DNA from: Periplaneta americana
Lineage: Eukaryota > Arthropoda > Insecta > Blattodea > Blattidae
Assembly: GCF_040183065.1 (NCBI RefSeq)
Contig: NC_091122.1
Coordinates: forward strand, 158,683,455 to 158,747,454
DNA length: 64,000 bases
Direction: 5' to 3'
The translations under genes were made by a program, and so were the position numbers. Under the pieces are notes generated by a model. That model was not told the DNA's origin. It did not search any database and saw nothing but the letters and a program-made list of their open reading frames with translations. Shown piece by piece: positions 1 to 64,000 of the stretch (the stretch's first letter is position 1; each line of letters begins with the position of its first letter).

Positions 1-50
1 AATACAAAATAATATATAAGAAATAAATAAAGAATGGGATTCTTTTATTA

Positions 51-1171
51 TAGGATATCACTTAATTTTCGTCAAGTTTGACAAACGATTCTGACGTCAC
101 AACATGGCCGACGTAAACCAACACGACGAGTAAATAAAACTCACTGAGATATCACCTCAACTAACCCACTAACCTTCTCACATACGTCGACCTCATGTCA
201 CCGAGATATCACCCCAACTAACCCACTAACCTTCTCGCATACGTCGACCTCATGTCACTGAGATATCACCTCAACTAACCCACTAACCTTCTCACATAAG
301 TTGACCTCATGTCACCGAGATATCACCCCAACTAACCCACTAACCTTCTCACATACGTCGACCTCATGTCACTGAGATATCACCTCAACTAACCCACTAA
401 CCTTCTCACATACGTCGACCTCATGTCTCTGAGATATCACCTCAACTAACCCACTAACCTTCTCACATACGTCGACCTCATGTCACTGAGATATCACCTC
501 AACTAACCCACTAACCTTCTCACATACGTCGACTTCATTTCTCTGAGATATCACCTCAACTAACCCACTAACCTTCTCACATACGTCGACCTCATGTCAC
601 TGAGATATCACCTCAACTAACCCACTAACCTTCTCACATACGTCGACCTCATTTCACTGAGATATCACCTCAACTAACCCACTAACCTTCTCACATACGT
701 CGACCTCATGTCACTGAGATATCACCTCAACTAACCCACTAACCTTCTCACATACGTCGACCTCACATCACTGAGATATCACCTCAACTAACCCACTAAC
801 CTTCTCACATACGTCGACCTCATGTCACTGAGATATCACCTCAACTAACCCACTAACCTTCTCACATACGTCGACCTCATGTCACTGAGATATCACCTCA
901 ACTAACCCACTAACCTTCTCACATACGTCGACCTCATGTCACTGAGATATCACCTCAACTAACCCACTAACCTGCTCACATACGTCGACCTCATGTCACT
1001 GAGATATCACCTCAACTAACCCACTGACCTTCTCACATACGTCGACCTCATGTCACTGAGATATCACCGCAACTAACCCACTAACCTTCTCACATACGTC
1101 GACCACATGACATCACCCCATTCTCCAATCTAGCCAACATATATTCTCATAAACACACTACCGATATCCTA
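51..1171. mobile_element. TIR-bounded element filled with 57-bp satellite (copy 1)
   Basis: Short inverted ends TAGGATATC (51-59) and GATATCCTA (1163-1171), each next to a TA dinucleotide, enclose a unique left shoulder (cttaattttcgtcaagtt..., then 'acatggccgacgtaaacc'), a tandem array, and a right shoulder ('aatctagccaacat', 'attctcat'). The same shoulders and ends recur at 42650-43917, which defines this as one mobile family. No coding capacity is seen. The TA flanks would fit a Tc1/mariner-type mover, but that is inference. The right flank beyond 1173 also resembles the other copy for about 15 bp, so the true end may lie further out. Confidence 0.65.
141..1109. repeat. 57-bp tandem repeat, about 17 units
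   Basis: The unit begins tcactgagatatcacctc and continues through aactaacccactaacc and acatacgtcgacctcatg. Successive starts at 141, 198 and 254/255 give a period of 57. Units differ by only a few bases (for example caccgag versus cactgag, catttc versus catgtc), so the array is young or homogenised. It lies wholly inside the TIR element. Confidence 0.95.
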
Positions 1172-1184
1172 TAGTCATATAGAC

Positions 1185-1529
1185 CAGCCGCGGCGAAAAT
1201 GCGACTCACGAGCACATTGTGGCTCGCAGTGTTTTTCTCTCGCTTCCTACCTACAACCCCCACCCACATACTCACTGGAGTCAAACTCCGTTCCATTTGT
1301 ATTTGTCTCGGACCTGCGAGTGGCGTATCGTCGCAATATCTCTCTCGAAACCATGTACCTCTATAAAAAACGAAAGTTTCAAGTAGGATGGGAGGACGCA
1401 TTCTTTTGCTTACAATATGATGAAAATATTAAATGTATGATTTGTTCACTAATATTACTAGGAAAAAGGTTGTATAACATAAAACGGCATTATAAGTTAC
1501 TACGTGTTACTGATGAAACATTAAAAGGT

Positions 1530-1563
<34 letters not shown>

Positions 1564-2107
1564 CATCATCATCATCATCTCTGTACGTCGATTCTTGTAC
1601 AGCAGATGTACGAATAATGCGGTTAGATTTTCAATTTAAACTCACAGATTTGCAATGTGACGTTAAATGAAAGCTAGATGTAAGGACTTGACAGATATTG
1701 AACTTTTCAAATCTTTGAAAAAAAATAAATATTTGAAGCTTCGTTCTTTCGCTTGCTCTGTTGAAGCCATGTTCGCTCTAACTTAAGTTTGTAAAAAATT
1801 ATTTTCAACAATGAAAATAGTAAAAATCAAATTTAGATCACGACTGACAGACAAATACCTTCGTGATCAACTACGATTGGCAGTAAGTGACATAATTCCT
1901 GATTTTGAAACTTTGTCGCAGACACATTCTGAAGACAGTTAATTTTAGGTTGTGATAATGTGTCCTATGTTTTCTTGTTCATTTCTTTCTTCGTTACACG
2001 TCCTAAACATTAACTTCCCCTTCGGTTGTCCGCCTCCCTCCATAGGTGCTATGCACGTTGCAGCTTACACAGTGGCTCGACGCACCATGGCCTTTTCGCC
2101 ACGGCTG
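1185..2107 (+). mobile_element. Non-autonomous hAT, internal-deletion derivative (copy 1)
   Basis: The ends CAGCCGCGGCGAAAATG and CTTTTCGCCACGGCTG are inverted, and the flanking octamer ATATAGAC is perfect on both sides (1177-1184, 2108-2115), the hAT target-site size. Inside, 1320-1530 encodes a BED-type N-terminus (WEDAFFC, KCMICS, YNIKRHY). After an (ATT)n tract at 1536-1575, 1668-1925 encodes the hAT C-terminal dimerisation region (KLFSTMKI, FRSRLTD, LRLAVSD). The catalytic middle is missing, so it cannot encode a working transposase. A second copy with the same structure lies at 55838-56762. Confidence 0.88.
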
Positions 2108-2232
2108 ATATAGACCAACCATGGAGAAAAATGGCTCCGAAGGGCCACTGCACTCAAAGCCGCCTTACCTCACTCCACCGACCCTCTCCTCCGCCTGGTG
2201 CTTCTCTAGACACGCTTCATTCAGTGGCGGGT

Positions 2233-2430
2233 ATGGCTTCGATCTCGGGACGTCAGTTTCAGGAAGAGTGGCAGAAAGAATTTTTTGTTACTTACAAAAA
2301 GAAGAAAGTCTGTTGCTTAATATGTAGGTTTAAAATTGCGCATATAAAACGCTTCAATATTAAAGGCCACTTTGGTCGGAAGCATAAAGTGGACTTCGGT
2401 GATCTTACAAGTATTAATTTACAATTTTAA
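2233..2430 (+). pseudogene. BED zinc-finger N-terminus of a hAT transposase
   Basis: About 65 residues starting MASISGRQFQEEW. Motifs seen are FFVTYKKKKVCCLIC (Cys pair of a BED-type finger) and FNIKGHFGRKHK (His pair). This arrangement is typical of N-termini of GTF2IRD2/ZBED-like hAT transposases. The frame stops at 2430, before any catalytic region, consistent with a deletion derivative. In such proteins the domain binds DNA. The upstream ATG at 2026 lies in the neighbouring element and is unlikely to be the true start. Confidence 0.6.
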
Positions 2431-2875
2431 AAGCTATTTTCGTAATATTTGTGAAAATATACAAAACAAAATATGTTTATGGTATTTTCAGGATTTAGAT
2501 ACTTATTATCAGGGAAAGGATTTATATGTAAATACATATTTACTTATAAAGCTAATATAATTTATATTTTGCATTATCTTTATGTTTCACAATGTGTAGG
2601 GTTGAAAAATCCTACTTTTATTTTCCATATTTTTCCATATTTTAGAATTTAGTACATATTTTCGTTAATTTCCATATATTTTCCATATTTCATATAAAAC
2701 AGTCCATATTATATTAGGTTTAACAATAAAACAAAACAAAATTCCATTAACTTTTAAAAATACATTTCAACAATAGAGATTTAAACACATGTTCAGTAAT
2801 CCCTTTAACATCAGAGTTATTTGAAAATTAGCAGTCCTATCAACAATGGGAAAGTAAGTTACAAAACTGTATTAA

Positions 2876-4468
<1,593 letters not shown>

Positions 4469-4586
4469 AAATTGTGTTTTGTTGAAACTACATTGGAAGA
4501 TAAGGTACGTCCATTATATTTTTTGTTTAGTTTGATTAAAATGTACCAATATTTAACGTACATAGTCATTTTTTTATAATTTTAAG

Positions 4587-4676
4587 TCCATATTTAATTC
4601 CATATTTTGGTAAAAATCCATATTTAATTCCATATTTTGGTAAAAATCCATATTTAATTCCATATTTTGGTAAAAA
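4587..4676. repeat. Three exact 30-bp direct repeats, subterminal in hAT
   Basis: Units at 4587, 4617 and 4647 repeat tccatatttaattccat followed by attttggtaaaaa. They lie just inside the right terminal repeat of the intact hAT, where such elements commonly carry transposase-binding repeats. The binding role is inference. Confidence 0.9.
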
Positions 4677-4794
4677 TAACTACATATATATTTACATATT
4701 TCATATATTTTTAGTCCATATAAATCCGTTCCCTGCTTATTATATTATTAAGTATCTGGAACTGAACTTATTTAAAACTTTGAGTGCATATTAG

Positions 4795-5200
4795 GCTTAC
4801 TTGATGCGTTCTCTTTCCAAGAAAGATTTTCAGAAGTAACTTCAATGGACATGGAGATGTGTCTGTTCAATAATCCATTTGTATTTGATGTTACCTAAGC
4901 ATTAGAGCCACTATAGAGATGCAAATGAGTACGCTGCTAAAGTGTTTAGGAAAAAATGAATTAGATCTCTTTAAATACCTACCAGAGGAGCAATTCCCTA
5001 ATCTGCGCACATTTCCAATGCGTATGGTATCTATGTTTGGCTCAACTTACTGTTGTGAGCTGTTTTTCTTTTCAAAATGAATATGACCAAAAGTATCTCC
5101 AGGTCTAGGATCACAGACATGCATTTAGTTTCAGTATTACGGTTGAGTTGTTCTATTTTAGAGCCAAATATTTCCTTTTTAGTTAATAACAAGAAATTTC
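4795..5200 (+). pseudogene. C-terminal hAT relic of the outer element
   Basis: Read across frames, the stretch gives recognisable hAT C-terminal pieces: FQERFSEVTSMDMEMCLFNN, then DANEYAAKVF, AHISNAYGIY, and MNMTKSISRSRITDMHL. These match the dimerisation region of GTF2IRD2-like hATs (pattern FS.MK.nKS..RSRLTD.HL). Several frame changes and stops show long decay. It matches the BED fragment at 2233-2430 in family and orientation, so both belong to the outer element. Confidence 0.55.
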
Positions 5201-5289
5201 GAGGGCAATCAACAACAAAAAAAATGAAAACCAGCAGTATAGGCCTACAGTAGTATTTCGTTTCATTCATATCTCATATATTTTGTTTA

Positions 5290-5562
5290 ATATGTTTTAA
5301 AGTTAAATGACAGTGGAGCTTAGTTTTACTTTCTTTAATATTTATAAAAAGAAACAATTGATTTTGTTGATCATTATATTGTGTTAATATGTTTTCAAGT
5401 TAAATGACAATGGAGCTTAGTTACTTCATTGGTTTTAAAAATAAACAATTTATTATGTTGAGCATTGTATCTTTCAATATATTGTGCAGTTAAATGACAA
5501 TGGAGCTTTGCTTTTTTCTTTATTGTTTTAAAAAAAAATACTTTATTATGCCGATCACAAGG
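5290..5562. repeat. Three diverged tandem repeats of about 90-97 bp
   Basis: The motif agttaaatgacaatggagct recurs near 5302, 5399 and 5487, each followed by a T/A-rich stretch ending in a 'ttattatgttgagcat'-like string. They sit in the 3' part of the outer hAT, between its coding relic and right terminus. Confidence 0.7.
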
Positions 5563-5878
5563 CAGTTCAAGAATTTTTTGTGCACATGATAAAGGAATGG
5601 TTATACAATTGAAAAATATATAATTTGCCTAATGACAGTAGGTGGCCGTCATAATTATTGTATGATACGTGTACTTCCTATAAACAAAATACTGTAAGGA
5701 TTTTGAAACAAGAAATAAGAGCGGAGAAATAACCGATGCGCAAGGTGTGTCGAATCCACCACTGCACTTGACTTTGCAAAACAACTGCGTTACCCCTCGC
5801 CTGTCAATCAAACGAATGTGGGGTGAGTAGGAGCGTTCCCTCCCTACTTTGCTGATAGTCCCCATAGCTGATATAGAC

Positions 5879-6650
5879 CCTAAAGAATTGCTGAAAATAA
5901 TTTCTAACGATTTTCATAATTTTAATAAATATATAATGAAATGAAAAATTAAAAGTTCAGTTCTATGCCTCCAAAACGGACTATTTCAGACAGATATAAT
6001 ATGGCCTAGGACCCTATTCATGAGATAGCATGAGTGTCGTACTGGTAGTACAGAATGGTATGATGCTTGGGTCTGTGCGAGAGGGGAAGTTAAAAAGAAA
6101 GTTGGGATCGGCCGGGGAGTCGATTGGAAATCGGAACAGTGAGACTGCCGAGCGTAACAGATGCAACGTACAGCCGTCAAAAGAAAAAGTGGCCGCTCTT
6201 TAGAAACAAAGTTTCCTTCGGAAATCTCCGCCACAATTCGGAGACAGCCGATGTTACATGTTGCTAGACCACGTTGTTTGATGTCTACAGTTATAAGTAG
6301 AGTATTCTCTGTCTTACTGTTGTAGCGTAATGGTAGCGTTTCGGGATGGTATTCGTGAGGTCGTGCGTTGAAACACAAGCTAGTGATTTTTTGTGTTTTT
6401 TTTAAGAGACTGTTTCTTTTATGACTGTTTTAGTAATTAACATCAGGTTCATGGATGTATTATGCCATGACTTTGTCATTATTTATTATAACATTATGTC
6501 TACAAATGGAAAGAAAGAAAGAAAAATTATATTCTCAACAAAAATATATTTCGTGACATAAACAAAACAAACTTAACTGGCGTTTGCCTTAGAAAATTCA
6601 AACAATTAAAAGTTCGAAAAACAAAACAAAAAGCCAGATTCAATATTTAG
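5879..6650. other. No gene seen; possible tRNA-like relic
   Basis: No convincing gene or transposon ends. Around 6322-6380 'gtagcgtaatggtagcg' resembles a tRNA A box, but the downstream B box is poor. Confidence 0.4.
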
Positions 6651-6651
6651 T

Positions 6652-6800
6652 TCATCTTCCTCTCATCTCGATCACTTCTTGCAGTTGAGTGGGCATGGAA
6701 TCGACCAGTCTTTACAGTTCTCAGTCTCGGCATCCCAGGACGAGTTTCCACAAATCATCAGGACGTCTTGGAGAGGGATTGGGCCAATATTTCGGCATAT
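6652..6800 (-). pseudogene. Tc1-type transposase C-terminal remnant
   Basis: On the minus strand the end of the frame reads LVDSMPTQLQEVIEMRGR-stop. This matches the usual Tc1 transposase C-terminus (LVDSMPRRLQAVIxARGG). Upstream it reads NPSPRRPDDLWKLV with in-frame stops. Only about the last 45 codons remain, and no terminal repeats were found. It abuts the tRNA-like head at 6815. Confidence 0.5.
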
Positions 6801-6814
6801 ATTTCTTTACTTAT

Positions 6815-6885
6815 GCTTCGAAGTTCAGTTGAAAGAACGTTGGAATTTAGATGTCAATGTCTGAGGTTCAAATCCTCGTCACTCC
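6815..6885 (+). repeat. tRNA-derived SINE head (plus orientation)
   Basis: An A-box-like AGTTCAGTTGAAAGAACG and a B-box GAGGTTCAAATCC lie at tRNA-like spacing, followed by 'tcgtcactcc'. The acceptor stem does not close convincingly, so this is a tRNA-derived repeat, not a tRNA gene. It borders the left side of the tandem array at 6890-8224. Confidence 0.5.
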
Positions 6886-6889
6886 TTTT

Positions 6890-8224
6890 CATTTTATTGT
6901 GTTACAGGATAGTATAATGTAATAATACAAGAAGAAAAAACTAGTATTATGTATTGTATTGTTTAAAATCTAACATTAAATTTATATTACTGTATTTGTA
7001 TCGCTAAAGAACGATAACAGAATATAAATGATAACTTGAATATTATTTATATCGCTAAAGAACGATAACAGAATAAAATGATAACTTGACTATTATTTAT
7101 AACTCTATAGAACGATAACAGAGTATAAATTATAATTTGAATATTATTTATATCATTAAAGAACGAGAACAGAATACAAATAACTTTAATATTATTCATA
7201 TCGCTAAAAAAACGATAACTGAATACAAATGATAACTTTAATATTATTAATTTACATTAATTTACACTTCTCGCTAAGGAACGATAACAAAATAAAATGT
7301 ACTATATCGCTAAAGAACTATAACAGATAACTTCAATATTATTTAACTTCAATATTATTTATATCACTGACGATAACAAAATAAAATGACAACTTGAATA
7401 TTAAGCTATTTATAACACTAAAGAACGATAACATAATATATAAATGATAACTTGAATATTATTTATATCGCTAAAGAACGATAACAGAATAAAATGATAA
7501 CTTTAATATTATTTATAACTCTATAGAACGATAACAGAGTATAAATTATAATTTGAATATTATTTATATCATTAAAGAACGAGAACAGAATATAAATAAC
7601 TTTAATATTATTCATATCGCTAAAAAAAAGATAACTGAATACAAATGATAACTTTAATATTATTAATTTACATTAATTTACACTTTACGCTAAGGAACGA
7701 TAACAAAATAAAATGATAATTGAATCGCCCCATGCAGAAAGGGCTTGAGTCCATTAGACCTAGTTTTGAGAAACTAAAAACAAACATTCTGTACACTGTA
7801 ACTTATTGCTTTCTGCATAGAACTCTGAGCCTGACGCTTCAGTTTCTATCTTTCCAAGCATTGGATTGAATACCTTTCTGCACAGGCCGATGGAGCCACC
7901 CGTAAAGATATGATTTCCATCGATATCTTGTTTTTTTTTTAATTTGTGACTGAAGCCCTTTCTGCATGGGGCGATTCAATTTGACTACTATATCGCTAAA
8001 GAACTATAACATAACTTCAATATTATTTATATCGCTGACGATAACAAAATAAAATGACAACTTGAATATTAAGCTATTTATAACACTAAAGAACGATAAC
8101 ATAATATATAAATGATAACTTGAATATTATTTATGTCGCTAAAGAACGATAACAGATTACAAATGATAACTTTAATATTATTTATATCGCTGACGAACGA
8201 TAACAAAATAAAATGATAACTTAA
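6890..8224. repeat. Degenerate tandem array, unit about 50 bp
   Basis: The units follow the pattern tatcgctaaagaacgataac, then agaataaaatgataactt, then gaatattattta. At least 20 variable copies occur, some in higher-order blocks (7020-7260 resembles 7450-7700). The array is interrupted once by the 264-bp TIR element at 7718-7981. The units are AT-rich and non-coding. Confidence 0.9.
7718..7981. mobile_element. Small TIR element (MITE-like) inside the array
   Basis: 29-bp perfect inverted termini: 7718-7746 begins aattgaatcgccccatgc, and 7953-7981 is its reverse complement. The interior is about 200 bp and non-coding, with a partial internal echo of the ends ('ttgaatacctttctgcac'). The tandem array continues on both sides, so it inserted after the array formed. 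No clear target duplication was found, so the superfamily is unassigned. Confidence 0.85.
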
Positions 8225-8296
8225 ACAAGACTCGAACTCACAACCGTCGAATCATTAAGCGAGGTCTCTTCCGCTGCTCTACGAGACGCCGATATC
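8225..8296 (-). repeat. tRNA-derived SINE head (minus orientation)
   Basis: Read on the minus strand, GGCGTCTCGTAGAGCAGCGG holds an A box, and GTGAGTTCGAGTC is a B box at tRNA spacing. The 3' end does not pair with the 5' acceptor stem, so this is tRNA-derived rather than a functional tRNA. The tandem array lies immediately downstream in its own orientation. Confidence 0.6.
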
Positions 8297-8327
8297 AAAT
8301 AACTCCATAGTTCCGAAACTGCTTCTA

Positions 8328-9432
8328 CAGGGACATCATTTCATTTTTACTTCAATTTTTATTGTACCTTAGTTTTTTAATGTACTTCACTCCAACCCCT
8401 TCTACTAATGAAGTTCAACCGTTCTCCAGACAGATCCAAGACCGCATAGTAGTCTTACGGTCATAGTAAACAGTACGTTCCAAAAATATGTTCGCGTCTT
8501 CCAGTGACGAAAGAGCTTTCAATATTGCATCATTTTCCATTTGCCTACGTCGCATCCCGTTTCCCCCACCTGCTTCTATTCGCCTCTCTGTAAATGCTAG
8601 TGGCTGGGCTGTCTTAGCTCTTTTCTGAGAACATTAATTTCTGTTAGGAATTGAACGTCTACATAATATTATACCCATACAATTGTTTAAAATAACTTAA
8701 ATAAAAGGGCCTCGTTAAGTAATTAACTGTCACGTGATTTCCTCCCTTTCTACGACGCTGCGACGTAACCACTTGGACGGACAGTAGGTAGCATGTCTGA
8801 GTAATTTTATCTTTTCGGATCGGGTTGAATTGATTAAATTTACAGTACGTAAGGTCTCTTTTATAGAGTAGGTACAGAATTATTTCAACACGAGTTACTG
8901 ATACGAAGTACGAACCTGGTAATTGAATTACGTACAATAGTCTATAGTGCGATAATATGCACATTAAAACTGAAGCCTGTATCGAAATGAACGGCTACCA
9001 TTTTCAAAATTGTGTTTAAATATCCATATTATGATTATTTTTCAATTTAACTTCATTCTCTATAGTATACGCTAATGTGCTGTAGACAATATAATAGGCC
9101 TATACACTGCATAATGAATACATCCACATGGACAGCTCAGTTCGTGAGTAAAAACACTCATTGTTAATACTGTACTGTATTTTGATTAAACAAAAACCTA
9201 ATGAAAATTATCAAACTCAGAATCGCGATATTTTCTAGTTTACGTAAATGGATGAACTACTTTTCTTCCCTCCTATACCTAGTAAAGTGATTTGTTTGTA
9301 TATTACGCCAGTATCGTCGAACTCCAGTCGTAGAAGGAGGTAGCAAACGGTGGTTCCGGTTCTTAATCGTTAATCCAAAGGTATAGCCAGGTTAATATTA
9401 GAAATGTTAGCAAAAATAAAATGATGTCCCTG
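8328..9432 (+). mobile_element. TA-flanked TIR element, copy A
   Basis: Begins CAGGGACATCATTTCATT and ends with the inverse, AATAAAATGATGTCCCTG. TA lies on both sides (8326-8327, 9433-9434). At 1105 bp it has no recognisable coding region. A second copy at 10011-11333 lies in reverse orientation, so the pair forms roughly 1.1-kb inverted arms around a 578-bp spacer. TA flanks suggest a Tc1/mariner-type mover, but the family is not identified. Confidence 0.88.
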
Positions 9433-10010
9433 TACAAGTGCATTACATCGTGTAACATCACAGTGACCCGAAGTGGACTTAGAAAATATTCGCTATTCAC
9501 GAGTGTGGCCATTTTTTTTTACAGCTGTACATTGACCGGAGAGCGAAATGTAAGGATGAGTATTTCATCAAGTTTCATTTAAGATCTTCAACACAGAAAC
9601 TTTAGACTTTTGCTTTAACAAAATTGTTGAAAGACAAGGTGTAGAGACATTAGTGGATTTATAGGGTTCATAAACAATGCCATCCATTCAAACAAATGGA
9701 AAGTATACGTACATATACAATGCTATCTTATTATATCGCGGGGACCCGGGGGAGAGTAGATTATGGCCAACATTACAACATAATTACGTTATAGCTGATA
9801 GCTACACATGTTCTATTCACTGACAGTTGTACCGAAAAGTCTCCGAGTATACCATACACTAGTTGTTGTTTAATAAACTGTCCGAAGACAGGTCTGAACC
9901 TCATAAGTAGAGACAGGAATATTAGCCACTATTCTTTGAAATTAAGCGAGTACGGACTTTGTGCAATGAACCAAATGACTTCAAGAGTTGTGGTGCATGG
10001 TGCTGTAGTA
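9433..10010. other. Spacer between inverted copies; nothing recognised
   Basis: 578 bp of AT-rich sequence with no convincing ORF, repeat or RNA gene. It would form the loop if the flanking inverted copies paired. Confidence 0.6.
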
Positions 10011-11333
10011 CAGGGACATCATTTTATTTTTACTAACATTTTTAATATTAACTTGCCTATACCTCTGGATCAACGTCGTTTGCTACCCCCTTCCACTACT
10101 GGAGTTCAATGTTACTGGCGTAATATACAAACAAATCACTTTACTAGGTATAGGAGGGAAGAAAAGTACTTCATCCATTTACGGAAACTAGGAAATATTG
10201 CGCTTTTGAGTTTGATCATTTTCATTAGGTTTTTGTTTAATCAAAATACAGTACAGTATTAACAATCAGTGTTTTTACTCACGAACTGAGCTATCCATGT
10301 GGACGTATTCATTATGCAGTGTATATTATACTGTCTACAGCACATTAGCGTACAATATAGAGAATGAAGTTAAATTGAAAAATAATCATAATATGGATAT
10401 TTAAACACATTTTTTAAATGGTGGCCGTTCATTTCTAATATGCATATTATCGCACTATTGACTATTGTACCTAATCCCAATTACCTATTTCGTTCTTCGT
10501 ACTAGTAACTCATGTTGAAATAATTCTGTACCTACTCTATAAATGAGTACTTTACGTACTGTAAATTCAATCTTCACTTCTGCCCCATCCGAAAAGATAA
10601 AATTACTCAGACATACTATCTACTGTCCGTTCAAGTGGTTTTGTCGTAGGGTCGTAGAAAGGGAGGAAATCACGTGACAGTTAATTACTTAACGAGGTCC
10701 TTTTATTTAAGTTATTTTAAACAGTTGTATAATATTACGTAGACATCCAATTCCTAACAGAAATTAATGTTCTCAGAAAAGAGCTAAGACAGCCCAGCCA
10801 CTAGCTGGCGAATAAAAGCTGGTGGGAGAAACCGGGATACGATGTAGGCAAATGGACGACAGTACCTGTGCGAAAATGATTCAATATTGAAAGCTCTTTC
10901 GTCACTGGAAAATGCGAACATATTTTTGGAACGTACTGTTTACTATGACCGTAAGGTTACTATGACTGTATATGCGGTCTTGGATCTGTGTGGAGGACGG
11001 TTGAACTTCATGAGTAAAAGGGGTGGGAGTGAAGTACTACATTCAGAAACTCAGGTACAATAAAAATTGAAGTTTAAATTATGTTTTATTTAACGACGCT
11101 CGCAACTGCAGAGGTTATATCAGCGTCGCCGGATGTGCCGGAATTTTGTCCCGCAGGAGTTCTTTTACATGCCAGTAAATCTACTGACATGAGCCTGTCG
11201 CATTTAAGCACACTTAAATGCCATCGACCTAGCCCGGGATCGAACCCGCAACCTTCAGCATAGAAGGCCAGCGCTATACCAACTCGCCAACCAGGTCGAC
11301 AAAAATTGAAGTAAAAATAAAATGATGTCCCTG
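10011..11333 (-). mobile_element. TA-flanked TIR element, copy B (inverted)
   Basis: Reverse-oriented relative of 8328-9432 with the same ends and TA on both sides (10009-10010, 11334-11335). Without the SINE and one copy of its target duplication it is 1084 bp, against 1105 bp for copy A. The copies differ by many substitutions and small indels, so they are not a recent duplication. The plus-strand frame at 9936-10262 crosses the boundary and is not a gene. Confidence 0.88.
11074..11300 (-). mobile_element. tRNA-derived SINE
   Basis: On the minus strand it starts with a tRNA-like head (GTTGGCGAGTTGGTATAGCG as A box, GCGGGTTCGATCCCGGG as B box). A body follows, ending near 'cgttaaataaaacataattt'. 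The target duplication AAAAATTGAAGT is perfect (11062-11073, 11301-11312). It inserted into copy B near one end, after copy B was in place. Confidence 0.92.
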
Positions 11334-11570
11334 TATTTCCGCATCAAGGACAATCATAGTACATACATAAAAGAATGATTTCAAAAGTAGGCTGTGTTGT
11401 GTATTATAAAAGAAGAAACATAGGCTTTGCTGTAAACTTTTAAATTAAAATATTACTGTTTCACAGGCACTACTCTTAATGAAATGCTTACGTGTATTTA
11501 TAAACTTGGTTTAAATTTAACACTTTAATGTGATCACCATAAATATTTCTAAATGTTAAAGCCTATATTA

Positions 11571-12476
11571 CAGTATGCGCCAAAATATACAGTACTGGAA
11601 CAATATGTTACTGTTATTTGCTGTTAGTTATCGGGATGACAATATAAATGTTCAAAATGTGCTCCATTGCGCTGTACACAGTGTTCATAAAGATCACGTA
11701 GATTTTGAAACATATTCTGGAACATAGGTTGCTGCAGAGTCCTGAAAAACGAGACGATCTTCTGACGTAATGCAGGCAGTTTTGGGTGGATCATTACAGT
11801 TGAAAATGTTCTCCTTTGTTTGGCGATTGATAAAACCGTCCAACTGAATGTGACTTTCGTTGGAGAACCACACCTTAAGCAAGAAATCTGGATCCTCGTA
11901 CACCATGGCCAAAAATCTTGCACAATATTCAATCCTGACATGCCTACCTTGCTCCGTCAATCGTTGTCCAACCTGTATTCGGTACGGAAATCCAAGTCTT
12001 TAAACAATCGTCGAAGTGACTATTGCTGATGTTTAATTTCAGGGATGTTCGTCGAAGACTTCGCTTTGGTGACTGCAACACCTGATTGAGGACACGTCCA
12101 TGATTGTCATTTGTGGACACAGTTACTGGCCTACCAGACCTTCCCTTCCGTTGACAATACACTACTCTTACGACGAAATTTTGTAACGATAGACAGCATA
12201 ACTGTGTTGCTTGGTGCCGGCTGATTAAAGTGTTCACGATATTGTTGCGCCACTAACTTTAAACTCGGCCCGCCTTGATAACCATTTCCGTACGAGCGAA
12301 AATAATACTCCACTATGAACACTTTTTCCTCCGTCGCGAGACCCAATTCCAATCACACAGCACAACGTTCTTTACACAACTAGCAATACATAATGGTAAT
12401 GCAACAACACGCAGACGCACAGACATGCACATGCGGGCTGCGCGAAATCCAGTACTGTATATTTTGGAGCATACCG
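11571..12476 (-). mobile_element. Mariner-like element with internal deletion
   Basis: Inverted ends (left CAGTATGCGCCAAAATATAC, right its near inverse) with TA on both sides (11569-11570, 12477-12478). Minus-strand fragments spell a DUF4817/IS630-type transposase. An HTH N-terminus (KVFIVEYYFRSYG, RKGRSGRPVTVSTN, SPKRSLRRTSLKLN) precedes a catalytic-domain start (YCARFLAMVYEDPDFLLKVW, SNESHIQLDGFINRQ, where consensus has D in place of N). The frame then jumps to a C-terminus (DLYEHCVQRNGAHFEHL). The catalytic centre is deleted and the frame shifts more than once. Confidence 0.88.
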
Positions 12477-12564
12477 TACAACAATCTTTGATATAAAATT
12501 TTAAATTAAAACGTTACTGTACCAGTGGAACTTCTTTTAAAAATTTCATTTCTACATCCCACAG

Positions 12565-13810
12565 TACTTACTTATTGGCTTTTAAGGAACCCGGAGGTTC
12601 ATTGCCGCCCTCACATAAGCCCGCCATTGGTCCCTATCCTGAACAAGATTAATCCAGTCTCTATCATCATATCCCACCTCCCTCAAATCCATTTTAATAT
12701 TATCCTCCCATCTACGTCTCGGCCTCCCCAAAGGTATTTCCCCTCTGGCCTCCCAACTAACACTCTGTATGCATTTCTGGATTCGCCTATACGTGCTACA
12801 TGCCCTGCCCATCTCAAACGTCTGGATTTAATGTTCCTAATTATGTCAGGTGAAGGATGCAATGCGTGCAGCTCTGCGTTGTGTAACTTTCTCCATTCTC
12901 CTGGAACTTCATCCCTCTTAGCCCCAAATATTTTCCTAAGAACCTTATTCTCAAAAACCCTCAATCTCTGTTCCTCTCTCAAAGTGAGAGTCCAAGTTTC
13001 ACAGTCATACAGAACAACCGGTAATATAACTGTTTTATAAATTCTGACTTTCAGATTTTTTGACAGAAGACTAGATGACAAAAGCTTCTCGACTGAATAA
13101 TAACATGCATTTCCCATATTTATTCTGCGTTTAATTTCCTCCCGAGTGTCATTTATATTTGTTACTGTTGCTCCAAGATATTTGAATTTTTCCACCTCTT
13201 CGAAGGATGAATCTCCAACTCTTATAGTTCCATTTCGTACAATATTCTGGTCACGAGACATAATCATATACTTAGTCGTTTCGGGATTTACTTCCAACCC
13301 TATCGCTTTACTTGCTTCAACTAGAATTTCCGCGTTTTCCCTAATCGCTTGTGGATTTTCTCCTAACATATTCACGTCATCCGCATAGACAAGAAGCTGA
13401 TGTAACCCATTCAACTCCAAACCCTGTCTATTATCCTGAACTTTCCTAATGGCATATTCTAGAGCGAAGTTAAAAAGTAAAGGTGATAGTGCATCTCCCT
13501 GCGTTAACCCGCAGTGAATTGGAAAAGCATCAGACAGAAGCTGGCCTATACGGACTCTGCTGTAAGTTTCACTAAGACACATTTTAATTAATCGAACTAG
13601 TTTCTTGGGAATACCAAATTCAATAAGAATATTATATAAAACTTCTCTCCTAACCGAGTCATACGCCTTTTTGAAATCTATGAATAACTGATTTACTGTA
13701 CCCTTATACTCCCATTTTTTCTCCAATATCTGTCGAATACAAAAAATCTGATCAATAGTCGATCTATTACGCCTAAAACCACACTGATGATCCCCAATAA
13801 GTTCATCTTC
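12565..13810 (-). mobile_element. RTE-type LINE, 5'-truncated (copy 1)
   Basis: On the minus strand it encodes reverse transcriptase: [11 protein letters not shown] (catalytic Asp), [18 protein letters not shown], and YADDVN (catalytic Asp pair). A C-terminal tail follows ([33 protein letters not shown]). A frameshift near 12735 splits the last about 50 codons into another frame. The 3' end at 12565 carries the family's short AGTA-type tail. The target duplication is CTACATCCCACAG / CTACATCACACAG (12552-12564, 13811-13823). Confidence 0.93.
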
Positions 13811-13825
13811 CTACATCACACAGAA

Positions 13826-14090
13826 ATATAAAAAAAACCGTGGTTTCAATTTATTATCCAAAATTGCAAAAGTTTTAACAGATGACAAGTACGATTGTTA
13901 TGAACTTGATGTAGAAACGAAATGGATGATGTGAAATATTTTACATATGCGCCCTTGATTTCAGCCGATGTTGAACGCAGTTTTACCGCATATAAGGTTT
14001 TACTATCCGACACACGGCGGTCATTTTCATTTGAAACTTTGAAAATGAATGTTGTTGTTTATTGCAGCAGGAACCGAAACTAAGCGAACA
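13826..14090 (+). pseudogene. hAT transposase C-terminal relic
   Basis: The end of the frame reads APLISADVERSFTAYKVLLS then DTRRSFSFETLKMNVVVYC, stopping after SRNRN. This is the same dimerisation signature as the intact hAT at 2984-4468 ([12 protein letters not shown]...[14 protein letters not shown]), so it is a related but separate family. Only the last about 45 residues are clear. The RTE at 12565-13810 inserted just upstream of the surviving part. Confidence 0.7.
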
Positions 14091-14775
14091 ACATGCAAGA
14101 AAAGTAAGGTACGAAATTGATGCGATAAATAAATTAATGTAACAGTTAAATATAGGGAAAGCAAAATTGTACGCCATATACGTTTTCAGCATTCTAAAGC
14201 TGTAATACAGAGCTCTAAATATAAAGAAAAACATCTTTTCGGACTTACGTTTTACCACTTTGTGACAATTTAAGTACGATTTCCAACAATTATTCTCAAC
14301 CTCACCAGCATTTTAGACCTTTCCGATATTAATTCTTATTATACAATAATTGTATTGTCTTGATTTTATAACACGCAATAATCGTATACAAAACACGGAA
14401 CGTGCTTGCTTAGACGTGTGTCAAATTCGCTTCCGCTGCCTGTACTTGAAACACCGACTACATTCTGTCCGGCGTCTTATGTTCACCTCAGACTAATACA
14501 AATATACCGATGTCACGGCCCTACACATAACCTATTTTACATACAAGTATTTAGCTTATTTATTTTTCATCTAATGTAATTTGACACAACCTTTTAGGTA
14601 TACTTTTTCTGGCATACAACTACTTTGTTTCATTTGTATATTCACGTATAGTTTCTGTTATAGTTTCTAAGGTTACTTGTTTTTGCATAAAGATATAGAA
14701 GTTTCGGATGTATAAAAAATATAGTGGGTGGATTTGTAGAAACAACAAGAGGGGGGCAACATTTATCTTTTATGA
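14091..14775. other. No gene recognised
   Basis: AT-rich sequence. The minus-strand frame at 13983-14258 overlaps the hAT relic and shows no domain features. Confidence 0.5.
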
Positions 14776-15090
14776 CAGGGGTTCTCAAACTATGCGTCGT
14801 GCGTCGTCGGTCTATGTTTTGGGCGTCCCAGCTATAAGGTAAAACTAAAATAATTTATAATGCAGCCTATAATGAAACATGATATGCAAGTTTTCACTAC
14901 GTGCAGATATTTATTTTATTCCAATTTTGTATTTTTACAAGCTGGTAAGGAAAATTAAATTACTATTTTCTTTTTAAAAAATACCACCAAATCTAATTTC
15001 AGCATTTTTTAAATTTTCGGTACAAGAACGTCGCACGGAAAATCTGACATGTGAAGGATGGCGCAGTCTCAAAAAGTTTGATAACTTCTG
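14776..15090. mobile_element. Non-autonomous hAT (MITE)
   Basis: Starts CAGGGGTTCTCAAACT, and its right end reads AGTTTGATAACTTCTG. These are typical hAT terminal repeats, matching imperfectly as inverses. The flanks TTTTATGA (14768-14775) and TTTTAGGG (15091-15098) agree at six of eight positions. At 315 bp it is non-coding. Confidence 0.65.
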
Positions 15091-15381
15091 TTTTAGGGGA
15101 TTCTTATATCAGAAGACTACAACATATAGCCCAAAGATATCAACAACATAAGGATGAGGGACGCATTTTGGATTACTTAAGAACATGTGGCCATAATTTT
15201 ATTTTATAATTTATGTTCATTTTTTTAATGTCAGTACATTATACAACATATGCCAAATGAATACTATACCATATTAATAGCATGCAAACGATAAGTAGTC
15301 TATGCCAAATTTAATAAGTAGGCAAAATGTGAAGCAAGTAAAAATACTGTATGCAAGAAAAAAATATGTATATTAATAATA

Positions 15382-16012
15382 CAGAGCGTTCGCCTACGGG
15401 TGGGGCCAGGAAAGCGGCCTGCCTGCGGTGTCGCTTGCGGGAATCGTCTATCCGTAAGCTTCCGCTTTCTATACTATACTCTGTAGAGTTTTAATTTTAA
15501 AAGTTTAGCAGCAGTAAAGACTGATATTTTTGAAACACTAACTTCCTGTGAAATACGTCTTAGAGATTTATTCGGAGAGCGTGTAAATTATGCACTGATT
15601 TCATCAATTTTTTTTCTCCCGTCAATACTTTTCGTTTTCGCTTAATTTGTTAACAAGACGTCTAACAGTTTCTCTACCCTGAATTGGAGCACCCGGATAT
15701 TTCACTTCAAATTGCCTACGCACCTCTCTACAGGACTCTGTTTTCACATATGCATCATACGTAAAAACTCTTTGTTCAAGCGTGAATTTTGCGTTTTGCA
15801 TTGTTAACAAATTTTACACACACGCTGAATATTTAAGCAACTGTGTCAAGAAACTGCACTGTACGTGTTAAATACTGCAACATCTGGCTCACAACTGATA
15901 ACTTGTCGACCTTGATGTCCTTGATTGTCGAGTGTGTCTCAACAACTGCGCGCACAAAGCGGCGTATCAGTACATGCCTCTTTCCTGGCCTCACCCGTAG
16001 GCGAACGCTCTG
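15382..16012 (-). mobile_element. Mariner-like deletion derivative
   Basis: Inverted ends CAGAGCGTTCGCCTACGGGT (left) and ACCCGTAGGCGAACGCTCTG (right), with TA on both sides (15380-15381, 16013-16014). The only coding remnant is the N-terminal HTH segment at 15622-15810. Total length is 631 bp. Confidence 0.9.
15622..15810 (-). pseudogene. N-terminal HTH of a mariner-like (DUF4817) transposase
   Basis: 62 residues (FTLEQRVFTYDAYVKTESC, then RRQFEVKYPGAPIQGRETV and RRLVNKLSENEKY). This matches the N-terminal DNA-binding DUF4817 helix-turn-helix seen in arthropod IS630-type transposases, where it recognises the element's ends. The frame ends where the catalytic domain should begin, so it is a truncated product inside a 631-bp TIR element. 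Whether the peptide is made is unknown. Confidence 0.8.
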
Positions 16013-16014
16013 TA

Positions 16015-16559
16015 TATTAAAATTTTGTATGTCAATTTTGAATATGTCAGATCTCTTTTAGGAGAAAAGTAGTAGCTATGTTAATCAGCCCGGTACGAGT
16101 CCATAGTGCTGGTTACTTTAGAGCAAAAGTGACATATATTAATTCGCTTCCTTAGTTATGGCGAAGATCGCTGAAGTGTAATCATTTTCTCAGCTCCACT
16201 ATGAGGTTGGCTACAGTAGAGGAGGATAGACCTGCCCTGTGACCTTAACATGTGCCGTGGCTATATCACCAATGGATACGGAGGAGGAAGACTGGCTTTA
16301 GTCTGGATGAACTTCCGTGTTGGTAGATTCGTGTAATAGTAACCATCATGAAACAAACTCCCATTCTAATAGTTCATTCTTACCCCTCTCGCACAGCTCA
16401 CATGCCAGGTCTCGCCTCCTCGTCTACAGTATGAACAATGACTTTTTATATATCTGGGGAGCAGCGTATGTACCTCAGTCCATCAAGAAAATGGGTCAAA
16501 TTCATTTGTGTCTGATTCAACGTCATTAAAAATGCAGGGTAAATCTCTATATTTACTGT
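16015..16559. other. No gene recognised
   Basis: Moderately mixed composition. Short frames only, none with recognisable motifs. Confidence 0.5.
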
Positions 16560-16832
16560 TTCTGTCCTTTCGACAAAAAACATTCCAAAAACCCCAGATT
16601 TTTGCCCCCAAAATTAAAACACTTAGAAAAAATTAGTGGCGAGCTTTAAAATTTCGAAAAAAGATCAAGGGAAAAAATCTGAAAACTTCCAAGTAATTTA
16701 AAAATACAAAAAAAAAAAATCACAAAAACAAAAAAGAAATCTTCATGGTTTCCGCTCATTTTTTCCAAGTGTATTAATTTTTAGGGCAAGAATCGGAGCG
16801 GTTTTGGAATGTTTTTTGTCGAAAGGACAGAA
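16560..16832. mobile_element. MITE with about 30-bp inverted ends
   Basis: Left end ttctgtcctttcgacaaaaa continues acattccaaaa. The right end is its reverse complement (ttttggaatg...gtcgaaaggacagaa). The 273-bp interior is A-rich and non-coding. No clear target duplication, so the superfamily is unassigned. Confidence 0.8.
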
Positions 16833-17373
16833 CCATTAATTAATTATAAGTCTAGCTGGGTATTTACCAAGATTTACAATCTGCCTTAAAACTTCAGCCA
16901 CAGTTTTCACATTCGTATTTATCACACAAAACACCGTGACGAAACAAAAACTCACGCAACTCTTCATCTTTACATAACCATATAAATTCCGTAGCACGTA
17001 TACTGAAATCTCCACATAAACTACCATCAGAAAAATATGAAGAAAACCATGATTCCAGCATAGATGTTCAAAACTCCCTAATATTGTGCTAGTATGTAGT
17101 TTACAAGTCAGTTAGTTACTAGTTCTTAGATTGTAGTATAGACCTGGGTCATTCCACGCAAAAAAGTATGTTTTTGAGCCATTATGTCTCAAAAGTTAAA
17201 AATATTGCAGTAGGTTATTTTGTATGTTCTGAATATGAATTTCAAGCAATACTATATATCTTTCATAGTTGGCAGCAATCTGCATTTAAAATATTGGTTT
17301 ATCAAAGAACACGGTTTCATTCATTGAAGTTTTCTTACTATGTAAAAGGAAATGAAAAAGTAATTAATTATTG
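16833..17373. other. No gene recognised
   Basis: AT-rich; the frames present have no recognisable motif. Confidence 0.5.
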
Positions 17374-18710
17374 GGGATCATCAGTGTGGTTTTAGGCGTA
17401 ATAGATCGACTATTGATCAGATTTTTTGTATTCGACAGATATTGGAGAAAAAATGGGAGTATAAGGGCACAGTACATCAGTTTTTCATAGATTTCAAAAA
17501 GGCGTATGACTCTGTTAAGAGAGAAGTTTTATATAATATTCTTATTGAATTTGGTATTCCCAAGAAACTAGTTCGAATAATTAAAATGTGTCTTAGTGAA
17601 ACTTACAGCAGAGTCCGTACAGGCCAGCTTCTGTCTAATGCTTTTCCAATTCACTGCGGGCTAAAGCAGGGAGATGCACTATCACCTTTACTTTTTAACT
17701 TCGCTCTAGAATATGCCATTAGGAAAGTTCAGGATAGCACAGAGGGTTTGGAATTGAATGGGTTACATCAGCTTCTTGTCTATGCGGATGACGTGAATAT
17801 GCTAGGAGAAAATCCACAAACGATTAGGGAAAACGCGGAAATTCTAGTTGAAGCAAGTAAAGCGATAGTGTTGGAAGTAAATCCCGAAAAGACGAAGTAT
17901 ATGATTATGTCTCGTGACCAGAATATTGTACGAAATGGAACTATAAAAATTGGAGATTTATCTTTCGAAGAGGTGGAAAAATTCAAATATCTTGGAGCAA
18001 CAGTAACAAATATAAATGACACTCGGGAGGAAATTAAACGCAGAATAAATGTGGGAAATGCCTGTTATTATTCGGTTGAGAAGCTTTTGTCATCTAGTTT
18101 TCTGTCAAAAAATCTGAAAGTTAGAATTTATAAAACAGTTATATTACCGGTTGTTCTGTATGGTTGTGAAACTTGGACTCTCACTTTGAGAGAGGAACAG
18201 AGATTAAGGGTGTTTGAGAATAAGATTTTTAGGAAATTATTTGGGGCTAAGAGGGATGAAGTTCCAGGAGAATGGAGAAAGTTACACAACGCAGAGCTAC
18301 ACGCATTGTATTCTTCACCTGACATAATTAGGAACATTAAATCCAGACGTTTGAGATGGGCAGGACATGTAGCACGTATGGGCGAATCCAGAAATACATA
18401 TAGAGTGTTAGTTGGGAGACCGGAGAGAAAAAGACCTTTGGGGAGGCCGAGACGTAGGTGGGAAGATAATATTAAAATGGATTTGAGGGAGGTGGGATAT
18501 GATGGTAGAGACTGGATTAATCTTGCTCAGGATAGGGACCAATGGCGGGCTTATGTGAGAGCGGCAATGAACCTTCGGGTTCCTTAAAAGCCATTTGTAA
18601 GTAAGGTTATATGGTATACAAAATAAGAGATTATTATATTGTATTTCAATCATGTATTTGATGATGTTGTTCGGTACGACGGGTTCCTTAAAAGCCAGTA
18701 AGTAAGTAAT
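17374..18710 (+). mobile_element. RTE-type LINE, 5'-truncated (copy 2, longest open frame)
   Basis: The frame is open from [16 protein letters not shown] at 17376 to the stop at 18585-18587, over 400 codons, with no ATG needed. Motifs: [74 protein letters not shown]. This is the best-preserved copy here, but it lacks the endonuclease and the RT start. 'gggttccttaaaagcc' occurs twice (18583, 18683), giving a near-100-bp duplication or extra 3' tail before the AGTA tract. AAGTAATT flanks both sides, a possible short target duplication. Confidence 0.92.
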
Positions 18711-18766
18711 TTCATTTCAATTCAATTCGAAAAAGGAGAGCCTTGTTTATAAATGACCTTAAAATG

Positions 18767-18802
<36 letters not shown>

Positions 18803-20713
18803 TTAAATAGTTACCCCACAGTGAAATAATTAAAAAAAATACAGAACACAAAATGCAGTTCATTTTTACAGACGAAAAAACACGCATTCCATTATTTAGG
18901 GTAGGCCTATATTGATTCCACTGTGAAAATTTCAGTTTGCCGACTTAAATATGTCAGTTTTAAAAAAAAATAACTCGCCGGAACAAAGAAGCTCAGCAGG
19001 TAGGCTCTCCCGTCGTACAGAATGTTACGCGATCAAGGTCAGGGAGACGTTATGAAGTCTCGCGAACGCTACGACCGCCACACACAGCAAGCGATTTTCA
19101 ACCGTCGGAACAAAAATTAATAATTTTATTAATTTAATTATTCACAGGTTTTTTTAGATAATGTCATAAAACTTGGGAGATGGATTAGGAATAAGATTTT
19201 CTTTAATACGAATGAAATTCGCAGGAATTTAATTTGTTGCATTCGAATATAAAACTATTTATTTTTTTCAATGAGATGTTTTTATGAGAATACCTTAATA
19301 TTATTCGGATTAGTCTTTAAGGTATTAAAATATGGTTATTCAGGTTTACAATGGCGTCTGTTTAGTGCCGATGACACTTCATATAGGGTCTAGAAGATTT
19401 TAAATGATGGATAACCTGTAACTGCCACCCATTTTCAGTCGTCCGTATGACTAAAATATTTATGATATGGCGGTCATAGTTGGCAGTTTAATTAATTTTC
19501 ATAATAATATTATTATATTAAAAGCCCAAAAAAATTCAGGACATCGCTGCATATTCTTAAAATGTTGTATGAAATGATCCACCTGAGCTTTGAGACACGG
19601 CCAATAACAGATCGGCACATGTGTCACAGCGAAACGGTTCCTCTTCTCTCATAAACATAAAAAACAAAATGGCTCACCACCATTTCCAATCGGCCGATAT
19701 CCGTAAGTACGTAAATATAATAAATCTAAACTACGATTCTTTCCTGCTCACTTTTTCTAAGTGTTTCCACATTAGAAATAATAATAGCAAACTTTTAAAA
19801 CATTAAATTCATAAAATACCAAAACCAGTACTTATAATTACCAAAATTCAGACCATTTATAGTCTGTTTTTATGAAGCTATGTAGGCCTACACGTTATAT
19901 ATTATTTTCCTACCTTGGTTGCGAATCACTTTCTTTCCTACGAGCTTCTTTTCACTGCTCAAAACACATTTCACTTCCTGTCAAGCCCACATCTACTTCA
20001 CGATATACACGTACAAGTACCGGTACATACAATGCGTTAACTGGATGAAGACTGGAGACTGACAAATTCTTACCCCCACCATCGGCTCAGAGCTTTTTGC
20101 TACGAAATATCAAACGAATCATAACATTCTGAACGCGCTTTGCTAGAGATGGACTTCTTCGACGGCGGAAGTATTATATAGGCCTACAGTGGGAGAGATC
20201 TGTTGTACAAATATTGTGTGTACGCACACGGAAATTTTAGATAATTTAACTGTGCAAGAGAATATTGTGGATTTCTTGTAAAAAAAATGCTCCCAAGTGC
20301 ACTAAAATTGTCTAATCTAAAGAAATGTAGACCTACGTAATTAAAGTGGAAAAAATAGATATTTAGTCGTTTTCATCGGCGTGTCATATATATATATTTT
20401 TTTTTTACAAATATCAACTTAATAACAATTATTTTCTAGCACCTGGTTAAAATAAGAATCGTAATCCTATAGATAGTTATATCAATAAATAATAATTTAT
20501 GATTCACTTTTTTTCGATATCCTAGTCTCAAATATAAAATATTTTTGATAAAACTATATCTTAATTCTTTCTTTCAGGATGTCATCTTTCTCACAATACT
20601 CTGGTTCAATTTCTTCCACTTCACGACATATTTTTTTCCCATTCCGTTTCGCCGATTCCGATTTCTTCAAATCTTCACTGACACAACACTTCGACATCAT
20701 TAATTTTAAAAGT
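18711..20713. other. No gene seen; (AT)n at about 18771-18797
   Basis: AT-rich intergenic sequence with one dinucleotide run. Short frames show no domain features. I see no inverted-repeat ends here. Confidence 0.5.
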
Positions 20714-21639
20714 GTTGTTTCCAGGGGCGGCTTTTGGGGTAGTGCCAGTGTGCCATGGCACCACCAATGAAAGAAAAAAAAAATAATATCCTAAAAAGCA
20801 GTTGTAATAGTTTATTTCTACACATTTTATTCGTATTTCATTTGAACGCGCGCGCGCACAGATCCGGACGCACTCTTGCAGCGTTTTTCCGAACGTTGGA
20901 GCCAATTCGCTATGGCACTGCCTACGTTCATATAACACTGTACAAAAGGCTACTGATTCTAGTTTATATGCGTTTCTTATGGCAGACTTTGAGCCGAATT
21001 CAATTTGACTCAGTAGTTAATATTCCGCCCGCTAGAGCACAGTAATACAGAAATTTCGCTAGATAGCAGGGTTGTTGGAGACGTTAGGAAGGGAACCATC
21101 AACCGCAGACTTGCACGAAAACACAAGTTAAAGTTCCGCGCCAAATGTTAATGTAATGTTGCCAATTCAAAACTAATGCACATAACTTGGATTTGAATGT
21201 GTAAATTATTATTCATTTAACTATATTGAATACAGAGATAGTCATGGTTCTTTTTATAAAAATAAATATTTTTTCATATTATGTAAAACTGTTTGTTAAT
21301 GTTGTGTAATATTTGTTTTATTTTGCGGCAACTAAATATCGCTACACTGTTGCTATAGTATTGATGCTTTTGTTAACGATACATGAGATTTGTGCAGGAC
21401 ATGAACATGTGTTATTTACGTCGGTGCACAGTGTGTAATTTAGCGAGTCTAGCCGGCCAAAAATCATTTCTCGAAAACTAGTCGCTCAATTTTCATAACA
21501 TTTGGTATGTAACTTCAATTATTGAAGTAGATAAGTTTTTAATAATGAAAATGAAAATAACAACTATTTTTACTGAAAATAAAATTAGTAATATTGTAAA
21601 AAAAATCGATTTCAGTGAAAAAATAAATTAATGTTCATA

Positions 21640-22080
21640 ATGTGGAATGCACTTAAAATTGAAAGCGTAAGACGAAGAAATATTGCTACATATCTTATTC
21701 GTTCAGACGTCAGATGCATCCCCATCAGAATCTGTATCCACACTGTTGGTCTCTCCTTCGGCAGCACCGAGTAATAGAGGCTCGGAGAGAACTGCAGCAC
21801 TACTATTAAAATCGACAGCGATTTCCTCTTCTTAATTTCTTTAAGCTGATGATGTAAGTGTCCAAAGAAATAAATAGCCTCAGTAAAAGATCGGTATTTG
21901 TGTCTTTCTTGATGTTTTTCTCGCGAAGACTTCTCTGAAAAGTCTAATATTGTATTCTTTCCTCGTTTCCTGGGCCTCATCAGATAGTTTGCCAGTAGGT
22001 GTAATAGTGTCCTGTGACCTTCTATCCATGAGCCAAGAGTTTGTAAAGGGTTGTAGGCATATAATACTATTTGTGCAAGC
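21640..22080 (-). pseudogene. Transib-like transposase, C-terminal remnants
   Basis: Across frames the minus strand gives PLQTLGSWIEG, GKLSDEAQETRKEYN, KTSRKTQIPIF and a final acidic stretch (DTDSDGDAS). The LS.EAQE.RNK...RKTSR pattern is one I recall from Transib C-termini. Several frame changes occur, and no RAG1-like catalytic motif can be read confidently. Confidence 0.5.
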
Positions 22081-22488
22081 ATAAATATAATTCCCTTGTC
22101 TCCCTTGCATACATGTCAAGTGCCCGTTCATCAGTATAGCAAAACCTCAAGAAAAGGTTTCTAATATTGTATGTGTAAACGACTTATTAATTTTCCATCT
22201 ATTCCCGTAATATATGCGAAAGTGGAAACCTCCCTGAAAAATCTTCTTGCGGTATTTGCATCATTTTTATTGCGAGTGCTTTGTTTTATCACGCCAACAA
22301 GTAGTCCCCTTTCCTGCCTGAACCTATCCTATCTTCAGTGTTTCGCAATAAATAAAACGAAGGATCTAAATTAACTGTTACAAGAATTTGCATTTCCCTT
22401 AATTCTTTATATTGATTAGAGGTCAACTGTAAATCAGTAATCAAAGCGAGAACCTTATTAGGTGACAATTGTTGGTCGTTCCTGCAAA

Positions 22489-22662
22489 TATATTTTGATG
22501 TACCGAAGTGCATATGATATTTCCATGCAGATATTCTGCGTCATCACATGATGAAAGAGTAATGGAACGGAGAAAAATTCTCTCCGGCACGTAGAGCTGA
22601 AAACCCGGGTTCAAATCCCGGCGCCGGAGAGAATTTTTCTCCGTTCCATCACTCTTTCATCA
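22489..22662. mobile_element. SINE with inverted 5' part (palindromic insertion)
   Basis: The flanking duplication CGTTCCTGCAAA is perfect (22477-22488, 22663-22674). The left part is a SINE body in minus orientation. The right part (from 22589) is a tRNA T-arm (CCGGGTTCAAATCCCGG) followed by the same body sequence in plus orientation. The arms 22549-22588 and 22623-22662 are inverse copies with one mismatch. A 34-nt segment with the B box forms the loop. The structure fits a 5' inversion during LINE-driven insertion (twin priming). Confidence 0.8.
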
Positions 22663-22675
22663 CGTTCCTGCAAAA

Positions 22676-23212
22676 TCAATTTTCACGTTTTTTTTCTCTC
22701 AATTTTGTCGCACGTTGAAGTGTTGCAAGTAAAAGCTCTCCTACAATATTGGCCGCATCTCTTTTCGTAGAAGTTCTGAAACTCATATGGGCAGCAGAAA
22801 GCTTTTCTTCTGGTGATCTTTCTTTAAAAAGGGGACTAAATTTTTTCCGTTTTGATCTTTCGCTCAGTTCTCCGAAAAGTTTACGTGGACGTCCCCGAAT
22901 GCTTGTACGGGCAGACTCAAATTGGAATTGTTTTGTAGTAGATTTCAAAGTATTATATATTTTATTCTCAGACTTTGCATCTTGGTTCAAACATAGCACA
23001 TTATATTTTAAGAAAATTTTCTCATTTATGCTGTATTTTTTCCACCGTAATCGAATTTTCGAGCATAGAAATTTAATTAATTTTTTTATTGACTGTAAAA
23101 TGTCTTCAGAGTAATCTTTGAGACCAAAATGTTCAATTATATTTGAGAATTTCACTTTTTTCTCGCTCTTGTTCCATACCTGGAAAACAGCTCTCCTGAT
23201 TACGGAGCGCAT
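22676..23212 (-). pseudogene. Transib-like transposase, N-terminal part
   Basis: 178 codons starting MRSVIRRAVFQVW. Residues 105-123 (RGRPRKLFGELSERSKRKK) and the following EKLSAAHMSFRTSTKRDAA form a segment I recall from Transib-type insect proteins. It is upstream of the RAG1-like catalytic core, which is not visible here. The frame ends where the SINE at 22489-22662 inserted. The next piece (LSPNKVLALITDLQ) resumes on the far side at about 22470, and C-terminal pieces lie at 21640-22080. Family assignment rests mainly on the termini. Confidence 0.6.
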
Positions 23213-24143
23213 GGTGTCTGAAAATAATTAATAGTTTTTCTGTCTGCATCTGGTTGCAGAAAAAAATCACGACGTCTTGCTCAGAAAAGCATAATGAATA
23301 TGTCCACAAAATTTTATCGAGGTGATAGAGGGCTACACCTTTTAAAATTCAACTCAAAGTAATGTAATAAGATAGAACTTTGACTCTCTGCACATGTTCA
23401 TTCAGACACTTATTCTAGACAATAAGATAATAATTTGTAGCAAAAGAATCAGTTTATTTGTAAGTATATACCTCCTTATAATATATCCACACTGTATATT
23501 AAAGAAAAATATTATATTAACTTCCTCACTTTGCATCATTCAAATACAAACTGCACGCCCGCCTCTGCAGCGTAAATGATCTTATCGGAGACATGCAACT
23601 TTCGCTCTGTTGTGAGGGCCCCTTAACAGATGTAAGCATCTGTCTACACTTGGATAGTATACTTTGGAGTGTTATAAACACGCCTATATAAAAATTTAGA
23701 ATTAAAGATGGGGTGTGAAAATTGATTTTTGGCCGGCTAGCTGCTTGAAATTACACACTGTGCACTGCCTTGAATTCATCGGCCTGTTAAATAAAGTGCA
23801 AACGTGTTTGTTTATCATCTATATCACTGTTTATCTCGTGTATTTTTGCCAGTAATTTTACTAGTTATAAAAGTTATTCGTATTTGACTAACAATACTGT
23901 GAAAGTTTTGATTATCTGTATCTGTAAATTTCGTTATTAGTTTCGGAAATGTTATTGTAACTGTTACTAGATGCATTATTAACTGCACACCTGGTAAAAT
24001 AGCTGGTTTAATTAATGTGTTTTATTTAACATAATGCAAACGTGAGCTGCGATTATCAATTTCACTAGGGTAATTTGCGTACAACCTTTTTTCATTTTTG
24101 GCACCCCCACCAGCATGCCACACTGGCCGCCACTGGTTATTTC

Positions 24144-24456
24144 TACTACCAACCCACTGCTTAACGTTCCCACAAACTAATTCAATGTGACTCGAGTCGG
24201 GAAGGTAAGGTGGAAGTGTTACAGCTATAATTGTGATTGTTTTCGGTTAATAGCCTATTTGTTCAATTAAACAGGTGTTCTGTATTGGCTTATTGGTTAC
24301 GATTAAATCGTACAATTTTGTTTTAGTACTATTTTCATTAAATGGGATGTTATGTTTCACCAAGGCTTGCTATCTTTTAGTAAGGAATTTGAGGCTGGGG
24401 ATTTATCCTGTTGTGTATTACGATATGAAGCATTGTCGATAACTAGAACAGAGTTG
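24144..24456. other. No gene recognised
   Basis: No supported feature between the hAT-like element and the mariner relic. Confidence 0.5.
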
Positions 24457-24990
24457 GGGGGGGGGGGGATGAACAGATACACAGATTGTAACTTTAATAA
24501 TAGCAACTATTTATTACGAATATACAAGTGATACATCTGTGAAACTTCTACAGTCCTTCAATGTAGTAACCAGCATTGTCTACAACTCGTTGCCAGCGAT
24601 GTGGAAGTCGTAGTATCCCTGTAGCAGCTCCTGTTCTGTTGATGTTTCTGATGGACCGCCCTACTGCCTGCAGAATATCGGGAAAAGTCCGGAAATGAAC
24701 GTCAAGAAGTGGTTCCTTCATCTTTGGGATTGTCATAATCACAGGGGCTTAAGTCCGGTGAATGTGGTGGATGGAAAAGCACTTCCCACCCCCAGCGACG
24801 GTACAAATCAGCTACAAGGTGTGCCGTTTGCGCCCTTGCGTTATCCTGCAAAATGATGGAGGGTTCTGCAAAACATGTGGCGCTTTCTTCGCAACGCTGG
24901 TCTCAGATTTTACTCCAAAAAATGACGGAAATATTGTGCATTAACATTCTGTCTTTGCGGGACGGTATGTGTTAGAATGACGCCGTCACA
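24457..24990 (-). pseudogene. Mariner transposase, C-terminal half
   Basis: Minus strand: PSIILQDNARAQTAHLVADL, then YRRWGWEVLFHPPHSPDLSP and CDYD. The second catalytic Asp (QDNARA) and the third (CDYD) are separated by 34 residues, the DD34D spacing of mariner. After a frameshift it continues IPKMKEPLLDVHFRTFPDIL, then GRSIRNINRTGAATGILRLP and HRWQRVVDNAGYYIEGL-stop at about 24556. Upstream, RGQTVNAQY-like residues persist to about 24960. The first catalytic Asp region is absent. A run of 13 G (24457-24469) lies at the 3' side. Terminal repeats were not found. Confidence 0.85.
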
Positions 24991-25292
24991 GTCGTCAGTG
25001 GCGTAGCGTCAATGTAAGCTAAAAAGCTCAGCTTCCCCAGTTAATAATAATTTCATAATAAACCTGCAGTCTATGGACAAAATTATTTATTAATTTTAAT
25101 AGAATTTATATGTACGCGTTAAATATTGTGATGCAGCAGCTCAGGATGATTTGTGATCTTATTTCTAGGTCTTAATCTAGTTTCTGATTATTAGGTCTAT
25201 ACTATAGGCATATATATATTTTTTTAATTTGTAACATTGTTATTGCAGGAGAGCTGCTGATTCGATTTAAGAAGAATTGCATCTAAGATAGC

Positions 25293-25337
<45 letters not shown>

Positions 25338-25752
25338 TTGTAGTTGGGCTGATACGCCATATCGTTTAAAATAAAAACTCGCGATTATCGTACTGGAAAA
25401 AAATATAAACTCGAAAATATATTTATTAATTACATTTAAATAGTCTTTAAGCGTAATAGATTTTTAAATACAGAATGTTAGCTATTTGAAAGATATTTTG
25501 ATTTTGATATTTCGATGGCCCAGAACCAGACTGTTCCAAGTCCATTTTACTATTTTTTTTTTTTTTTCAGGGGAGCTATTTTATGCTCCTGACATTCACA
25601 ACTTGCATAACACGATAACACTTCACGGGTTTACAGTTTCGCATTACAGTTAGAAATATACCGAAATAAAAGCATTCTTAAGGGCATAGTCGCATGAAGA
25701 TTAAAGGACTTTTTAGAGCATGAACTTCCTAACTCTACGTCATCGTATTAGT
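24991..25752. other. No gene; (AAT)n at 25293-25336
   Basis: Contains a trinucleotide repeat and, at 24999, a single hAT-like end (CAGTGGCGTAGCGTC) without a visible partner. Confidence 0.6.
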
Positions 25753-25762
25753 ACTACAGGTA

Positions 25763-26029
25763 GATTTATTTTATTTTAGTTGGTTATCTAACGACGCTGT
25801 ATCAACTACTAGGTTATTTGGCGTCCATGAGATTGGCAATAGCGAGATGATATTTGGCGAGATGAGGCCGAGGATTCGCCATAGATTACCTTGCATTCAC
25901 ATTACAGTTGGGGAAACCCTCAGAAAAAATCCAACCAGGTAATCAGCCCAAGCAGGGATCGAACCCGCGCCCGAACAAAACTTCAGACCGGCAGGCAAGC
26001 GCTTAGCCGACTGAGCCATGCCGGTGGCC
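25763..26029 (-). mobile_element. tRNA-derived SINE
   Basis: Minus-strand head: GGCATGGCTCAGTCGGC (A box) and GCGCGGGTTCGATCCC (B box). The body runs leftward to 'aactaaaataaaat'. The target duplication ACTACAGGTA is perfect (25753-25762, 26030-26039). Closely related to the SINE at 28083-28356. Confidence 0.93.
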
Positions 26030-26074
26030 ACTACAGGTACAATAAACTAAGCTTATATTATTTCAATGTGTCTC

Positions 26075-26262
26075 CCGGTTGGGACAAGTTACATGGTTGA
26101 GGTTTATTCCGGGGTTTTCCCTCAACCCATTAAGAGCAAATGCTAGGTAACTTTCGGCGCTGGACCTTGGACTCATTTTTCTGGCATTATTATCTTCATA
26201 TCACTCAGACGCTAGATAACCATTGCAGCTGATAAAGCATTATAAAATAAACCAAATAAAAA
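26075..26262 (+). mobile_element. SINE, 5'-truncated
   Basis: Lacks a tRNA head and begins in the body (ggttttccctcaaccc, tttcggcgctggacc, cactcagacgctagataacc), ending in an A-rich tail. The same body appears with its head at 49902-50127 and 54845-55065. Confidence 0.8.
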
Positions 26263-28071
26263 AAAAATTAATGCGTCATTTGAAAAATGTCTTATTTCTG
26301 AAAGACATACGTACAAATTGTTTTGCTAAACAATACAAAACATTTATTACTCTGTTAATTACATTTCTTACAGTACAATAACTTCTCCTACATCTGTATA
26401 AATGGGTAATTTAATACCAGTATTTTTCATATTCTAAGAAAGTTATACCCTGTAGAATTTCTACAGCAAATATTCTACAGAGGCTGTAAGCATGTGAATC
26501 AAAGAAGTGGGTGTTGATGTTCGAGTGTTGTACTATGGCACCATACATGCAAGCAAACAAATTATAAAACCAGTCACAGGAGATGCTGTTTTCATAAAAT
26601 ACACTTTAATATTTTGTGTCACTAATTTATACAGAACATGCAAACAATGAAACTTGTTAACTATTATGCTTATTAAAGCTAACCTATTTTTTTGTTAAAA
26701 ATATTAAAATTACTGATTTGGTAACAAACTATTTATGTCTCTAATGCCCGGTTTCTGGAAAGACAGTTACCTGTACATACATAGTTATCTACGATTTAAC
26801 ACACTAATATGTTTGAAACAAGTTTCCGAAACAACAGTTATCGTCATCGTTACAGTTATCTGTGCTTCAACTGGTAACTGTGCCTCAGCCTGTAGTTACC
26901 TGGCTGTTAATACTGATTCGAACAAATACCGACTTGCGACGCTACTGCATTACTGTTTCGTAAACTGTAATAACTAATATTAAATAATAATATAAACTGG
27001 AATTAATTAATTTACTATATTATCGATATAGTTGAAAAAATTTGACGTTTTATTTACGTAACTTAAGGAAAATGTTCTACTTTCTATGACATATTAGGAT
27101 AATAATGTGTGTTTATAAAGACAATTTCGAATATCTCAAGCTTAATTTTAGTCATAAACTTCAGATTCTTACGTCGTCAGTCATGGAATATTTTATTCTT
27201 GGGTGCTCTGCCAATGCCAATGGTATTTTGGTCTCCGAAAAGTCTATTTGAACACATGAAAGCATTCATATGGACGAATGTAATATATTTTTACATTACC
27301 AATATGGCTGCCATAACCATCACAGCTGACTACAGTTGCAATTTTGTAGCAGAAATTACATCTAGCCCTCTCTCCACTAGTATTATTTACCTCGATGATC
27401 ACGCCAAATACCAACAATTATTGCTTTTTTAATCATATTACGATTTAGATGGAAGTGTACATGTATACTATCGTTTATCACACGGTTCCTTAATTAAAAA
27501 GCCTTGCTTCTAGTACTACAGAGCTCACTGCTATATTACTACTGAAAACTTCTGCAAATAAAAATCACTAACAAAATACTTGTGGAGACATCTATGGACA
27601 ACAAGAGATACTGAACCTGAAATTACCTCAACTGTTAGTTACAAGATCTGATAAATCTACATTTAACTTTTCGGAAACTCTTGAAAGTTATCAGTGCAGT
27701 CAAATTTATAAGTGCAGTTAACCACTTCCCTTATTATCCCGAGTTAACTCGGGTTGCTAACATGTGTCAAAATTTATTAACCCAAGTTAACTCGTTTGAG
27801 TCCCATTGTCTACTTCATAGTGATTTTTTAAGTATGTAAGAAAATTAGTGATGTACAGTGATTCTACAATATTAAATGACCTCTTTACGAAAATAAAAAA
27901 ATATGGCACTTTTTTTCACAAACTGGTAAAATAAATAGTAAGGGAAGAGGTTAAGTACCTGACAGTTAACTGAGGTGTACTAGAAACCGGGGATTAGTAT
28001 TGGATTGGTGCATAATTTCGTAGCGTTTTTCTGTACTTTCATTCATTTAATAGTATTATCACAGTCTAGTA
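26263..28071. other. No gene recognised
   Basis: 1.8 kb of AT-rich sequence. The plus frames at 26735-26977 and 27109-27432 have no domain features or splice support. Confidence 0.5.
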
Positions 28072-28082
28072 TATACAGTCAC

Positions 28083-28356
28083 CTTTTTCTTTCTTTTTTT
28101 TTTTAGTTGGTTATTTAACGATGCTGTATCAACTACTAGGTTATTTAGCGTCGATGAGATTGGTGATAGCAAGATGGTATTTGGCGAGATGAGGCCGAGG
28201 ATTCGCCATAGATCACCTGGCATTCACCTTACAGTTGGGGAAAACCTCGGAAAAAACCCAACCAGGTAATAAGCCCAAGCTGGGATCGAACCCGCGCCCG
28301 AGCGCAACTTCAGACCGGCAGGCAAATGCCTTAACCGACTGAGCCACGCCGGTGGC
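28083..28356 (-). mobile_element. tRNA-derived SINE
   Basis: Minus-strand head GCGTGGCTCAGTCGGTTAAG (A box) and GCGGGTTCGATCCCAGC (B box). The body is shared with 25763-26029. The target duplication TATACAGTCAC is perfect (28072-28082, 28357-28367). Confidence 0.95.
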
Positions 28357-28367
28357 TATACAGTCAC

Positions 28368-28870
28368 GAAGCTTGAGTTGTGAGGGTGCTAGGAACAATA
28401 GACTGTGCTGGTACTATTTTGCATTGTCTGTAATGAGGCGATAGTAGTGATCCTAGTGGTTAGCAACTATCTATGGGTGCATATTACTACGTATTGAGCT
28501 TCGTAACTGTATGTACTAGACTGTGGTATTATAGTGACACAATTACCATAGCAACGGAAAATGCTATGAACTTTTGCACCAACCCAATAAAAAAATTCGT
28601 CCTAAGCTAAATTTGACAAAATAATTCACAACAATTAAAAAAATAAACTGTAATAATTAGAGAATGGTGGGTGTACAATTCTTGTCACATTCAATACTCT
28701 GAAATGCTATAATACCAGGTTGGGCACGAATACGTTGGTCCATCTTAACTTGCCAGATATTCACTCATCTGGTCTGAATAATTCTTTCTCCTACACTCAC
28801 ACATCCCACTCCTTCCCTCCCCATTGTATCAGCATCTGTTCTTAGTATCAATGCAATTGTGTTTTACTGA
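28368..28870. other. No gene recognised
   Basis: No supported feature upstream of the mariner-like pseudogene. Confidence 0.5.
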
Positions 28871-28878
28871 GCGTTGTG

Positions 28879-30600
28879 ATGTATTCAATACCAGAGAAAG
28901 TGGCCATAGTGGAGGCATACAAACATACCAACTCTTACTTACTTACTGGCTTTTAAGGAACCCGGAGGTTCATTGCCGCCCTCACATAAGCCCGCCATTG
29001 GTCCCTATCCTGAGCAAGATTAATCCAGTCTCTACCATCATATCCCACCTCCCTCAAATACATTTTAATATTATTCTTCCATCTACGTCTCGGCCTCCCC
29101 AGAGGTCTTTTCCCCTCAGGCCTCCCAACTAACACTCTATATGCATTTCTGGAATCGCCCATACGTGCTACATGCCCTGCCCATCTCAAACGTCTGGATT
29201 TAATGTTCCTAATTATGTCAGGTGAAGGACGCAATGCGTGCAGCTCTGCGTTGTGTAACTTTCTCCATTCTCCTGGAACTTCATCCCTCTTAGCCCCAAA
29301 TATTTTCCTAAGAACCTTATTCTCAAAAACCCTCAATCTCTGTTCCTCTCTCAAAGTGAGAGTCCAAGTTTCACAGCCATACAGAACAACCGGTAATATA
29401 ACTGTTTTATAAATTCTGACTTTCAGATTTTTTGACAGAAGACTAGATGACAAAAGCTTCTCAACCGAATAATAAAAGGCATTTTCCATATTTATTCTGC
29501 GTTTAATTTCCTCCTGAGTGTCATTTATATTTGTTACTGTTTCTCCAAGATATTTGAATTTTTCCACCTCTTCGAAGGATAAATCTCCAATTTTTATAGT
29601 TCCATTTCGTACAATATTCTGATCACGTGACATAATCATATACTTAGTCTTTTCGGAATTTACTTTCAACCCTTCTTTTCGGAATTTACTTTCAACCCTA
29701 TCTCTTTACTTGCTTCAAGTAGAATTTCCGCGTTTTCCCTAATCGTTTGTGGATTTTCTCCTAACATACTCACATCATCCGCATAAACAAAAAGCTCTAC
29801 CAAGAAAATATGGAAATTATTTAGAGACAAGTTTTCGCATAGTCCAATAACAGCAAAAAGCAGCATTCAACACTTGGTGAAGAAATGGAGCATAACTGTA
29901 TCCATTGTAAATGCACCAAAGAACAGAGAGTCTATCACCAAACTGCATCAACAGGTTCACATGAGAAGAACGTGTAGGCATACTGTATGTTGAAGGCATT
30001 GAAATTCAAACCATACCAAGTGACAGCTATGCAACAATTGAAAGAGACGGACAGGGATGAACATTTGAAATTCTGCCACTGGTTGTTGAATATGGTTGAA
30101 GAGGGATACTTGGACCCATTAATGTTTATTATGACTCACGAGGTATGGTTTCAACTATCGGGTTATATAAATCCCAGAACAGCAGGTATTGGGCGACTGA
30201 AGATCCTCATAAAGTGCACGGGCAACTTCTACATGACAAAAAAATCAGTGTGTGGTGTGCTGAGTCTGTCACATGCATTATCAGCCCAAAATTGAACACG
30301 GATGTCTACTTAGCCTTGCTGGAGGAAATTTATTCCCAACTGGCAGAAGGGCAGCATCAACACTGCTTCTTGTTTACTACTGAGAAGACAATGAGCAAAG
30401 GCTTGTGGCCATCACGGTCACCAGACTTATCGATATGTGACTTTTATTTGCAGATACTTGAAGGGAAGAGTGTACGAACAAAATCCCCATAAGGAACTCA
30501 ACAATAACATTAGAAATAGCATCTGCAATTCACCATTGTGGAATTCACAAGTGTAGACATGAACCTGTTACGATGCACACTGAAGTGTTTGGATGATGGT
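28879..30600 (+). pseudogene. Mariner-like (DUF4817) transposase split by an RTE LINE
   Basis: The ATG at 28879 starts MYSIPEKVAIVEAYKHTNS, the DUF4817 HTH start. The minus-strand RTE follows (28936-29794). The frame then resumes TKKIWKLFRDKFSHSPITAK, SSIQHLVKKWSITVS, and later TDRDEHLKFCHWLLNMVEEG and VWFQLSGYINPRT. It ends with PSRSPDLSICDFYLQ. Stops and frame changes are frequent. The catalytic motif that normally reads TDEAWFHLSGY is THEVWFQLSGY here. Confidence 0.82.
28936..29794 (-). mobile_element. RTE-type LINE, 5'-truncated (copy 3)
   Basis: The 3' tail is at 28936 (tacttacttactggcttt on +). The frame runs 29669-28953 and holds the RT C-terminus ([44 protein letters not shown]). The catalytic YADDVS is preserved upstream in another frame. 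A tandem duplication at about 29645-29698 ('ttttcggaatttactttc' twice) shifts the frame. CTCT flanks both ends. It interrupts the mariner-like gene. Confidence 0.92.
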
Positions 30601-30676
30601 GGAGGACATTTCCAGAATTTATTGTGAGGTTACAGGCACTTCGTTACTTTCATTATTCATTTTAACCTTCATTATA

Positions 30677-30915
30677 TGAAGGGTTCAGAACCTTAGTGGG
30701 CCAAGCGCCATTTACTAAAACCATAGAAAACAGGGGTTAAAATGAAGTTATTACCATAATTCAATGGAAACATATAGCAATTAATTTAAAGTATACATAT
30801 TAAAATTAAATTATATATCAATCTTCATTAAACTATGGTATTCACTTAACTTTAACCCTTGCTTTTTCCGTTTTTAATAAACGGCGTTTGGCCCACTATG
30901 ACTCTGAACCCTTCA
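30677..30915. mobile_element. TA-flanked MITE
   Basis: Inverted ends TGAAGGGTTCAGAACC (left) and its near inverse CTCTGAACCCTTCA (right). The match continues through 'agtgggccaagcgcc' / 'ggcgtttggcccact'. TA on both sides (30675-30676, 30916-30917). The 239-bp interior is AT-rich and non-coding. Confidence 0.85.
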
Positions 30916-30917
30916 TA

Positions 30918-33078
30918 TCGCATTAATTTAGGAGAGAGCTTACTTTCAGACTAAGTGAGGAAAGGTAGTGTAGTTATTTGTGCCCAATCCTGTACTTTTG
31001 ATCTGGTGTGGAAAACTTATGATTTAACCATTTACCAATAATGACTTCTGTAAATATTCCTCTAACTTTTAAATTTCACTGCAATATTGTTCCCAAGAAG
31101 GTTATCATTTTAAAACACCTTGGATACCAATTTTATTCTTAATCACACATAGCTGGTGTATTTATATAGCAGACACATCTATAGTCTGACAACTGCAAGT
31201 GAAACCCTGTAAAACACGCCAACTTCTGGAATCTCTCTCTTTCTTTCTTCTCTCTCCCTCGCTCCTAGTCATTCAGTCACCAATCACCATGTAAATATCT
31301 GAGAGGGTGTGTGTAGGCATCGCGACCAATAGAAGAACCACTCTCCAGTATTACCACAATAACGGATTCTTCATTTTTGCCTCGACTGTTGGCTAGGAAG
31401 GTTCCATTATGCTAGCATTGCAGGCAACTAGTCAACCTTTTAATGCTTTTGTTAGTAGGTTTGACAAACTGTGAGTGGACCTGCAAGTACATAGTGCATA
31501 GTGCTCTCTCCCTTCCCCCCCCGTGCTTTCTCACTTGCTCCTCCCCAAGACAACCAGCGCTCACGTAGTAACTCGGTCAGGGCTTCAGTTCGATTTGTCA
31601 ATCTATAGTTTCATATTAAGACAGGGATGAATCATAATGTCATGAAAAATTCTTCCTTACAAGTTGAATCATTAGTAAAGGCTTCAATAGTTTATCAAAT
31701 TTAAAGGTAACAGTTGTCCTCTTTCTGGAACATGTCAGTTTTATTATGCATTAACATGCAAACCTTATTTAAGTAGACTATAGTATTGTAATAAGATTTC
31801 TGACATTACATATAGAATAGTTACCGTTAACAACAGTGGCGTACAAATATGATAGCATGTAACATATAAATTAAGATGTTAAAAATAAATAAAATAAAAA
31901 CTGAACTCCTGTATACATTTGTCTAGTGATACAAATCAGTACATAAAAAACATGCATACCAGTCCTTCACAACAAGAATGACTGAATAAAAGCTCTACAA
32001 TACCATAAACTGCTCCCTGCTCTCAGAACTATTGTAAAGCCTGGTTTAGATGTAACAGCTTACTTGAAGATTTATTTGCACAGAAGTGTGTGGAGTGTAA
32101 AACTGAGCAACTTTTAGAACGGAATCCCTCTAAAAATCGCTTAGTTTTACAGTCCATACACTCCTTCTTACTTGCTTTATGCATGTGTAAGTAGAACGTC
32201 AAGTAAGCTATTACGTCTGGACCAGGCTTAATATGAAATACTAATCATTTCTCCTAATGTCTAAAAGAAACTATGTTGCAGGAATTGACACAGCTCAAAT
32301 TTTCCACACAACTGGTTTCATTATGAAGATGCGTTTGAATGCTTTTAAAAGTTAATTACCTTAGATTCATTCTGTTTTGTTTATAATTACGTATATGAAC
32401 AATAAACTCCATTGGAATTCTTCTCCTAACTTGTATTTCATTTCAGTAAATAATAATTCTTCAAACAATTATATTAAAATATAAACCTATTATGATTTAT
32501 GCTAGAGAAGATAGGTCAACACATTGTCATATCATTCTACATCCTTTGTTACTTTCTCTTTTCCCAAAGGAAAAAAATGCTTTTCCCTGTGAATGGCAAG
32601 AGAAAATCGATTATGTTTCCAGGCTCACACCAGCAACTCAATCACGTATATAAAAAAATCCAGGTAAAATAATTCCACCAAAAGGGGCAACAAGTAAGCT
32701 TCTGAAACTAGTTCTTGGCTTAAAACTCCGCCCTTTTTGGTAGGACTTAAAGAGCCAGCGGTAATCTAATTCACCTCTAGAGGGATTCATGAACATAGTT
32801 AACATTAATTTCAGTAGACACTGTTATTTTCAAAATGCTCATGGCTGTATCTGATAATAAGAAATGTTTTTCCGTTTTGGAGATTAAAAGCAAAATTTGC
32901 TATTTACACACATCATCAACATGACACAATAGCTTATATGTCGTCACTGTGTTGTAGGCAATTGTCCTGGATGCACTAGTATCACAACTACTATCTACAG
33001 CACCCCAGACACCGATGTTCGTCTTCAAGATCACTGTACCTGAAAGAAATCATAAAACTATATTTATTTTACTGTTAA
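30918..33078. other. No gene established; possible terminal exon on minus strand
   Basis: 2.2 kb without transposon ends. A strong minus-strand acceptor (tgatttctttcag) lies at about 33043. It is followed by a frame open for about 45 codons (TVILKTNIGVWGAVDSSCDT...), ending near 32904. Another frame after the same acceptor stops after about 15 codons. No protein family is recognised. Confidence 0.35.
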
Positions 33079-34056
33079 TCTATACTAATAATAAATCTGT
33101 AGCCGAAATTTTTCTGGTAATTTTCGATTTTCCAAAAATAATTGGTCCTAACATATATAATTAATCTCCCTGAAACCGAAAATCGCTTTTTTGAAATTGT
33201 TGTTTGTATGTCTGTCTGTCTGTATGTTTGTTACCTTTTCACGCGATAATGGCTGAACGGATTTCGATGAAAATTGGAACATAAATTAAGTTCGTTGTAA
33301 CTTAGATTTTAGGCTATATGGCATTCAAAATACATTATTTAAAAGGGGGGTTATAAGGGGGCTGAATTAAATAAATCGAAATATCTCGCTTATTATTGAT
33401 TTTTGTGAAAAATGTTACATAACAAAAGTTTCTTTAAAAATAATTTCCGATAAGTTTTATTCCTTAAAAAATTTTGATAGGACTGATATTTAATGAGATA
33501 AATGAGTTTTAAAATTAAAATAACTGCCATCTAAGGCCGTGTAATGAATTAAAAAACAAATGACTTCGTCTATAAGGGGCCTTGGACAGCAACAATCGAA
33601 AGCTATGAAAGATAGCCTACAGATAATGTTTCTGTGTTTGTATGAAGTAATATCTTAAGCTAAATTAACCGATTTGTATAATTAATTATTAATTCACCAT
33701 TGAAAAGTGTACTTTCTCTAGATGGACATAATGCTATAATGTTATTACAGTGACTTCTGAGTGAATCGAGGACAGGTAAGATTAAAATAACTTCTTATGC
33801 ACAGAAAAATTGATAGGCTATTCTGTACATTCGTTTCCTGTATTTCCTAAAATAATTTTTATGACCAAATGAGTGGTCTCTGGATCAAAATGATCGCATT
33901 TTAATTATGCAAATACAATTTAAATTAAGTAACATATTAAACGATTTATCCTTATATCAAACACGAATGTTCCCTGGATCAAATGTCCTATTTTAATTAT
34001 GTAATTACTTTGTATTTATTTCTAACGGGTGCAGTGGAGTGCACAGGTACGGCTAG
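33079..34056 (+). mobile_element. Non-autonomous Helitron
   Basis: Begins TCTATACTAATAATAAATC after a host A and ends GGTACGGCTAG before a host T, as Helitrons do. A 3' hairpin GTGCA-6 nt-TGCAC (34029-34044) lies 8-9 bp before the CTAG end. The interior carries the phrase 'cgataatggctgaacggatt', typical of arthropod Helitrons. There is no Rep or helicase coding and no target duplication. Confidence 0.9.
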
Positions 34057-34311
34057 TTTTAAATAAATAAATAAATAGCTCAATACCTCAACAAATTTCA
34101 GTAATGAAATAATTAAGATTAAAGAAATTCAAAGGTCAAGAGGAAACACAAATGTATCAGTGGTGATGCGTTCTATACTTACTAAGGTAGATAGTGGTAT
34201 TTAAGTTCATCTTATCATCACTACGGAATACTTTACTGCTTATAGTGCGGTTATCACTAATAAAGTCTATAGGCTACTACACTACTATTACTACTATTAA
34301 TAATAATAATA

Positions 34312-34602
34312 AAAAAGGTAAAGGTATCCCCGTAACATGCCATGATGGCACTTGGGGGGCATGGAGGTAGAACCCCATGCTTCCATGACCTTGGCACTAG
34401 AATGAGGTGGTGTGGTCAGCACCACGCTCTGACAGCCTTTTACCCCCAGGAATGACCCGGTACTCTATTTTATAGGAGGCTGAGTGAACCTCGGGGCCGT
34501 TCTGAAAGTTTGGCAACGAGAAAAAATCCTGTCACCACCTGAGATCGAACCTCAGACCTTCCAGTCCGTAGCCAGGTGCTCTACCAACTGAGCTACACGG
34601 CC
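34312..34602 (-). mobile_element. tRNA-derived SINE in an (AAT) tract
   Basis: Minus-strand head GGCCGTGTAGCTCAGTTGG with TAGAGC (A box) and GAGGTTCGATCTCAGG (B box) at tRNA spacing. A roughly 220-bp body ends 'ggggatacctttacc'. AAT repeats flank both sides and serve as the target duplication. Its body differs from the other SINEs here, so it is a separate family. Confidence 0.88.
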
Positions 34603-34604
34603 AC

Positions 34605-34636
<32 letters not shown>

Positions 34637-35084
34637 TCAGTATTATAATTGCTATTTTTGGGTACCGCCAATGCAATCTCATTAATTTACTTTGCTACAC
34701 AGATTCTAAGGCTGGTATTCACAGTCGACACTTTATATCACCACTTTGCAAAGTGACACTTTTGACGAAAGTGGCTCTTTCATATTAGTAGTATTCATAG
34801 ACGATTGAAGAAGTGCACTTTACAAAGTGTCACTTTACGCCAGCAAAGTGTAGAGTGACATTTTGGTTGGTAACAGAAGTCCCACAATGCCTTTCAAAAC
34901 AAGTGAACAAACAATAACAAATTAATGACGTATAACCTACAAATTACAATGCTTGTGATTTGAATTGGGAGCCTAATTGATCGAGCGAGAAAGTTGTTTT
35001 ATTTCAGTTTCTAGTTTTTGTTGCCGAATAGTTTAGATTATTTCAGTCAGTTCAGATATATAATATTTTATTAAATAGGTAGTG

Positions 35085-35405
35085 ATACTGCTGGTGAAAT
35101 TAGGTTATGTTTTGTACAGTACATAGCTGATCCATTAATTTATATAGTCAGATTAGGTTTTGTACATATCTTTTTCATTGATTTATGTCGCTGAGTTAGG
35201 TTTTGTATGTATCCGTTCCACTGATTTATATAGCTCGGTTAGATTTTGTAGCCTACATATCTTCTATTAGTTTATATAGTTAGGTTAAGTTGGACTGAGT
35301 AGGTTAAGTTTTGTGCACATATACAGTATATATATATATATTAAATTTATATCGTTATGTTATGTTTTATACGTATCTACTTCACTGATATATCATTTTA
35401 TTTCT
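35085..35405. repeat. Degenerate tandem repeats of about 60 bp
   Basis: About five to six units follow the pattern 'taggttttgtacatatct', then 'cactgatttatatag'. An AT run lies at 35329-35341. They are internal to the Harbinger-type element. Confidence 0.75.
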
Positions 35406-35474
35406 TTTATTTTCATTTTTGTCTTTTTCGTGAATAGAAGTAAAAAAAGAATGAAATAAACACATTACTACTGC

Positions 35475-35511
<37 letters not shown>

Positions 35512-36024
35512 TTCTCTCTCTCCCTCTCGTTTCCATTATTGCCTGCTCTTCAGGAATATTTTGAATGCCAAATTTGTCTACAATGCAAAACAAAATAGGC
35601 CTAATAGTACGAGATCTCTTTTCATGGTGAGGTTATGACTGCACATGAACTAGAGACAGTATCTCAGCAGAAGCAGCCATATCTGATGTATTGCTTACCG
35701 GAGTGGAAATATATATTATCAAAACAGTAATGATTATATCAACATCAAGATAAATCTTATCTCAAAATACAGATAGTCAACAAAAATCAAAATCATTTTA
35801 AACCCAATATAATTATAATTATAATAATTATGGAATCTGCTTAGAAGGCAGGCACGTGAGGTCTCTCAATGCTAATTTAAGATAGTTATGCCTACATTAG
35901 ATTGAAGTTAGTTTAATATTATTTAAGTTAAAAAAATTCGTTTCAGTAATAAGAAATAGGTTATATAGACATATCTACCTATATATCACTTCATCGAATT
36001 GAGGTTATAAATATACGAATGTTA

Positions 36025-36387
36025 CTACAGAAATATCTGAACTATGATATTATATATATTAATGTATGGTACATATCTGTAGCATAGAATTTTAATGCAG
36101 TCAGTAACTATTATTGGAGGCAATGGCAAACCTCTATTATTCGTTTTTGTCAACCAGTCATCGAAAAGATGAGCAATCTCAATAAGTTTCTTTATCAAAT
36201 CGGAACCGTTTTTTTTTAATTCTATATCATTATAAAATTCCACAGGATTGTTTTTAGGCCTATCCCTAATGTAGCGCTTTCGTACATTGTTCACTAATTG
36301 TGCCACCTCTTCCGCACGTTCTAATAAATAATTCGACAACCTCCAAGACGTCTGCCATTTTTCTACAAAGTGACACTTTCGGCTCAA
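36025..36387 (-). pseudogene. Harbinger transposase N-terminal fragment
   Basis: 120 codons. LLERAEEVAQLVNNVRKRYI, RDRPKNNPVEFYNDIELKK and IEIAHLFDDWLTKTNNRGLP with PLPPIIV match the N-terminal part of Harbinger transposases (pattern R.RY.R.R.NP...DD.EF.KR). The DDE nuclease domain is absent. The ATG lies within the subterminal repeat region, so the original start is uncertain. Confidence 0.7.
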
Positions 36388-36760
36388 AGTGTGGTCGGAA
36401 GTACACTTTCATCCAAAGTGTTCCTTTGCATCAAAGTGTCGACTGTGCAACGGAAAAGCGATACTTTGCGTCGTCCAAAGGACACTTTAATTGAAAGTGT
36501 CGACTATGAATACCAGCCTAAGGAAGTACTTTAGCAAAAGAAAACGCAGCTAATAAAATTGTAATGTCTAAGTGTTCCTTCAAACGAAGCCACTTTTAGT
36601 GGCATGCTAATGGCGATGCAAATGTGTGTTAGTAGCATTTTGAATGCACGTCAGTAGCGCTGCTAATCGGCGACCAATGGGTCACCAATTCCCTACACCA
36701 TCATAACAGTGTACAGGTTTAATTAGAAAAATATCTCACGACAGAATAATATAGAATGGC

Positions 36761-36781
36761 GATAATAATAATAACAACAAC

Positions 36782-36869
<88 letters not shown>
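36761..36869. repeat. (AAT)n microsatellite
   Basis: About 35 near-perfect AAT units. Confidence 0.97.
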
Positions 36870-37199
36870 TAACTCTAGACTACTAAATTGCTGGACTAGT
36901 GCGAATTACAGATATATTTATGTAGTAAAATCCTCTTTATTTCACGTTAAAATAAAATAACGCATCTAAAATAATGTACTAAATAAAATATTAACAAAAA
37001 GATGGAAAATTAGCTGATCTCAGGTTCGAACCTGGGTTCAATTACACCACGGCCTTTGACTTTGTCATTAACTTACAGACACCTATTTCTAGTATATTGG
37101 TTGAATTACTCGTATGTGCTATTATTGGTTTCATGTTTGGTGCCTATTATATTTAATTCTGAATTCTTAAAAAGTAAACAAAAATATGTTTTATGCCAT

Positions 37200-37995
37200 A
37201 TCGTGGCTGCAAAAGGGTATCTGTCGGATACAGGGGGGAGAGCCATTAATCCTTCCCATTGAAGGCTTTAAGGAACCAACCTGGACAAATACCCAATGTC
37301 CCATCCCTACCTTCCCGTGGTGCAGCTGTTAGTAAGCATAATTTTACAAGCTGAACTAAAGGGAGGGGCTACTCATCAATTAGCAATGGTCAGCTTAATG
37401 AGTTAATGACCGAATTTGGTATAATTTTCCTCTATTCAATACCTAATTTCCTCTTTACCCTTTCCTATCCAGTCCTCTGACTGAACTCTTACTTTCTTCG
37501 ACCCCGACGGCATTAGACCATTCGAGGCCTAGGGGTTCATTTCACTTTCCTTCCTCCTCTTTCTACTTTTCTGTTCCTAGTGCTGACCTGCTATGGCACT
37601 AAAATCGTCCTCCATTGGCTTAAGGAGGGAAAAGTGGTGATCAACAAGATCTCCCAGCTAGGTCCAATGGACCCATCGACCAACAGCAGGTGTGGTCCTC
37701 CAGACATTCTGGGGGTTGTGTGTGAATGAAGTAGCCACCAAAACGTTAAAATATGGTGTTCACTTAAATCGGCTACAACTTGCCATTTTCACTCCAATAT
37801 GATATATCAGTCCCCTAACTGCCCATTGTGCAACTCAAACCAAGAAATGGATTCGGAACACCTCAAAATCTGTGCTTCAGTGATTGGCCATGACAATATC
37901 TTTGAAAAATATTGGAGTGCAAGAGGTCAAATGACTTTATTGTCAAACGCCTGGCATTAGAAAACAACATGCCATATTGTTCCTCATTTGTGTAA
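37200..37995 (+). mobile_element. RNase-H LINE, internally deleted
   Basis: From about 37200 a C-rich leader-like segment ('cattagaccattcgagg', 'ggcttaaggagggaaaag') runs to about 37800. It is followed directly by the extreme C-terminus of the LINE protein (YQSPNCPLCNSNQEMDSEHL, FEKYWSARGQM). The same C-terminus occurs at 49216-49422. Everything between leader and tail is missing. That the leader is this LINE's own 5' region is inferred from adjacency. Confidence 0.6.
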
Positions 37996-38261
37996 TTTTA
38001 AATTAATATTTTTATTGTCCTGATGTAAATCATCAAACAAGGTATGGAATAGTCCTCGATTCTGTCTTTCCGAAACTAATGGATGGACTCAAACTCTTCT
38101 TCTATTTTTAAGTCTATTCTTTCTCCATATGAGCAAAATTTCTACGTCCATGTTCACTGGAAGACTGAAAAATTCTCTACAAAAATTTACCAGTGCCACT
38201 AATGCGAGTTCACAGAGCAACTATAGTGCCACTAATTTGGCCTCGTCTGAAGGGACCCTAA

Positions 38262-38600
38262 ATTTTGACATCTCACCTTAATTAACTGTCTTGTAAATAA
38301 GTTTGATGTGCCTATCTTTCACTTCTGCAAAAGTGTCTACTCTGTCTTTGAATTCTGACAGTCTGTTGAAGTTCTACAATAGTTATTTTTCTATAGACAG
38401 CATACTTAGATTCGACAGTCTTGTTTATCATATTATAGTTCCTTAAGTATGTTTTCACCCTTTCTGTGAAACTCTATGCATGATCACTAGAAGCAGAAAT
38501 AAAAGGGACGGATGGACAACAGTAGCTTCAATAATTTTGTGGTTTCTTTGTAAATTTACAAATAGATTTTCCATATTTCTGTACACATTTAAACTCAAAA
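38262..38600. other. No gene recognised
   Basis: AT-rich sequence between the TAA-flanked element and the LINE fragment. Confidence 0.5.
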
Positions 38601-39335
38601 AAGTTTCATATCCATTGTTCAAGAATTAAAACAGAAAATCAATATCCCGAATTTAAAAGAAAACCTACAAATTAAACCAAACCCTTTAACTCTATTAAAT
38701 ATAGAATATAATCTAAATTTAACAGAAGAAATACTGAAATCAGAAGTAAACACTTAAATACTGAAACAATTGTCTTTAGAGACAATTAATATTAAGTACC
38801 CTCCACAAAACTGGCTTCATTTATACACCGACGGATCCTTGATCTCCAGAGAACAATGCCGGTGCAGGTGTTACGTGGTGTCTCTTCTCACTTTATAGAT
38901 CTCTTGGATATGGAACAACAAGTTTTGATGGAGAAATCGTTGCAATAAGTAAAAGTCTCAGGAATCTTCTATGCCACATCAATAAATTTAAAAATGCAGT
39001 TATATTGTCAGACTCCAAAGCAGCTATTCTATCAATAGTCTCTAAACACACACCTTCATCTCAAACAGCAGAAATAACTAAAATGCTCTCTCAATTAATA
39101 TCTCTCAATAAAAGATTTGTATTCCAATGGATACCATTCCATTGTGGAATCCTGGGAAACGAGAATGCGAATGCTTTAGCAAAGAAGGGCAGCACTGCTA
39201 CTTACAGACCTGTTACTAAATCTACGTATTACTCTGTGAAAAGATTTATTAAATCTACATACTTAGACTTTAACAAACAAAATTTGATAACACATAGCAA
39301 AACCAATCATTTTACATTAAAAAATGTCTGAAAAC
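38600..39335 (+). pseudogene. RNase H domain of a LINE (I/LOA/R1-like group)
   Basis: LHLYTDGSLIS (first catalytic Asp), then after a 1-nt shift FDGEIVAISKSLRNLL (Glu), AVILSDSKAAILSI (Asp), and IPFHCGILGNENANALAKKG. The last motif normally holds a catalytic Asp (GNExAD); here it is Asn. The second copy at 48480 keeps GNENVDALAKKG. The frame ends after KRFIKSTYLDFNKQNLITHS. RNase H would remove RNA during reverse transcription. Confidence 0.85.
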
Positions 39336-39624
39336 TAACAGATTACAGATTACTTAGAAAATTTGCTGTCGCTGACGAAAAGAAAAGAGCGGAAAAATAA
39401 GCCATTAATATCTCAGTAGACACGTATTTTTAGTGTCATAAACCACTTGCTAGCAGTATTGAGGCAGTGGGGTTTTGCGTACCAGACCTGCTTCTTTTTC
39501 ACTAGAATTTGGGAAAAAATCGTGTTTCACTTAGACGTACAAAAATTTGTCTTGCTCACCGACTCACTGTGATAGTGAGAGATCTAGTTTCATCGAAGTA
39601 ACTAAAAATTAAAATAAATGAATA
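39336..39624. other. No gene recognised
   Basis: No supported feature. Confidence 0.4.
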
Positions 39625-40306
39625 ATAGTACATTATGCAATGAGCCTATAATGATAGTAATTAAGAAGCGAGTATGGATATTTATGAAACGAGCGCAAGC
39701 GAGTTTCATAATTTTCATACAAGCTTCTTAATTACCATTATAGGTGAGTTTCATACGACTTTTTATGCTAGACCATATTTCTAACTTGAAATTATTCAGA
39801 TGTATACAATTTATTTGTATCTGACAAGATCGGAAGTGACCTTGTTCTAGGTCGTGAATTGTGAAATGTGCGCAGACGCGAAAGTATTGATTTTTTCCGA
39901 GGAACAATAATGTCATTGATCTTGACGCAATCCCATTAAACTTGATATAACCTTGATTACTGAATTCGACATTGAAAAACGAGATGACAAATTGAATTTA
40001 TTTGAATATTATTTACAATTAACATTAATTATTATAGTAACAGAACATAACCTTCTGCGACAGTATTGGATTTCCAGCCTCCGTGACTTTTCGCTAATTC
40101 TCTTTCGATTGCATATCCAAGAATAATCGATACTTGTGGTTTTATAACGGTACAAAGCTGACTTGTCATTGGCTGAACACCTGTAAGCTGAGTTGTCATT
40201 GGCTGAAAACACCTGTACTTTAATGAGTAGGTGTACTTTAATTACATGCATTAAAGGACTGCTACCAGGTGTATAATTACTACATTTCGGCATGGTCGAG
40301 CATAAA
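39625..40306. mobile_element. Palindrome-bearing repeat, copy 1
   Basis: Starts atagtacattatgcaatg and ends ggtcgagcataaa. A two-level hairpin occupies 39640-39745. Its outer stem is 'cctataatgatagtaattaa' with its inverse; its inner stem is ATGAAAC-GAGCGCAAGCGA-GTTTCAT. A second copy is at 51650-52309. The end motif 'gagcataaa' and the internal 'tttatgctagacc' are partly inverse. No coding capacity is evident. Confidence 0.75.
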
Positions 40307-40667
40307 TAAATTATTATTATGCAGCGCACATTCTACTTTACTTCTAGACCTACAGCGAGATAGTATTAAATGTTTTAGAGACATATTACAGGGTTCTCTC
40401 CGTACGCCTCGCTATTGCTCCAGCTGTATGGTAATACTTACGTAACAAGAGTGCATGGCTTACAGAACTCCTCTCCACATTTTGCACAAGCTACAATGCA
40501 TTGAACACAAAGAATCTTCTCACAAAACGTACATCGCCCTTGAACATCTGTTTTTCGCAAGCTGCATCTTTCACAATGAAGTTGTGGTTCTGGCTGAAAG
40601 AAGAAATTTAAATATTAATTTTTTAATCATCTTCGTTAATTTTTCTGACTAAGCAAGTGATAAGTTT
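40307..40667. other. No gene recognised
   Basis: The plus frame at 40455-40652 has no recognisable motif or splice support. Confidence 0.4.
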
Positions 40668-40964
40668 GTATTCTTCACCTGATATAATTAGGAATATTAA
40701 ATCCAGACGTTTCAGATGGGCAGGGCATGTAGGACGTATCGGCGAATCCAGAAATGCATATAGAGTGTTAGTTGAGAGGCCGGAGGGAAAAAGACCTTTA
40801 GGGAGGCCGAGACGTAGATGGGAAGACAATATTAAAATGGATTTGAGGGAGGTGGGACATGATGATAGAGAATGGATTAATCTTGCTCAGGATAGGGACC
40901 AATGGCAGACTTATGTGAGAGCGGAAATGAACCTCTGGGTTCCTTAAAAGCCAGTAAGTAAGTA
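40668..40964 (+). mobile_element. RTE-type LINE 3' fragment (copy 4)
   Basis: Encodes only the C-terminal tail ([40 protein letters not shown], stop at 40945-40947) and the 'agccagtaagtaagtaa' end. Truncated far into the 3' end. Confidence 0.9.
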
Positions 40965-41341
40965 ATAAATACACCTCGGATATTTAGGTACTTAAAAACT
41001 AACTTTTAGGAAGCCAAAATAGGCCGTGAATTTATCAAAACACACACTAAAAATATAGATTTAGGCACCTAAAAATACCATTACAAACAACTAAAATTAC
41101 TATTTTATGCATCTAAAATGTAATTTCTATCCACACAAACGACAGTGACTATAAAAATGCAATTAATTAGTGAATATTAAGCATTACAGTATACAGTGAC
41201 AAAAACAGTAAAAGAATATTGCGGTTAGAAATTTCACTTTTGTTAAGTCTTAAATTATGAATACTAGTATGTAATTTTTAATGAATTCATTGGTCTCATT
41301 GCTCTAAGGCTGCTAATACATATGTGCTCATATTACAATTA

Positions 41342-41971
41342 CTTACAAATGCCTTTAAGGAACCCGGAGGTTCATTGCCGCCCTCACATAAGCCCGCCAT
41401 CGATCCCTATCCTGTGCAAGATTAATCCAGTCTCTATCATCATATCCCACCTTCCTCATATCCATTTTAATATTATCCTCCTATCAACGTCTCGGCCTCC
41501 CCAAAGGTCTTTTTCCCTCCGGCTTACCAACTAAGACTCTATATGCATTTCTGGATTCGCCCATATGTGCTACATGTCCTGCCCACCTCAAACGTCTGGA
41601 TTTAATGTTCCTAATTATGACAGGTGAAGAATACAATGTGTGCAAATCTGTGTTGTGTAACTTTCTCCATTCTCCTGTAACTTCATCTCTCTTAGCCTCA
41701 AATATTTTCTCAAACACCCTTAATCTTTGTTCCTCTCTCAAAGTGAGAGTCCAAGTTTCACAACCATATAGAACAACCGGTAATACCTAACTTTTATAAA
41801 TTCTAACTTTAAGATTTTTTGACAGCAGACTAGAGGACAAAAGCTTCTCAACCGAATAATAACAGGCATTTCCCATATTTCTTCTGCGTTTAATTTCCTC
41901 CCGAGTGTCATTTATATTTGTTACTGTTGCTCCAAGATATTTGAATTTTTCCACTTCTTCAAAGGATAAGT
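41342..41971 (-). mobile_element. RTE-type LINE 3' fragment (copy 5)
   Basis: Minus-strand RT tail with small indels (about 41705 and 41787) that break the frame. The target duplication CTCATATTACAATTA is perfect over 15 bp (41327-41341, 41972-41986). The 3' tail is degenerate (cttacaaatgcc). Confidence 0.93.
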
Positions 41972-42468
41972 CTCATATTACAATTAAATTAATTCATTTA
42001 ACAATAAATTTACAATTAATACATTATTCATAATTGGCATTGCAATACATAATGTTTTTCTCTAATTTTCTATTGTGAAACTTTGCCTTTTCTTAGACAG
42101 AATAATTTTCTAAGCAAAAAAAAAATTCTTCCCAATGATACCGAAGCAATGGATACATATTTAAATTTAGCAATATTTGCCATGCTGATTTTTATAGGAA
42201 GAACTACATTCTCCCGATTCATCACATTTCTACTGACTGCTCAAGTGCTCAACAAAATCAGACACCTTCCACGAATTTCAACATTCCAAGAAGACGAAAC
42301 ACAAATGAAAGGTAATACAAACGTAAGTACAATGTAGTGCTAAGATACTGATGACTAAGCTGGATTTCAAGGAGGTTTTATTAAAACCTTAACATTCCTA
42401 TATGTACTAATGCAGAGTTGCAAGAATTTCCACTAACGTTAATGATTCGCTAAAGAGTTAGAGAACTC

Positions 42469-42640
42469 AATGGTTCCTAAACTTTTCCAAGACGCGACCC
42501 ACTTCTGAAGAGACTTTTGTTTGTGACCTCGCACTAAAGTACCGGTACTTAACCCCACTGAAAAAATAGAAATCCTGTGAAAGAAATAAAGATAATTTTA
42601 TTTAAAACCCAACTTGTAATGTATCAGTACTGCAAGATGA
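42469..42640 (+). mobile_element. Possible hAT end fragment
   Basis: 'caatggttcctaaacttttc' followed by 'caagacgcgaccc' resembles a common hAT terminus (CAGTGGTTCCCAAACTTTTT). No matching right end was found before or after the adjacent satellite element, so this is a one-ended call. Confidence 0.35.
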
Positions 42641-42649
42641 GATTTACTA

Positions 42650-43917
42650 TAGGATATCGCTTAATTTTCGTCAAGTTGGACAAACTATGTCACAATATAG
42701 CGCCAATGACGTCACAACGCAGTGACGTCACAACATGGCCGACGTAAACCAAAACAGTAAATAAATAAATCTAAAAAAAATTTTAAAAATAAATTGACGA
42801 TATCCCATTCTACAATATAACCCAACCGCTCTTATCCAAAATACGATATCACCAAAACAATTCACGATATCCCATACTGGAACAGAGCCCATCCGCTCTT
42901 ATCCAAAATACGATATCGCCAAAACAATTCACGATATCCCATTCTGGAACAGAGCCCATCCGCTCTTATCCAAAATAGTATATCAGCAAAACAATATCAC
43001 AATATCCCATTCTGAAATATAACCCATCCGCTGTTATCCAAAATACGATATCACCAATACAATTCACGATATCCCATTACGGAATATAACCCATCCACTC
43101 TTATCCAAAATACGATATCACCAAAACAATTCACGATATCCCATACTGGAACAGAGCCCATCCGCTCTTATTCAAAATAGGATATCAGCAAACCAATATC
43201 ACAACATCCCATTCTGAAATATAAACCATCCGCTCTTATCCAAAATACGATATCACCAAATCAATTACAAACATCCCATCCTCGAATATAACGCACCCCC
43301 TCTTATCCAGAATAGAATATCAGCAAAACAATTTCAAAACATATATTCATCTCATGTCACTAAAATATCACCTCAACGATCATCATCAGGGTTTGCAGCC
43401 CCGATATCCCACTTTTTGCATCATGTGCTACATGTCAGATCATCATCGGGGCTTGCAGTCCCGATACCCCACTTCTATTGGTGATATCGTATTTTGGATA
43501 AGAGCGCAATTTTAAACCCCAAATAAAAACATTAAAAAGAAACAACAAACAGATCCACACACACACCCATATATACAAAACCAACAAAAATAAAAACATA
43601 TATCTACAATAAATAAATTAAACATTATCCTCGATACATAATTATTACCCTAGCAAACGAGGAAAACCCATCCTTATAAAAAACAAATAAAACGCTCACC
43701 ATCCAAACCTTCTTTTTATCCTCTCAGATCCAAACACATCCTTAACCGGTACGCCATTCGAACCTCATGAATACCACCACGAACAAAATTTAAAAATCTA
43801 CCAACCTAACCACTTCCATCCAAAAAGTGACGTCATCAAGTGACGTCGTAATATCACTTCACTCCATTCTACAATCTAGCCAACATAAATTCTCATGAAA
43901 ACAATAACGATATCCTA
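42650..43917. mobile_element. TIR-bounded satellite element (copy 2)
   Basis: Ends TAGGATATCG and CGATATCCTA with TA on both sides (42648-42649, 43918-43919). The left shoulder ('cttaattttcgtcaagttgg', 'acatggccgacgtaaacc') and right shoulder ('aatctagccaacataaattc') are shared with 51-1171. The interior is different: a 67-bp tandem array, a segment with two 'catcatc(a/g)gg...gcagyccgat' repeats, and an inverted array monomer at 43476-43505. No coding region. Confidence 0.75.
42794..43345. repeat. 67-68-bp tandem repeat, about 8 units
   Basis: The unit contains ccgctcttatccaaaatacg, atatcaccaaaacaatt, and cacgatatcccattctgg. 'ccgct' recurs at 42826, 42893, 42960 and 43028. Units vary more than those of the 57-bp array. 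The motif GATATC that also forms the element's ends recurs in every unit. Confidence 0.9.
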
Positions 43918-43919
43918 TA

Positions 43920-44589
43920 ATCATGTAAACCCGAAATCGGTATATCCAATTTCATTTTCCAATTCTCTTTGACTTCTTAGTCTGACCTTCCTTACTGATA
44001 TATTATTCGAATACTTAACGCTTTTTATGGTAGTTTGCAAGGTTAAGATGTTAACACACTGTAATAGCAGTCACACAAAAAATCGACGGATTTGTAAGGA
44101 AACTTAATTACTGGTCGACATCATTTGACAAAAGTAATTTCATTCATTACGGTGTAGGCCTACTAAAGAACTCGTGGAAAATGTCGCTACACAGACATAC
44201 CGCATGATACGATAAATACAGTAGGTAAGCTTACCGACCGGTATGTGATAGCAAGCAATCATTATTGAGTAATAAGATGGGTCAGAGTGAAATCACACCA
44301 TATCTTTTGGCATGTTTCTTGAAGTTCACAATTTCACTGTAGTTTTATAGGCCACATTTCTCTATTTGTTACTTTCTATTAAAAATTTATTCATCCAAAA
44401 ACGCAAAAAAAATATTAAATTGTCCTATAAAATGCTAAATGTGATTTATAAAGTGCTGAATTTTTCATTTTCAGTTGCTAAGATTTATTTATCATCTCTA
44501 TTTATTGATCAGAACTGTTTGCAACAATAAAGGAGATTAAAACTGGAAAAGTGTTCCTCTTCTAGCATCTACAATATACGATACCATAC
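43920..44589. other. No feature established
   Basis: Would lie in an intron of the minus-strand gene at 44590-45195 if that gene continues leftward. No further exon was recognised. Confidence 0.4.
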
Positions 44590-45195
44590 CTTAATTATTC
44601 CATTTGACTTCAGCTGGCAGTGATTACCCAGAAACATTTGCTTGTAATTCTGTTTCAAAACAACAGAACTCTGTACGTCACTGGATGTAATTTGTGAGTC
44701 GTCAGTACTGAAAGCTCTTTTGGCTCCATTAAATAACATTTTAAGAGTCTTATCTGAAACCAATAAACACATACACCTAACTTATAGTACGAGAAATAAT
44801 TAGATAAAAGAAATCTGTTCATAAATGTTGTGGTCGCAAAAGGACCCAACAGTTATGCGACCTAAAGTAAATCATAAAAAATAAAAATTTAAGTGTACAT
44901 AGGTATGGATATGGCACTGACATTTTATTGATTTCAGTTTTAAAATTTCTGATTCCACACAATAGACCTAATAAGAAACAGCTTCAGAATTCCATTGTAA
45001 TCAAATTGTTTCTTTAGAGTGTTAATGTTTATAATAAAATGACTGTAGTTAGCCCTTTACCATTCAATACATTTTATATTTTTACTTACCGTACACTGAT
45101 TTCATGTTGTCTCCATGGTAGGCTTCCTTCTCGCTAATGTGTATTTTAGTCTGAGGGATTAAATCACAATCGAAGGGGCAGATTCTCTTTGGCAT
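44590..45195 (-). CDS. Unrecognised gene, first two exons (partial)
   Basis: Minus strand. Exon 1 is 45195-45090: ATG, then 35 codons plus 1 nt (MPKRICPFDCDLIPQTKIHI...), ending at a GTAAGT donor. Exon 2 is 44753-44590: it follows a TTGGTTTCAG acceptor and reads in phase for 55 codons (DKTLKMLFNGAKRAF...CQLKSNGIIK), then a GTATGG donor. Joined, they give 90 residues without a stop. The remaining exons were not found. There is no signal peptide, membrane segment or known domain; the N-terminus has two Cys (CPFDC). The evidence is the phase-consistent splice pair and the head-to-head position with eIF4E2. It could be a chance ORF pair; transcript data would settle it. Confidence 0.5.
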
Positions 45196-45824
45196 TATAA
45201 AATACGTACATAAACTATTAACACTAAAATACAGCTGTTCCTGTTACTACACATCAATGTGTTACGAAAATGTAAACATAACGAAGTACCAACTTAAACG
45301 AAATGCCGCCAAAAGCATGGCCTACATTACTGTATAAGAACCTCTCTTGCACATACATGCTCAGGAAACATTTCCAGTAGGGGTGTCAGTTTATTGTAAC
45401 AGTATTCCACTCAACAGCCTTATTCTTAATATATATATATCACAGCTCGCGAAATAATACTAAAGGCTCCCCAAATGAAGTAGTCATATGCGCATCTACT
45501 GAAGTAATATTGAATTATGCAAACCTAGTTTAATCTAATTTCCCGGCGTTATACAGAATAGTATCCTAGATCTAGGACAATATACAGCACAGTCTATAAC
45601 AATGTAGGCTATGGCCACATATTGGGTGCGATTTTTCTGCCATCTTTTGGAAGAGATACAGATTGCTCTCCAGTTAGTGTAATCTGGCAACAGTGCTAAA
45701 GAACGAAAGGGAGGGGTGGAAGGTAACAAACTTACGGAACTAAGGAGAACATAGTTACAAACGGGGTATATTTTTATAAGTATTTTATTTTCGAGGTTTT
45801 AAAGTCACTTGAATTTTATACAAT
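45196..45824. promoter_or_regulatory. Candidate bidirectional promoter interval
   Basis: 629 bp between the start codons of the minus-strand gene and eIF4E2. Holds a short TA run (45431-45440) and no recognised transposon, in contrast with most of the window. No specific core promoter element is called with confidence; the shared-promoter role is inference from the divergent layout. Confidence 0.4.
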
Positions 45825-48800
45825 ATGTCAAACAAATTTGATGCGTAAGTTTATTCTCTAATATTTATAATACCTTTCCTGCGTTAAATGTTGGTCTAAG
45901 TGATTTCGACGTTTAAAAATGAAGCTTCGGGGACTAACCTATAAGGTGGGCACTGATTTACTGGAGAATAAGTGGTTCGTCTAGGAGTCTGTTGTATTCT
46001 TCGTTATGCTGTTGATTTACGCGTATCAATAACTACCATCTTATGAATTCATGTTTTGTGTAAAGTTGAAACATTGTGATTTAGCAAATGTTGCCTGGAA
46101 TGCTTCATGTGCGATGCCTTTTATTTCCAATAAGATTGACATTTCGTAATTAAGCCTTAATTAAATTTAACAATTTCATTTATAATTGGGAAACGTTCTG
46201 TGTTATTTGTTACTCCACGAACTGAAGAGTAGTAGTGAACAGTGTTTCGACGTTTAGGATTTTCACGTTAGGCCTAAATCGAGAAAACAAGTTTCTTAAA
46301 AAAAAAAAAAAAACACGATCGTGTTGTATGGTCTTCTCAAGGGTTTTCCAAAAATGTTATCCTACCTTACATTACCGGTGAGAGGAAATGACGTCATCTT
46401 GGCCAGATATGCCAACATACACACATGCATATGGTAGTAATGACTGCAGCAGTTTCATAAAACAATCATTTTATATCAAACAGTGTTATCTTCAATTTTA
46501 ATGTACCATAATGCTGCATGCACTTTCAAATGGGTATGTTCAAATTTTAAACTTTAATTAATGTACATTTAAATTGGTGATTTTGATTTCTTACGTCTCA
46601 AAATCCAAAAAAATGGTTACATTGTTAGAAAATGAAACAAAAAACTTGTGAGACTGCAACAATAAGAGTTACAGAACATTTGGAATTTATAAATACATAC
46701 TGAGTTTTATATAGGTTACATCTATGAGAGAATGGACTAAGTAGTTTCTTGTAAGATTATAACTTCATTGAAATTGGGGTCAAGTATATACGCATTTGAA
46801 GTAACATTGAATTTCTGTTAGTAGCATGGTAAGCTATCTTAATATTTTTCCTGAAAAATTATTTTAATATAACTTTAACATTTTAAACCTAGACCGTGTT
46901 AAGTTCAGAGTTACAAGATAATTCGCAATGAGAGAATTTAGGATCCAAAAATGGAGAACAAAGATGTTACTGTAAACTGATATTAAATTTATGCCTTAAA
47001 TTCATTAATATAATAGCGTGTCCGATTAAAGGGTGGAGGGAAAACAAAACTCTAACTCGAAAAGCACAATTCTTTTTATTGCTAACACAGCGTTTCAAAA
47101 TTAGGCCTTCATTAGCCCAATTATTTTTTACTAAGTACCTAAGGATCCCTTTTAAATTAGTGCTTTTACAGTGATTATATTGCGAACAAGAATTGGATTT
47201 TAACCTAGTCTTAACGTTGGAGATAGCCTATTAAATCTGAACACAAGGTTGAAACTCCCATATTCTTCACAATTTTTGGTTTCTGTAACAATAGGTATAC
47301 AGCACTCATTTTAATAAACTACAAATTTGAAAGCTTTCAAGTAGCAGGGTCAAAGTTACGTATTAAGTAATGGAAAAACCTAAATGCTGTATACTTAATT
47401 AAGATCCTGACACATAGTTTTAAAATAGTTTAACAAAAATGTTATTTTTTAAATTTTACGTGTTATTTTGTTCAGGTTGAAAAGCAGCGATGACAGTGGA
47501 GAAGAAGAAATTAGCAATAAAGACCTCCAGAATTCAGAAAAGGAGTCGTTAGTAAGTTGATGCTTTTAAAATACTAAATATGCAAAATTCTGTCTCTCCC
47601 GGGAATCTGCTCATTCAGTAGCACAGCAAGTGGACCATTATGTATTACTGATATTGACTTTCATTAAGTTAATTGGGTTATGCTTTAACCTTAGCAGTTA
47701 CAGAAATTCTAATCATCATCACGTCTCTTTAAATTCTTACCTTATATTGCTGGAATTTTTCAGTTATTCTTTCAAGCAAATGCATAATAATATAATATTA
47801 TTGTCTTACATTTCCTTAATCTTCCATAATGTTCAGTTACAGTGTTCCCAAAGGAATTGATTAAAAAATAACTAACGAGGGAAAGTATCAGGTTGGGAAA
47901 TAAAATATATAATTATGTTATGTTTCAGGCACCAATAGAGGTTCCAGCAGGTGAACACAAGTTGCAGTATGCGTATTGGCTGTGGTTCAGTCGACGATCG
48001 CCAGGGAAACAAGCCTCTCTACAGAATTATGATCAAAACCTGAAGTTAATCGGAAGGTTTGCGTCTGTGGAGCAATTTTGGGCCTTATATGGCCATTTAG
48101 TAAGGCCATCGGACTTACAAAGTCACAGTGACTTCCATTTATTTAAAGTTGGAATAAAACCAATGTGGGAGGTATGTAATATAACAGACATACAGTTAGA
48201 AAAAAGACCTGTTATTTCTATGATATATTTTATTATACAGTAAAACCTTGATAAGCTGAACTTCGTTTAATCTGACAGGAAAAAAAAAAAAAAAAAAAAA
48301 AGTTTCGAAAAATTAAAGAACCTTGTTTTAAGACTTGCTTAATATCCCAAAAGAATATAGACTTGTACTTCAAACTAACTTCCGCAGCAAGTTTCGCCTC
48401 AAACAGCAGAAATAACTAAAATGCTCTCTCAATTAATATCACTCAATAAAAGAATTGTATTCCAATGGATAACATCCCACAGTGGAATCCTGGGAAACGA
48501 GAATGTGGATGCTTTAGCAAAGAAGGGCAGCACTGCTACTTACAGACCTGTTACTAAATCTACGTATTACTCTGTGAAAAGATTTATTAAATCTACATAC
48601 TTAGACTTCTTACTTACTTACTGGCTTTTAAGGAACCCAGAGGGTCATTGCCGCCCTCACATAAGCCCACCATTGGTCCCTATTCTGAGCAAGATTAATC
48701 CATTCTCTATCATCATATCCGACCTCCCTCAAATCCATTTTAATATTATCTTCCCACCTATGTCTCGGCCTCCCTAAAGGTCTTTTTCCCTCTGGTCTCC

Positions 48801-51800
48801 CAACTAACACTCTATATGCATTTCTGGATTCGCCCATAGGTGCTACATGCCCTGCCCATCTCAAACGTCTGGATTTAATGTTCCTAATTATGTCAAGTGA
48901 AGAATACAATGCGTGCACTTCTGTGTTGTGTAACTTTCTCCATTCTCCTGTAACTTCATCCCTCTTAGCCCCAAATATTTTCCTAAGCACCTTATTCTCA
49001 AACACCCTTAATCTCTGTTCCTCTCTCAAAGTGAGAGTCCAAGTTTCACAACCATACAGAACAACCGGTAATATAACTGTTTTATAAATACATATTTAGA
49101 CTTCTACAAACAAAATTTGATAACACAAGCTCAAGGGAAAAAATGGAACTCTCTGCATCATAATCCACAGTAAATTCCCGATTTACCACGAAAATCTTCT
49201 GTAGCTGCATTTAGATTGGCAACAGGCCATGATTGTTTGGCCAAACACCTGCATAGAATTGGAATATATCAGTCCCCTAACTGCCCATTGTGCAACTCAA
49301 ACCAAGAAATGGATTCGGAACACCTCAAAATCTGTGCTTCAGTGGCTGGCCATGATAATATCTTTGAAAAATATTGGAGTGCAAGAGGTCAAATGACTTT
49401 ATGTTCAAACGCCTGGCATTAGAAAACAACAAACAACAACATTTTACTAATGTATAGTGTATTTAGCCCTATGCCCTTTAAATACACCATAATAAACGTG
49501 TTTTGTTGTTATAAACGGAGTTCATTTAGGTTATTTCAGTTAATCGGACTGTCGTTAAACCGGCCAATTTATCCCATCAATTAGTCTGGATTAACGAGGT
49601 TTTACTGTACTTTTTATAAAAAATTGATGTCTAGTTTTAACTAATCACGTTTTGTTGTTGAAATTGGTATAGGATGAAGCAAATCAGAGAGGAGGAAAAT
49701 TGATTTTAAGGCTGAGGAAAGGATTAGCTTCGAGATGCTGGGAAAATCTCGTTCTTGCGATGCTAGGTGAACAGTTCATGGTGGGAGAGGAGATATGTGG
49801 TGCTGTCGTGTCAATAAGGTACCAGGTGAGTCACTAACAGCTTTGTTGCAACTGTAATTTGAACACCTCTTATAAAACTTGTGTGGCTGATCATGTGATA
49901 TGCCACACCTGTGGAGTAACGGTTAGCGTGTCTAGCCGCGAAACCAGGTGGCCCGGGTTCGATTCCCGGTTGGAGTTTTTTCCGGGGTTTTCCCTCAACC
50001 CAATATGAGAAATGCTGGGCAACTTTCGGTGCTGGACTCCGGACTCATTTCACCGGCATTATCACTTCCATCTCATTCAGACGCTAAATAACCTAAGCTG
50101 TTGATAAAGCGTCATAAAATAACAGACTCATGTGATATCTCTACTACAGGCCATGAAGGTAGAGGGAGGTTAAAGCACCCAGCTTTTGCAGACCGTTGGC
50201 ATTTGTAGCAATAGAGATACAACTCTTACATGTTTACCACCTTTATCCCGATCAAAATACCCCTCATTTCTCGTGAAAAACAACAACTGAATGGACTATA
50301 GTGGACTTTATGTTGTCAGCAAACAGCTGGATACATTAAGAAGATAGATTAATCCCGAAGGAAAACTTTCTGGTACCCATTTATTAGAGACTGAGTCCAC
50401 CCCAGGAAAGGATTAGGTCAATTGAAAAAATCAACAATCCCATCGGGAATTAAACCAGCAACTTCCGGCTTTGCGATGAAGTCATATTTCAAAATGTAGC
50501 AATGTGCCTTGATTTTTTTTTCTCCCCATGAAATTCCTTGTGACATGAAGAGTCCACTGCAAGAATGATGGATGTCATTTGGAATACATTTTTCAGGGGA
50601 AGCAACTGAAAGTTTGAAATGCTTAGCGCTCAAAGCTTAACTGTGATTTTCCGATCATTACTGGACAATGACTATGCCATATAACTCTGTATGTACATTC
50701 TATATATCTTAAGCTATGCATTGACAGTCTTGGTTCATTTTCGACAAGAAAGTGACATCCATCATTCTTCCAGTGGACTCTTCATATATCAATGCACTTG
50801 TATATTAATTTGTTTTTAATTATAGAATCCTTGCATTTATTCGTGTGTTATTAAGATACATCCTGAATATTGATATACATACATTGCAATATATGAAGAA
50901 ACTTTGCTGTATGTACTGTCTGATTTCAGAATTACATGAGCCTTTGAGTCTTCTTACAAGGGATTTAATTTTCTGCCTTTCACCTCCTTCTAATTTAACA
51001 ACAAAAAAACTTTTCATCTTCTGCTTTATTTGATGTTAGCCTCTATAGGCCTATATATTGAACAATTTTAAATTTTGAATTTTTTTTAATATGATTTTAA
51101 TTAAACATTTTTTGTAATGATTACAGGAAGATATAATATCTGTATGGAATAAAACAGCTTCAGATTCATCAACAACAGCACGAATACGAGACACATTACG
51201 CAGAGTTCTCAACTTGCCACCAAACACAGTTTTAGAGTACAAGACTCATAATGACAGCCTCAAGTGAGTGATTGAGTTTAGTTTCAGAAGACAGTATAAA
51301 TAAATATGAATTGGAAATTGCATAGCTATTACTGAAAAGAAATTATGGATAGGGAAGAACATAACTTAATTGTAATTGAAATACTATAGAACTCCTCTTT
51401 TACGCTTTTCAAGAGACCAGCAAAAAGGTGTAATTTGAGGGAAACAGTTTAGTGGTATTACAAAACTACAATAATTTATTTATGTGATACAAACTCGCCC
51501 ACAGAATGAATTTACATTTTTTCACTAGTTCTTTTCTTGTGAAGCCTGATATTTTGGTTTGTTTTTTTATTTTTGTTCTGCAATGACTCTATTTGTTTTT
51601 CGAGTTCATACAGATTCTCAAAAGTAGTGTCATCACCATCAGCAGCATAATAGTACATTATGCAACGAGCCTATAATGGTAGTAATTAAGACGCGAGTAT
51701 GTTTATGAAATGAGCGCAAGCGAGTTTCATAATTTTCATACAAGCGTCTTAATTACCATTATAGGCAAGTTTCATACGACTTTTTATGCTCGACCGTATT

Positions 51801-52795
51801 TCTAACTTGAAATTATTCGTAAGTATTCATGTTATTCTTATCTGACTGGGGAGCGGAACTGACCTTGTGCAATATCTCGTAAATTGTGAGATGTGCGCAG
51901 ATGCGAAAGTATTTATTTTTCCTAGAAACAAATGTCATTGACCTTAATATAATCTAGAGAGTAAAATAAAGATTAATCTTGATATAACCTTGAAATTTTT
52001 TAGACATTGAAAAACGAGATGACAAATTGAATTTATTTGAATATTATTTACAATTAACGCTAATTATTATAGTAACAGAACATAACCTTCTGCGACAGTA
52101 TTGGATTTCCAGCCTCCGTGACGTTTTGCTAGTTGTCTTTCGATTGCATATCCGAGAATAATCGATACTTGCGCTTTCATATTGCTCCAATAGTGTTTTC
52201 TGATTGGTGGAACACCTGAACTTTAATGAATAGGTGTACTTTAATGAGGTCCATTAAAGGGCTGCTACCAGGTGTATAATTACTACATTTCGGCATGGTC
52301 GAGCATAAACTCATTTAAATCACACACAACAGCGTAAAAATACGACGACATGCGTGTATCAGCAATCCTTTATTGTATTTATAAATATGCAGGTTGACAA
52401 ATGCACATATAAAAAATTCGCAAAAATGTCCATAGAATGAGATCAGTATTATAGTTGGCTGTAAAAGTACAATGCTGACGACGACATTGAAATTCATGAT
52501 CCAAGCGCATCTGCTAGATAACAAACACGCCATTTAACTTCCTAGCATGAGACGCCATTTTGTGTCCGCTCACAGCTGTGTAAATTGCGGGAAATTTTAA
52601 ATTACGCTAACATAAATGCGAGGTTTATATAACATTATGAACATATGAAAATTGAAGGGACCGAAAAATAATAATGTAAATGGCGGGAAAACGTAAAAGC
52701 TGGGTTCTACTATAGCCTATGTCTATTAGTGCAGGAATAATGTGTTATCATTTGTTTCTAGGGCCTGGAAGACAGTTCCACCTCTCAAGAGTTGA
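45825..52795 (+). CDS. eIF4E2: eIF4E2/4EHP, cap-binding translational repressor (six exons)
   Basis: Exons 45825-45844, 47476-47551, 47929-48171, 49673-49825, 51127-51263 and 52762-52795, all with GT/AG borders and consistent phase; 220 aa. It starts MSNKFDALKSSDDSGEE, matching the vertebrate eIF4E2 start MNNKFDALKDDDSG. The core includes LQYAYWLWFSRRSPG, FASVEQFWALYGHLVRP and FHLFKVGIKPMWE (W112), then GGKLILRLRKGLASRCWENL and VWNKTASDSSTTARIRDTL. Y66 (QNYDQ) sits where 4EHP has Tyr in place of the usual eIF4E cap-stacking Trp, which separates this class from eIF4E1. 4EHP binds the m7G cap without recruiting eIF4G and so represses translation with partners such as GIGYF. The last exon gives AWKTVPPLKS, unlike the human tail, so alternative 3' exons may exist. 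Confidence 0.95.
48392..49445 (+). mobile_element. RNase-H LINE fragment, interrupted by an RTE
   Basis: Starts within the RNase H domain (QLISLNKRIVFQWITSHSG, GNENVDALAKKG). It is interrupted at 48611-49088 and resumes with YKQNLIT, then SSVAAFRLATGHDCLAKHLH and SPNCPLCNSNQEMDSEHLKI, stopping at 49420-49422. The Cys/His cluster CPLC...H...C is the C-terminal zinc-knuckle-like motif of such LINEs. Similar to 38600-39335 and 37200-37995. Confidence 0.88.
48611..49088 (-). mobile_element. RTE-type LINE 3' fragment (copy 6), nested
   Basis: Minus-strand C-terminal RT tail ([39 protein letters not shown]), stop near 48628, with the tacttactta tail at 48611. The target duplication TACATACTTAGACTTCT / TACATATTTAGACTTCT (48594-48610, 49089-49105) matches at 16 of 17 positions. 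Confidence 0.95.
49902..50127 (+). mobile_element. tRNA-derived SINE in eIF4E2 intron 4
   Basis: Head with 'taacggttagcgtgtctagc' (A-box-like) and CCCGGGTTCGATTCCCGG (T-arm/B box). The body 'ggttttccctcaaccc...tcattcagacgctaaataacc' ends 'gcgtcataaaataa'. The target duplication TCATGTGATAT is perfect (49891-49901, 50128-50138). Confidence 0.95.
51650..52309. mobile_element. Palindrome-bearing repeat, copy 2 (eIF4E2 intron 5)
   Basis: Same start (atagtacattatgcaacg), same double hairpin (inner ATGAAAT-GAGCGCAAGCGA-GTTTCAT at 51715-51740) and same end (ggtcgagcataaa) as 39625-40306. The hairpin is kept although the rest of the sequence has diverged and lost short segments. Confidence 0.8.
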
Positions 52796-53395
52796 ACGGC
52801 TGGACCCTTCAAGCTCTCGTTAATACAGTTATTAAATCTATAAGAAGACGTGTATGGTGTGATGAGATGCAAGTTCCAGATTTATATAGAAATTACCTCT
52901 AAACAATATTATTTAAACCTCACACTTTGGTACACTTCCAACAGATTTCCACGTGTGCTTTTCTAACCAGTAAAATTCAGAGCAGCTCGAAACCTCGACA
53001 TGTTTCACTTGATATCTTGTTAAAATCTGAATTTCCAACAAAATTCATTGTGGGAGAAAGTGATAGTGTTTATTACTCAGTTTTCAACCAGGAATCTGCA
53101 TGGTTACTGGAGTGAAGGTGCATTTTCTATTGGGCTCCATGATATAGTACAAAGTGCTAGTTGGGCCAAGGAGTTTTGACTAGAGAAAACTTTCATTTGA
53201 TATTTGGAGTTTCGTATTGATGCACTTTGCTCGGTTAAAGATACAGATTCGCCATTGTGCACATTTAATGTTGCTTTTTTTCTTAATAAAATGCATCATA
53301 TGGAATAAATGTGAACATGGAAATAATGCTGGCTTGTAATGTGTATAAACCAAGTTTGTGATATCTCGCAATAAAATTGGTTTAGAGGTATTGTC
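52796..53395 (+). other. eIF4E2 3' untranslated region with poly(A) signal
   Basis: Follows the TGA at 52793-52795. An AATAAA at 53370-53375 is a plausible polyadenylation signal about 575 nt downstream. The plus frame at 52927-53115 is short and unlike any domain I know. The extent is inferred. Confidence 0.55.
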
Positions 53396-54844
53396 CTAAT
53401 GGTGTTTATTATTGAAATATTCATTTAACCTTTCCACTCTATTCACAATTCCTGCAGGAAGCATTAATCATCTGGGCAAATCAAAGCTAAGAGAACAACA
53501 CTCTGCTGTCTCTGAACACTAGGCTAGTAATTATATTGTCAGTTCTCGAGGTTCCACGACATTACATTCTGACATGATCTTTTGTGCGAGATCGTGCGTA
53601 TTTGCTTGGTTTCTGCACAAAACCAATCCGCGGAAAGTCTAAAATACCACATTCAGTATTCCCAAACTAACACACATAACAATTTCCCTCTTCTTACCGC
53701 TTAAGTGACATATTGATTTTACTGCTTTAGGCTTTTAACATATTATTTTTAGAGACGTTCAGTATAGTAATAATTATAAATTGGAAACTTACCACTGCAA
53801 TTTCACCTAAATTGCACTGTTATTATTGTTTTTAAATATTTGCAAAAATTAAGTAAACTCTACAACTCCACTAAAGTTATTGCATTCGTGATGCAAGTAA
53901 CATTAAGGAAGCCGTGAAAAAAATCAACAAGATTCCAGACGCATCATAGACTGGGGGGGAAAAAAAAGACCCGTATATCACGGCCTGCTGGAGTATAGTA
54001 AACACAGAAAACATTTTACAGCAACAATGTTGAAGATATTTTTGTTTTGCAAATTTGCCGTCATTGAACAGAAACCAAGATGGAGATTTCATTGCAGCTA
54101 ATTAGAAATTCCTTTTTCAGGTATGTAATAAACGATCTTTGCACAAAATAATGTACGATACACGAGCAGTTATGTTTTCTTTCAATTCTCGGAAATTAAA
54201 AAAGCTCAACTACGTTTCGCTTTTTCAAACTTTCCCTCGAACATGAAAACTTCAACAAACCACTCTTGTAACACATATTACTATTGCATAACTAGTGAAT
54301 TATTTATTTAAAGGGAATTGGGAATCTTAACATGAATTTCAGAGCAGTTACTCAAAATATACTCCATTATGTTCTATATACATGCTGTAGTAATGTGCCC
54401 AGAATTTCTGAAACTCAAAATGGGAAAATTACTAGTTGTGCACTTGTGTTCAAAGATATCTGACTTCTAATTTTCTGATTGTGTAAGTGAAGTGGGAGAG
54501 GGAAGCTTCTCTTCTTCACTACACTTCCACTTGCAGGTAGCTAGCTCTCTTATCTCTGCCATAAGATTCTTACTATAAGCTATGGCACACACAAGCATTT
54601 GGTTTCAAGAGATAAATGATATGTAACAGTAACAGCAGTTTACCACTAAACCTACTTTTTTTTTTTTTTTTACAATCATTAGAGGGGGATGAAATTTAAA
54701 AATTTTTTAATGCGGATATATTTATGTATTATTGGCGATACTGACTGTTATCTTCGCCATCTATTCATAGAAGTAACAACTAAATAAGCCACACTTATAT
54801 GAACAAATTATAATCACTATCAGTTAGTAGGGTAAGGTACCTTT
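53396..54844. other. No gene recognised
   Basis: 1.4 kb without transposon ends or recognisable coding sequence; poly-T run at 54656-54670. Confidence 0.5.
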
Positions 54845-55065
54845 GAATGCCGGTTAGCGCGTCTAGCCGCGAAACCAGGTTCGATTCCCGGTTGAGGCAA
54901 GTTAGCTGGTTGAGTTTTTTCCAGGTTTTCCCTCAACCCAATGAGCAAAATGCTGGGTAATTTTCAGTGTTGGACCCCAGACTCACTTCACCGGCATTAT
55001 CACCTTCATCTCATTCAGACGCTAAATAGCCTAAGATGTTGATAAAGCGTCATAAAATAACCTAA
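54845..55065 (+). mobile_element. tRNA-derived SINE
   Basis: Same family as 49902-50127: head 'gccggttagcgcgtctagcc' with GGTTCGATTCCCGG, body to 'gataaagcgtcataaaataa'. CTTTGAA on both sides is a possible short target duplication. A 9-bp deletion lies in the tRNA part before the B box. Confidence 0.88.
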
Positions 55066-55829
55066 AATAGAATTTAAAAAAATCTTTGAACGCAGTGTAC
55101 TACAGCTTTGCAGAAAACTTCCTTTCCCAATCGTACAATATTCAGCATCACAAACAGAAATTCGATTTTCTAATTTTAAAATAATGTAAACACAATGTAA
55201 ATATTAACTATTTAAAATTTATCATATAAGTCTTACCTCTAATTGAGGTTATGGCTGATATGTACATCTATTATCAGGCAGTACATCTCACTTGACAATA
55301 TGTGTCAGAGGAAGAACAATTGTTTGTATGCATCTGAAGTCTGATTAGTGGAATATGTAGCGAGTCAGTGATGTATGCATTGGAGGGGGAAAGGAACTGG
55401 TCACCCTACCTATCTCTAGGCCTAGTTGCCTCGTAAGTGGTGCCTTGTTGGTATCACTTGTGAGGTTCAGGCCTGTCTTCGGACAGTTTACTAAACAAAC
55501 AAAAACATATAAGTCTATATAACAGAATAACAAAATAGAGCAACATAATTTCATTACATTACTCGTAAGATGGAATTACAGCATACTCATTAGTCACAAT
55601 ACTCTTGTTGGGTATATTTTTCTGGTGAATGAATTACTGTAAGAAACTTCTTATTTTCCTTCAAGAAATGGAAGAAGTCAAGGAAACAGTATTTGAAATT
55701 GAATTTGGTAATTTACGATTCCTTCAATATGTCAACTTTCAGTTATATTTTCTCTGATGTTCATATTTTATTCATTCTGGCAAAATCTCTTTCAGTAGAA
55801 GCATTGATTTCCCATATGGCTAAGTCATT
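55066..55829. other. No gene recognised
   Basis: No supported feature; short frames only. Confidence 0.45.
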
Positions 55830-55837
55830 TTCTACAG

Positions 55838-56161
55838 CAGCTGTGGCGAAAATGTGATTCGCGAGCACATTGTGGCTCGCAATGATAGCTATGCATTTCT
55901 CTTGCTTCCTACCTTCCCCAACCCCCACCCTCTCACTAATTGGATTCAAATTCCGTTCCATTTGTATTTGTGTCTGACCTGCGAGTGGCGTATCGTCGCA
56001 ATGTCTCTCTCGAAACCATGTACCTCTACAAAAACAAAAAGTTTCAAGTAGGATGAGAATATTAGCCTAAATGTATGATTTGTTCACAAGTATTATGAGG
56101 AAAACGGTTGTATAACATAAAACGGCATTATATTACATGTCACTCATGAAACATTAAAGGT

Positions 56162-56216
<55 letters not shown>

Positions 56217-56762
56217 TGTATTGTTAGATCTTCAATTTAAACTCACAGATTTACAATGTGATGTTAAATGAAAGCTAGATGTAAGGACTTGACAAATGTT
56301 GAACTTTTCAAATCTTTGCCAAAAAATAAATATCTGAAGCATCGTTCTTTCGCTTGCTCTGTTGAAGCCATGTTTGCTACAACTTACGTTTGTGAAAAAT
56401 TATTTTCAACAATGAAAATAGGAAAAACCAAATTTAGATCACGACTGATGACAAATACCTTTGTGATCAACTACGACTGGCAGTAAGTGACACAATTCCT
56501 CATTTTTAAAATCTGTCGCAGAGACATTCTGAAAACAGTTAATTTCAGATTGTGATAATGTGTCCTATGTTTTCTTGTTCATTTCTTTCTTCGTTACACG
56601 TACTAAACATTAGTTTGTAGCCTTTTACTTTATAAAATTATATTTAAGTGCTAGATGTAAGGAAAATGAAAAGCCGTTAATAAGTCAGACAGTTGCTTCA
56701 CTTCCCCTTAGGGTGCAGGTTACACAGTGGCTCGGCGCACGATCACATTTTCGCCACGGCTG
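55838..56762 (+). mobile_element. Non-autonomous hAT, internal-deletion derivative (copy 2)
   Basis: Ends CAGCTGTGGCGAAAATGTG and CATTTTCGCCACGGCTG. Flanking octamers TTCTACAG (55830-55837) and TTCTACAA (56763-56770) differ at one position. Same layout as 1185-2107: BED remnant, an (ATT)n tract (56166-56215) at the same point, then the C-terminal ELFKSLPKNKYLKHRSFAC, VCEKLFSTMKIGKTKF. Extra sequence near 56620-56710 replaces the region that differs in copy 1. Confidence 0.9.
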
Positions 56763-56770
56763 TTCTACAA

Positions 56771-57882
56771 TTTCAGTAATGTTTCTAAATGACAGAATGT
56801 TGAAAGCAGAAATTCTATTTCTACCCATCTCGTACAGACGTCTTTCTCCTCTATTCTATTAAGTCACTTAGCACTACTAAATTAATTTACATAAACAAAT
56901 TCACTGAACATGGCTTTGTCACCAATGTTGGAATCGCCAGAAACATTTATAATGGTATCTGTCTATACAAATTTCAGCATCATTCCATTTTGGGATATTG
57001 TTCAGCAAGATTCGTTTTTGCATTTTCCAAGAAAACTGGACAAATAAACATCCCAACGAGTGCCGTCAAGATACCATGACAGGTTTGAAAATGGCATTAT
57101 CCTGTTAATAACAGAATGTCTGGGCCCTGATGTAAGATTTTACTAATATTATTAGAATAAATTTACAAGTTACAAATTACTAATACTATTAATTTCTGTT
57201 GTAAAATACCCATCAGTTTACCTATATTATTAGTGATTTTTGCTAGAAAAATTTTACAAATTACACGTTCATCAGAGAACCATATGCATATCACGACCTC
57301 TTGGATTAAAACTGTATATACCAGTACCAATGATAATCATGATGGGAACTACGTATAATAATCTCTATGGCAGTGAGTGTAAATATCGCGGAAATTAAAA
57401 AGTAAACAGTTGTGGCTAAATCTTTTGCAATGGGGAAAAGAGAAGAGCAACGAAAACTCAAATTTTGCTTATGAAACAAAATTAAATGTAAAAAATCAAT
57501 AGTTTTGGCCGATTTAGCGACACTTTACATTTGATCTACAGTAAAAACGTACCTGATGGGACGTTTTTGTTTACATTCTCCTGTCGCAAGTCTTGCAGAG
57601 TGGATGACTGGAGTTACACTCACCCTCACTGTGGAGCAATAACCTCAAGGAGCACTGCTACTCTTCCCAGCATTGCAACATATTACATTTCGTATTCTCA
57701 AAATTACTGGATGTATCAAAAAACTTATTTGACAAAACTTGTTCACATTGACTTGATCTATTACTTCTGTGAATGAATGTAATTAGATTCCTTTTCAACC
57801 TGTATGTCCTTTGTCTTGTCTTGATTGTGATTTAGTACAATGCTGACAACATAAGCACGGAGCCCCAGTAATCAAACCATTT
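56771..57882. other. No gene recognised
   Basis: 1.1 kb AT-rich; the plus frame at 57531-57776 has no domain features. Confidence 0.5.
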
Positions 57883-57884
57883 AT

Positions 57885-58903
57885 ACAGGGTGATTCACGA
57901 GGAAAGGTCAAACATTTAGAATACGATATTTTAGGCCATTTTCAGTGAAAAAGTTCATATGAACATAGGTCCGTTTTCGAACAATGGCGGAGCTAGATGC
58001 ATTTTTTTGGTAAAACGTCTCGCCCCATTGTGAATCAGATATTACCACATGCTGCTGACGTGAGACGAGGCATGAGACAAGGTCAAGGTCGCAATGAATG
58101 ACGTAACATTGGAATCTGCATTGTGAACGATGTAGATAAGAGGAAGAAACCGGGTGGTGGGGCATTACAAATGTCCGATCACCTGCCCTTGCCTGATGTA
58201 AAGACACAGAACCCGCAGATAACACAATTAGCCTACACTATCATCAATTCACAGCAGTCCAGTCAGCTACCTACAGTACAGTAGTTATACAGGTACAGTT
58301 ATTGGAAGTGTTAAGTTGTGTTTTTCAAGATACCTTATAAATTTTCGACTACAGAATACGCTGATATTGTGTAAGTTTATGGTTTGTGTGATGGAAGTTC
58401 CTTGCGTGCCATCACTGAATATGAACGACGCTTTCCAAACAAAAGGGTACCATATCGAAGAGTACTTACTGTCTATAGGGTTGGATGAAACACTTGGTAT
58501 AGCACAGGAAGGGGGAAACGAGCGAGGCACTAATCGACCGTATTTTGGATGCGGCATAAAGAACAGTTACGTGCAACTCTCCCATGCAATGAGCGCGATT
58601 CACGCCCGAGCACAACAGTGCATTGAAGCAGAAGAAAGTACCTTTGAAAATGTGCGAAAACATCGACACCGATGTCTAGAATATTAGGTATGTATTCATA
58701 CGTGAATACAAACTTTAAATTTGTTCGTTATCTGTCTCTAAATGCAAGTTAGTAAAATGGAATCTTAGAAGTCTTTGTGAAATCAAAGAGCCATATCTCC
58801 GTAACCATTCGAAAACGGACCTATATTCATATGAACTTTTTGACTCAGAATGACTTCAGAATTCACATCCTAAATTTTTTACCTTTCCTCGTGAATCACC
58901 CTG
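57885..58903 (+). mobile_element. Mariner-like element, deletion derivative
   Basis: Inverted ends CAGGGTGATTCACGAGGAAA and its near inverse (TTTCCTCGTGAATCACCCTG), with TA on both sides (57883-57884, 58904-58905). The inner ends also pair ('tccgttttcgaa' / 'ttcgaaaacgga'). The plus strand encodes a DUF4817 start (YKFSTTEYADIV, VYGLCDGSSLRAITEYERRF, PNKRVPYRRVLT), then in other frames a short C-terminal piece. The catalytic domain is missing. Confidence 0.9.
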
Positions 58904-58905
58904 TA

Positions 58906-59491
58906 TTTAAAAAATTTATTTTTAATACAATACTAAATTCATTAGCCCATTTCTTATACAAATATATTATTTTCAGTTTTAACGACCTGACTTCACAATC
59001 GCAATGTGTGCTAACTTCTGCAGGATATATATTTGAATCGTGTAATTTTTATTTTATTATTCAGCATTCACTTTATATGTCCATGTCATATACAATCTAG
59101 TTTTAAATATTTTAATATGTAATCAACATGTAGCCTATCATAGCCATAATATATTCTTGTATTTTTACGTTTTCTGAAGATGGCAGTTTATGCTGAAAGC
59201 GTTTAACACTGACGGACATACCTATTCAGTTATTGTAATTATAGTAAGTTTTGCTACACTATTACTATCAGACGACATTCTGCAAGTGAAATCCTAGTGA
59301 ACTGTTGAGTCCTCCCTGTATGTCAATGTTGTACACATACCCTCTAGCTCGCATTTTTTTTCTCACCTACAGAACCATTTCCTTTTTACTCAATTCAAAA
59401 ACTGAAAACCACTATTGATAGTGTACTAGGCTGAAAATTCTCACAATACTGAGGATGGAGTGTACAAAGGTTCGAATTCATTGAACATATA
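58906..59491. other. No gene recognised
   Basis: No supported feature. Confidence 0.4.
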
Positions 59492-59503
59492 ATAATGATC
59501 TTA

Positions 59504-60813
59504 CTTACTTACTTACTGGCTTTTAAGGAACCCGGAGGTTCATTGCCGCCCTCACATAAGCCCGCCATAGGTCTCTATCCTGAGCAAGATTAATCCAGTC
59601 TCTACCATCATATCCCACCTCCCTCAAATCCATTTTAATATAATCTTCCCACCTACGTCTCGGCCTCCCAAAGGTCTTTTTCCCTCCGGCCTCCCAACAC
59701 TCTATATGCATTTCTGGATTCGCCCATACGTGCTACATGTCCTGCCCATCTCAAACGTCTTGATTTAATGTTCCTAATTATGTCAGGTGAAGAATACAAT
59801 GCGTGCAGTTCTGTGTTGTGTAACTTTCTCCATTCTCCTGTAACTTCATCCCTCTTGGCCTCAAAATATTTTCCTGAGAACCTTATTCTCAAACACTCTT
59901 AACCTATGTTCCTCTCTCAAAGTGAGAGTCCAAGTTTCACAACCATAAAGAACAACCGGTAATATAACTGTTTTATAAATTCTAACTTTCAGATTTTTTG
60001 ACAGCAGATTGGATGGTAAAAGCTTCTCAACCGAATAATAACAGGCATTTCCCATATTTATTCTGCGTTTAATTTCCTTCCGAGTGTCATTTATGTTTGT
60101 TACTGTTGCTCCAAGATATTTGAATTTTTCCACCTCTTCGAAAGATAAATCTCCAATATTTACACTTCCATTTCGTACAATATTCTGGTCATGAGACATA
60201 ATCATATGCTTAGTCTTTTCGGGATTTACTTCCAACCCTATCGCTTTACTTGCTTCAACTAGAATTTTCGCGTTTTCCCTAATCGTTTGTAGATTTTCTC
60301 CTAGCATATTCACGTCATCCGCATAGACAAGAAGCTGATGTAACCCATTCAACTCCAAACCCTGTCTATTATCCTGAACTTTCCTAATGGCATATTCTAG
60401 AGCGAAGTTAAAAAGTAAAGGTGATAGTGCATCTCCCTGCTTTAGCCCGCAGTGTATTGGAAAAGCATCAGATAGAAACTGACCTATACGGACTCTGCTG
60501 TAAGTTTCACTAAGACACATTTTAATTAATCGAACTAGTTTCTTGGGAATACCAAATTCAATAAGAATATTATATAAAACTTCTCTCTTAACCGAGTCAT
60601 ACGCCTTTCTGAAATCTATGAATAACTGATGTACTGTACCCTTATACTCCAATTTTTTCTCCAATATCTGTCGAATACAAAAAATCTGATCAATAGTCGA
60701 TCTATTACGCCTAAAACCACACTGATGATCCCCAATAATTTCATCTACATATGGAGTTAATCTTCTCAAAAGGATATTCAACAAAATTTTGTACAACGTC
60801 AACAAAAGTGACG
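59504..60813 (-). mobile_element. RTE-type LINE, 5'-truncated (copy 7)
   Basis: The minus frame from the 5' truncation at 60813 encodes [69 protein letters not shown] and YADDVN. It is shifted near 59865 and again near 59690 before the C-terminal stop at 59523. The target duplication ATAATGATCTTA is perfect (59492-59503, 60814-60825). It reaches furthest 5' of the seven copies. Confidence 0.95.
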
Positions 60814-61085
60814 ATAATGATCTTAATGATCTTACCATTTTAAAATACCTGTTGTATTTGTTAGTTGGCTGTCATCCTAGTTCAGTGCTGTATCTTCAGA
60901 GATAGCGGGAAAAGGTAGGATTTTACAAATTTAATAACCACAAATAGATCGGAAAATTGTAGATGTAATCAACTCCAGCAACATAGGTACATGAAATTGG
61001 ACAATTCCTCAAATAGATGTGCAAGTTAATAATATTGTAAAATAAAAATACCTCGCATTTTCAGAACTACCATATCATTAATAAC

Positions 61086-62692
61086 CAGGGCTGCTAAGTG
61101 TCAGCTTTTAAAGCTGACATCAGCATTTTCTAAGGTTTGTCAGCTTTTTCCACAGGTTCTGTACCAATATCTCTAGTTAGTATAATTTCGTTTATTTCAA
61201 TTTGAAGTTTTATAGAGACTTCAAAACTCATTTAATGATCCCATGACAGAAGTTGATTTACTTCTCTTCCAGCGTATATTGCTGTGTATTCTTTCAATTT
61301 GACTCTGCAGAAAGAGTCACTGTGCATATACAGTATTTTTAAAAAGATATGAAGTCTGATTTGCTGCATTAATTGCTCTACCAGGTTGCAAAAACTGATG
61401 CACTGTCTGATCCTAATCTTACAAGTTTAATATGAATAGAACTAATCAACTAGAAAATTCAGATATGTTTATTAGTTTGACATGTAAACAGCTTCTCAGA
61501 AAGCCAATAGATGATGGAAGTATTGCAGAAAGTCAGCCCAATACTTTTTTTGAGGGAGTGAAGAGTTTTCGTTTCTACGTCCATCGAGTATTTTCAAGTG
61601 AATTTGTCATTCAGTGATTATGTTGTTTGTAATAGTACATTTGCCAATGATAATAATAATAATAATAATAATTTATTTTCTTTTGATTATAAATATGACA
61701 TATACACCTGAAGGAACAAAGCTTGTGCTCAGAAGTAACTCTGACCAAGTTCAATGTTTTTGCAATAGATATAAAGATGGTCTTCACTTCTCAGATGATA
61801 ATATATGAATTATTTGTATCAGTTTATGCTTAAACAGAAAGATGCAACAAACAATTCCCACAGTTCCGATTTTGAGGAATTGTGGAACAATCTTCACAAA
61901 TAATTGAACTGTAGACTACTGGCAGTTCAAAGCATGTCAAGTTATGCAAATTTGTACAATTTGTTATGACATTACCATGTAGTAATGCAACAGAAGAGAG
62001 TCTTTAGTTCAATCAGAAAAAATAAAACTCAATTTTGCTCCTCAATGAAGATAGACAAAACTCGCTCCTTCATTGTATGTTGCAAATTAAACTATAAGGG
62101 AAAGCGCCATGAAGAAGCGTTTGATTAAAAATATTTTAATACAGCCAAACTGAAGAATATAATAAAAGTAATTCATAGTGCTCTGACTGTATTTGTTGTG
62201 TGTTTCATATTTTCAAAGCTGAATATTTTATTACTGTACGTATGGTAAGGTATTTACTTATAATTTTTCTTATGAAAATAATTATTATACCTGGTAAGGT
62301 TTATCTTGTCTCAGTAGGAATAAAACCAAGTCCCTTCAAATGAGGGTGGAGATTATAGGAGGGTTGTAAATTTTCAGGATTCCTTTCAAAATCTTGTTAT
62401 TGTACAGGCTACCGGAACTCACAAGGTCAGTGACGGAACTACACAGTACGAAGAGAGATATTTTGTTATTTTATTTTGCGCTACAGAATGTATCAACTAG
62501 TCCCTTCCGCCACTGGATGGATGGACGGCACCACTCCACTCCCCCATCGTCATAACAATACAGACGAAGTAAGGCATATCTCCTTTCTCTCTCTTTTCAC
62601 AGTGAGACAAGATACATCACACAGACTCTAGTAGTGTCAGCTTTTCGAACATGATTTCAAGCTTATTTCAGAATTTTAACTTGGCAGCCCTG
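61086..62692. mobile_element. Unassigned TIR element
   Basis: The left end CAGGGCTGCTAAGT and the right end ACTTGGCAGCCCTG match as inverses at 13 of 14 positions. hAT-like in look, but the flanking octamers (TTAATAAC and AGTTAACT) do not match, and TTAA occurs near both ends, so superfamily is open. The interior has (AAT)n at 61651-61670 and short frames (61432-61617, 61614-61808) without known motifs. Confidence 0.6.
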
Positions 62693-62953
62693 AGTTAACT
62701 TAACTCTGAGAGACGAAATATTTGATTCATCAATGTAGTATGGAATGCAACACATGGTTATTGATTGAAGTTGAACAGAAACAGTAATGTAAACACTAGA
62801 AGACTCATGAAGATGAAGATAACAGTGTATTTGACTGTGTAATGCACTATCTTCAAGCTGAAACAAATGAAACAGGAGCAAAGATGTATGAGATCACTGC
62901 AAACAACTTTTCAAAAGTACAATTTTTTGTAGAAAAATTATAAAACTGCTTAC

Positions 62954-63211
62954 TTTCTGTATCTTTTTCGAGCATACTCCAAGTTGTCTGGAGGATCCTG
63001 GCCTATGTGGGTACGCAGACCTTGCATGCAAAGCTCGAATGTCTTCTCCCACTCAACATCGGCCATATTGAAGTTGAACAGTTCTCGATCCAGTGGATTC
63101 AGTTGTTTCCACATAGCTTGAGTGTTGTAATTCGTAAACTTCCATTGCTGTACACTGAAGTATGAAATCACATCGACAAATTTGTGGATCTTCTTGTAAG
63201 CATTCCACAAG
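62954..63211 (-). CDS. Fatty acyl-CoA reductase, C-terminal domain exon (partial gene)
   Basis: Minus-strand exon between a 'ccatttgcag' acceptor and a GTAAGC donor (AAA|GTAAGC), 258 nt, entering and leaving after the second codon position. It encodes LWNAYKKIHKFVDVISYFSV, QQWKFTNYNTQAMWKQLNPL, DRELFNFNMADVEWEKTFEL and CMQGLRTHIG. This is the FAR_C (male-sterility) domain pattern: WkF.n.nt..l...L...Dr..FnfD...i.W..yf...v.G.R. The enzyme reduces fatty acyl-CoA to fatty alcohol with NADPH and sits at ER or peroxisome membranes, supplying cuticular wax and pheromone lipids. The N-terminal NAD(P)-binding exons must lie beyond the right edge. The usual C-terminal membrane segment should follow leftward, but no such exon was found. 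A stop (62950-62952) follows if the donor is not used. Confidence 0.85.
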
Positions 63212-63277
63212 CTGCAAATGGAAAGAGATTTAATAACATGTCGCCATTTCCTTTTCCCTCTTCCATAACGGCAAATA

Positions 63278-64000
63278 CAGTAAAACCTCGATAAGATGTG
63301 CCCGCTTATTACGCTATCCTGTGTAATACGCTTTTTTTGTCCTGTCCCTGCACATTTCATATATAACGCCTTTATAAAAAACCCCGTTTGTTGCGCTCAA
63401 ATCCCGCATAATACGCTGTTTTTGTGGAATATTTTCGATGTAATTTTCAGCAATGTACTGTAACAGCATTGAAACATCTTGGTCATTGAATTCACTGGTG
63501 CCATTAACCTGATAAGTATTGGTATTCGATCCTTTACCTGCGCATTTAAACCTTCATACTTCATACCTTAGTGTACCCCACCCTCTTGTTACGCTCTCTT
63601 ATTCGACTCCTTACCTGCGCGCTTAAAGCTTACATACAGTTACAATACCCCACCCTCTTGCTAACCCCCTCTCTCAAACACCATTCCTCACTCGGCCGTA
63701 ATAAAATTCTGGAAATTTTTGCTGGGCCGTTTGTTGTCCTTTTGTGCATTGAAGTGTCTGTGAATGCGATTACAATTAATGTTAAACGAAAAGCCTTTTC
63801 TGTGTCGGAAAAATTGGAAATCTTACGAAAGTACGATGAGAACAGTACTCTTACTCAGAAACAACTCTGTGATGCATTAGGAATCCCATCATCGACATTA
63901 AGAACGGCAATAAAAAATCGCGACTCAATCACTACAGCTGCGACGTCAGGAGGATGTACTCGCAGGAAACTGAAGTGTGGTAAACATGAGAACTTGGAGA
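63278..64000 (+). mobile_element. Tigger transposon, 5' part (runs off the window)
   Basis: Begins CAGTAAAACCTCGATAAGA after TA (63276-63277). Subterminal sequence repeats 'ataatacgct' and 'cttacctgcgc' motifs. A CENPB-type HTH frame lies at 63740-64000. It is in the intron just upstream of the reductase exon, in opposite orientation. Confidence 0.85.
63740..64000 (+). pseudogene. Tigger/pogo transposase, N-terminal CENPB-type HTH (partial)
   Basis: Open frame to the window edge: VKRKAFSVSEKLEILRKYDE, TLTQKQLCDALGIPSSTLRT, AIKNRD, then CTRRKLKCGKHENLE. This matches the first helix-turn-helix of CENP-B/Tigger proteins, which binds the transposon ends. No ATG begins the frame. The codon in the likely start position (before SVNAITINVKRK) is GTG, so the start may be mutated or further upstream. 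Only about 85 codons are visible; the state of the DDE part is unknown. Confidence 0.8.

Follow-up and report, generated by a model that had tools for sequence, protein, structure and literature searches.

Structure of the element and its ends

The window (the whole stretch of DNA analysed, 64 kb) contained at positions 21427-23762 a transposon-like element with inverted ends. Outside it lay two 5-bp target-site duplication (TSD) copies and inside it, on the minus strand, the remnants of a transposase gene. The features were as follows, with the evidence for each:

21422..21426, no strand: left 5-bp TSD copy, CGGTG (ancestral CGCTG); empty sites L058-L060
21427..21433, plus strand: left heptamer CACAGTG, element terminus; pattern search, flanks of the copies, empty sites
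21434..21456, plus strand: left 23-bp spacer; end positions 16-22 unlike the right end
21457..21465, plus strand: left nonamer-like block CCAAAAATC; pattern search, nonamer comparison
21703..21831, minus strand: what is left of the acidic tail at the C-terminus of the transposase, ending at a stop; direct frame reading, by appearance only
21830..22150, minus strand: C-terminal remnant YYMPTTLYKLLAHG...GKLSDEAQETR...ARKTSRKT in shifted frames; phmmer to 6pqn
22161..22328, minus strand: remnant GLLVGVIKQSTRNKNDANTARRFFREVSTFAYITGID, whose homology to HzTransib starts near chain residue 295; 6pqn alignment
22320..22360, minus strand: internal-deletion junction, HzTransib chain ~51-294 absent; gap in the 6pqn alignment, junction survey
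22345..22488, minus strand: remnant CRNDQQLSPNKVLALITDLQLTSNQYKELREMQ, similar to HzTransib chain 8-50; 6pqn alignment, 4.6 bits alone
22477..22674, no strand: 186-bp nested insertion that has imperfect inverted arms and a GGTTCAAATCC box resembling that of a tRNA; sequence comparison
22676..23227, minus strand: N-terminal remnant of 183 aa with GRPRKLFGELSERSKRKK (NBD-like region); alignment with the genome's other Transibs
23724..23732, minus strand: right nonamer-like block CCAAAAATC; pattern search, nonamer comparison
23733..23755, minus strand: right 23-bp spacer; pattern search
23756..23762, minus strand: right heptamer CACAGTG, element terminus; pattern search, flanks of the copies, empty sites
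23763..23767, no strand: right 5-bp TSD copy, CACTG (ancestral CGCTG); empty sites

The window had exactly two occurrences of the pattern CACAGTG-N23-CCAAAAATC, in inverted orientation at 21427-21465 (+) and 23724-23762 (-), and 100 dinucleotide shuffles of the window had none. The two 39-bp ends were alike at 33 of 39 positions and all six differences fell within positions 16-22. The heptamer was identical to the RSS consensus heptamer, and CCAAAAATC equalled the RSS nonamer ACAAAAACC (the consensus quoted in an excerpt of PMC8289069) at 7 of 9 positions at a spacer of 23. An earlier note on this DNA had read a V(D)J consensus heptamer, 23 bp and a nonamer-like block at both termini, and this reading was borne out.

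Perfect ends, with both conserved blocks and seven free bases between them, numbered 308 in the 3.23-Gb assembly of the same genome and none in the reversed control. Widening the free bases to 3-12 added a single end with a spacer of 21 bp, giving 23-bp spacing in 308 of 309 ends. Deviation of the spacer was therefore 1/309 in the ends vs 119/6303 in interior 7-bp windows, a control that left out L026, L036, L040 and L043 and that slippage-prone stretches may inflate. Because only about six deviating ends were expected, this deficit is weak (1 vs ~6 of 309), and spacer rigidity as proof of function was dropped. Block counts for the left end were inflated by shifted ends and were set aside. Right ends were less diverged than the interior (5/780 vs 917/41099, with L026 left out), which is suggestive only.

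Transposase remnants and the missing core

Transibs are the transposon kin of RAG1, the enzyme behind the assembly of antibody genes in vertebrates. The minus strand of the element carried pieces of one gene with shifted frames, the longest frame being 183 aa. For the protein search these were joined into one read-through in which X stood for stops and for most joins; one frame shift was joined without X. The sole PDB match of the read-through at E up to 1 was HzTransib of Helicoverpa zea (6pqn, E 3.5e-26), with chain residues 295-457 matching best at 88.6 bits and residues 8-50 at 4.6 bits, which is insignificant alone. The region of the latter remnant in the open-frame relatives described below formed one continuous alignment stretch with 6pqn. 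Searches of the PDB with single fragments produced chance matches only, or a weak match to 6pqn (E 0.055) below two repeat-protein artefacts. The minus-strand stretches that the earlier note had called Transib-like were all present and their assignment is upheld by the HzTransib match; RAG1, also named for comparison, was matched more weakly and through the profile of the relatives (best E 1.1e-08).

The catalytic residues of HzTransib are given as D126, D225 and E436 in an excerpt of PMC6941560. In the 6pqn chain the aspartates of WGFDG and MIDGK were residues 109 and 208, a constant offset of 17 from the published numbering, and D126 and D225 therefore both lie inside the missing chain 51-294. 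The DDE triad of the element was thus incomplete, with D126 and D225 deleted (~240 codons) and the position of E436 still occupied by E, namely that of SDEAQE in the C-terminal remnant. The core of the transposase is gone through deletion rather than drift. The acidic tail seen at the C-terminal end was likewise present at the end of the frames of L052-L056.

A Pfam search with 14 frames of the element from both strands returned no family and no kelch, PHD or RAG2-like match. The 702-aa Transib protein of L052 had no match either, so Pfam is uninformative on Transib. The element appears to have carried a single transposase gene and no RAG2-like gene; a deleted element could have lost one.

Copies in the genome

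A search for copies with the same end positions, as the earlier note had proposed, was productive. The left 134 bp used as a genome query gave 390 candidates, of which 40 were scored, all of them 96-100% identical. The 40-copy set, picked by left-end similarity, consisted of 39 fetched copies and the window copy, and none was removed for the flank and the core and junction counts. The heptamer was exactly CACAGTG in 37/40 left ends and 38/39 right ends. Element size was 2079-2210 bp in 33 of 39 sized copies, and the larger copies L022, L029, L037 and L038 had additional DNA located away from the deletion junction. The majority sequence of 21 copies was 2145 bp and already had the in-frame stops, the frameshifts and the core deletion; 20 of the 21 copies were 97.0-98.6% identical to it and the truncated L026 86%.

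Within the element, the HzTransib core (170 aa, both aspartates) matched none of the 40 loci; its two matches outside the element were chance ones (E 2.4 and 6.7), and the C-terminal part of HzTransib matched 39/40 loci. The deletion junction was unbroken in 38 of the 40 loci, the exceptions L012 and L026 each having deletions of their own. Inverted pairs numbered 23 among the first 100 of the 308 perfect ends listed; one spanned 979 bp and the other 22 measured 2110-2441 bp, none was longer, and no core-bearing element with the CACAGTGTGTAATTT ends of the window family was found among them. No relatives were found in the collections of viral contigs, genome contigs and plasmids.

Four distant relatives (L048-L051) were obtained by protein search. 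In L049-L051 the core was without a match; two of them, L049 and L051, had the same deletion junction within a frame. L048 had an open C-terminal frame of 210 aa, and its match to HzTransib set in only late in the core. The nonamer-like block at the right end of L048 stood at spacer 17.

The element at 21427-23762 is therefore considered, with a probability of about 95%, to be a copy of a non-autonomous Transib family that was amplified in trans by a transposase whose gene lies elsewhere. Its Transib membership by descent is solid, as are its RSS-like ends. Since the core deletion lies within the family, it is non-autonomous, a Transib by descent and not an active one, and the 308 perfect ends point to a ~2.15-kb non-autonomous derivative that was apparently multiplied in trans. 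We infer this amplification in trans, with the open-frame Transibs of the same genome described below as possible partners.

In one locus (L016, 2430-5106) two Transib families adjoined with one CGCCG between them, in the order CGCCG-A-CGCCG-B-CGCCG. Family B, which abuts the window-family copy there, had no core match and retained GQLSEEAQEARNK.

Target-site duplication and insertion site

The flanks of the window copy, CGGTG and CACTG, were unlike at 2/5 bases. The left flank was repetitive (621 candidates, 40 scored). In three copies of this repeat that lack the element (L058-L060) the sequence continued uninterrupted across the site with CGCTG present once, and each window flank differs from CGCTG by one changed base. 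In inserting, the window copy broke up one CGCTG, with one later change per flank. On account of these empty sites, the positions of the ends and the duplication length of 5 bp hold for the window copy as well. The host repeat enclosing the element occupies 21120-21426 and 23763-23880 of the window, and the three empty sites are copies of it.

Over the 40 copies, the 5-bp flanks were identical in 26, one base off in 10 and two bases off in one (the window copy); L034 was three bases off, L027 four off and L044 was without a right end. The 26 identical TSDs had the consensus CGNCG (position 1, C in 24; position 2, G in 19; position 3, mixed; position 4, C in 18; position 5, G in 24) and a G+C content of 79% vs 38% in the flanking DNA, which agrees with the GC-rich 5-bp duplications that had been anticipated for this element. 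L036 and L037 had common flanks, as did L039, L040 and L043, and each group looks like one site. L027 was flanked by a 6-bp repeat, GCGCCG, in place of 5 bp. Duplications of 5 bp are reported for Transib in excerpts of PMC1852546, PMC4411706 and PMC7204232.

Nested insertion

The nested insertion was present only in the window copy among 21 copies compared, and without it the element measures ~2.15 kb. It was bounded by a 12-bp direct duplication of CGTTCCTGCAAA at 22477-22488 and 22663-22674, and its arms were near-palindromic (56 nt, 86%). Scans of the window with ARAGORN and with Rfam at the gathering threshold returned no match, the insertion included. The insertion looks SINE-like.

Open-frame Transibs of the same genome

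A search of the same genome with the HzTransib core returned 1721 candidates, of which 150 were scored; many of these had no stops and an open frame of 519 aa was present in at least 16. L052 had a 702-aa frame with no stop in the match, lying between paired ends with the TSD CAACG. Paired ends were also identified in L053, L055 and L056, with TSDs CAGCG, CGACG and CGGCG respectively, and were not found within the stretch fetched for L054 and L057. All eight paired ends started with CACAGTG, and in seven of them a nonamer-like block of at least 6/9 was found at spacer 20-24, the right end of L056 having one only at spacer 11.

These four elements resembled the window family in their CACAGTG ends, 5-bp TSDs and GRP motif. 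However, they were 2.8-3.7 kb in length with long open frames that included the core (two frames in L055 and L056), and the sequence of their ends beyond the heptamer differed from that of the window family, whose exact ends were in none of the open-frame relatives fetched (L052-L057). Long open frames of up to 702 aa in many of the Transib copies suggest recent activity. In L056 (1310-3678), an N-terminal frame of 221 aa and a core frame of 519 aa lay in different frames ~150 bp apart within one element that has a perfect 5-bp duplication; the gap may be either an intron or a break.

N-terminal NBD-like domain

The GRPRKLF...RSKRKK stretch of the window element aligned with the GRP motifs of Transibs of the same genome. 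A profile of the relatives matched 6pqn at E 1.2e-181 and matched RAG1 chiefly over its C-terminal part. Over the RAG1 NBD the match was weak (10.1 bits, i-E 1.7, with the zebrafish-type RAG1 3jbw) and collinear from GRP onward, and no match was obtained over the NBD region of the amphioxus BbRAG1L 6b40. Comparison of the NBD-like region with mouse RAG1 389-519 by hhalign was also weak (P 0.0023, probability 12.7%), and the region as a single sequence was weaker still (45/2000 shuffles). The structure predicted for the NBD-like piece was poor, with pLDDT 63 and pTM 0.22, and too uncertain for use in a fold comparison. An equivalent NBD with a conserved GRP is already reported in both Transib subgroups (PMC9435367, in excerpt), and the NBD-like domain here is therefore not new.

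It is conceivable, though we regard it as rather doubtful, that in the Transib transposases of this genome the core reads the heptamer and the N-terminal GRP domain reads the nonamer-like block 23 bp away. If so, the heptamer-23-nonamer logic of the 23-RSS would work symmetrically without RAG2, and the high-copy deleted family would be a natural substrate library recording mobile end and spacer variants.

Alternative explanations and proposed history

The earlier note had called the element a relic. Its Transib descent stands; what fails is the idea of an autonomous line that decayed independently, for the deletion is shared in 38/40 loci. An individually decayed, once autonomous copy would explain the stops and frameshifts in the frame, but the core was found in 0/40 loci, the junction is common and the stops were already in the majority sequence, which leaves this explanation only a very small chance. 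A smaller chance still attaches to the proposal that the NBD-bearing frame was preserved as a repressor or domesticated protein. That frame, at 180-198 aa, was open in 8 of 21 copies, the window copy being one of these, and nonsense changes made up 7/366 (1.9%) against 4.0% expected. However, over the 35 copies counted (L026, L036, L040, L043 and L044 left out) 271 changes were non-synonymous, 88 synonymous and 7 nonsense, the expected fractions being 0.69, 0.27 and 0.04, so that the ratio of 271:88 was no lower than the expected 0.69:0.27; moreover, indels were present in the frame in 25 of the 35. The N-terminal frame appears to evolve with nearly no visible constraint, and the preserved repressor was rejected on this near-neutral substitution pattern.

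The consensus heptamer, the nonamer at 7/9 and the spacer of 23 would also suit, in place of a Transib, either a V(D)J-like signal pair or a ProtoRAG-type transposon with RAG1L and RAG2L. Against this, the window protein matched HzTransib at E 3.5e-26 and no RAG1 at E up to 1, the 14 frames had no kelch, PHD or other Pfam match, no RAG1L-RAG2L pair was present, and the spacers are 23/23 with no 12/23 asymmetry as would be looked for in V(D)J; this origin is most improbable. Practically negligible is the probability of another superfamily (hAT, CACTA or PIF/Harbinger) with RSS-like ends by chance. The 14 frames without a Pfam match would allow it, as they would a Transib, L052 likewise having none, but it is opposed by the HzTransib homology and by the 5-bp duplications; TSD lengths are 8 bp in hAT, 3 bp in CACTA and 3 bp in Harbinger.

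For the preferred reading of a non-autonomous family moved in trans, the following history is proposed. An ancestral Transib would have lost ~240 core codons, those of the first two aspartates of the catalytic triad included, and acquired stops and frameshifts, and the deleted form would have retained both 39-bp RSS-like ends. A transposase from elsewhere would then have multiplied this form in trans by cut-and-paste insertion at CGNCG-like targets, with 5 bp duplicated. The window copy itself broke up a CGCTG within another repeat and later took the 186-bp insertion. Of this history, the ends, the duplications, the empty sites, the number of copies, the common deletion and the homology were observed directly. 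The nonamer-like block would, we infer, be used by the N-terminal NBD-like domain.

Comparison with known systems and neighbouring features

HzTransib, of 3518 bp with the 5-bp TSD GCTCG (PMC1852546), shares with the window family homologous transposase fragments, heptamer-like ends (PMC8289069) and a GC-rich 5-bp duplication. However, as far as the excerpts of these papers extend, it has a full transposase with D126/D225/E436 (PMC6941560) and ends with little or no nonamer similarity (PMC8289069), whereas in the window family neither aspartate remains and a nonamer-like block follows at 23 bp. Symmetric RSS-like ends belong to Transib families described in an excerpt of PMC8355894, on Kapitonov and Jurka 2005; these families have a heptamer and an A-rich nonamer-like block, as in the window family, with spacers of 20-22 bp in contrast to exactly 23 in 308/309 ends of the window family, which is also non-autonomous. 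The window ends resemble the vertebrate 23-RSS in the consensus heptamer, the 23-bp spacer and the nonamer at 7/9, but there is no 12-spacer partner and no RAG2, and transposition takes the place of V(D)J joining. No description of a cockroach Transib family was found in titles and the starts of abstracts, PMC12230796 included, with Repbase and most subscription journals outside this search. The cockroach host that the earlier note inferred is plausible from genome size and from how the reverse-transcriptase frames look.

The element is a non-autonomous member of a known superfamily and an ordinary defective passenger. A genome with several long-frame Transib families and 308 perfect non-autonomous ends is clean material for asking whether the nonamer and a spacing of 23 bp count for a RAG1-type transposase that has no RAG2, and equally for the study of 5-bp target choice.

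Elsewhere in the window, similar-looking reverse-transcriptase frames were located at 12683-13810 (-), 17364-18587 (+), 28953-29705 (-) and 59861-60871 (-), the first two of which matched PF00078. An open frame of 530 aa at 2876-4468 (+) matched DUF659 (PF04937) and is presumably hAT-like.
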